This document shows, one piece after another, positions 1 to 34,303 of a DNA stretch of 34,303 nucleotides. The notes below the pieces were generated by a model, which searched no databases, was not told where the DNA came from, and worked only from the letters and a program-made list of their open reading frames with translations. Origin of the DNA: Actinomycetota bacterium (GTDB lineage Bacteria > Actinomycetota > Acidimicrobiia > Acidimicrobiales > Ilumatobacteraceae). Location of the stretch: the NCBI GenBank assembly GCA_017853375.1, contig JAFMJP010000007.1, positions 1 through 34,303 of the forward strand, given 5' to 3'. Within the stretch, counting starts at the first letter, position 1. The number at the start of each line of letters is the position of its first letter. A program made the position numbers and the translations under genes.

Positions 1-349
1 GTCCCTCTTCGAGGAACTCGAGCATGTGTCGAACCTTCGTGTCGAAGTCACCCTTTCCGATTTTTGGTCGGAACTTCACTTCTTTCGTCGTGATCTGGAT
101 GGTCTTCTTTCGAGATTCCTTCAGACGTTGGGCTTCCTCGTAGCGGAATTTGCCGTAGTCCATGATTCGACACACCGGCGGATCGGCCTGGGCCGCAACT
201 TCGACAAGGTCGAGTTCTGCGGCACGCGCTCTGGCGAGTGCGTCTTCGGTGGACACGATTCCGACTTGCGAACCATCGGCGTCAACGAGGCGAACTTTGG
301 GAACTCGAATGCGCTCGTTGTACCGCGGCTCATTGCTCGGCGGTGCTAT
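1..349 (-). CDS. infC: Translation initiation factor IF-3, 3' end cut by window edge
   Basis: IF-3 binds the 30S subunit, discriminates the initiator tRNA and start codon and prevents premature 50S joining. The minus strand reads in one frame through NERIRVPKVRLVDADGSQVG, then DLVEVAAQADPPVCRIMDYG and the start of the second domain (KEVKFRPKIGKGDFDTK), the standard IF-3 N-domain and linker. About 116 codons are inside the window; the C-domain lies beyond position 1. No ATG, GTG or TTG exists in frame between the stop at 356-358 and the conserved NERIRVP block, so the start is inferred to be ATA at 349-347, giving MAPPSNEPRYNERIRVPKVR. IF-3 genes are known for rare AUU/AUC/AUA starts that allow self-regulation. 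Identity is certain; the exact start is inferred. Confidence 0.93.
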   Translation of the reverse strand, partial: MAPPSNEPRYNERIRVPKVRLVDADGSQVGIVSTEDALARARAAELDLVEVAAQADPPVCRIMDYGKFRYEEAQRLKESRKKTIQITTKEVKFRPKIGKGDFDTKVRHMLEFLEEG

Positions 350-369
350 GACTGGTCACTGCTGTTCAA
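346..369 (-). other. Seven-codon leader ORF overlapping the infC ATA start
   Basis: A TTG codon at 369-367 sits 9 nt after a strong AGGAGG and opens a seven-codon frame (M-N-S-S-D-Q-S) ending in TAG at 348-346. That stop overlaps the proposed infC ATA (349-347) as ATAG, the arrangement expected for translational coupling. This is a sequence observation; translation is not shown. It could equally be a chance frame created by the ribosome site of infC. Confidence 0.35.
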
Positions 370-378
370 GCGGCTGTG

Positions 379-384
379 CCTCCT
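379..384 (-). promoter_or_regulatory. Strong Shine-Dalgarno AGGAGG upstream of infC
   Basis: A perfect AGGAGG on the minus strand. It is 29 nt from the proposed ATA start of infC, too far for normal initiation there, but 9 nt from the TTG of the short leader frame. The 370-618 interval otherwise holds the divergent 5' regions of infC and the DUF1844 gene and no other recognisable gene. Confidence 0.6.
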
Positions 385-605
385 ATAGAGATGGGATAAG
401 GCGGAGGTTCGTCTCGAATGGCCCGAAGGGTGCGCAAGGGGGCGAGACGCGGTGCATCGCACCGCTGGCGCTCGACCCACACTCACTCACCAACTGCCGT
501 TCGAATCGAACATCCGTTGGAATGTCGTGGCGAGGTGGACAGGCAACCGAGGCTGCCAATCACTTAGCCGTGGCATTGACCGCCGAAGCAGCACAACGCC
601 TCCAA

Positions 606-611
606 TAGCGT
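606..611 (+). promoter_or_regulatory. -10-like TAGCGT, leaderless start of the DUF1844 gene
   Basis: TAGCGT is followed by 7 nt and then ATG at 619, with no Shine-Dalgarno. In Actinobacteria this geometry places transcription start at or next to the start codon. No convincing -35 box is seen at normal spacing. Confidence 0.5.
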
Positions 612-618
612 AGCGGCG

Positions 619-954
619 ATGAGTGACAACGACTCCGGCAATCCGTTTGGTAGTGACTCCGACGAATCGACTGCCCTCTCCGACGCCCAGGAAACCCTCG
701 AAGCGGCCCGCAAGCGCATCGCCGAGGCACCAGCCCAGGTGGTGGTGGTGAATCATCTCATGGGCTTGTACGAACTGGCCGCGATCCATTTGTCGTCGGT
801 TCCGCCGAAACTGGATGATGCATCCCTCGCCATTGACGCATTGGCTGCCTTGGTGGACAAGCTCGGTGATCGCCTCGGAGAAGACATCGCCACCATGCGC
901 GATGCCCTCGCCAACATCCAAATGGTGTACGTCCAGATGAAGTCGAAGGCCTGA
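619..954 (+). CDS. DUF1844 domain protein
   Basis: Small soluble protein of 111 aa. The N-terminal 30 residues are acidic and low in complexity. From about residue 40 it follows the DUF1844 pattern: a helix with VVNHLMGLYELAAIHLSSVP, then a hydrophobic helix with DDASLAIDALAALVDKLGDR, and a closing helix ending NIQMVYVQMK. The molecular function of this family is unknown. It is often found next to infC in Actinobacteria, and here it diverges from infC across about 270 nt. ATG at 619 is chosen because the family match begins soon after and a -10-like TAGCGT lies 7 nt upstream. No transmembrane segment or signal peptide is seen. Confidence 0.75.
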   Translation: MSDNDSGNPFGSDSDESTALSDAQETLEAARKRIAEAPAQVVVVNHLMGLYELAAIHLSSVPPKLDDASLAIDALAALVDKLGDRLGEDIATMRDALANIQMVYVQMKSKA

Positions 955-988
955 CGCCGCCGAGACTGCCTCAGCAGCACTTCTGCGC

Positions 989-2167
989 CTACTCCTCGTC
1001 GTCGTCCATTTCTGCCGAATCGGCCTCTGCCAGTGCCGCGTCCAACTCCTTCATTGCCGTGTTATCGGCTGAGATACCTCGATGCTGCGCAAGCTCATCG
1101 ATTTCTCGCAGTGGCTTATTGACCGATGTAAACACGCGACCCGTGGTAACTGCCTTCAACTTCTTCTGCATCGCGTCGAAGTGGCGGGCAATGTCCTTGA
1201 GGTTCTTTACATAGCTTGCCCACGCTTTACCAAAATTCGTGAGCAGACGGAGCACCTCGTTGGCATTCTGCTCCATGGCGAAGCTCGCAGTGGCCTGCCG
1301 GACCACACCGAGGAACGCGTACAACGTCAGTGGCGAACAGAGCACCACACGCTTGGCTACCGCGTCATCAATCAGTGTCGGTTTGTGTTGTTGGATGAAT
1401 CCAAGCACGCTCTCGTTGGGAATGAAAAGCAATACATAGTCGAGAGCGTTTGACCCCGACTGCTGAACGTAGTCGCGTTTCTCCAATTCCTTCACGCGAT
1501 CTTCAACGTTCTTGATGAAGGCATCCTTCATGATCTTGCGTGTGTTGTCGTCTTGTGCCTCGAAGTATTTGAGGTAGTTCTCCATTGGAAACTTTGAGTC
1601 AAGATAGAGAACACGGTCGGGTGGAAGCTTGAACGTGAAGTCGGGCTTTCCGCCTGCCTCCAACTTCTCCTGCATTTCGTAGTTGATGCCGCGCTCGAAA
1701 CCAGCCTGCATGAGGATGTCGACCAACATCTTTTCGCCCCAGTTGCCACGTCCTTGGGAGCTGGACAGCACTTTGTTGAGCGCTTGCGTCTGTTGGGCCA
1801 AGCCGGCAACTGCAGTGTCGACGCTGCCGAACTTTTCGGAGTTGATTTCGCGCAACTGGCGAATCTCTGTCTCCAATCGACCCATCTTCTCGTCAATTTG
1901 TTTTTTGGTGTGGTCGATGACCTCCCCAACTTTGGTGGCCGCGGTGCTGATGGCATCCTGGCGGTCGTCCTTTGCCTGATCGGCAAGATCACGAAGCGTT
2001 TCGCCATGGATTTCTCGGATCACGTCGCGAATCTCGGCGGCGGTGAGTGTCGGCTGGGCCCCAGCGAGTGGTGCTGCAGCTTGCGGAACTGGCTGACGTC
2101 GCTGCACCACCAACACGGCAACAACAGCGATAACGAGGCCTACTGCAAGACCGATGATGATTTCCAT
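989..2167 (-). CDS. rmuC: DNA recombination protein RmuC
   Basis: 392 aa. An N-terminal transmembrane helix (about residues 2-21) is followed by a Pro/Ala linker, a long coiled coil (about 45-135) and the RmuC nuclease-like core. Family landmarks are SSQGRGNWGEKML, then PDFTFKLPPDRVLYLDSKFP and DYVLLFIPNE. RmuC belongs to the PD-(D/E)XK-like proteins; loss of rmuC in E. coli raises inversions at short inverted repeats, but its biochemical role is poorly defined. The ATG start has an AAGGAG ribosome site within a 16-nt leader shared with the gene upstream (2237-4048), with which it probably forms an operon (69-nt gap). The C-terminus is acidic. It converges with the DUF1844 gene, 34 nt between stops. 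Confidence 0.93.
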   Translation of the reverse strand: MEIIIGLAVGLVIAVVAVLVVQRRQPVPQAAAPLAGAQPTLTAAEIRDVIREIHGETLRDLADQAKDDRQDAISTAATKVGEVIDHTKKQIDEKMGRLETEIRQLREINSEKFGSVDTAVAGLAQQTQALNKVLSSSQGRGNWGEKMLVDILMQAGFERGINYEMQEKLEAGGKPDFTFKLPPDRVLYLDSKFPMENYLKYFEAQDDNTRKIMKDAFIKNVEDRVKELEKRDYVQQSGSNALDYVLLFIPNESVLGFIQQHKPTLIDDAVAKRVVLCSPLTLYAFLGVVRQATASFAMEQNANEVLRLLTNFGKAWASYVKNLKDIARHFDAMQKKLKAVTTGRVFTSVNKPLREIDELAQHRGISADNTAMKELDAALAEADSAEMDDDEE

Positions 2168-2171
2168 GAAC

Positions 2172-2187
2172 TCATTCTCCTTGATGG
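2172..2187 (-). repeat. 16-nt Shine-Dalgarno leader, copy 1 (rmuC)
   Basis: CCATCAAGGAGAATGA on the minus strand, immediately before the rmuC start. The identical 16-mer occurs before the neighbouring nuclease gene at 4053-4068. Both copies place AAGGAG at functional distance from the start. Confidence 0.8.
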
Positions 2188-2236
2188 CGTGGAATGGGCG
2201 GATACTGCTGACAAGAATGACTACGCAAGTGTGGCA

Positions 2237-4048
2237 TCAGGGTGTGACACCCTTGGTGAGCCAATATCGCCAAATCATCACCATTGCTGCCGTATCAAGA
2301 CCGCAATATCGGTAGAGCGCCTCGGAGAGCTGCATTCGATACGCGTCGTCGCCCCGGCGGCGACCGTAGATGAGCTCTTGATACGCACGCATGGCACCGA
2401 CACCGTCCGTGACTGCATCACCACCATTGTCCGCGTCGAGCGTGTCGTCCAACTGTGCCCCCGCTGTCGAATCGAGCGTCTTATAGGGATCCATCGGACG
2501 ACCTTCTGCATCTTGCGTGTAGTACTGGGCAAACCACGGGTGAGTCCAGAGGAAGTCACCGGTAGCCCAGATGCTGTCCAGCACTCGTTTGATGGAATGA
2601 CTACCGTTCATCGCTGGATGGCAGTAGTAGCGCTTTGACAGCTGCAACATGTCGAGCAAACGTGGACCTTCGGCCGGCGGCGAGTCCTCGCCCTCGACTG
2701 ACTCACGCCCAACGATGCCTTCGAACCAGTGTGCAAGAGATGCATCAAGTACACCTCGTTCACGTAATTGACGTCGCACGCCTTTGAGAGTGGACTTCTC
2801 GTAGTGGCTCCACACCACTATCGTGCCGGCCTCCCCCACAACTTTTCGCAATTCACGCACAAACTCATCGTTTGGATACACGTCGCGGAGATTCAGCCAT
2901 TGCGAGTGCACAAGATCCGAGGAGTCCGCCGAATGCAACGTATGACAGCTGAACTGGAACGCCACTTGCTCGTAGGGCTTCATTCCGGGCAAGTACGGAA
3001 CGGGGATGCGAGATGCCTCAAAGTCGATGAAATGAATGGGATACGTAACACTGTTGAGCTCCACCAACAATTGGGGGTCGAGAAACTCCTTCTCCTCACG
3101 CGCAACTCGAACCTGGTTGCGTCGCGGCGGGCCCCATGAACCACCAGCATCCACCACGTGATCCGGTAGATCAACGAGTCGATAATTGCCTGCCAGCAGC
3201 ATCTGCTGGAACACTGATTTTTGCTCTTTGGATCGATACCCCTGATGGATGTCCAGAAAATGGGGAGAATCTGTCGGCGATGGCCCCCAGCATTCTGCGA
3301 ACCCACTCGGTGTCAAGGTGTCGCCCCGAAATTCACAGTTGCGACACAGGCTTGGTGCACGTTCCGGCGCGTACTCGGTGTGCTTTCCGTCGAGGAACTC
3401 CAACAGGCTCCCCGACAGGTCCACCACATCGTCCATGAGTTTCTCGACCACGTGGGAGACATCGATGAATTCCAGGAAGTGGTCGGCAGCAAGTGCGGCG
3501 CGGTCCCCGGTGAAGATCGCACGCGGTGTGTCGCGGTCCGCATCGATGTCGTCGACCAGGTCAATATTCGCATACACACCTTGCAGATTCGTGGGCTTCG
3601 TCTTGTTCACCACACAGAGACGCGGACGAATCTCGAGACCGGGATGCACCAGCCGTGCAACCATCACTTGAAATGTGATGTCGAGAAGATACGGACGCCA
3701 CTCGCTGGCAACTTCGTCTTTCTTGGTGAGAAACTGCAGCGGATCAGCCGACTCCACGCTCGTGGCTTTGATTTCCGTCAGCACGGCGTACGAAGGGAAC
3801 ATCTCCCACCCATCGACTCGTGCTTGGTACCGGTCGTGAGAGAGTGTGACTTCGAACTGTGCAGCGGGATTTGCGTGCAACATGACGGCATGCGCAATGG
3901 CTTCGACCATGAAACCACCCTCAGCAAAGAACTCGAGCATGTCGTTGTTCTGAAGTTTGCTCGGGTACTTGGCTTTGTAGTACTTCAGCTTCTGCTTGCA
4001 CTCCACACCGAGCTTGAAATTGGACTTCGTGAGGTGGTGCTTGGTCAC
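2237..4048 (-). CDS. RecB/Cas4-like nuclease fused to DUF2779 (DEDD exonuclease-like)
   Basis: 603 aa from GTG at 4048, chosen because AAGGAG lies at the right distance and LTKSNFKLG starts the fold; an ATG at 4096 is less likely. The first half looks like a RecB/Cas4-type PD-(D/E)XK nuclease: D79, then E92-x-K94 (LTEIKA), then a QVMVAR helix. One N-terminal cysteine (C17) plus C235, C238 and C253 fits the split four-cysteine Fe-S layout of Cas4/AddB. The second half matches DUF2779: FIDFE (D342, E344) as DEDD motif I, WSHYEKSTL, LLDMLQLSK, and YCGLD (Y581-x3-D585) as a DEDDy-type motif III. It probably degrades or processes DNA or RNA, but the substrate is unknown. It precedes rmuC, another nuclease-like gene. 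Domain identity is good; residue roles are inferred. Confidence 0.8.
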   Translation of the reverse strand: MTKHHLTKSNFKLGVECKQKLKYYKAKYPSKLQNNDMLEFFAEGGFMVEAIAHAVMLHANPAAQFEVTLSHDRYQARVDGWEMFPSYAVLTEIKATSVESADPLQFLTKKDEVASEWRPYLLDITFQVMVARLVHPGLEIRPRLCVVNKTKPTNLQGVYANIDLVDDIDADRDTPRAIFTGDRAALAADHFLEFIDVSHVVEKLMDDVVDLSGSLLEFLDGKHTEYAPERAPSLCRNCEFRGDTLTPSGFAECWGPSPTDSPHFLDIHQGYRSKEQKSVFQQMLLAGNYRLVDLPDHVVDAGGSWGPPRRNQVRVAREEKEFLDPQLLVELNSVTYPIHFIDFEASRIPVPYLPGMKPYEQVAFQFSCHTLHSADSSDLVHSQWLNLRDVYPNDEFVRELRKVVGEAGTIVVWSHYEKSTLKGVRRQLRERGVLDASLAHWFEGIVGRESVEGEDSPPAEGPRLLDMLQLSKRYYCHPAMNGSHSIKRVLDSIWATGDFLWTHPWFAQYYTQDAEGRPMDPYKTLDSTAGAQLDDTLDADNGGDAVTDGVGAMRAYQELIYGRRRGDDAYRMQLSEALYRYCGLDTAAMVMIWRYWLTKGVTP

Positions 4049-4052
4049 TGAT

Positions 4053-4068
4053 TCATTCTCCTTGATGG
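4053..4068 (-). repeat. 16-nt Shine-Dalgarno leader, copy 2 (nuclease fusion)
   Basis: CCATCAAGGAGAATGA on the minus strand, ending 4 nt before the GTG at 4048. It is identical to 2172-2187 before rmuC. Confidence 0.8.
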
Positions 4069-4088
4069 GTGTGGCACTGCAGAGCCAT

Positions 4089-4115
4089 ACGCACAACGGC
4101 GCCCCGCTTGTGCGT
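4089..4115. promoter_or_regulatory. Inverted repeat, operator-like, at the nuclease promoter
   Basis: ACGCACAA and TTGTGCGT form a perfect 8-bp inverted repeat separated by 11 nt. It lies between the nuclease gene and the divergent gene at 4181, just downstream of a -10-like TATAAC for the nuclease, where a repressor would block initiation. It could instead form a hairpin in the 5' leader. Confidence 0.5.
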
Positions 4116-4119
4116 TATA
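4114..4119 (-). promoter_or_regulatory. -10-like TATAAC for the nuclease gene
   Basis: TATAAC on the minus strand about 66 nt upstream of the GTG, overlapping the edge of the inverted repeat. No clear -35 is visible at 16-18 nt. Confidence 0.4.
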
Positions 4120-4180
4120 CCCCTATGGCAGCCTCGGCATGTGCCCTTCCTGGAACGCCCCGTGCGATGAGAAGACGGCA

Positions 4181-4699
4181 ATGACCACGCCGCTTGAGGA
4201 GCTTCGTCCGGCACGGCTCCGTCGTGAACGGGCACAGGCACGTCTCGCCAAGCACATACGCGATGGTCACTGGTTCGTGACCCTGCTGGCCACCGAGGCA
4301 ACGTCTGGAGTGGTCGATGAAGATGACAATCCGCCGTTCGTGCAATGTGCTTGGCGTGACGACCTGCAGCTACAGATCGAAACTCAAGGGGACCATTACC
4401 GACCGGTCCCCTACAGCGAATCGCAGATTCGAATACTGGACGACCTCGGATACGTAGCACCTTTCGTTCTCGGTGACGAGTTCTCCAACCGCACCATCAT
4501 GCGCAGCGGCGAGGGTTGCCATCCTGAGACGGCTGCGAAGCTGATGATCGACACGCTCATGTTCGTACATGGCGTGCATTTCCACAATTTCGCCATGGCG
4601 GTCCGCCACGGTGTGTCACATTGGACGCTCGAATGGAGGGTCAATCCCGGCAAGCGCGATCTCGAGACGGCGTTCCGAGCCCGCTACACCCAGAATTGA
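4181..4699 (+). CDS. Hypothetical protein, possibly TY-Chap-like
   Basis: 172 aa, soluble, no signal peptide. The pattern WFVTLLATE, then PPFVQCAWRDDLQLQIE, then RILDDLGYVAPF resembles the TY-Chap group (chaperone-like alpha/beta folds related to YbjN and type III secretion chaperones), which is expanded in Actinobacteria; this is a tentative family call from pattern alone. The C-terminal half has a His-rich helix (FVHGVHFHNFAMAVRHG). ATG at 4181 is preferred because a weak purine-rich site (GAGAAG) precedes it; an in-frame start at 4139 would add 14 residues. It diverges from the nuclease fusion and converges stop to stop with the next gene with no base between. Confidence 0.5.
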   Translation: MTTPLEELRPARLRRERAQARLAKHIRDGHWFVTLLATEATSGVVDEDDNPPFVQCAWRDDLQLQIETQGDHYRPVPYSESQIRILDDLGYVAPFVLGDEFSNRTIMRSGEGCHPETAAKLMIDTLMFVHGVHFHNFAMAVRHGVSHWTLEWRVNPGKRDLETAFRARYTQN

Positions 4700-5056
4700 T
4701 TAGCCGACCGCAATGCCCTCTACGCGGTCATCTTGCACTTCAACCGTCACTCGCTGTGCCGAATAGTCCATGGTGAGGGCAAATGCTTCACCATCGCGGA
4801 TGCCCACCCGAAATGCCCAGCCCAACTCGCCTGCGCATCGTTCGGCGTCGGCTTCTCTGAACCCGAGCAAGAGGTTTGCTCGCTCCTGTGTGATGCCAGC
4901 AGCAAGATCTTGTGGGTCGACTGCCGGACAGTCCACCACTTGGTCGGAGGTTTCGCTACCAGCGTCAGGCATGGTGTCGTCACTGGCACACGACGCCAAC
5001 AGCGCGGTGCACGCGGCAGCAAGACCGACCATGACGTGCTTCACCGAGACAGCCAT
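4700..5056 (-). CDS. Lipoprotein with I78 (potato inhibitor I-like) domain
   Basis: 118 aa. A signal peptide (VKHVMVGLAAACTALLASC) ends in a lipobox LASC, so the mature protein should be a membrane-anchored lipoprotein. The mature part ends with the pattern of peptidase inhibitor family I78: LLGFREADAERCAGELG, then ALTMDYSAQRVTVEVQDD and RVEGIAVG. These bind serine proteases in characterised members; a protective role in the envelope is inferred. The ATG at 5056 is chosen because it begins the signal peptide and has TACGCT 7 nt upstream. Its stop codon touches that of the convergent gene. Confidence 0.65.
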   Translation of the reverse strand: MAVSVKHVMVGLAAACTALLASCASDDTMPDAGSETSDQVVDCPAVDPQDLAAGITQERANLLLGFREADAERCAGELGWAFRVGIRDGEAFALTMDYSAQRVTVEVQDDRVEGIAVG

Positions 5057-5063
5057 GCTGGTG

Positions 5064-5069
5064 AGCGTA
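5064..5069 (-). promoter_or_regulatory. -10-like TACGCT, leaderless start of the lipoprotein gene
   Basis: TACGCT on the minus strand followed by 7 nt and then ATG at 5056. There is no Shine-Dalgarno. The opposite strand carries the start region of the LOG gene within the same 34-nt interval. Confidence 0.45.
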
Positions 5070-5078
5070 CCGTCGCCG

Positions 5079-5084
5079 TAGGTT
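5079..5084 (+). promoter_or_regulatory. -10-like TAGGTT, leaderless start of the LOG gene
   Basis: TAGGTT is followed by 6 nt and GTG at 5091. No Shine-Dalgarno is present, so a leaderless transcript is likely. Confidence 0.45.
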
Positions 5085-5090
5085 GACACC

Positions 5091-5837
5091 GTGCCCAAAC
5101 CAACCCCGCGCCACGACAGTGAGCTCTCACTTGATACGGAGTTCTTGGCCAATCCCCGAAGCAGACTTCGCAACTTGGCGATCTTGCATCGGATCGCCAC
5201 GGAGATGTTGCGCGGGATGCGACGACTGCACTTCGTCGGACCTGCCATCACCGTCTTCGGCTCGGCGCGTATCAAGGAAGATTCCGCCGAGTACATCACT
5301 GCAAGAACCGTTGGTCAATTGTTGGGTAAAGCCGGATTCACGGTCATTACCGGCGGAGGCCCTGGCATCATGCAAGCTGCCAACCGTGGCGCACGCGATG
5401 TCGGAGCGCCAAGCGTGGGTTGCACCATTCGCCTACCCCAAGAAGAAGCCCCGAATCCGTACCTCGACATTCAAGTGGACTTTCACTACTTCTTTGCACG
5501 CAAGTACATGCTCACCAAGTACTCACTTGCATTCATCGTGTTCCCCGGAGGCTTCGGCACCGCAGACGAATTGTTCGAGGCATTGACACTCATCCAAACC
5601 GGGAAGATGCGGGATTTCCCCATCGTGGTGTTCGGCGAAGCATTTTGGCAGCCTCTTCGGACACAACTCGACACCATGCGCGAAGCGGGAATGATCTCGG
5701 CTGGTGATCTCGATCTCCTCAAATTCACGAACGACCCAGCGGAAGCACTCGACCACATCCATAGCTTCGTGCGGCGTGGCGCCAAGCGCGATCAACGCGT
5801 GCGCCGACTACGCCTCCTTGGCGAAGGTCGCGCGTAG
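5091..5837 (+). CDS. LOG family protein (TIGR00730-type)
   Basis: 248 aa with a Rossmann-like fold. The diagnostic motifs are both present: GGGPGIMQAANRGA (about residues 85-98) and PGGFGTADELFE (about 151-162), the PGGxGTxxE nucleotide-binding signature. LOG proteins are cytokinin riboside 5'-monophosphate phosphoribohydrolases in characterised cases, releasing free base and ribose 5-phosphate; many bacterial members are of unverified substrate and were formerly misnamed lysine decarboxylases. The N-terminal 40 residues are a helical extension seen in the longer bacterial group. GTG start with TAGGTT upstream. The next gene follows after 7 nt and is probably co-transcribed. Confidence 0.88.
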   Translation: MPKPTPRHDSELSLDTEFLANPRSRLRNLAILHRIATEMLRGMRRLHFVGPAITVFGSARIKEDSAEYITARTVGQLLGKAGFTVITGGGPGIMQAANRGARDVGAPSVGCTIRLPQEEAPNPYLDIQVDFHYFFARKYMLTKYSLAFIVFPGGFGTADELFEALTLIQTGKMRDFPIVVFGEAFWQPLRTQLDTMREAGMISAGDLDLLKFTNDPAEALDHIHSFVRRGAKRDQRVRRLRLLGEGRA

Positions 5838-5844
5838 TACTGCC

Positions 5845-7152
5845 ATGTCGGGTCTTCGCAATGCACTCAACACGATGCATGAACAACTATGGGATGACGA
5901 ACGCAGCATGGTTCGGCTGTATGGCATCCACCTGGTGCGCGAGACCGCCCTCGGTGCGTTTCTGGATTTGGAGAACGGCAACACTGCCCGGGCAGAACGC
6001 GCCCTGCGCGAGGTGCTGAAACACCAATACCCAGCCAGCGCCGATCCACGATGGGCCGGCACGTTCAAAACCCATGCCGACCAATTGGACGCCGGCAGCA
6101 TCGACGCCACCGGTCAGCCGCGAACCAAGGAGTGGCACGACTACGACCCCAATTGGCGACAGTTTCTCGCCATGATTCTCTGGGTAACCGAGCGCTTGTA
6201 CGGCCATGTGCTGAGCGATGCATTGCGAAACGACATGCAACGATCCGTCACCGTTGCCGCCAGCAGCGAGACCGCCGACCGAATCGCAGCCGAGTATTCC
6301 AACATTGCCCTGATGCAGTCATGGCTTGCCGACATCACTGGTCTCACGTCCACGCTCGCACAGCAGGTTGCCGTCCAAGTGGAGCGGGACGGCGATATCG
6401 CCGAATACAACTCCCCCACCTACGACGCCATCTCGCTCCTTGCCGCTTGCCTCCTCGCCGACTTTTCCACCTCGAACGACAGCAGACGATTGGGAGCCAC
6501 GGTCATCGACCGAATGTGTTCACGACTCCACGAGGTATGGCACCCTGCTTTGGCGTTGCAAGCGGGACCACACTCGCGTTCGTACGGCCAGCATCCGAGG
6601 ATGTACGTGTCGCTCATATCGGTGTTGATGGCCGCCATCGACATACCTGCAGCGGGCCCCACCACGCTGAACGATTCCACCACCCACGTCCACGACCTCT
6701 ACTTTCTGCCCCTCTTCGAGCGACTGTGCGGGCGCCTTCGACGCGACTTTTCGCCGCAACCAGTCACCGCCACGCGCCGACACGTCCAGCGATTCGGCGA
6801 CATCGAAGCCACTTCGATCATCGAACCCAATCTTGTGGTGGGTTTCGAGCGCGGAAGACGAAGTCGTTTTGCCATCGATCAATATGCGCCGTTCACCATG
6901 ACCTCCAGCCATGGCGCTCTCGGCGTTCGCACCCGACCGGATACCGACTGGGTGGATGTCGTCGAAGTCGCACCCCATGTGTATCGAGTGCAGAGTGCCC
7001 GTCGTGTGGGCCCCGATGTGCGGCACGATGTCGCGGCACTCACGATCGTTGCATCTCGGGCACCAGTCATGCATGAGAATGAGCTGTTGTTTGGTGAAAT
7101 CACCCTGCAGTTCCCGGCGCTGACGGTGGAAGTACGACTCCCTCGAGCGTGA
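5845..7152 (+). CDS. Uncharacterised all-alpha (alpha/alpha-toroid-like) protein
   Basis: 435 aa, no signal peptide or membrane segment. I do not recognise a named family. The first 330 residues are predicted helical, with repeated amphipathic pairs, and carry EYNSPTYDAISLLA (187-200) and AGPHSRSYG (240-248), which resemble the alpha/alpha-barrel of some polysaccharide lyases and glycoside hydrolases, where such clusters line the active cleft. The last 100 residues look beta-rich (SIIEPNLVVGFERG, then EITLQFPALTVEVRLP), as in the beta-sandwich that follows the toroid in heparinase-like proteins. The function is therefore guessed as carbohydrate-active, with low certainty. ATG at 5845 begins 7 nt after the LOG stop; upstream in-frame starts lie within the LOG gene. 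It converges with hisG (7-nt gap). Confidence 0.6.
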   Translation: MSGLRNALNTMHEQLWDDERSMVRLYGIHLVRETALGAFLDLENGNTARAERALREVLKHQYPASADPRWAGTFKTHADQLDAGSIDATGQPRTKEWHDYDPNWRQFLAMILWVTERLYGHVLSDALRNDMQRSVTVAASSETADRIAAEYSNIALMQSWLADITGLTSTLAQQVAVQVERDGDIAEYNSPTYDAISLLAACLLADFSTSNDSRRLGATVIDRMCSRLHEVWHPALALQAGPHSRSYGQHPRMYVSLISVLMAAIDIPAAGPTTLNDSTTHVHDLYFLPLFERLCGRLRRDFSPQPVTATRRHVQRFGDIEATSIIEPNLVVGFERGRRSRFAIDQYAPFTMTSSHGALGVRTRPDTDWVDVVEVAPHVYRVQSARRVGPDVRHDVAALTIVASRAPVMHENELLFGEITLQFPALTVEVRLPRA

Positions 7153-7159
7153 GCGGCTA

Positions 7160-8032
7160 CTAATGAATGATCTTGGAAATCGGGAGCTCGAGAATGTCGG
7201 TTGCTCCCGCGTCCTTCAATGCCGGAATCACCGTGTTCACGGTGCGCTTTTCCACCACTGACTCCACCGCCCAGTCGCCCGACGCAAGTTTGGATACCGT
7301 CGGCGATTTTGCGGCCGGCAGCACCTTCAACACGGCCTGGTAACAGGCGTCACTCACGTTGAGCTTCACCAACACCTTGCCACGGGCTTCGAGCGAACCT
7401 TCCAGGAGAGTGAGCAACTGCTCCATGGCATGGCGCTTTTTGGGGTCAGCGTAGGAGGCGGGATTGGCGATCAACTCGGTGTGACTGGTGAGGATCGTGT
7501 CGATGATGCGCAGCCCGGCAGCGCGCAGCGCACGACCGGTTTCGGTGAGATCGACCACGCAATCTGCGATATCAGGGATCTTGGCCTCGCTTGCACCATA
7601 CGACAAACGCACGTCCGCTTCGATTCCGCGTTCGGCAAAGAATGCCTTGGTCAGGCGCGGATATTCGCTGGTGACTCTCACACCCTTGGGAAGGTCTTCC
7701 ACCTTCTGAAACGGTGAATCCTGTGCAACAGCCACCACGATTCGCACGGGGTCGTTGGTGGCTTTGGAGTAGTTCAGTTTGCCGAGCGATTGAACGGTGC
7801 TCGATGTTTCTTCGATCCAATCTCGACCGGTGATACCGATGTCGAACAATCCTTCAGCAACGTAGGTGGGAATCTCCTGCGGGCGAAGGATTCGTACCTC
7901 ATCCACACGCGGATCGGCAATCGACGCACGATAGTCCACCTGTGAAGAACGCTTGACGGTGAGGTCGGCGGCATCGAACAACTCGAAGGTGGCCTTCTCC
8001 AGCGAACCTTTCGGAAGGACGAGTCGCAACAT
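7160..8032 (-). CDS. hisG: ATP phosphoribosyltransferase, long form
   Basis: 290 aa. Catalyses the first step of histidine synthesis, ATP + PRPP to N1-(5-phosphoribosyl)-ATP. The N-terminus LRLVLPKGSLE and the glycine-rich GLFDIGITGRDWIEE are typical, and DCVVDLTETGRALRAAGLR is the PRPP-binding region of HisG. The length and the C-terminal 75 residues (SDACYQAVLKVLPAAKSPT to the end) are the regulatory domain of the long form, which binds histidine for feedback inhibition and does not need HisZ. It follows fmt after 7 nt, with GAAGAA as ribosome site, so it is probably the last gene of a def-fmt-hisG unit and not part of a his operon here. Confidence 0.96.
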   Translation of the reverse strand: MLRLVLPKGSLEKATFELFDAADLTVKRSSQVDYRASIADPRVDEVRILRPQEIPTYVAEGLFDIGITGRDWIEETSSTVQSLGKLNYSKATNDPVRIVVAVAQDSPFQKVEDLPKGVRVTSEYPRLTKAFFAERGIEADVRLSYGASEAKIPDIADCVVDLTETGRALRAAGLRIIDTILTSHTELIANPASYADPKKRHAMEQLLTLLEGSLEARGKVLVKLNVSDACYQAVLKVLPAAKSPTVSKLASGDWAVESVVEKRTVNTVIPALKDAGATDILELPISKIIH

Positions 8033-8039
8033 GGTTTCT

Positions 8040-8981
8040 TCAGGCTAACGACGCAGGAAGCCGTGCACCGTTGGCCCAGTCGAATGCAGCCATGGGACTC
8101 TTCCCCTCGGGCTGCACGGTGCGAAGACGAACCACCCCGTCCGCACACTGCACCTCCACTCCATCGCGGGATGTCCTCACCACATCACCCGGCGACATCG
8201 GCATGGGTCTTGATCCGTCAAGTGTCGTACTCGTCTCGGTCGCCATGGTCGCCTGCTCGGCACGAATGACGCGGACGCGCTTGCCACCCAACGAAAACCA
8301 GGCAGTTTCGAGCGCAGTTTTTGCCACCACGAGACGGACAGGGTCGGTGAACCGAATCTCCAATTCGCTCGGCGACATCTTGGCAGCGTGCGTTGGCTCG
8401 CCCGACTGCGGCACACCCACACCACAACCCTTGGTCACCGCCCTCAACAACGGCTCCAAGGATGCGTCGACAAGTTCCGAACGCAACGTCGTCAGCGTGT
8501 GATCGGGCCGAATCGGCACGACAACCCGCCCGTACACCTCGCCGGTGTCCAAGCCCTCCTCCACCCGCATGATGCAGATGCCGGTTTCCTTGTCCCCTGC
8601 CAACAGCGCTCGCTCCACGGGTGCAGCCCCACGCCAGCGGGGTAAGAGTGAAAAATGCACGTTGATCATCGGCAGACGTGCCAGTACCGCAGCGGGAATG
8701 ATTCGACCATAGGCCACGACTACTCCCAGGTCGGCACCAACCGTCAGGACGTCATCCAATTGATGACTCACCGGAATACCCAACTCCATCGCGGCACGCT
8801 TCACGGGACTTGGCGACAACTCCGACCCTCGTCCACGACGTTTGTCGACACGCGTGACCACCAGGGCAACATCCACTCCTGCGGCAACGAGTGCGCGAAG
8901 TGGCGCCACGGCAACCTCGGGCGTACCCAAGAACACGATGCGACGCGCCGCGCCAACGGGCAGTGCTGCGAGCGTGGTCAC
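8040..8981 (-). CDS. fmt: Methionyl-tRNA formyltransferase
   Basis: 313 aa. Transfers a formyl group from 10-formyl-tetrahydrofolate to Met-tRNAfMet for translation initiation. Landmarks are IVFLGTPEVAV at the start, the loop RRGRGSELSPSPVK, the catalytic N107/H109 in INVHFSLLPRWRGAAP, and EEGLDTGEV with the catalytic Asp (D145). The C-terminal OB-like domain follows from about residue 205. GTG start at 8981; an overlapping ATGTGA just upstream is out of frame. It lies 16 nt downstream of def, its functional partner, which removes the formyl group after synthesis. Confidence 0.96.
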   Translation of the reverse strand: MTTLAALPVGAARRIVFLGTPEVAVAPLRALVAAGVDVALVVTRVDKRRGRGSELSPSPVKRAAMELGIPVSHQLDDVLTVGADLGVVVAYGRIIPAAVLARLPMINVHFSLLPRWRGAAPVERALLAGDKETGICIMRVEEGLDTGEVYGRVVVPIRPDHTLTTLRSELVDASLEPLLRAVTKGCGVGVPQSGEPTHAAKMSPSELEIRFTDPVRLVVAKTALETAWFSLGGKRVRVIRAEQATMATETSTTLDGSRPMPMSPGDVVRTSRDGVEVQCADGVVRLRTVQPEGKSPMAAFDWANGARLPASLA

Positions 8982-8997
8982 ATCGAACGAGTCTGCG

Positions 8998-9519
8998 TCA
9001 GACCAACTTCAAGTGGAACGGCTCGGCATCCTTGGGCTGATGCTCGCGGGCCCGGTACAAGGTGACGGCTTTTTTGCGCTGATCGGGAGTCATTCGGTCG
9101 AACATCAACACACCATTGAGATGGTCGACCTCGTGCTGGAACAGTCGTGCCAACAACTCATCTGCTTCGAATTCCACCGGATTACCGTCGAGGTTGATGC
9201 CGCGAACCAACACGGTTTTGGGGCGCAGCATCTCCACGTACAAGCCCGGGATGGACAAGCAACCCTCGTCGTACACCCATTCGCCGCTCGAGTCGGCGAT
9301 TTGCGGGTTGAGAATCACCTTGCGCTCGTCGTCGATGTCGTACACGAACACTTGTCGTTGTACCCCGATTTGTGTTGCCGCCAGGCCGATTCCCGGCGCC
9401 TTGTACATGACATCGAACATCTCGTCGGTGAGTCGCACGAGCCGCTCGTCGATATTGGTAACCGGCTCGGCGATTGCCTTGAGTACGGGGTCGCCAAAGG
9501 TGCGAATTTCGTACGTCAC
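8998..9519 (-). CDS. def: Peptide deformylase
   Basis: 173 aa from GTG at 9519. A metalloenzyme that removes the N-formyl group from nascent proteins. All three motifs are present: GIGLAATQ (43-50), EGCLS with metal ligand C87, and QHEVDH with ligands H129 and H133 around the catalytic Glu. The GTG gives VTYEIRTFGDPVL, the usual deformylase N-terminus, and has TAGCCT 8 nt upstream; a TTG at 9528 would add three residues and is the alternative. First gene of def-fmt-hisG. It diverges from the methyltransferase gene with only 8-17 nt between start codons. Confidence 0.95.
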   Translation of the reverse strand: MTYEIRTFGDPVLKAIAEPVTNIDERLVRLTDEMFDVMYKAPGIGLAATQIGVQRQVFVYDIDDERKVILNPQIADSSGEWVYDEGCLSIPGLYVEMLRPKTVLVRGINLDGNPVEFEADELLARLFQHEVDHLNGVLMFDRMTPDQRKKAVTLYRAREHQPKDAEPFHLKLV

Positions 9520-9527
9520 GCTGTGCA

Positions 9528-9533
9528 AGGCTA
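9528..9533 (-). promoter_or_regulatory. -10-like TAGCCT upstream of def
   Basis: TAGCCT on the minus strand followed by 8 nt and the GTG at 9519. It supports the GTG over the TTG at 9528, which would overlap this hexamer. The upstream promoter elements must lie inside the divergent methyltransferase gene. Confidence 0.4.
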
Positions 9534-9536
9534 CCG

Positions 9537-10145
9537 ATGGTCATGTCGACACCCGATCACTACTTCGCAGAGCAACCATCATCCAGTAGTGCACCGACTA
9601 CGTACGAGGTGACCGTGCGCAAGCTGCAGTTGATACTTGCGGGCGATCGTGGTGTCTTCAACCAAGGTGACCTCGACTGGGGCACTCGCGTGCTCATCGA
9701 GAATGCCGATGTGCCGACGGGTGGCGTGTTGCTGGATCTCGGTTGCGGCGGTGGCGCAATTGCAGCCGCACTTGCCAAGTTGCGACCCGATGCCGAGATC
9801 TGGGCGGTCGACGTCAACGAGCGTGCACGCGAAGTGACGCAGCGCACACTTGCATTGAACTCCATTGGCAACGTTCGCGTCGCATCACCCGACGAGGTAC
9901 CTCGTGACCTCCGCTTTGATGCCGTGTGGTCGAACCCGCCCATTCGAATCGGCAAGAGCGAACTCCATCAACTGCTGGAGACGTGGTTGGCTCGCCTCAC
10001 CCCGGCGGGCGTTGCGGACCTGGTGGTGCACAAGAACCTGGGATCCGATTCGTTGGCCAAATGGTTGGGCGGCCTCGGTTACGCAGTGCAGCGGCATACG
10101 AGCAAGCAGGGATATCGCATCTTGCACGTGAGTCACATCGTCTAG
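9537..10145 (+). CDS. Class I methyltransferase, RsmC-like
   Basis: 202 aa. SAM-dependent methyltransferase small (MTS) domain: motif I LLDLGCGGGAIAAALA (65-80), acidic loop VDVNERA after beta-2, and the catalytic SNPPI (132-136), the N-P-P motif of base-amino methyltransferases. It matches the C-terminal catalytic half of RsmC, which makes m2G1207 in 16S rRNA; single-domain versions are common in Actinobacteria. The substrate is therefore probably a guanine in rRNA, not proven. The N-terminus DHYFAEQPSSSS is typical of this group. ATG at 9537 or 9543 (MSTPDHYF) are both possible, with no ribosome site for either. Confidence 0.85.
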   Translation: MVMSTPDHYFAEQPSSSSAPTTYEVTVRKLQLILAGDRGVFNQGDLDWGTRVLIENADVPTGGVLLDLGCGGGAIAAALAKLRPDAEIWAVDVNERAREVTQRTLALNSIGNVRVASPDEVPRDLRFDAVWSNPPIRIGKSELHQLLETWLARLTPAGVADLVVHKNLGSDSLAKWLGGLGYAVQRHTSKQGYRILHVSHIV

Positions 10146-10148
10146 CGT
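10143..10148 (+). promoter_or_regulatory. -10-like TAGCGT upstream of the nucleoside hydrolase
   Basis: TAGCGT, whose TAG is also the methyltransferase stop codon, is followed by 8 nt and GTG at 10157. No Shine-Dalgarno lies between. It matches the hexamers at 606 and 29967-29972. Confidence 0.4.
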
Positions 10149-10156
10149 GTGCCCGC

Positions 10157-11086
10157 GTGAAGCGCCGTATTTGGATTGACACCGACACCGCCAGCGACGA
10201 CGTCGTCGCACTGATCATCGCATTGCGTCACCCGGATGTCGAGGTGGTCGGTCTTTCCATCGTCGCCGGCAACGTACCACTGGAGATGGGCGTCCAGAAT
10301 GCACTCATCACACTGGAAAAGTGCGGCAGTACCGTGCCGGTTCACGCAGGAGCCGACCGACCCTTGTCTCGCCCGCTCGAGTCGGCCCAGAACGTCCACG
10401 GCAGCGACGGCATGGGTGACATCGGGCTGAAGCTCACGGGTCGCACCCCCACATCCAACGACGGCATCGGTGCGATGATCGAAGCGTTTCGCAACCACCC
10501 GGGCGAGATCGAATTGGTCACACTCGGACCATTCACCAACATCGCGGTGGCAGTTCGTAGCGAGCCAAAATTCGCATCGTGGGTGAAGCGTTGCGTGAGT
10601 ATGGCGGGCACGGGCGTGCTGCCGGGCAACGTCACCGCGCTGTCGGAGTTCAACGTGTGGGCCGACCCGGAGGCTGCGTATGTGGTGTTCGAGTCCGGTC
10701 TCCACATCGAGATGGTGGGTTGGGACGTGAGCTGGCAGGATGCAGCCATCACCGATGCGCTCGCAGCCGAGCTTCGCAAGATAAGTCCGTTGGCGGAGTT
10801 CGCCATCGACATCCAGGCAGGAGTACGACATTTCTGCGAGACGGTCACCAAGGTTCCGGGATTCGACTTTCCTGACCCGATCTCGATGTGCGTCGCAATC
10901 GACGACTCCATGGTCGTCAAGGAAGAAACGCGCTACGTGGAAATCATCCTCAGCGAAGGACACGCCCGTGGCCAAACCATGGTGGATTGGCTGGGAGTCA
11001 CCGGCAAACCGGCGAATACCCGTGTGGTGCTACGAGCCGATCAGGCGAAGTTCCACGAGATGCTCCGCTTTGCGCTCCGTCCCTGA
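10157..11086 (+). CDS. Nucleoside hydrolase (IUNH family)
   Basis: 309 aa. Hydrolyses the N-glycosidic bond of ribonucleosides to base and ribose in salvage. The calcium-binding N-terminal motif is present as IDTDTASDD (D8, D10, D14, D15), a variant of the usual DTDPGxDD. Further family marks are GLSIVAGNVPLE, HAGADRPL, VTLGPFTNIAVA and EFNVWADPEAA, which carries the last metal Asp. The substrate preference cannot be read from the sequence. GTG at 10157 starts directly at the conserved beta strand KRRIWIDTD. It follows the methyltransferase after 11 nt but may have its own leaderless promoter. It converges with rpmA with 13 nt between stops. Confidence 0.92.
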   Translation: MKRRIWIDTDTASDDVVALIIALRHPDVEVVGLSIVAGNVPLEMGVQNALITLEKCGSTVPVHAGADRPLSRPLESAQNVHGSDGMGDIGLKLTGRTPTSNDGIGAMIEAFRNHPGEIELVTLGPFTNIAVAVRSEPKFASWVKRCVSMAGTGVLPGNVTALSEFNVWADPEAAYVVFESGLHIEMVGWDVSWQDAAITDALAAELRKISPLAEFAIDIQAGVRHFCETVTKVPGFDFPDPISMCVAIDDSMVVKEETRYVEIILSEGHARGQTMVDWLGVTGKPANTRVVLRADQAKFHEMLRFALRP

Positions 11087-11099
11087 CGGAGGCGACGGA

Positions 11100-11354
11100 T
11101 TAGGCGACGGGGAGAACGTCGACGACCTTGCGGCCTCGACGCTCGGCGAACTTCACCGCACCGTCAACGAGCGAGAACAGGCTGTCGTCGCTGGCGCGAC
11201 GAACGTTCTTGCCTGGGTGCACCTTGGTGCCACGCTGACGAATGATGATGGTCCCTGCGGTGATCTTGGTGCCGTCGAAAACCTTGACTCCGAGACGTTG
11301 CGCATTTGAATCGCGGCCGTTCTTTGTTGAACCGCCACCCTTTGTCTTTGACAT
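11100..11354 (-). CDS. rpmA: 50S ribosomal protein L27
   Basis: 84 aa. L27 reaches the peptidyl transferase centre and stabilises tRNA. The N-terminus [20 protein letters not shown], then [17 protein letters not shown] and VHPGKNV are diagnostic. It starts with Met-Ser-Lys and lacks the cleavable N-terminal extension found in Firmicutes. ATG has AAAGG about 8 nt upstream. It is the last gene of the rne-rplU-rpmA group. The GTPase gene obg, which usually follows in Actinobacteria, is absent; the next gene is a convergent nucleoside hydrolase. Confidence 0.98.
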
Positions 11355-11357
11355 GAT

Positions 11358-11669
11358 TCAGCCTTTCGCGATGCTGGTGATCTTGACGACGCTGTAGCGC
11401 TGACGGTGACCGTAGCGACGTCGCTGGTTGGTACGACGCTTGTAGGTGAAGCCGTCGATCTTGTCGCCGAGATCCTCTCCCACGATCGTGCCCTTGACGG
11501 ACGCTTTCGACAGCTCGTTTGGAGTCGAGAGCACCGTGGCGCCGTCAACGACGAGAACGGGACGGAACGACACTTCGCTTCCGGCGGCACCGTCGAGCAA
11601 TTCGACGCGCAACGTTTGACCGCTGGTCACTTTTTCTTGTTTGCCACCTGTGGCGATCACTGCGTACAT
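11358..11669 (-). CDS. rplU: 50S ribosomal protein L21
   Basis: 103 aa. L21 binds 23S rRNA with L20. MYAVIATGGKQEKV at the start and TYKRRTNQRRRYGHRQRYS near the end are the family signatures. The ribosome site GTAGGAG precedes the ATG by 6 nt. The start follows the rne stop by 14 nt and the stop precedes rpmA by 3 nt, so the three are a translationally close operon. Confidence 0.98.
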   Translation of the reverse strand: MYAVIATGGKQEKVTSGQTLRVELLDGAAGSEVSFRPVLVVDGATVLSTPNELSKASVKGTIVGEDLGDKIDGFTYKRRTNQRRRYGHRQRYSVVKITSIAKG

Positions 11670-11683
11670 AACGGTCTCCTACC

Positions 11684-13504
11684 CTATCGGGCTTTCCCCG
11701 GCAGGTCGGAGCCTGCTGCAACGGCAGCCTCGTCCTCCAGCAGGTCGGTATCGACGATGACGCCTCGGCCGTGACAGGCCTGACAGGTGTCAGCGAAGGC
11801 CGTAAGCAGACCCTCACCAATGCGTTTACGCGTCATTTGCACCAAGCCGAGCTCGGAGATGTCGAACACTTGGGTGCGTGTCTTGTCACGAGCCAACGCC
11901 CGTCGGAACGCCTCCACCACCTTTCGTCGATTCTCCTTTACTTCCATGTCGATGAAGTCGATCACGATGATGCCGCCGATGTCACGCAGACGAAGCTGTC
12001 GCGCAATCTCTTCTGCGGCCTCCAAGTTGTTGCCCAAAACGGTTTCTTCGAGATTGGTCTTTCCGACGTTCTTTCCGGTGTTGACGTCCACCACGGTGAG
12101 TGCTTCGGTGTGCTCGATGACGAGCGAACCACCCGATGGGAGCCACACCTTCGGGTCGAGCGCCTTGCGCAGTTGCTCCACCACACGATGTTGCTCGAAC
12201 AGCGGGAGACCTTCTCGCTTCTCGTCCCAGAACTCGACACGGTCGACGAATTCCGGATTGAACGCACCGATGTAGTCACGAACTTCTTCGTAAAGTTCTC
12301 GATCGTCGATGACGATACCTCGATAGTCGCTGCTGAACTCTTCGCGAATGACGCGCACGGCCAACGACGGCTCGCGATACAACAACGTTGGCGAGCTTGC
12401 CTTCGTTGCCTGCTGCTTGATGCGATCCCAGCGCTCCACCAACTGCTTCATATCGGTGGCAAGTTCGTGCTCGGTGGCATTCTCCGCCGCCGTTCGCACG
12501 ATGAGACCATGTTCTTCGGGTTTGATGCGATCGAGCACGTTGCGCAAACGGCGCCGCTCACTCTCGGGCAATCGCTTCGAGATGCCGTAGGTCTTGGAAT
12601 CGGGAATCAACACCACGAACCGACCCGGTAGCGACACTTCCTGCGTGAGTCGCGCACCTTTCTCGCCGATGGGGTTCTTGGTGACCTGACACAGGATCAA
12701 TTGACCACGCTTCAAGACGTGCTCGATACGTGGTTCCGGGCCTTGCTCCACCACGTCTTCTTTGTCGAATTGCACGTCGCCGCGGTAGAGCACCGCGTTC
12801 TTGGGTGTTGCAATGTCGACGAATGCAGCTTCCATACCCGGAAGCACGTTTTGTACCTTGCCCAAGTAGATGTTTCCGTGAATTTGCGTGGCGTCGTCGG
12901 CGGGGCGACTGACGTAGTGCTCGGTAAGGCTGCGGCCTTCAAGCAGCGCAACCTGCGTCAGGTCATTGCGTACGTGCACGCACATGAGATATCGGCCGAG
13001 TGGGCGTCCATCGCGCTCCTTGCCCTTGCGGCGTGCAATGAGTTCGGCCTCGGTATCCACGTGATCACGTCCACCTCGGGAATCGCGACGATTGTTGTCG
13101 CGACCCTCGCCGCGTCCTTCGCCGCGGTTGCGGTTGCGACCGCCACGGCGGCGACGACGATTACGGGATCGTCCGCCATTGCCGCCACCAGTGTCGCCGC
13201 CCCGGTCACCCCGGTCGGCACGTTCACTTCGGTCGCCACGGTCGTTCCGGTCGCCCCGGTCACTTCGGTTGCCACGGTCGTTCCGGTCACCCCGATCGTT
13301 CCGGTCACCCCGGTCTCGATGGCTCTCCTGCCCGCCCACATCGCCCGAGGCGCTGTCGCCGTCATGTCCGCCGGCGTCGTCATCTTCGCCGCGCGGGGCC
13401 GCAAAGGCTCGCCCTGGCGGCGGTGGAATTGATGGCCGGCCTTCTCGTGGAAGATCTGGCAATTCTCCAGGCGTACGGTCGCCCTCGCCGAATTCATTCG
13501 TCAT
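11684..13504 (-). CDS. rne: Ribonuclease E/G with disordered N-terminal extension
   Basis: 606 aa. Endoribonuclease for rRNA maturation and mRNA decay. The catalytic half begins near residue 170: S1 domain (GNIYLGKVQNVLPGMEAAFV, 210-229), DNase I-like metal site with D473 in VVDVNTGKN and D516 in VIDFIDM, and a zinc-link CxxC (C574, C577). The first 165 residues are not part of the E. coli enzyme core: a Pro-rich start, an Asp-Arg-Gly repeat (63-102) and an Arg-rich stretch (111-142). Actinobacterial RNase E proteins commonly carry such N-terminal tails. ATG at 13504 has AGGAAAGG about 8 nt upstream; longer in-frame starts lack a site. It is upstream of rplU-rpmA. Confidence 0.95.
   Translation of the reverse strand: MTNEFGEGDRTPGELPDLPREGRPSIPPPPGRAFAAPRGEDDDAGGHDGDSASGDVGGQESHRDRGDRNDRGDRNDRGNRSDRGDRNDRGDRSERADRGDRGGDTGGGNGGRSRNRRRRRGGRNRNRGEGRGEGRDNNRRDSRGGRDHVDTEAELIARRKGKERDGRPLGRYLMCVHVRNDLTQVALLEGRSLTEHYVSRPADDATQIHGNIYLGKVQNVLPGMEAAFVDIATPKNAVLYRGDVQFDKEDVVEQGPEPRIEHVLKRGQLILCQVTKNPIGEKGARLTQEVSLPGRFVVLIPDSKTYGISKRLPESERRRLRNVLDRIKPEEHGLIVRTAAENATEHELATDMKQLVERWDRIKQQATKASSPTLLYREPSLAVRVIREEFSSDYRGIVIDDRELYEEVRDYIGAFNPEFVDRVEFWDEKREGLPLFEQHRVVEQLRKALDPKVWLPSGGSLVIEHTEALTVVDVNTGKNVGKTNLEETVLGNNLEAAEEIARQLRLRDIGGIIVIDFIDMEVKENRRKVVEAFRRALARDKTRTQVFDISELGLVQMTRKRIGEGLLTAFADTCQACHGRGVIVDTDLLEDEAAVAAGSDLPGKAR
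13199..13318 (-). repeat. Short tandem repeat encoding DRGDRN units in rne
   Basis: About 120 bp of degenerate 9- and 18-bp units rich in cgg/tcg, encoding residues 63-102 of RNase E (repeats of D-R-G-D-R-N and close variants). The units differ at several bases, so the tract is old or under selection at the protein level. It is in frame throughout. Confidence 0.85.
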
Positions 13505-13593
13505 GTCAAAAACCTTTCCTATGGCGGCAATCCCACGCCCTGTGCGCTGGGTTCGCCGTGCCGTGGCGCGGTGCGCACTGCTCCCGTTGCGCT

Positions 13594-13607
13594 CGCACGC
13601 TCGTGCG
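13594..13607. promoter_or_regulatory. Palindrome in the rne leader, distal
   Basis: CGCACG-CT-CGTGCG, a perfect 6-bp palindrome with a 2-nt centre, about 90 nt upstream of the rne start. It may form a hairpin in the rne 5' leader or bind a dimeric protein. Confidence 0.4.
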
Positions 13608-13623
13608 TATATCGAAACCTGAC

Positions 13624-13641
13624 GTTGGGACGAGTCCCAAC
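13624..13641. promoter_or_regulatory. Palindrome between rodA and rne
   Basis: GTTGGGAC-GA-GTCCCAAC, a perfect 8-bp inverted repeat with a 2-nt centre. On the minus strand it is preceded by AGGAGGAG and is not followed by a U run, so a simple intrinsic terminator for rodA is unlikely. The 178-nt interval 13505-13682 holds only these palindromes and the rne ribosome site. Confidence 0.45.
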
Positions 13642-13682
13642 TCCTCCTAGAGCCTACCGACTCCACACCCCCACTCGGTGCA

Positions 13683-14855
13683 TCAGGCTGAGCGGCGCAT
13701 TTCCACGCTTTGCACGAGCCCGATCATCACTGCCCAGGCAACCAGGTGTGAACCTCCATAGGACACGAACGGCAGTGGCAATCCGGAAACCGGCGTGATG
13801 CCGATGGTCATACCGATGTTCTGAAACACCTGCCACGCCAGGGTGGCAAACACTCCAGCGGAGAGAAAACGACCAAAGGGTGTGTTGGCGTTGCGACCTA
13901 CGATCCACACACGCAACAGGATGAATGCAAACAGGGCGATGACCACGATTGCCCCCACCAGCCCGAATTGCTCACCAATCGCCGAAAACGGAAAGTCCGT
14001 CGACTGCACCGGAATGAATCGTCCGTTCGTGAGTTCACCCTGCAGGTAGCCCTTCCCGAAGTAACCTCCCGCGGCGACTGCACGCTTGGCATAGCGCACC
14101 TGCAACACCAGATTCTGCAAACTTTCGTTCGTGGTGTTGTTCTGGTTCCACAATGCGGTGAAACGCTCCAGCTGATAGTCGCGTACGACTCCCGACCAGA
14201 TACTGGCAACGAAACTTCCGATAGCCAGGAGCGTCACCGCCACGAAGTGCTTCTGTTGGGTTCCCGCGATGAGCAATACGCCGAACACCCCGGCAGCGAT
14301 GGTCATCGCCGATCCCAGGTCTGGCTGCAATGCAATGAGGACGAACGGCAACCCGGCAATCAACAATGCGCGGACGAATTCGTCGTAGGGCAACGTACGA
14401 AGCCCCGCATCAGCGAACCATGCCGCCAACACCAACACCAGAACCGGCTTCATCACCTCGGCGGGCTGCACGGCAATTGGACCCAGGTCGAACGACAGTT
14501 TGGTGTCACCACTCGCACGACCCCACAACAGCAAGATGACGAGCGAAAACGTGGTGGCGGAATACAACCACAAGGCCTTGCTCCGCAGCCAGTCGTGTCC
14601 GAAGAACATCACGGACAACATGGCCAGTGCAGCAACGATGATGAAGATTGCTTGACGTTGAGTAAAGAAGTACGGGTCAGCTGCCCGCAGCACGAGGCGC
14701 GGGCTGGTGGTGGAGTAAATGTTGAACACGCCGATGACCGCAAGCACTGCGGTGGCAGCAATCATCATCCAATCGACGTTGCGCCACGGGTCGAGCACGC
14801 TTGCCGACCCACGCGGATCATTTGGGCGCGGACGAACGCGAAAAGCTATGGACAT
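13683..14855 (-). CDS. rodA: Rod-shape SEDS glycosyltransferase RodA
   Basis: 390 aa integral membrane protein with about 10 transmembrane segments. RodA polymerises peptidoglycan glycan strands for cell elongation, paired with PBP2. SEDS signatures are present: ALQPDLGSAMTIAAG with the catalytic-region Asp, PVQSTDFPFSAIGEQFGLVG in the large loop, and GLPLPFVSYGGSHLVA near the C-terminus. The start ATG is 1 nt after the mrdA stop (TGACATG), so the pair is translationally coupled. Assignment as RodA and not FtsW rests on its position next to mrdA and mreBCD. Confidence 0.93.
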   Translation of the reverse strand: MSIAFRVRPRPNDPRGSASVLDPWRNVDWMMIAATAVLAVIGVFNIYSTTSPRLVLRAADPYFFTQRQAIFIIVAALAMLSVMFFGHDWLRSKALWLYSATTFSLVILLLWGRASGDTKLSFDLGPIAVQPAEVMKPVLVLVLAAWFADAGLRTLPYDEFVRALLIAGLPFVLIALQPDLGSAMTIAAGVFGVLLIAGTQQKHFVAVTLLAIGSFVASIWSGVVRDYQLERFTALWNQNNTTNESLQNLVLQVRYAKRAVAAGGYFGKGYLQGELTNGRFIPVQSTDFPFSAIGEQFGLVGAIVVIALFAFILLRVWIVGRNANTPFGRFLSAGVFATLAWQVFQNIGMTIGITPVSGLPLPFVSYGGSHLVAWAVMIGLVQSVEMRRSA

Positions 14856-14856
14856 G

Positions 14857-17022
14857 TCAGTCTCGGGCGTCCAGTATCGAACTCACCAAACACATGGGGT
14901 TCCGCAATCGTGTGGATGCCGCAGGAACATTGGACGCGGTATCCAGTGGATCGGCTGGCACGAGGTCATCAACGCGCCACTTTCCGCTCAGTGCAAGGAA
15001 GATGCACTTCACAACCGGCGCTGCCGCAGTTGCCCCGTAGCCGGCCTTTTCCAGATATGCGAATGCGCTGTACGGCTTGGTGGCATCGAGGCTGAACGCA
15101 CCGAAGGCCGAGGAGTCGTTCCACGGCAAGTTGTTGAAACCTTGGGCGGTTCCCGTTTTTCCGGCGAGTGGCACACCGGTGTAATTGCGAAACAGATTTT
15201 CGCCGGTGGTCTTGTGGTAGTAGTCGAAGTTGACGCCGGGGCCGGTGATGACTCGTCGCAACCCGTTCACGAGCGGATCGCGAACTTCCGGCGGCAGTGG
15301 AACCGCGGTCTTCGTGGTGGTCGCACTCACACGGCGAAGCACGGTTGCGCTCTGCAAATCGGCCAGCCCGGACGCCTTGTTGCGTGTTCCGGGTTGCAAG
15401 ACCGACCGCACGACTCGCGGCTCACGCAACGTTCCCCCGTTGGCGAGCACTCCGTAGGCATTTGCCACCTGAACCGGCGTGGCCGAGAGCAACCCCTGCC
15501 CGATCGAAAACAGCACGTTGTCACCCACGTAATACGCGCGTCCCGCGTCTTCAGCGATCACACCGAGACTGGCGAGATATTTCTTGTATGCAGCGTTCGG
15601 GATGGTGCCGGCAAATTCGAACGGCAAGTCCACGTTGGTTGGTGAACCAAATCCGAAACGACGAACTTCTTCTTCCAACACTGCGCGATAGCCGCGCTCC
15701 GTGAGTATCTGTTCACCGATCTTGTAGAAGAACGCATCACTCGAAACGGCGAGGGCGGCTTCGACATCAACTTCGCCGTACCGACACGGCGCACCCGTTG
15801 CTCGACAAATGGCATTTCGAAACACGCACTTCACACCCTGGTCGCAACGGTCCTTGGGAATGCTCTCCAATTTGTAGGTGCCGCGATCGTCGAACACATA
15901 ATCGGCTCCACCTGGGAGCTGACCCGAGTGCAATGCGGCGTAGGCGACGAATGGTTTGAAACTCGATCCCAAGTTGTACCGCCCGGACACCGCACGATTC
16001 ACCAGCACCGACCTGTCGGGGTCATCCGTCTGCGGAAACACTTGGGCAAATTTGTCCGCATCGACATTGGCGGTAAACCACCGGCCGTCGAATCGCGGGT
16101 ACGAGGCCATGGCGACCACTTCCCCGGTGTTGTGGTTCATGAGCACGACGGAGCCGGCGGGGGCCTTGTAGTAGTTGATCTCCTCGTACTGCGGGTCGGG
16201 AATCCCTTCGGGCAGCATCACCTGGGGCGCTTCATTGCGTTGGCGTACGAGCAGCTGGGTTTCGAGCGCCTGCTCGGCGAATTGTTGGAGTTTCCAATCG
16301 AGCGTCAACTGCAAATCACGACCCGGCTGGGGTTCGACGCGTTCCAGCACGCGCTTGATTCGCCCGACCGCATCGACCTCGTATCTGACGAAACCGGGAA
16401 CCCCGCGAAGTTCCACTTCATAGGTGAGCTCCACGCCGTACAAACCCACGCGCTCGTTGGGGTCGTAACCCAGCGACTTGTAATAGGCGACGGAATCCTT
16501 CTGAATTGCACCGAGGAACCCCAGCACATGACTTCCAACGGCGCCGTACGGATAGATGCGTCGCCAGTCTTCCTTGATGACCACCCCTGGATAATCCTCG
16601 ATCCGCTCCATCAAGAATGCGGCCTGCTCTTCGGAAATGTCGAACGCCAATGGCATCTCGGTGAGTTGGTCGTACCGCTTGTCATCCGCCCGGGTGTACA
16701 GACGTTCGACCGGTGTGTTCAGCGGTCCGGACAAACGTTGGAACATCTCCAATCGATCCTGCGGATCTGCGATGATGCGCCGATCGATGGTTGCCACGAG
16801 TACTCGTTTGTTGTCTGCAACCACCCTGCCGTTCACGTCGAAGATGCGACCTCGCTCGGGAATCAACTTCACCACACGTGATTGAACCTTCTCGATGATG
16901 CGGTCGGTTTCCTCCTTCGTTACCGACTGAAGGAACCACACGCGAGCCAGGAGCAGCACGAGGAGCGCAATTGCAAGACCGCCCAAGGCACTCCAGCGTC
17001 GCTGTTGACTATCGACGGCCAA
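14857..17022 (-). CDS. mrdA: Penicillin-binding protein 2
   Basis: 721 aa. Elongation-specific transpeptidase, anchored by one N-terminal transmembrane helix (about 12-32). The pedestal domain begins at IPERGRIFDVNG. The three active-site motifs are S353-x-x-K356 (SSFK), S427-S-D429 and K622-TGT. A loop between the first two motifs holds four cysteines (C393, C399, C406, C413), unusual for the extracytoplasmic domain of PBP2. Its partner RodA is encoded immediately downstream. The start overlaps the mreD stop by 14 nt. At 721 residues it is longer than E. coli PBP2 (633). Confidence 0.94.
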   Translation of the reverse strand: MAVDSQQRRWSALGGLAIALLVLLLARVWFLQSVTKEETDRIIEKVQSRVVKLIPERGRIFDVNGRVVADNKRVLVATIDRRIIADPQDRLEMFQRLSGPLNTPVERLYTRADDKRYDQLTEMPLAFDISEEQAAFLMERIEDYPGVVIKEDWRRIYPYGAVGSHVLGFLGAIQKDSVAYYKSLGYDPNERVGLYGVELTYEVELRGVPGFVRYEVDAVGRIKRVLERVEPQPGRDLQLTLDWKLQQFAEQALETQLLVRQRNEAPQVMLPEGIPDPQYEEINYYKAPAGSVVLMNHNTGEVVAMASYPRFDGRWFTANVDADKFAQVFPQTDDPDRSVLVNRAVSGRYNLGSSFKPFVAYAALHSGQLPGGADYVFDDRGTYKLESIPKDRCDQGVKCVFRNAICRATGAPCRYGEVDVEAALAVSSDAFFYKIGEQILTERGYRAVLEEEVRRFGFGSPTNVDLPFEFAGTIPNAAYKKYLASLGVIAEDAGRAYYVGDNVLFSIGQGLLSATPVQVANAYGVLANGGTLREPRVVRSVLQPGTRNKASGLADLQSATVLRRVSATTTKTAVPLPPEVRDPLVNGLRRVITGPGVNFDYYHKTTGENLFRNYTGVPLAGKTGTAQGFNNLPWNDSSAFGAFSLDATKPYSAFAYLEKAGYGATAAAPVVKCIFLALSGKWRVDDLVPADPLDTASNVPAASTRLRNPMCLVSSILDARD

Positions 17023-17536
17023 GGGAGACCTGCTCTCGTAAGGTCCAACGCGATACGGGAATGAACGGCGCAGCGAGCACCAACCCGCCGATAAATGTCA
17101 CGAGCGACACGACGAACATTCGTGGACTGAGCCAGCCGCCGAGTCCCACCACTGCTTTGGTGAGTGGCATGACGATCTCGCTCAGTGCAGCGGTGGCGCT
17201 CATCACCAGGATTCGCAACCACCAAGTAGGTTCACGGAAGGATTGCAGCACCAGTGCCGTGCCTGCCCCGGTGGCTCCGAGCACCAAACCGGAAATTCCG
17301 AGCGGTGTTGCAAGAACGGCGTCATACATGAGGCCGCTCACCAGCCCGACGATCGCTCCGACACGAACATCGTGCACTCCTCCCGCTACCGCCACGAAGA
17401 TGGCCATCAGTTGCACGGAATACCCGAAGAAACGAATTTCGCTGAACAGTGTCGTCTGCAACGACAACACCAACAAGGCGACGAGCACCAGACGGAACCA
17501 TCGGCTTGCCACCACCTGTAGCAATCGTTCGAACAC
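17009..17536 (-). CDS. mreD: Rod shape-determining protein MreD
   Basis: 175 aa, with about five hydrophobic segments and no large soluble domain, as in MreD. Typical pieces are LSLQTTLFSEIRFFG, then AIVGLVSGLMYDAVLATPLG and the short cytoplasmic end. It forms the elongasome membrane complex with MreC, RodA and PBP2. MreD is poorly conserved, so the call relies on size, topology, the GLxxGLxxD pattern and its place between mreC and mrdA. ATG start lies 3 nt after the mreC stop. Confidence 0.9.
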   Translation of the reverse strand: MFERLLQVVASRWFRLVLVALLVLSLQTTLFSEIRFFGYSVQLMAIFVAVAGGVHDVRVGAIVGLVSGLMYDAVLATPLGISGLVLGATGAGTALVLQSFREPTWWLRILVMSATAALSEIVMPLTKAVVGLGGWLSPRMFVVSLVTFIGGLVLAAPFIPVSRWTLREQVSLGRR

Positions 17537-17539
17537 CGG

Positions 17540-18604
17540 CTACTTCCCCGACTCCGTAATCGGCTGGTACAACAGCACACGCAAGAACGACAAGTTGGAC
17601 AGGTCGGCAACGAGTTCGATCTCGAGCACGGGTCCCGCCGTGCCGAGGCGCTCGACGACTCGCGATACGACACCGATGACGATGTCGGGAGGCGCCAAAC
17701 TGCGCGAACCACCGGCAGACACGATTGGTGCACCAACTTCGATGGCATCGGCGCGAGTGCTCGCGTCCAAGAACCGCACGATGGGTCTGGTTCCAGGACC
17801 ACGACCTTCGAGGATTCCGGTTTCACGCACCGAGAGCTGGCTGGCTATGGGCACGGTGATGTTCGATCCGCCTCCAGCAACCACTTCGGCGGGAACGGTG
17901 GTGGCCGACGGCGTAAAACCGAGGATCGTGGTGGTCGTAGTGGTGGTCGACGATGTCGTGCTCGTCTCCGTGGTTTCCAACACCGAATCCACCGTTGGCG
18001 CATCTTCGGTGGGCAGCGGCGGCAACGTGACGGGAGTTCGGCTCGACTTCGTTACCACCTTCACCGAAAGGGCGTAATCCGGATCCGACAACAGCATGAC
18101 CAACGCCCGATCGGAGAACACCTCCGTTACCTTGCCGATGAGACCTGCGGCGTTCAGCACCGGCATACCAACTTTGATGCCCGAGTTTGCCCCTTGGTTG
18201 ATCTCCACGGTCTGCGAGAAATTGGTGGGCGTCTCACCGATGACTTGCGCCGTAACGGAATTGATACCCGCCAACGTCGGCAAACCGTTGAGCGCCAACA
18301 ACTCCTGCGACAAGCGCACGGAGGCTGCAGCTGCCACCGCTGCCCCCTCCTGCAACGCAACTTGCTCCTTCAGTCGATCGTTCTCTGCCACCACGTCGTC
18401 GTAGTTGCGGAACGAATTCCAGGCACCGCTGACGGGTCGGGTGACCACTCTTGCGACGTTCTCGACCGGACTGAATACCGTGTCGAACACTCGACGAACT
18501 CGGGACGTGGAGCTCGAGTCGCCGAGGTCGAGCGTGATGAAGAAGACCGACGCCAACGCGAGCAGGATCACCGCTCGGGTGAGATTGGTTTTGTTTTGAG
18601 CCAC
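17540..18604 (-). CDS. mreC: Rod shape-determining protein MreC
   Basis: 354 aa. One N-terminal transmembrane helix (about 9-26), a coiled coil (about 66-104), then the two-part beta domain: VTAQVIGETPTNFSQTVEIN and GMPVLNAAGLIGKVTEVFSD belong to the first, and GAPIVSAGG to DIVIGVVSRV to the second. Between them is a 70-residue insert (186-258) with a Thr/Ser run at 211-226. MreC links MreB filaments to PBP2 in the envelope. It is followed by mreD after 3 nt and preceded by mreB. Confidence 0.93.
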   Translation of the reverse strand: MAQNKTNLTRAVILLALASVFFITLDLGDSSSTSRVRRVFDTVFSPVENVARVVTRPVSGAWNSFRNYDDVVAENDRLKEQVALQEGAAVAAAASVRLSQELLALNGLPTLAGINSVTAQVIGETPTNFSQTVEINQGANSGIKVGMPVLNAAGLIGKVTEVFSDRALVMLLSDPDYALSVKVVTKSSRTPVTLPPLPTEDAPTVDSVLETTETSTTSSTTTTTTTILGFTPSATTVPAEVVAGGGSNITVPIASQLSVRETGILEGRGPGTRPIVRFLDASTRADAIEVGAPIVSAGGSRSLAPPDIVIGVVSRVVERLGTAGPVLEIELVADLSNLSFLRVLLYQPITESGK

Positions 18605-18622
18605 GCCTCAACGACCGCCGAG

Positions 18623-19657
18623 TTACTCGTCGTCCGATTGCGCCGTGAGACCCTTCATTGCATCCAAGTTCTCCAGCGTGAGTCCGCCACCGAGTACGAC
18701 CGACAACAACGGATCAGGGGCCACCAACGTGTTGATCCCGGTCTCGTGAATGATTCGTTCGGTCAAACCCGTCAGCAATGCCCCGCCACCGGAGAGTGTG
18801 ATGCCGTTCCCGATGACGTCTGCAGCCAACTCTGGTGGAGTTCGCTCGAGAGTGCTCTTGATGACGTCGACGATGGTGGTGATTGGCACGTCGATTGCAG
18901 CGCGAATCTCCACCGTGGTGACTTCCTGGGTCCGCGGCAAACCGGTGGTGACATCTCGACCACCGACATCCGCCGTCAGTTCTTCCTCGAGCGGCCACGC
19001 CGACCCGAGTTGGATCTTGACGTCTTCGGCGGTGTTGTCGCCGATGTCCAAATTGAACTCTTTTCGGAACATTGCAACGATGGAGTCGTTGATCTCATCA
19101 CCCGCGACGCGACAGGAGCTAGCGGTGACGATGCCACCAAGCGATATGACGGCAACCTCCGTGGTGCCACCACCAATGTCGACGATGAGGTTGGCACTCG
19201 GTTCGCTCACCGGCAAACCCGCACCGATTGCAGCTGCCATCGGTTCTTCGATCACGTATACAGGGCGACGTGCCCCGGCAAATTCTGCGGCGTCCTGCAC
19301 CGCGCGGCGCTCCACCCCGGTGATTTCGGAAGGCACACACACGATCATTCGCGGCTTACTGAAACGACTGGTGTGCACTTGGCGGATGAACTCGCGAAGC
19401 ATTTGCTCGCACAAATCGAAATCGGCGATGACACCATCCTTGAGCGGACGCACCACGCGGATGTTTCGGGGTGCACGTCCCCACATTCGCTTTGCGTCGT
19501 GACCGACTGCCACCACCTGACCGGTCGCGGTGTCGAGCGCCACGGTGCTGGGTTCGTCCAGGACGATGCCTTCACCCTTGATGTAGATGAGAGTGTTGGC
19601 CGTGCCGAGGTCAATCGCGATATCGCGTGTGAGGGAAATCGGATTGGTGCCGGCCAC
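18623..19657 (-). CDS. mreB: Actin-like cell shape protein MreB
   Basis: 344 aa. Cytoplasmic actin homologue that positions the elongasome. Nucleotide-binding segments are present: phosphate-1 DIAIDLGTANTLIY, phosphate-2 LIVDIGGGTTEVAVISLGG and adenosine motif ITLSGGGALLTGL. The conserved IVCVPSEITGVERRAV is also seen. GTG start, with TGAGG about 9 nt upstream and 9 nt after the ndk stop. First gene of mreB-mreC-mreD-mrdA-rodA. The N-terminal amphipathic segment is short. Confidence 0.97.
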   Translation of the reverse strand: MAGTNPISLTRDIAIDLGTANTLIYIKGEGIVLDEPSTVALDTATGQVVAVGHDAKRMWGRAPRNIRVVRPLKDGVIADFDLCEQMLREFIRQVHTSRFSKPRMIVCVPSEITGVERRAVQDAAEFAGARRPVYVIEEPMAAAIGAGLPVSEPSANLIVDIGGGTTEVAVISLGGIVTASSCRVAGDEINDSIVAMFRKEFNLDIGDNTAEDVKIQLGSAWPLEEELTADVGGRDVTTGLPRTQEVTTVEIRAAIDVPITTIVDVIKSTLERTPPELAADVIGNGITLSGGGALLTGLTERIIHETGINTLVAPDPLLSVVLGGGLTLENLDAMKGLTAQSDDE

Positions 19658-19666
19658 GGTGGTGCC

Positions 19667-20092
19667 TCAGAGCCCCGGGAAGAAAATCTGAATTTCCCTC
19701 TCAGCCGATGCTGCTGAGTCGCTGCCGTGGACGAGGTTCTCCGTAAAGATGGTGCCGAGGTCGCCGCGAATGGTTCCCGGTGCCGCACCGCGCGGGTTGG
19801 TCGCCCCCATCATGGTGCGAACGATTTCCCACGTGTCGTCCGGACCTTCCAGGACCATTGCCACCACGGGACCACGCGACATGAAGGCGACGAGATCGGC
19901 GTAGAAACCCTTGCCTTGGTGCTCTGCATAGTGGTTCGCCAGCGTGGCGGCATCCAGCGTTCGCAACTGCATGGCTGCAATCTTCAGTCCTTTGCGCTCG
20001 AAGCGCGACACGATGTCACCCACCACACCACGCTCCACCGCGTCGGGCTTCAAAAGGACAAGGGTTCGCTTGGTGTTTGATGTTTCAGGCAC
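19667..20092 (-). CDS. ndk: Nucleoside diphosphate kinase
   Basis: 141 aa. Transfers gamma-phosphate between nucleoside triphosphates and diphosphates through a phosphohistidine. RTLVLLKPDAVERG at the start, ATNPRGAAPGTIRGDLG and the catalytic H122 in ENLVHGSDSAASAEREI are the signature. Full length. GTG at 20092 with TAGTCT 6 nt upstream and no ribosome site. It begins 15 nt after the folC stop, and its -10 element abuts the folC coding end. Confidence 0.97.
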   Translation of the reverse strand: MPETSNTKRTLVLLKPDAVERGVVGDIVSRFERKGLKIAAMQLRTLDAATLANHYAEHQGKGFYADLVAFMSRGPVVAMVLEGPDDTWEIVRTMMGATNPRGAAPGTIRGDLGTIFTENLVHGSDSAASAEREIQIFFPGL

Positions 20093-20098
20093 GCGACA

Positions 20099-20104
20099 AG
20101 ACTA
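20099..20104 (-). promoter_or_regulatory. -10-like TAGTCT, leaderless start of ndk
   Basis: TAGTCT on the minus strand followed by 6 nt and the GTG of ndk. It would give ndk-mreB a promoter separate from folC. Confidence 0.45.
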
Positions 20105-20107
20105 CCG

Positions 20108-21442
20108 CTAGGGCATCAGTTCGCGGAGTACAGGACGCGCAGCGCCCACGACGTACAACGAACCTGCAACCAACAGTGCGTCCTCGGCTCGCAACTGTTG
20201 ATACGCATATGCAAGAGCAGCATCCGGACGTTCTGCAATGTGCACCGTGTCGCAGCCGCTGGCGCGCGCAGCCGAAGCAACTTCCGCGGCGGGAGTTCCT
20301 CGGGGGGTCGGCGCCGTGCAACACACCACCAAGTCGAATTCGTCGGCTCGCAACGCGCCGAGCAGTTCGGCTGCATCGCGACTCTTCAGCATGCCCACCA
20401 CCAACACTCTCCGCCCATCGACTTGGAAGTCGTTGAAGAACACTTCGGCACACACCTCTGCTCCGCCCACATTGTGTGCACCATCGACGATCACCAGCGG
20501 TTGGCGTCCCAGAACTTCGAATCGACCGGGCATCGACGCCGTCGACATCCCTTCATCGAGAACTTCGCGGGCGATTGCGTGATCGAAGAACTCCTCCACT
20601 GCGGTGATGGCCACTGCCGTGTTGTCGCCCTGATGGCTTCCGTGCAGTGGCACGAAAACGTCCTCGTACTTTGCGCGAGTGGTTCGCACGGAGATGAGTC
20701 GTCCACCGACGGCCAATTCGTTCGAGGTGACGTCGAAGTGCTGATCACGCACCACGCGCCGGACGCACGGAACTGCGGCAAAGATGTCCTGCACGTCGTC
20801 GCGAGTCTCGCCCTGGACGAAGACACTCTCTGGTTTTACGATGCCCACTTTCTCTCGTGCAATGTGCGCGTGCGTTGGGCCGGCGAACTCGGTGTGATCG
20901 AGCGACACGTTGGTGAGCACGGCAACATCGCTTCGTACCACGTTGGTGGCGTCCCAACGCCCGAGCAAACCCACCTCGATGACGCCCACATCGACTGCAC
21001 TGTTGGCAAACCAGCGGAATGCCACGGCGGTCAAGACCTCGAAGTAACTCAAACGCGTTCCCACCAACGTTTCAAGTTCGGCTATGGCCAACACGTTCTC
21101 CGCAAGCTCTTCATCGCTGATGGGTTCACCATTGATTGCCATTCGCTCGTTGACCCGTTCCAAGTGCGGACTGGTGTAGGTACCCACCTTCAGGCCATGT
21201 GCCATGAGCAATCGGGTGATCATTTGCGTCGTGGAACCCTTGCCGTTGGTGCCGGTGACGTGGATGGTTCGGTACGCGAGGTGCGGGTCGCCGAGAAGTT
21301 GCACCAAGCGCTCGATGTTTGCGGTACTCGGCGACTCGATTCGGCCCGTCTTTTCGTACACCGAGTGCGACTCCAGGAAGGCCAACGCACGATCGACCGG
21401 AGACTCTGCCACGACCTGAACGGTAGTTGGCGTAGACGGCAT
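20108..21442 (-). CDS. folC: Folylpolyglutamate synthase / dihydrofolate synthase
   Basis: 444 aa Mur-ligase-like enzyme that adds glutamate to dihydropteroate and to folates. P-loop TVxGTNGKGS is present as VTGTNGKGSTTQM, followed by TSPHLERVNERMAI and the Mur-type VSLDHTEFAG with the metal ligands, and VDGAHNVGGAEV in the C-terminal domain. Whether it has both activities cannot be told from the sequence. ATG at 21442, with no clear ribosome site. It sits directly after clpX (56 nt); valS, often between them in Actinobacteria, is absent. Confidence 0.95.
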   Translation of the reverse strand: MPSTPTTVQVVAESPVDRALAFLESHSVYEKTGRIESPSTANIERLVQLLGDPHLAYRTIHVTGTNGKGSTTQMITRLLMAHGLKVGTYTSPHLERVNERMAINGEPISDEELAENVLAIAELETLVGTRLSYFEVLTAVAFRWFANSAVDVGVIEVGLLGRWDATNVVRSDVAVLTNVSLDHTEFAGPTHAHIAREKVGIVKPESVFVQGETRDDVQDIFAAVPCVRRVVRDQHFDVTSNELAVGGRLISVRTTRAKYEDVFVPLHGSHQGDNTAVAITAVEEFFDHAIAREVLDEGMSTASMPGRFEVLGRQPLVIVDGAHNVGGAEVCAEVFFNDFQVDGRRVLVVGMLKSRDAAELLGALRADEFDLVVCCTAPTPRGTPAAEVASAARASGCDTVHIAERPDAALAYAYQQLRAEDALLVAGSLYVVGAARPVLRELMP

Positions 21443-21498
21443 TTACGTGTGCTTCGTGCGGATGAGCTGCGCCGACGCGCGGTTACAAGGCTTCGCGG

Positions 21499-22776
21499 TT
21501 ACGAAGCAGCACGCTTGGGCTTGCTCACGCGAGGCGAACGCGTGGTGATCTTCGGCGCAGCGCGATGCGTGACACAGTCTTCGTCGATGACCACTTTCGC
21601 GACGTCGGTACGGCCGGGCAAGTCGTACATGGTGTCGAGCAATACTTCTTCGAGAATTGCACGCAAGCCGCGTGCACCGGTGCCGCGGAGCAGTGCGGCG
21701 TCCGCGATTGCCGAGAGCGCCTCATCGGAAACGACGAGCTCGACGTCCTCGAACTCGAAGAACTTCTGGTACTGCTTCACCAGGGCGTTCTTTGGCTCGG
21801 TGAGAATCTGCACGAGCGCATCCTTCTTCAACGAGTGCACTGCACCGATCATCGGCAAACGTCCGACGAACTCGGGAATCATGCCGAACTTGAGGAGGTC
21901 CTCCGGCAGCACTTGGGCGAACAGGTCGCCCGGATCACGATCCTTCTTCGACTTCACCGTGGCGTGGAAGCCAACTCCCTTGTCGCCGAGTCGCGAACCA
22001 ATGATCTGATCGAGCCCGGCGAACGCACCACCCACGATGAACAACACGTTGGTGGTATCGATCTGGATGAACTCCTGATGCGGATGTTTTCGGCCACCCT
22101 GTGGCGGCACGGAGGCAACCGTTCCTTCGAGAATCTTGAGCAATGCTTGCTGTACGCCTTCGCCGGACACGTCGCGAGTGATCGACGGGTTCTCGCTCTT
22201 GCGAGCCACCTTGTCGATTTCATCGATGTAGACGATGCCCATCTCGGCGCGCTTCACGTCGAAATCGGCGGCCTGCAACAGTTTGAGCAGGATGTTTTCA
22301 ACGTCTTCACCCACGTAACCGGCTTCGGTGAGAGCGGTGGCGTCGGCAATCGCGAACGGCACGTTCAACATTCGTGCCAATGTCTGCGCCATGTGCGTTT
22401 TCCCACAACCAGTCGGGCCGAGCAAAAGGATGTTGCTCTTTTGCAGTTCCACCTCGTCGCGACGCAGTTTCTTGCTCTGCGAATACTTGATGCGTCGGTA
22501 GTGGTTGAATACCGCGACCGCCAATACCTTCTTGGCGGCATCCTGACCGATGACGAAATCGTCGAGGAAGGCGCGAATCTCGCGCGGGGTTGGCACGTTC
22601 TCCAAACCCAAACTCTTCGCATCTGCAACTTCGTCTTCGATGATTTCGTTGCACAAATCGATGCACTCGTTGCAGATGTACACCGACGGCCCGGCGATGA
22701 GTTTCTTTACCTGCTTCTGCGTCTTGCTGCAAAACGAGCACTTGACGAGCTCTGCCGTGTCACCAAACTTCGCCAT
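21499..22776 (-). CDS. clpX: ATP-dependent Clp protease ATPase subunit ClpX
   Basis: 425 aa AAA+ unfoldase that feeds substrates to ClpP. N-terminal C4 zinc-binding domain (C13, C16, C35, C38), Walker A GPTGCGKT (120-127), Walker B VYIDEID (182-188), pore loop GYVGED and the RKH-like loop [22 protein letters not shown] matches the IGF-type ClpP-contact loop region, with IGS in this protein. AAGGGG precedes the ATG by 6 nt. It follows clpP after 12 nt. The C-terminal tail is basic (SKPKRAAS). Confidence 0.98.
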
Positions 22777-22788
22777 GGTTTCCCCTTC

Positions 22789-23415
22789 TTATCGAATAGG
22801 TCCGCTGCGGTCGGCCAGCTGGCGCGTGGTGATGACTTCGTCGATCACTCCGTATGCCAAGGCTTCTTTTGCCTCCATGACGAAGTCGCGATCGGTGTCG
22901 GCATGCACGCGCTCGATGCTCTGCCCGGTGTGGTTCGACAGGATGATCTCCAACAAGTCGCGCATGCGAAGGATTTCGCGAGCGGCAATTTCCAGGTCGG
23001 TGACCTGACCGTAGCCAACCTGTCCGTAGGGCTGGTGCAGCAAGATTCGAGCGTGCGGTAGGGCAAGTCGCTTGCCCTTGGTGCCCGCCGCCAACAGAAC
23101 TGCCGCTGCCGATGCCGCTTGCCCGAGGCAGATCGTGGCGATGTCGTTTTTGATGAACTGCATCGTGTCGTAGATGGCAAACAAGGCCGTGATATCGCCA
23201 CCCGGGCTGTTGATGTAGATGTTGATGTCCTTGTCCGGATTCTCGCTCTCCAGATGGATGAGCTGTGCACAGATGAGGTTCGCGATGGTGTCGTCGATCG
23301 GCGTGCCGAGGAAGATGATGTTCTCTTTCAGCAGGCGGCTGTAGAGGTCGTACACACGCTCACCACGGCTGGTGGTTTCGGTGACGTTGGGAACGTAATA
23401 GTTCGAAAAGTTCAT
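22789..23415 (-). CDS. clpP: ATP-dependent Clp protease proteolytic subunit
   Basis: 208 aa serine peptidase. Catalytic Ser102 in [11 protein letters not shown], His127 in ARILLHQP and the Asp in DTDRDF form the triad. [18 protein letters not shown] is the family motif. ATG at 23415 gives [13 protein letters not shown], the usual short propeptide; an in-frame start at 23487 would lie in tig. Only one clpP copy is seen in this window, whereas many Actinobacteria have tandem clpP1-clpP2. It lies 7 nt after tig and 12 nt before clpX. Confidence 0.97.
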
Positions 23416-23422
23416 GACCTGA

Positions 23423-24862
23423 TCATTCGTCGGGGGAATTATCGTCCACCGTACTGGTCGACTGTTCGTTCGTGTTGGATTCACCACCCAAGTTCACGGA
23501 AGCGCCCGTATCGGCGGTGGGATCGATGTCCACGCCCGCATCCAGCAAGAGGTCCGCAGCGATGGCTTTGCCCTCGGTATCCACGTACGTGACTTGTCGC
23601 ACGAGCCACTCGAGGGCCTTCGACTTGCGAATCTGAGCCTTGAGGTCACCGATGGCATCGTTCTTTTCGTACAGCGATCGAACACGCTTCACCTTTACGT
23701 TTGCGCGCACGGCGATGCGCTCGAGCTCGACATCGACATCGGCATCGTCTGCAAGCATCTGTTCATCGGCTGCGATTGCACGCAATGCAAGATCGACTCG
23801 CACTGCCTTGCGCGACTGATCGCGCAACTGTTCGATGAACTGCTCCTCGGTTTGTCCCGTGATTTGCAGGAACTGTGCGATGGCAATCCCTTGACGCTGG
23901 AAGGTGTCCACCGTGTTGCGCACTCGCGAACGCAAGTCACCATCCACCATGGCTTCAGGCAGGTCGATGTCCACCAACTTTGCAAGTTCGTCGGTGACGC
24001 GGTCGACCACCGAGTTGCGAGCCTGATTGAGACGTGACTCGTTCATGCGTTCGCTGATTGCGGCACGCCACTGCCCCACCGTGTCGAATTCCCCGAACGT
24101 ATCCGCAACCCACTGGTCGGTTGCTTCCGGAAGTTGCATCTCCTGCACCTTCACCACTTTGAGGGAGAAGTCGGCTTCGTCTTCATTGCCGTTGGGAACT
24201 GCGGTGAACTTCTTTTCGTCACCGGCGTTCAAGCCGATGAGCTCGTCGTCGAATCCCTTGGCCACCCAGCCACGACCCACTTCGTACAACCAAGCTTCGA
24301 CGTTGAGCCCGGGAACGGGTTCGCCATTGCGCGAAGCGGACAGATCGAGTGTGACCTGGTCGCCGGTTGCAATCGGGCGTGTGGAGTCCACGAGCGTGCC
24401 ATGACGCTTGCGTTCGTTGTCGACGACTTCGTCGATCTCCTTGTCGCTGGAGGTGATGCTCGGAAGCTCCACGCGCAAACCTGCGTAACCGGCCACCGAC
24501 ACCGTCGGCCGAACTTCGATCTCACAGTGGAAGGAAATCGGGCCGCTGGCGTCGTCGGCGCCGTGAACGTGATCGACTTTTGGTGTGGCAATGATGTCGA
24601 TGTCGTGCTGCTTGACCACTTCGGCCAAGTACTTCGGTACGGCGTCTTCGATGGCCTGCGCCCGTGCAGCGCGCTTGCCATCTTCACCGAGGTGGGCTTC
24701 GATGATTCGTCGAGGAGCCTTGCCCGGACGGAACCCAGGGATTCGGACCTGGCGAGCGAGTTTGCGATAGGCGACTTCGATGTCTTGGTCGAAGGCTGCT
24801 TCGTCAACCGAGACGTTGACCTTGACTTTGTTGCCTTCGAGCTGTTCCACGGTGCTTTGCAT
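23423..24862 (-). CDS. tig: Trigger factor
   Basis: 479 aa ribosome-associated chaperone and prolyl isomerase. The ribosome-docking signature [10 protein letters not shown] is in the N-domain (about 43-52). An FKBP-like PPIase region follows (about 165-250, [17 protein letters not shown] to KKFTAVP), then the helical C-domain that forms the cradle. The last 60 residues are acidic and Asn/Ser-rich, probably disordered, as in other actinobacterial trigger factors. First gene of tig-clpP-clpX. No ribosome site; TAGCCT lies 9 nt upstream of the ATG. Confidence 0.97.
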
Positions 24863-24871
24863 GAGTGAAGA

Positions 24872-24890
24872 AGGCTACAAGTGCCATACT
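24872..24890. promoter_or_regulatory. Divergent promoter between tig and the SH3-like gene
   Basis: Minus strand: TAGCCT at 24877-24872, 9 nt before the tig ATG. Plus strand: CATACT at 24885-24890, 6 nt before the ATG at 24897. The whole intergenic space is 34 nt, so the two promoters share it back to back. Confidence 0.35.
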
Positions 24891-24896
24891 GAGGTA

Positions 24897-25166
24897 ATGC
24901 CTTTTTGGAAGCCTCACACCCTTGCCAAGCCCCACGAGGGTCAGATTGATTTGCGAATCGGCGACAAAGTGGTCACCACCGTGGATCTTCCCGACGTGCC
25001 GGCCGGTAGCGAAGGTCGAGTGATATTGGCCAATGGTTTTCAATGGCAGCGGTACTGGGTTCGTTTCGCCGACGGCACCGAAGTAAGCGACTTGGACCAT
25101 CGCCATCTGGCGCCGATCGGCCGTACCAAGAAGCGTCTGGCCAAGGCAGCAAAACGCGCGAAGTGA
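24897..25166 (+). CDS. Small SH3-like protein of unknown function
   Basis: 89 aa. The core RIGDKVVTTVDLPDVPAGSEG, then GFQWQRYWVRFADGTEV and LDHRHLAPI looks like a compact beta-barrel (SH3/KOW-like), similar in pattern to the nitrile hydratase beta-subunit barrel. The tail is Lys/Arg-rich (TKKRLAKAAKRAK), suggesting nucleic acid or membrane contact; this is inference. ATG at 24897 has GAGG only 4 nt upstream and a -10-like CATACT 6 nt upstream. A start at 24861 is possible but would overlap tig. Its TGA overlaps the next start as GTGA. Confidence 0.65.
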   Translation: MPFWKPHTLAKPHEGQIDLRIGDKVVTTVDLPDVPAGSEGRVILANGFQWQRYWVRFADGTEVSDLDHRHLAPIGRTKKRLAKAAKRAK

Positions 25167-26323
25167 ATTCGGAAGCGATTCGCCGGCGTTTCCCCGGCGC
25201 GCAGAACGATTGGGCACGCTTTGACGGCCCTGCCGGCACACAGATGGTGGATTCGGCCATTCGCGCCGCAAGTGACTGGTCGTCGAGCGGCAACAATGCC
25301 AATACTCACGGTGCGTTTGCAGCAGCCCATGCCACCGATGCGTTGTTGGAACGTGCACGCGGAGTAGTCGCACAATTGCTGGACGCCGACCCGAACGGTG
25401 TGGTGTTCGGCGCCAACATGACCACGATGACGTTCGCCTTCACACGCGCCGTGGCACGCACGCTCAAACCCGGAGACCGTGTGGTGGGTACGCGTCTGGA
25501 CCACGACGCCAACGTGTCGCCATGGCGGATCGCATGCGAGGAATCGGGGGCCGAACATGTTCTCGCTCCGTTTTCCCCCGCCGACGGGCGTCTCGACATG
25601 GATGCACTCGCAAGTCTGATCACACCGAACACCAAGTGGGTGGCAGTGACCGGTGCATCCAATCTCATCGGGACGATGCCGGAGATCAAGACCGTGGTTT
25701 CACTTGCCCGCCACGTTGGCGCACGGGTGTTCGTCGATGCCGTGCATCTCGTACCCCACATGCCGGTGAGCGTGCGTGACATCGGATGCGATGTGCTCGC
25801 CACCAGCCCCTACAAGTGGTACGGCCCCCACGCTGGCGTGTTGTGCATCGAACCGAATTTGCTCAACGCCCTGCCGGTAGCCAAAGTGCGCCCAGCTGAC
25901 GACGTTGGACCACGACGTTTCGAAACCGGAACACCGAACCTCGAGAACATCGCTGCCACCGAGGCCGCTGCACGTCATCTCCTCGAAGAGAACATGTCGA
26001 GTGTTGCGAAGTACGAACGTGACGTGTTTGCTCCCTTGCTGCACGGACTGCTTGCGATGCCGCGAGTCAAGGTGTGGGGACCACCCACGCTGGAATCCCG
26101 AACTCCCACCGTTGCCTTCACCGTCGACGGCATGGCGCCGGACCGAGTGGCCGAAGCATTGGCAGCCAAGAAGATCGCTGTCTGGGCCGGCAGTTCGTAC
26201 GCAGTGGAATTGGTGTCACATTTGGGGCTCGCCGAATCAGGCGGCGTTGTTCGAGCCGGTGTCGTGCGCTACGTGACCTCCGACGATGTACAACGACTGC
26301 TTCACGCAGTTGCATCCCTGTAG
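25163..26323 (+). CDS. Class-V aminotransferase, cysteine desulfurase-like (VC1184 type)
   Basis: 386 aa PLP enzyme. FDGPAGTQMVDSAI at the start is typical of the TIGR01976 (VC1184) branch of the cysteine desulfurase superfamily. PLP-site features are GANMTTMTFAF, the DxxH pair in FVDAVHLVPH (D192, H195) and the Schiff-base lysine K218 in TSPYKWYGPHAG. No cysteine is seen in the C-terminal loop where true desulfurases carry the catalytic Cys, so the reaction is unknown. GTG at 25163 overlaps the preceding stop by GTGA, implying translational coupling to the SH3-like protein. Confidence 0.88.
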   Translation: MNSEAIRRRFPGAQNDWARFDGPAGTQMVDSAIRAASDWSSSGNNANTHGAFAAAHATDALLERARGVVAQLLDADPNGVVFGANMTTMTFAFTRAVARTLKPGDRVVGTRLDHDANVSPWRIACEESGAEHVLAPFSPADGRLDMDALASLITPNTKWVAVTGASNLIGTMPEIKTVVSLARHVGARVFVDAVHLVPHMPVSVRDIGCDVLATSPYKWYGPHAGVLCIEPNLLNALPVAKVRPADDVGPRRFETGTPNLENIAATEAAARHLLEENMSSVAKYERDVFAPLLHGLLAMPRVKVWGPPTLESRTPTVAFTVDGMAPDRVAEALAAKKIAVWAGSSYAVELVSHLGLAESGGVVRAGVVRYVTSDDVQRLLHAVASL

Positions 26324-26352
26324 TCGGCTCACGTTCCCACCCAAAGCAGCGT

Positions 26353-26358
26353 TAGCCT
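26353..26358 (+). promoter_or_regulatory. -10-like TAGCCT for tRNA-Pro
   Basis: TAGCCT ends 9 nt before the mature tRNA 5' end, so transcription would start about 3 nt upstream of it. No good -35 is visible. Confidence 0.4.
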
Positions 26359-26367
26359 GAAACGGAG

Positions 26368-26442
26368 CGGGATGTAGCACAGCTTGGCTAGTGCGCCTGG
26401 TTTGGGACCAGGAGGTCGCAGGTTCAAATCCTGCCATCCCGA
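26368..26442 (+). tRNA. tRNA-Pro (anticodon TGG)
   Basis: A complete cloverleaf: acceptor CGGGATG (26368-26374) with CATCCCG (26435-26441), D-stem GCAC/GTGC, anticodon stem CCTGG/CCAGG with loop TTTGGGA and anticodon TGG at 26403-26405, and T-stem GCAGG/CCTGC with loop TTCAAAT. The C1-G72 pair fits prokaryotic tRNA-Pro. The discriminator is A, and CCA is not encoded. It reads CCA and probably CCG codons. A protein gene starts 7 nt after the discriminator. Confidence 0.97.
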
Positions 26443-26449
26443 CAACACG

Positions 26450-26860
26450 ATGACTGCCCCACTCAGCAACAAGGAAAAGTACGTGTCGCTGGTGACGTTT
26501 CGCCGCGACGGAACCGCGGTGCCATCACCCGTCTGGTTTGCCGCCATGGGCGACGAGTTCGGAGTAATCACCGAAACCAACGTCGGTAAGGTCAAACGAA
26601 TTCGCAACAACCCGCAGGTCACCGTGCAGGTCTGCGACATGAGTGGAAACGTGTCAGTCGACTCACCCGTGTTGTCGGCAACTGCCCGCCTCGTGACGGG
26701 TGACGACGCGGTGCGAGTTCGCAAGGCCGTGGGCAAGAAGTACGGACCCGTCTATGTCGCGTTCAGCGTGTATTGGACGTTCTCCACCCTGTTCGACAAG
26801 CTTCGCGGCCGAGACAAACACGACCCCGAAACCGCAATCCTCTTTCGCCTCACGGCCTGA
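26450..26860 (+). CDS. PPOX-class F420-dependent enzyme, Rv2061-like
   Basis: 136 aa split-barrel flavin/deazaflavin-binding protein. EKYVSLVTFRRDGTAVPSPV, FGVITETNVGKVKRIRNNPQ and TVQVCDMSGN follow the PPOX family, and the length and pattern fit the Rv2061 group, thought to use F420. A cofactor cannot be proven from the sequence. ATG at 26450 lies only 7 nt after the tRNA-Pro discriminator and has no ribosome site, so the mRNA may be released by tRNA 3' processing. Confidence 0.82.
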   Translation: MTAPLSNKEKYVSLVTFRRDGTAVPSPVWFAAMGDEFGVITETNVGKVKRIRNNPQVTVQVCDMSGNVSVDSPVLSATARLVTGDDAVRVRKAVGKKYGPVYVAFSVYWTFSTLFDKLRGRDKHDPETAILFRLTA

Positions 26861-26877
26861 GGTTCTGGCCTCACGGC
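26855..26877. terminator. Hairpin between convergent genes
   Basis: GCC-TGAGG, a 6-nt loop, CCTCA, a bulged C and GGC form an 8-bp stem spanning the PPOX stop codon. There is no T tract. GCCTCACGGC also occurs twice as a direct repeat (26847-26856 and 26868-26877). A bidirectional terminator is possible but weakly supported. Confidence 0.35.
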
Positions 26878-26902
26878 GCGCGAAACCCCCGTCTAGCAGT
26901 TG

Positions 26903-28162
26903 CTATCGCTCGTAAGTTCGGCCCGATGTCATCGACAACGAATCACACGATCCACTCCCCACTACAGCGACCAACGAAGCTGCAGAGACAAGTTGCACCT
27001 TGACCGACTGTCGCGAATCAGTCCAACAATGGGTCTGTCCAACCTTGATGTCTTCGGGCTTCTTCCAAGTTGCCTGATTACTTCCCACCATCATTTGTCC
27101 TAGTGGTGACGCCACGTTGAGACCGCCGATGCGCACCATCCCATCCGCATCCGTCGTGAGTGCAATCTGTGACATGTACTGACCTGCTGGACCCACGGCT
27201 GCGTCCCCGAAACTCGCGCCTTCGAACTTGAGATCGTTGACTTTGGCATTCGGCAAGAACCACAACCCATTTGCCGTACCGCTCACTCCTTGCGATGGCT
27301 TTCCACACGGCGTGCCTGGAACCACGACGCCACCCGCGCTACCCAGCTTGGCCAACCACTGTGACCTCAATGGTTCGACGTAGTAGTCATAAGGACACTT
27401 CGCATGCAGCTCGCCTCTGCCATTCGGCGAAGATTCAAAACGAGATTGATTGATGAACGAGTTCTTACTGAGCTCGTCTTCAACACGAAAATCAAAAGCC
27501 ACGCTGCGGCCAGCCTCACCTTGAAACCACCCAATTTGATCGCCTGCCAACACCTTCGTTCGCGCCACACTCTGCCCCGCACTTGAAGGTGATGGTGCCG
27601 CAGGAACAGCACGTGCGACGTTGCCGACGACACCTTTGATGTGGAACAACTGCACCTGCACCGAGCAACCTGCATCAAAGTAGAGCGCGTATTCCGCTTG
27701 ATATCCGACTGGTGCGCCCGGAGGCAGATAGTACGACGCCTGATACAGCGTCATGTCCACGGGCGCATAGACCGGCAATCGTTGGCCGTACAGGGAAGTC
27801 GGCGGCATCACATAGCTACGAATGGCGATCGATCCACCGAATGCAGTCTGACCACCGATCGGAGTTACTGCTTGCACATGACTTTGGTCGATGAAGTTTT
27901 TCGTGAACTTCACTGGGCTAGGACACGATGTGTTGGTGGTACCGCCACCAGATTTGCCCGTGCGGCTCGAAGTGTCGCCACTACTCGACGACTTCCTCCA
28001 CACCATTGCCTTGCCAACGCGCGTGCAAACAGTGCCTTGCCTCTTATCGACTTGGCCGACTTTCGTGCATTTTTTGCCGGCATTGGCGTGAGCTGGCGCG
28101 AATGACAACAGTGGTGCAACACTGACACAGAACGCCACCACCATCATGCCTACTCGTCGCAT
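26903..28162 (-). CDS. Secreted protein of unknown function
   Basis: 419 aa. Signal peptide at 1-26 (hydrophobic MMVVAFCVSVAPLLSFAPA, cleavage likely after AHA). A short cysteine motif follows, with C32 (KKCTKVGQ) and C46 (TVCTRVGKAMVWRK), then a Ser/Gly/Thr linker (58-78). The rest is a beta-rich region (VKFTKNFIDQSHVQAVTPIGG, RLPVYAPVDMTLYQASYYLP), which vaguely recalls an M23-like beta-sheet domain but lacks a clear HxH metal motif. The CTxVGK..W motif recurs in exported proteins of Acidimicrobiia, to my knowledge. ATG at 28162 overlaps the preceding gene by 13 nt, with TAAGGT 6 nt upstream. Function unknown. Confidence 0.7.
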   Translation of the reverse strand: MRRVGMMVVAFCVSVAPLLSFAPAHANAGKKCTKVGQVDKRQGTVCTRVGKAMVWRKSSSSGDTSSRTGKSGGGTTNTSCPSPVKFTKNFIDQSHVQAVTPIGGQTAFGGSIAIRSYVMPPTSLYGQRLPVYAPVDMTLYQASYYLPPGAPVGYQAEYALYFDAGCSVQVQLFHIKGVVGNVARAVPAAPSPSSAGQSVARTKVLAGDQIGWFQGEAGRSVAFDFRVEDELSKNSFINQSRFESSPNGRGELHAKCPYDYYVEPLRSQWLAKLGSAGGVVVPGTPCGKPSQGVSGTANGLWFLPNAKVNDLKFEGASFGDAAVGPAGQYMSQIALTTDADGMVRIGGLNVASPLGQMMVGSNQATWKKPEDIKVGQTHCWTDSRQSVKVQLVSAASLVAVVGSGSCDSLSMTSGRTYER

Positions 28163-29256
28163 ACGAGAACCTTATCGCTGCGAGAAGTGATGGAGTCGAG
28201 ATAGTCCGTGTCGGGATCGATACCGATGCCAGGACCGGTGGGCACGTCGAGATGACCGTCGCGAAGTACGAACGGTGCGGTCACGTCGCGCGTGAAGTAC
28301 CGCGATGAAGCCGAAGTGTCACCCGGCAATGTGAAACCCGGCAGAGCAGCAAGCGCCAAGTTGGCTGCGCGACCGATACCTGTCTCCAGCATTCCCCCAC
28401 ACCACACCGCCACACCCCGCTCATAACAAAGGTCGTGGATCTTCTTGGCCTCGAGAAATCCGCCGACCCGACCCGGCTTGATGTTGATGATGCTGCACGC
28501 ACCGATGTCGAGCGCCTCGCGAGCAACATCGGCGGAGAGAATCGATTCATCCAAGCAAATGGGCGTGCGAACCACCTTGGAAAGTTGGGCGTGGGACGCA
28601 ACCTGCTCTTCCGGTAGTGGCTGCTCGATGAGCAACAGATCAAACTCGTCCAACCGCGCCAAGTGCTCGGCGTCACTCAGTTGATAGGCCGAGTTGGCAT
28701 CCACCTGCAACAACAATTCGTCTCCGAACGTCGTTCGCACTGCGCGAACCGGCTCGATGTCGCAGCCGGGCTCGATCTTCAATTTGATTCGCTGGTAGCC
28801 GTCGTCGAGGTAACCCTGCACCACTCGGAGGAGATCATCGATACTCGGCTGGATTCCCACCGAAACACCGGATCGAACGCGAGTTTGTGTCGCGCCAAGA
28901 AACGTCCCGAGACTCACGCCGTCGCGACGCAACTGAAAATCGAGGAGCGCAGTTTCCAGTACGGCTTTGGCCATGTAGTGGCCACGGATTCCACTCACTG
29001 CGCGTGCAAATGACTGGGCGGTGGTGTCTCGATTCATCAGCGGCAACATGAACCGTCGAAGCACCGATTCGCACCCGTCGACGTATTCGCTGGAGTACAT
29101 GGGTTCGCTCATTGCCACGCACTCTCCCCAACCGGTGGTGCCCTCGCCGGACACCTCCACGTAAAGAAGTTCGCGGGAAGTTTCCACACCAAAGCTGGTG
29201 CGAAACGGCGACACCAAATCGATACGGGCGCGACGAAGTCGAATTTCAGAAATCAT
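28150..29256 (-). CDS. N-succinylamino-acid racemase / o-succinylbenzoate synthase
   Basis: 368 aa enolase-superfamily enzyme. The catalytic set is complete: K158-x-K160 (IKLKIEPG), D186 (QVDANSAY), E211 (LIEQPLP), D236 (ICLDES) and K260 (INIKPGRVGG). Spacing and length match the NSAR/OSBS subfamily, which interconverts N-succinyl-D- and L-amino acids and may also make o-succinylbenzoate in menaquinone synthesis. The upstream gene is a COG3375-type GNAT, the partner seen in the N-succinylation pathway for D-amino acids, so NSAR activity is favoured; a menC role cannot be excluded. ATG at 29256 follows the GNAT stop by 16 nt with a GGTGGGG site. Longer starts fall inside the GNAT gene. Confidence 0.85.
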   Translation of the reverse strand: MISEIRLRRARIDLVSPFRTSFGVETSRELLYVEVSGEGTTGWGECVAMSEPMYSSEYVDGCESVLRRFMLPLMNRDTTAQSFARAVSGIRGHYMAKAVLETALLDFQLRRDGVSLGTFLGATQTRVRSGVSVGIQPSIDDLLRVVQGYLDDGYQRIKLKIEPGCDIEPVRAVRTTFGDELLLQVDANSAYQLSDAEHLARLDEFDLLLIEQPLPEEQVASHAQLSKVVRTPICLDESILSADVAREALDIGACSIINIKPGRVGGFLEAKKIHDLCYERGVAVWCGGMLETGIGRAANLALAALPGFTLPGDTSASSRYFTRDVTAPFVLRDGHLDVPTGPGIGIDPDTDYLDSITSRSDKVLVCDE

Positions 29257-29272
29257 TTCGCCCCACCGACCA

Positions 29273-29959
29273 TCACGCCCGAGCCACCGCGTAGCTGCCA
29301 TCGCCCATGAGTCCTGCAACCTTCCATTCGCCGTTGAACGCCTTGCGCAAGTCTGCCCGCTGTCGGATGCGCCATGCGTGTGCCACGTCGCGATCGGCAC
29401 CGCGCAGCGTTTCGATGTCGATAGGGGTGGGAATCGTCCACTCGGCCGCCGTGGACAACGCGCCCGATGGCTGAACACCGCCGCAGCCCGCAACTTGCCA
29501 CCGCACGATGAGTCGGTCGGTGTGCTCGCCACGATTGAGTCCGTCATTGATGGACCCGTAGAAGTCCTCGTGATACTCGGTGATGGTGGCACCGAGTTTG
29601 ACGAGGTTGAAGTACGCGTTGCGGCGCACCAATGGGTCGAACGTCCAGGTGATTGCCTGCAGCCCGTGCTCATGAGCCCAGTTCCACTGGTGCCGTTTCA
29701 GCGCTTCACCTATCCCCTTGGAGTTATGCGAAGACAGCACGCCGGTGACGTGCGAGTGCAAAGTGCCTTCGGCACCGAGGAAGCCCCAGCTCGCGCCAAT
29801 CAGAAGATCGCCGGTCCACGCCAGCGAGGCATAGCCACCTGCGTGCACCGTGGCGATGATGACCTCGTTGGGCACCATGCCGTCGACTCCCCACACCTGG
29901 TCGAACAGCGCGCCGGCACGCTCGCAGTCGTTACGTGTGTGCGCCGTGACGATTCGCAC
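29273..29959 (-). CDS. Predicted GNAT acyltransferase (COG3375-type)
   Basis: 228 aa from GTG at 29959. VRIVTAHTRNDCERAGALFDQVWG opens the fold; ASWGFLGAEGTLHSHVTGVLSSHNSKGIGEALKRHQ carries the acyl-CoA pyrophosphate loop (in place of the usual Q/RxxGxG/A). TFDPLVRRNAYFNLVKLGATITEYHEDFYG is characteristic of COG3375. In characterised clusters the partner of NSAR is a succinyl-CoA-dependent amino-acid N-succinyltransferase; this is inferred here from position. GTG is preferred because TAGCGT lies 7 nt upstream; an ATG at 29992 would add 11 residues. It is the first gene of GNAT-NSAR-secreted protein. Confidence 0.75.
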   Translation of the reverse strand: MRIVTAHTRNDCERAGALFDQVWGVDGMVPNEVIIATVHAGGYASLAWTGDLLIGASWGFLGAEGTLHSHVTGVLSSHNSKGIGEALKRHQWNWAHEHGLQAITWTFDPLVRRNAYFNLVKLGATITEYHEDFYGSINDGLNRGEHTDRLIVRWQVAGCGGVQPSGALSTAAEWTIPTPIDIETLRGADRDVAHAWRIRQRADLRKAFNGEWKVAGLMGDGSYAVARA

Positions 29960-29966
29960 GACCAAA

Positions 29967-29972
29967 ACGCTA
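29967..29972 (-). promoter_or_regulatory. -10-like TAGCGT, leaderless start of the GNAT gene
   Basis: TAGCGT on the minus strand followed by 7 nt and GTG at 29959. It is the same hexamer and spacing as at 606-611. Confidence 0.45.
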
Positions 29973-30036
29973 GTTGCATCGTGCGAGACCATCTGCTGGT
30001 TCGCATCACACCCGTCAACTGCGCAAGTATGTAGCC

Positions 30037-30672
30037 ATGCCAGTTCAAGTCACCGTCGTGGACCATCCAGTCGCCCAAGAGGCGCTCACCAACCTTCGCG
30101 ATCAGAACACGTCCAACCAAATCTTTCGTGCAGAGATGCGCCGTCTCTCGCTCGTCGTGGTTTCCGAGGCCACTCGTCGAATTCCTACGAGTGCCCGAAA
30201 GGTGACCACACCACTTGCCACCACCGACGGCGTGCAGCTCGCCAGTCGCCCGGTGTTGGTTCCCATTTTGCGAGCAGGTCTCGGCATGTTGCCTGCCGCA
30301 ATGGAGTTGCTACCCGATGCCGACATCGCCGTAGTTGGCGTACAACGAGACGAAGAAACACACGAGCCCAGTGAATACGTGGCGAAGCTACCCACGAACC
30401 TGCGGGGCCGTACGTGCGTGGTGCTCGATCCGATGCTCGCCACCGGCGGCTCACTGGCCCATGGTTGCAAGATTCTGGTCGATCGCGGTGCCAGCGACAC
30501 GATCTTCGTCGCATGCGTGCTCGCAGCGCCGGAAGGAATCAAGTTCTTGGAGTCCACGGGAATGAACCTGCACATCATCACCGCGTCGATCGACAGCCAT
30601 CTCAATGAACACGCGTTCATCGTGCCCGGTCTCGGCGATGCCGGTGACCGCCAGTTCGGCCCACCGAACTAG
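30037..30672 (+). CDS. upp: Uracil phosphoribosyltransferase
   Basis: 211 aa. Converts uracil and PRPP to UMP in pyrimidine salvage. The PRPP loop VLDPMLATGGSL (129-140), VLVPILRAGLGML and the C-terminal GLGDAGDRQFG that binds uracil are all present. Full length. ATG at 30037 starts the family sequence; AAGTAT lies 6 nt upstream and no strong ribosome site is seen. It diverges from the GNAT gene and converges with phoX. Confidence 0.97.
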   Translation: MPVQVTVVDHPVAQEALTNLRDQNTSNQIFRAEMRRLSLVVVSEATRRIPTSARKVTTPLATTDGVQLASRPVLVPILRAGLGMLPAAMELLPDADIAVVGVQRDEETHEPSEYVAKLPTNLRGRTCVVLDPMLATGGSLAHGCKILVDRGASDTIFVACVLAAPEGIKFLESTGMNLHIITASIDSHLNEHAFIVPGLGDAGDRQFGPPN

Positions 30673-30720
30673 CGCACAGTCGAGGCGTTGAACAGACACG
30701 CAAACGCTCCCGCCAAGAGA

Positions 30721-30747
30721 CAACGGATGTGAAGGGGTACTCCGTTG
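30721..30747. terminator. Hairpin between upp and phoX
   Basis: CAACGGA and TCCGTTG form a perfect 7-bp stem with a 13-nt loop in the 125-nt gap between convergent genes. A weaker CGATT-GCT-AATCG palindrome follows at 30776-30788. No U tract follows either, so an intrinsic terminator is uncertain. Confidence 0.4.
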
Positions 30748-30797
30748 CCTCCCGGCAGGAAGCGCTGCGTGATAACGATTGCTAATCGAACCCGCTC

Positions 30798-32636
30798 TCA
30801 GCTACCGATGATTCCGCCGTCCTTGCGTGTGATCACGATCGTGCAGTCACGCGGACGTGGACCTGCGGCACCCGTGAACTTGGCCGGGAAGTTGGTGTTC
30901 GTGGGATCTCCATCGCCAGGATGCTGCAAGTTCACGAACATGGTCTTGCGATCAGGAGTTACCGCTACACCCGTAACTTCGCAACCCTTCACTCCAGTGA
31001 AGAGTCGCTTCACTTCCTTGGTCTTTGAGTCGGCAACGAGCATCTGATCGTTGTTTCGACCCGGCTGCGTTCCATCGGTCTGGATGAAGATGCGACCATC
31101 TGGGTCGGCCCAGATGCCGTCCGGTGAGCCGAACATCTGACCGCCTTCGTCAAAAGTCTCCTGTGAGATGAGGAACAGATTCCATTGGAAGGTTCCTCCG
31201 AGGTTGCCGTTCGAATCCTTCCAACGAATGATGTGACCGTCTGCGTTCAGAGGCACTGGATTTGCTGCATTGATGCCAGGCTGGCCCGATCGACCGCGGT
31301 TGGAGTTGTTGGTGAGGGTGCCGTATTGCCACCCATCGGCTCCCGTCGAGATCCACTCCGGGCGGTCCATCTTCGTCGCACCGGCAAGATCGGCGGCGAG
31401 ACGCGTGTGAACGAGAATCTTGTCGATGGTCCAAGAAGCGAGTGCTGGATTGTTTGGGCTCAGTTCCAGCCAGTTTCCGGTGCCGTCATCATTGAATCGA
31501 GCAGCGTAAAGAACGCCCTCGTCAAGCGGACTCTTGCCGGCTGCGACCATTTTCTTCCAGTCGCCCGATGACACGAACTTGTAGATGTAGTCGAACCGCT
31601 CGTCATCACCCATGTACACCACGACGCGATTGTTCTTCCCCACCACCAACTCGGCGCCTTCGTGCTTGATGCGACCCAACGCGGTTCGCTTCACCGGTTT
31701 GGCTTTGGGGTTCTCGGGATCGATCTCCACGACCCAGCCGAATCGGTTGATCTCATTGGCATAGCCAGGCTGTGATCGATCGAATCGTTCGTCATACTTG
31801 TGCCAGTCGTAGCCAAAACCGCTTGCGTTGATTCCATACCGGGCTTCCTCGGCTGACGCTTTCCACGTAGTGCTCGTGGAACCGAAGTAGCCGTTGAAGT
31901 TTTCTTCACACGTGAGGTAGGTGCCCCATGGGGTGTAGCCGTTGGCGCAGTTATTCACCGTGCCGAGCGGCTGGTTGCCGGCAGCGTTCTCCAAGAGCGC
32001 GCTCTTTGCTGCAGGTCCGCTGAACTCGACCGGAGTATTGACATGAACTCGACGATTGCGCTTGTCCTTCCTCATCGACCAGCCTTTGGGGCCTTTTTCG
32101 ATGTACATCACGCCAACGCCGTGGAGATGCTGGGAAACTCGCACTTCTTCCAAGCTGGTGGGCACGGCCTTACCGAGCGCGTGCTGGGTGGTGCCGTATT
32201 CAAAGTTGATTGCCAACATACCCTTGCGGTTGTCACCGAAGTACCACATACCGTCATGTCCCAACCCGACGGCGACCGCTTGCTGGTCGGAATTCAAGGT
32301 TTCGGCGAATTCACCTTTGCCGTCCAGGCGCGTGCGCCATGGAATGAGCGTCGAGTACTGGTACTCGGGCGCAATGGTCGGCATCGCGGTGTTCTGCAAC
32401 GGGATGGAAGTAAACGCGATCTTGGGTCGAGCCTTTGCCGCTACACCACTTGCAGTTCGCTTCGTGGGAGTGATGCCCTTTGCCGACACCTTGCTGCCCG
32501 CAAATGCGAACGCTGCGCCAGCGAGACCGCCTGCTATGACCGCGCGTCGCGAAACGAACGTATCGAGCACATCATGAAACGTGCGATTGTCGCTTGGGTT
32601 ACTTCCAATGTCCTCGGATTCAAAATTCAGTGTCAT
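30798..32636 (-). CDS. phoX: PhoX family alkaline phosphatase (DUF839), Tat-exported
   Basis: 612 aa. The N-terminus has a twin-arginine signal: SRRAVIAGG (R30, R31) followed by a hydrophobic stretch to AFAFAGSKVSA, so the enzyme folds and probably binds its Fe/Ca cofactor before export. PhoX landmarks are VSQHLHGVGV, CANGYTPWGTYLTCEE, NEINRFGWVVEIDP, GRIKHEGAELVV and DGIWADPDGRIFIQTDG. PhoX hydrolyses phosphate mono- and diesters under phosphate starvation; family members vary in specificity. The ATG has GAGGGAA 6 nt upstream. A candidate PHO box lies 88-109 nt upstream of the start. Confidence 0.9.
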   Translation of the reverse strand: MTLNFESEDIGSNPSDNRTFHDVLDTFVSRRAVIAGGLAGAAFAFAGSKVSAKGITPTKRTASGVAAKARPKIAFTSIPLQNTAMPTIAPEYQYSTLIPWRTRLDGKGEFAETLNSDQQAVAVGLGHDGMWYFGDNRKGMLAINFEYGTTQHALGKAVPTSLEEVRVSQHLHGVGVMYIEKGPKGWSMRKDKRNRRVHVNTPVEFSGPAAKSALLENAAGNQPLGTVNNCANGYTPWGTYLTCEENFNGYFGSTSTTWKASAEEARYGINASGFGYDWHKYDERFDRSQPGYANEINRFGWVVEIDPENPKAKPVKRTALGRIKHEGAELVVGKNNRVVVYMGDDERFDYIYKFVSSGDWKKMVAAGKSPLDEGVLYAARFNDDGTGNWLELSPNNPALASWTIDKILVHTRLAADLAGATKMDRPEWISTGADGWQYGTLTNNSNRGRSGQPGINAANPVPLNADGHIIRWKDSNGNLGGTFQWNLFLISQETFDEGGQMFGSPDGIWADPDGRIFIQTDGTQPGRNNDQMLVADSKTKEVKRLFTGVKGCEVTGVAVTPDRKTMFVNLQHPGDGDPTNTNFPAKFTGAAGPRPRDCTIVITRKDGGIIGS

Positions 32637-32686
32637 GTAGTTCCCTCATGTTGATGGTTGTCCAGTTGTATGCCGCAGCAACAACT

Positions 32687-32705
32687 CCAGCGAGCGCTTC
32701 GCTGG
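32687..32705. promoter_or_regulatory. Palindrome in the phoX upstream region
   Basis: CCAGCGA-GCGCT-TCGCTGG, a perfect 7-bp inverted repeat with a 5-nt centre, 51-69 nt upstream of phoX. It could be an operator or a leader hairpin. No T run follows on the minus strand. Confidence 0.4.
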
Positions 32706-32723
32706 CCCTGCAAGATTCGCCCA

Positions 32724-32745
32724 CGCAGATGACGACAGAGTGAAC
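32724..32745 (-). promoter_or_regulatory. Candidate PHO box (two 11-nt direct repeats) for phoX
   Basis: On the minus strand GTTCACTCTGT is followed directly by CGTCATCTGCG. Both resemble the actinobacterial PhoP half-site pattern G(T/G)TCAYYYR(G/C)G with an 11-nt period. This fits control of phoX by the PhoR-PhoP phosphate-limitation system, but no experiment or profile search supports it here. Confidence 0.4.
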
Positions 32746-32871
32746 GACGGTTTTCATCTACTGGACAACAGTGTGAATTCCGTTGGATCTTCGTTGCGGA
32801 TCGGATGCATCACCGGGGGCGACGACGCCCACTGGTGATCGCGATCGGATTGTGGCGTAACCGGTTTTGGA

Positions 32872-34303
32872 TTAGGCGTTGAAGGCGTCGCCGTCGGGAT
32901 ACGGGAACCACTCGGGATCGGGCTGAGCCGTTGGCGCAATCATCACCATCTTGCTGCGGCGGAACTGGTCGAGACCTTCCGCACCGAGCTCGCGTCCGCT
33001 ACCGGTGAACTTGCGTCCACCGAACGGAATGGCGTCGTTGTCGTTGAGCGGTGTATTGACCCACACGATGCCACTCTCGATCTCGTTGACGGCACGGAAC
33101 GCTTCCGCCAAGTTCTCGGTGTAGATGTTGGCACCCAGGCCCAAGTCCGAATCGTTCGCAAGCGCAATGGCTTCGTCCAAATCGCGGACTCTACATATCG
33201 GCGCGAGTGGACCGAAGCACTCGCCGTGCATGATGTCGAAGTGTGCCTGCACCTCGAGTACCGTCGGCTCGAAGAACGCACCTGCGGAGAGATGTGACGG
33301 ACGGCGACCACCGGTGCGAATGACTGCTCCCTGCTCGACCGCGCGCGCAACGATGCGCTCCACGCGCTCGCGCTCACGATGCGAGGCCATTGGTCCGATG
33401 TCGACGGCATCCAGACCGTTGCCGATTCGGAGCGACTTGGCTTGTTCGATGAGCGCTTCGAGGAACTGGTCGTAGATGTCGGTGTGCACGTAGAACCGTT
33501 CTGCCGACGTACACACCTGGCCGCAATTGAGGAAGGCCGCAAACGCAGCACCGCGTGCAACCGCATCGAGTGGCGCAGTTGGCATCACGATGAAGGGGTC
33601 GTTGCCTGACGCTTCGATGAGTACAGGCTTGAATCGTTCTGCTGCAGCCCTGGCAACTGCTTGAGCTGCAGGAACACTCCCGGTGAACGCGACGCCGTGC
33701 GTGTGCTCGTGTGCGACGAGACGCTGACCCACTTCGGCGCCACCCGTGACCACTTGCACGAGGCCAGCCGGCAGATGGTCGAATGCCTCCATGAGTGTGA
33801 GCAGGGTCAGAGAAGTGAGTTCTGACGGTTTCACGATGATGGAGTTTCCAGCGGCGAGTGCTGCTGCTGCTTGCCATCCGAAGAGCAGCATCGGAAAATT
33901 GAACGGAACGATGGAGACGATGGTGCCCAACGGCTCCTTCATCACCATGTGCAACTGGCCGGCAAATGCGGGACCCGCGACGCGACCCTGCTCGTTGCGC
34001 GCAATTTCGGCGTAGTACCGAAACGCCGACGCCGATGCCCCACCTTCCCAGTTGCTCTCGCGGAATGGTTTGCCCATCTCGCGGGTGAGACACTCGCCGG
34101 TGGTGCGGGAGATAGCCAGCATCCGATCGGCGATGCGGTGCATCGCATTGGCGCGATCGAGTGCGCTCATGGCCCACCATTCGCGTTGGGCTCGATTGGC
34201 AACTGCCACTGCGGCATCGACCTCGGCTGGCGTCGCGTGGGCAAACTCGCCGATGGCTTCGTCGGTCGCCGGGTTCAACACCGGCGAACGTTGGCCGGAG
34301 CTC
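32872..34303 (-). CDS. Aldehyde dehydrogenase, 5' end cut by window edge
   Basis: At least 476 codons; the frame stays open to the right edge (SSGQRSPVLNPATDEAIGEF), so the true start is outside. NAD(P)-dependent oxidation of an aldehyde. Taking the TTG at 34281 as residue 1: FNFP of the cofactor site (127-130), VKPSELT (150-156), FTGSVPAA (199-206), general base E223 in LIEASGNDP, which replaces the usual LELGG, and nucleophile C257 in NCGQVCTSAERFYV. EPTVLEVQAHFDIMHGECFGP and GRKFTGSGRELG follow. The family includes succinate-semialdehyde dehydrogenase, but the substrate cannot be read here. Confidence 0.93.
   Translation of the reverse strand, partial: SSGQRSPVLNPATDEAIGEFAHATPAEVDAAVAVANRAQREWWAMSALDRANAMHRIADRMLAISRTTGECLTREMGKPFRESNWEGGASASAFRYYAEIARNEQGRVAGPAFAGQLHMVMKEPLGTIVSIVPFNFPMLLFGWQAAAALAAGNSIIVKPSELTSLTLLTLMEAFDHLPAGLVQVVTGGAEVGQRLVAHEHTHGVAFTGSVPAAQAVARAAAERFKPVLIEASGNDPFIVMPTAPLDAVARGAAFAAFLNCGQVCTSAERFYVHTDIYDQFLEALIEQAKSLRIGNGLDAVDIGPMASHRERERVERIVARAVEQGAVIRTGGRRPSHLSAGAFFEPTVLEVQAHFDIMHGECFGPLAPICRVRDLDEAIALANDSDLGLGANIYTENLAEAFRAVNEIESGIVWVNTPLNDNDAIPFGGRKFTGSGRELGAEGLDQFRRSKMVMIAPTAQPDPEWFPYPDGDAFNA

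What the first reader, a model, noticed from the sequence alone, without database searches (positions are those of the whole stretch)
2237..4048. Two-nuclease fusion: Cas4-like Fe-S PD-(D/E)XK domain plus DUF2779 DEDDy-like domain
One polypeptide carries D79/E92-x-K94 with a split four-cysteine set (C17, C235, C238, C253), as in Cas4/AddB, followed by DUF2779 with FIDFE and YCGLD, a plausible DEDDy exonuclease. No function is established for DUF2779 to my knowledge. Its placement with rmuC (also linked to DNA ends and structure), its operator-like palindrome and no nearby CRISPR suggest DNA repair, foreign DNA degradation or RNA processing. It is the best candidate for an undescribed system here.
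Basis: partly seen in the sequence, partly recalled or inferred. Interest (0 to 1): 0.62.

Follow-up and report, generated by a model that had tools for sequence, protein, structure and literature searches.

The report
Cas4-like/DEDDy double nuclease beside rmuC
The gene encodes one protein with two intact predicted DNA-cutting domains, a pairing already noted in 2014; what is new here is that its relatives on mobile DNA sit among anti-phage genes, and that in this bacterial genus it always sits next to another nuclease-type gene, rmuC.

Summary
Across 35 diverse relatives D79, E92, K94, D342, E344 and D466 are invariant, C235/C238/C253 and Y581/D585 are 34/35, C17 is 31/35. A good model (pLDDT 85.7) shows a Cas4/RecE-like PD-(D/E)XK fold before a polymerase-B-type 3'-5' exonuclease fold. 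The fusion is not new: a 2014 survey (PMC3985635) called DUF2779 a presumed 3'-5' exonuclease carrying a Cas4-like DUF83 domain. No function is established. rmuC adjacency is confined to this genus (12/12 genomes), but two unrelated rmuC lineages, in opposite orientations, fill the slot; between close sister genomes rmuC was replaced while DUF2779 stayed. Plasmid and IMG/VR-contig copies lie among BREX, Qat, McrBC/Mrr, GmrSD and SbcCD genes, and all seven above-cut-off WYL-regulator genes in 30 records lie within 2 kb of DUF2779. The window protein's sister clade holds such island copies. Best reading: a DNA-end-processing double nuclease that finishes ends made by a partner, in defence or repair; which of the two applies in this genus is undecided. 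New member of a known kind.

The parts
2237..4048 (-). DUF2779 gene, 603 aa, GTG start at 4048
3149..4048 (-). N-terminal Cas4/RecE-like PD-(D/E)XK nuclease domain with C17/C235/C238/C253 (about aa 1-300)
   Evidence: fold and profile matches, conservation
2240..3046 (-). C-terminal DEDDy 3'-5' exonuclease-type domain (aa 335-603; D342, E344, D466, Y581, D585)
   Evidence: Pfam DUF2779, VIA Z 12.4-13.7 to family B polymerase exonuclease regions, conservation
4089..4115 (.). inverted repeat ACGCACAA-N11-TTGTGCGT, 41 bp upstream of the start codon; candidate operator
989..2167 (-). rmuC, 69 bp downstream and co-directional; candidate partner
   Evidence: PF02646 E=4e-64; adjacent in all 12 genus genomes where both are seen

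Best explanation
The protein is a DNA-end-processing double nuclease. The N-terminal Cas4/RecB-type PD-(D/E)XK domain, probably stapled by a four-cysteine iron-sulfur cluster as in Cas4 and AddB, cuts or resects single-stranded or frayed DNA. The C-terminal DEDDy domain, folded like the proofreading exonuclease of family B polymerases, removes nucleotides 3'-to-5'. No helicase or sequence-recognition domain was recognised in it, so it most likely acts on ends or structures made by a partner: RmuC in this genus; restriction enzymes, SbcCD, helicases or BREX-island proteins in relatives. The likely use is destruction of invading or broken DNA. Supported here: both active-site sets, the fold (predicted), purifying selection, and the WYL and defence-gene linkage of the mobile copies. 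Inferred: the Fe-S cluster, polarity, DNA rather than RNA as substrate, cooperation with RmuC, and the biological role in this genus.
For: Invariant catalytic residues and near-invariant cysteines. Model pLDDT 85.7; exonuclease region 335-603 against family B polymerases Z 12.4-13.7; Foldseek RecE and Cas4 probability 1.00; Cas4 the only PDB hit of the family profile; Cas_Cas4 in 6/35 and RNase_H_2 in 4/35 relatives; PADLOC Cas4 models at about 2e-6 in two relatives. dN/dS 0.05-0.07 among close relatives. Mobile copies beside Qat, BrxL, SbcCD-Mrr-McrBC, GmrSD, helicases; all seven WYL genes of 30 records within 2 kb of DUF2779. The window protein's clade is sister to island copies.
Against: No biochemical test. 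N-domain matches are weak by E-value (Foldseek about 0.015, profile 0.026), and the window protein itself hits no Cas4 model. The window locus is not a defence island: its flanking genes are conserved across the genus. Most chromosomal actinobacterial copies have ordinary neighbours. Defence-gene neighbours of mobile copies were not compared with a matched random-gene control except for WYL.
Confidence: 0.6

Rival explanations
1. Housekeeping DNA-repair nuclease: in these streamlined actinobacteria it trims damaged or recombination-intermediate ends, perhaps with RmuC, and has no anti-phage role.
For: Found in 12 of 13 genus genomes with conserved flanks and strong purifying selection. MrfB, a related DEDD exonuclease, works in mitomycin C repair (PMC11194089). 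A Mycoplasma bovis DUF2779 insertion mutant grew poorly with host cells, in a screen that also hit replication and repair genes (PMC7373297).
Against: Almost absent from the rest of the bacterial family and patchy in the phylum, 33/396; mobile copies sit with defence genes and WYL regulators.
Confidence: 0.3
2. The rmuC neighbour is incidental: DUF2779 and rmuC share a locus by descent and do not work together.
For: Adjacency is seen only in this genus; the other family member with DUF2779, G015, has its rmuC on another contig; convergent orientation in G011 and G012 rules out a shared transcript there.
Against: The slot is rmuC in all 12 genomes although two distinct rmuC lineages have occupied it; in G012 versus G001 rmuC was replaced (36-38% identical, inverted) while DUF2779 is 93.5% identical. 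Replacement in place through shared flanks could still explain this.
Confidence: 0.45
3. RNA-processing enzyme: the DEDDy domain trims RNA, as RNase D or RNase T do, and the PD-(D/E)XK domain is structural.
For: Foldseek also lists RNase T and ERI-type RNA exonucleases for this region.
Against: PD-(D/E)XK catalytic residues invariant in 35/35; closest folds by VIA are DNA polymerase exonuclease domains; neighbours are DNA-acting genes.
Confidence: 0.08

Closest known systems
DUF2779 family (PF11074; family F.17 of the RNase H-like superfamily, PMC3985635)
   Same: Full Pfam match; the same DUF83/Cas4-like plus RNase H-like exonuclease arrangement was reported in 2014.
   Different: This is a long-form (about 600 aa) member next to rmuC; the paper passages read do not mention rmuC, WYL or defence neighbours.
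COG2251 / TM0106-type RecB-like nucleases
   Same: Cas4-like domain plus RNase H-like exonuclease (PMC3985635); a TM0106-annotated protein aligns with aa 5-297 of the family profile (E=2e-4, probability 44%).
   Different: No TM0106-type model hit in NCBIfam; a different Pfam exonuclease family (PF13482).
Cas4 (DUF83)
   Same: PD-(D/E)XK motif, split 1+3 cysteines, fold match.
   Different: Fused to an exonuclease, no cas1 in the genus genomes searched, only weak profile similarity.
MrfB/YprB exonuclease (PMC11194089)
   Same: DEDD 3'-5' exonuclease domain; RNase_H_2 model also hits 4 of 35 DUF2779 proteins.
   Different: MrfB is DEDDh; here the pattern is Y-x3-D (DEDDy), and a Cas4-like domain is added.
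Shield anti-phage system (ShdA, RmuC domain; PMC10270631)
   Same: An RmuC-domain protein can degrade DNA and act in phage defence.
   Different: Reported only in Pseudomonas; no DUF2779 component in the passages read; the window RmuC hits the RT-associated RmuC model and, weakly, LeoBC in PADLOC.

Membership tests
DUF2779 (PF11074) | score above the curated Pfam cut-off | tested here: met
   77.5 bits against 23.3
DUF2779 (PF11074) | Cas4/DUF83-like domain N-terminal to the exonuclease domain (PMC3985635) | tested here: met
   model and fold matches for the window protein; HMM hits only in relatives
DEDDy exonucleases | D-x-E, D and Y-x3-D motifs conserved on the exonuclease fold | tested here: met
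   D342, E344, D466 35/35; Y581, D585 34/35; fold match
DEDDy exonucleases | 3'-5' exonuclease activity | not testable with these tools
   needs biochemistry
Cas4 | PD-(D/E)XK motif with a 1+3 cysteine set | tested here: met
Cas4 | recognised by Cas4 profile models | tested here: not met
   no Cas4 hit for the window protein in Pfam, NCBIfam or PADLOC up to E=1; so Cas4-like, not a Cas4
Cas4 | 4Fe-4S cluster | not testable with these tools
   needs spectroscopy
TM0106/COG2251 | curated model hit | tested here: not met
   no such hit in NCBIfam; distant N-domain similarity only
Shield | ShdA homologue as core component | tested here: inconclusive
   window RmuC hits RTasRmuC and weakly LeoBC; whether this PADLOC release holds a Shield model was not checked

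The most novel reading that the evidence does not exclude
DUF2779 and RmuC form a dyad-controlled two-nuclease immune module in this actinobacterial genus, with interchangeable rmuC partners, and DUF2779 proteins in general are unrecognised effectors of WYL-regulated anti-phage or anti-plasmid modules.
Probability: 0.22. Interest if true: 0.68.

Novelty: new member of a known kind. Interest (0 to 1): 0.43.

Why it matters
DUF2779 has no established function, yet it occurs on plasmids, among defence genes and in small-genome actinobacteria. The named catalytic residues, the WYL link on mobile DNA and the rmuC neighbour turn 'unknown function' into direct, cheap tests of immune nuclease versus repair enzyme. 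RmuC also lacks a settled role, and a retained neighbour is a lead for it.

Tried and rejected
No relative in the phage collection or, with the single sequence, in viral contigs; family alignments were needed. The PDB sequence search of the single protein gave only an E=0.19 hit. rmuC as a family-wide partner: rejected. A CRISPR adaptation role: rejected for lack of cas1 in the genus genomes searched. Pfam SIP and Antibiotic_NAT matches are below cut-off and treated as chance. A matched control for defence genes beside the chromosomal actinobacterial copies was begun but not completed because many contigs were too short; the within-record WYL test was used instead. No sigma-70-type promoter near the gene, which is uninformative for this phylum. 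The papers on BREX diversity and YprA helicases gave no mention of this architecture for the terms searched. Only six open papers name DUF2779.

Full report
WHAT IS THERE. The gene is on the minus strand, 2237-4048, GTG start, 603 aa. Pfam finds DUF2779 at aa 339-485, 77.5 bits against a 23.3-bit cut-off. The genome is a 1.58 Mb, 87%-complete assembly; its nearest named relatives are Ilumatobacteraceae/Actinomycetota metagenome-assembled genomes.

CONSERVATION. In 35 homologues (19-84% identity to the window protein) D79, E92, K94, Q127, D342, E344 and D466 are invariant; E66, C235, C238 and C253 are 34/35; Y581 and D585 are 34/35, the exception being a Comamonas plasmid copy without the C-terminal end; C17 is 31/35. 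One class-level relative (L049) has lost all four cysteines but keeps both active sites. dN/dS is 0.05-0.07 against close relatives, with synonymous sites near saturation.

FOLD. With 37 sequences the model reached mean pLDDT 85.7 and pTM 0.84. Residues 335-603 match the 3'-5' exonuclease regions of family B DNA polymerases (VIA Z 12.4-13.7, rmsd 2.9-5.0 over 162-184 residues). The N-terminal part matches RecE and Cas4 with Foldseek probability 1.00 but E-values near 0.015. The family profile's only PDB sequence hit is Cas4, E=0.026. Cas_Cas4 hits 6 and RNase_H_2 hits 4 of 35 relatives in Pfam; PADLOC Cas4 models hit two relatives at about 2e-6. D342/E344 lie on the first exonuclease strand, D466 at the end of a later strand, Y581/D585 on the C-terminal helix; D79 and E92/K94 lie on two neighbouring strands of the N-domain. 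Distances were not measured.

ALREADY KNOWN. PMC3985635 put DUF2779 in the RNase H-like superfamily as family F.17, presumed it to be a 3'-5' exonuclease, and noted that it contains DUF83, which resembles PD-(D/E)XK nucleases, as does COG2251. The fusion is therefore not new. I found no tested function; the one phenotype is a Mycoplasma bovis insertion mutant (Mbov_0804) deficient in growth with host cells (PMC7373297).

NEIGHBOURS OF THE WINDOW COPY. DUF2779 and rmuC are adjacent in all 12 genus genomes where both are found (coordinates). In ten, rmuC follows on the same strand. In G011 and G012 it is convergent and belongs to another rmuC lineage, which groups with rmuC of other family members (100/99 support), while flanking genes are the same. 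G001 and G012 show it best: DUF2779 is 93.5% identical and flanking genes 75-90%, but rmuC is only about 36-38% identical and inverted. So rmuC in this slot was replaced while DUF2779 stayed. One rmuC was found per genome (the G012 copy is split by a frameshift). Outside the genus no examined DUF2779 locus had rmuC nearby. The partnership is suggestive, not shown.

NEIGHBOURS OF THE FAMILY. Plasmid copies lie beside Qat genes and an SF1 helicase in Aliarcobacter cryaerophilus and beside WYL regulators in Aliarcobacter butzleri, Rhodoferax and Sphingobium. IMG/VR contigs show SbcD-SbcC-DUF2779-Mrr-McrBC, WYL-DUF2779-BrxL and BrxL-DUF2779, GmrSD, and UvrD and SNF2 helicases. Scans of the nearest neighbours list WYL first (7 of 121 genes in PADLOC, 6 in Pfam), then methyltransferases and restriction families. 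As a within-record control, WYL genes were sought in 30 whole records: seven pass the cut-off and all seven lie within 2 kb of DUF2779, a zone of about 7% of 2.38 Mb (about 1e-8 if independent, which is naive because two share one plasmid). WYL proteins regulate defence operons such as BREX (BrxR, PMC9122589). Most chromosomal actinobacterial copies have ordinary surroundings, often after an HD/YfbR-like gene; a few lie by DISARM-type or NERD-helicase genes. The window's genus has two WYL genes per genome, not at this locus. The tree has two deep clades (100/100); the window's clade is sister to copies from plasmids, SbcCD-McrBC, BrxL and WYL-BrxL loci.

REGULATION. The dyad ACGCACAA-N11-TTGTGCGT lies 41 bp upstream of the start codon and is unique in the assembly. 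CGCAC-N15-GTGCG is kept at the same place in six of eight relatives with variable interior, nearly so in L023, and absent in L024. It looks like an operator; the binder is unknown.

CONCLUSION. I commit to a DNA-end-processing double nuclease that finishes ends made by a partner (0.6). Linkage on mobile DNA favours defence; the stable chromosomal setting in this genus leaves housekeeping repair open (0.3).

Noticed in passing
L109 6787-8096 (G012 C141:36906-38086): The convergent rmuC of G012 is split over two frames: a real lesion or an assembly error.
   Followed up: partly
window 2168-2190 and 4049-4070: DUF2779 and rmuC have the same 15-base leader CATCAAGGAGAATGA before their start codons; AAGGAGAATGA occurs only at these two places in the window, and rmuC of L111 lacks it.
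   Followed up: partly
L082:7498-8616 and 12 other loci: In one actinobacterial family (f38) a 373-aa protein with an HD/YfbR-like domain lies directly upstream of DUF2779 in most loci; the dGTPase two genes from the Aliarcobacter copy may be a parallel.
   Followed up: partly
L061:7152-11822: A Sphingobium plasmid carries DUF2779 and a TM0106-type nuclease within about 4 kb, each with its own WYL gene.
   Followed up: partly
L144:4651-7470: A 940-aa DUF2779 protein with a long N-terminal extension of no known Pfam family.
   Followed up: partly
L049:544-2097: A DUF2779 protein that has lost all four cysteines but keeps both catalytic sets.
   Followed up: no
L019: A contig titled Bifidobacterium breve MAG carries the Ilumatobacteraceae locus at 77% identity: probably a mislabelled record.
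   Followed up: no
window 4139-4696: The divergent 186-aa neighbour has no Pfam, NCBIfam or PADLOC match.
   Followed up: no
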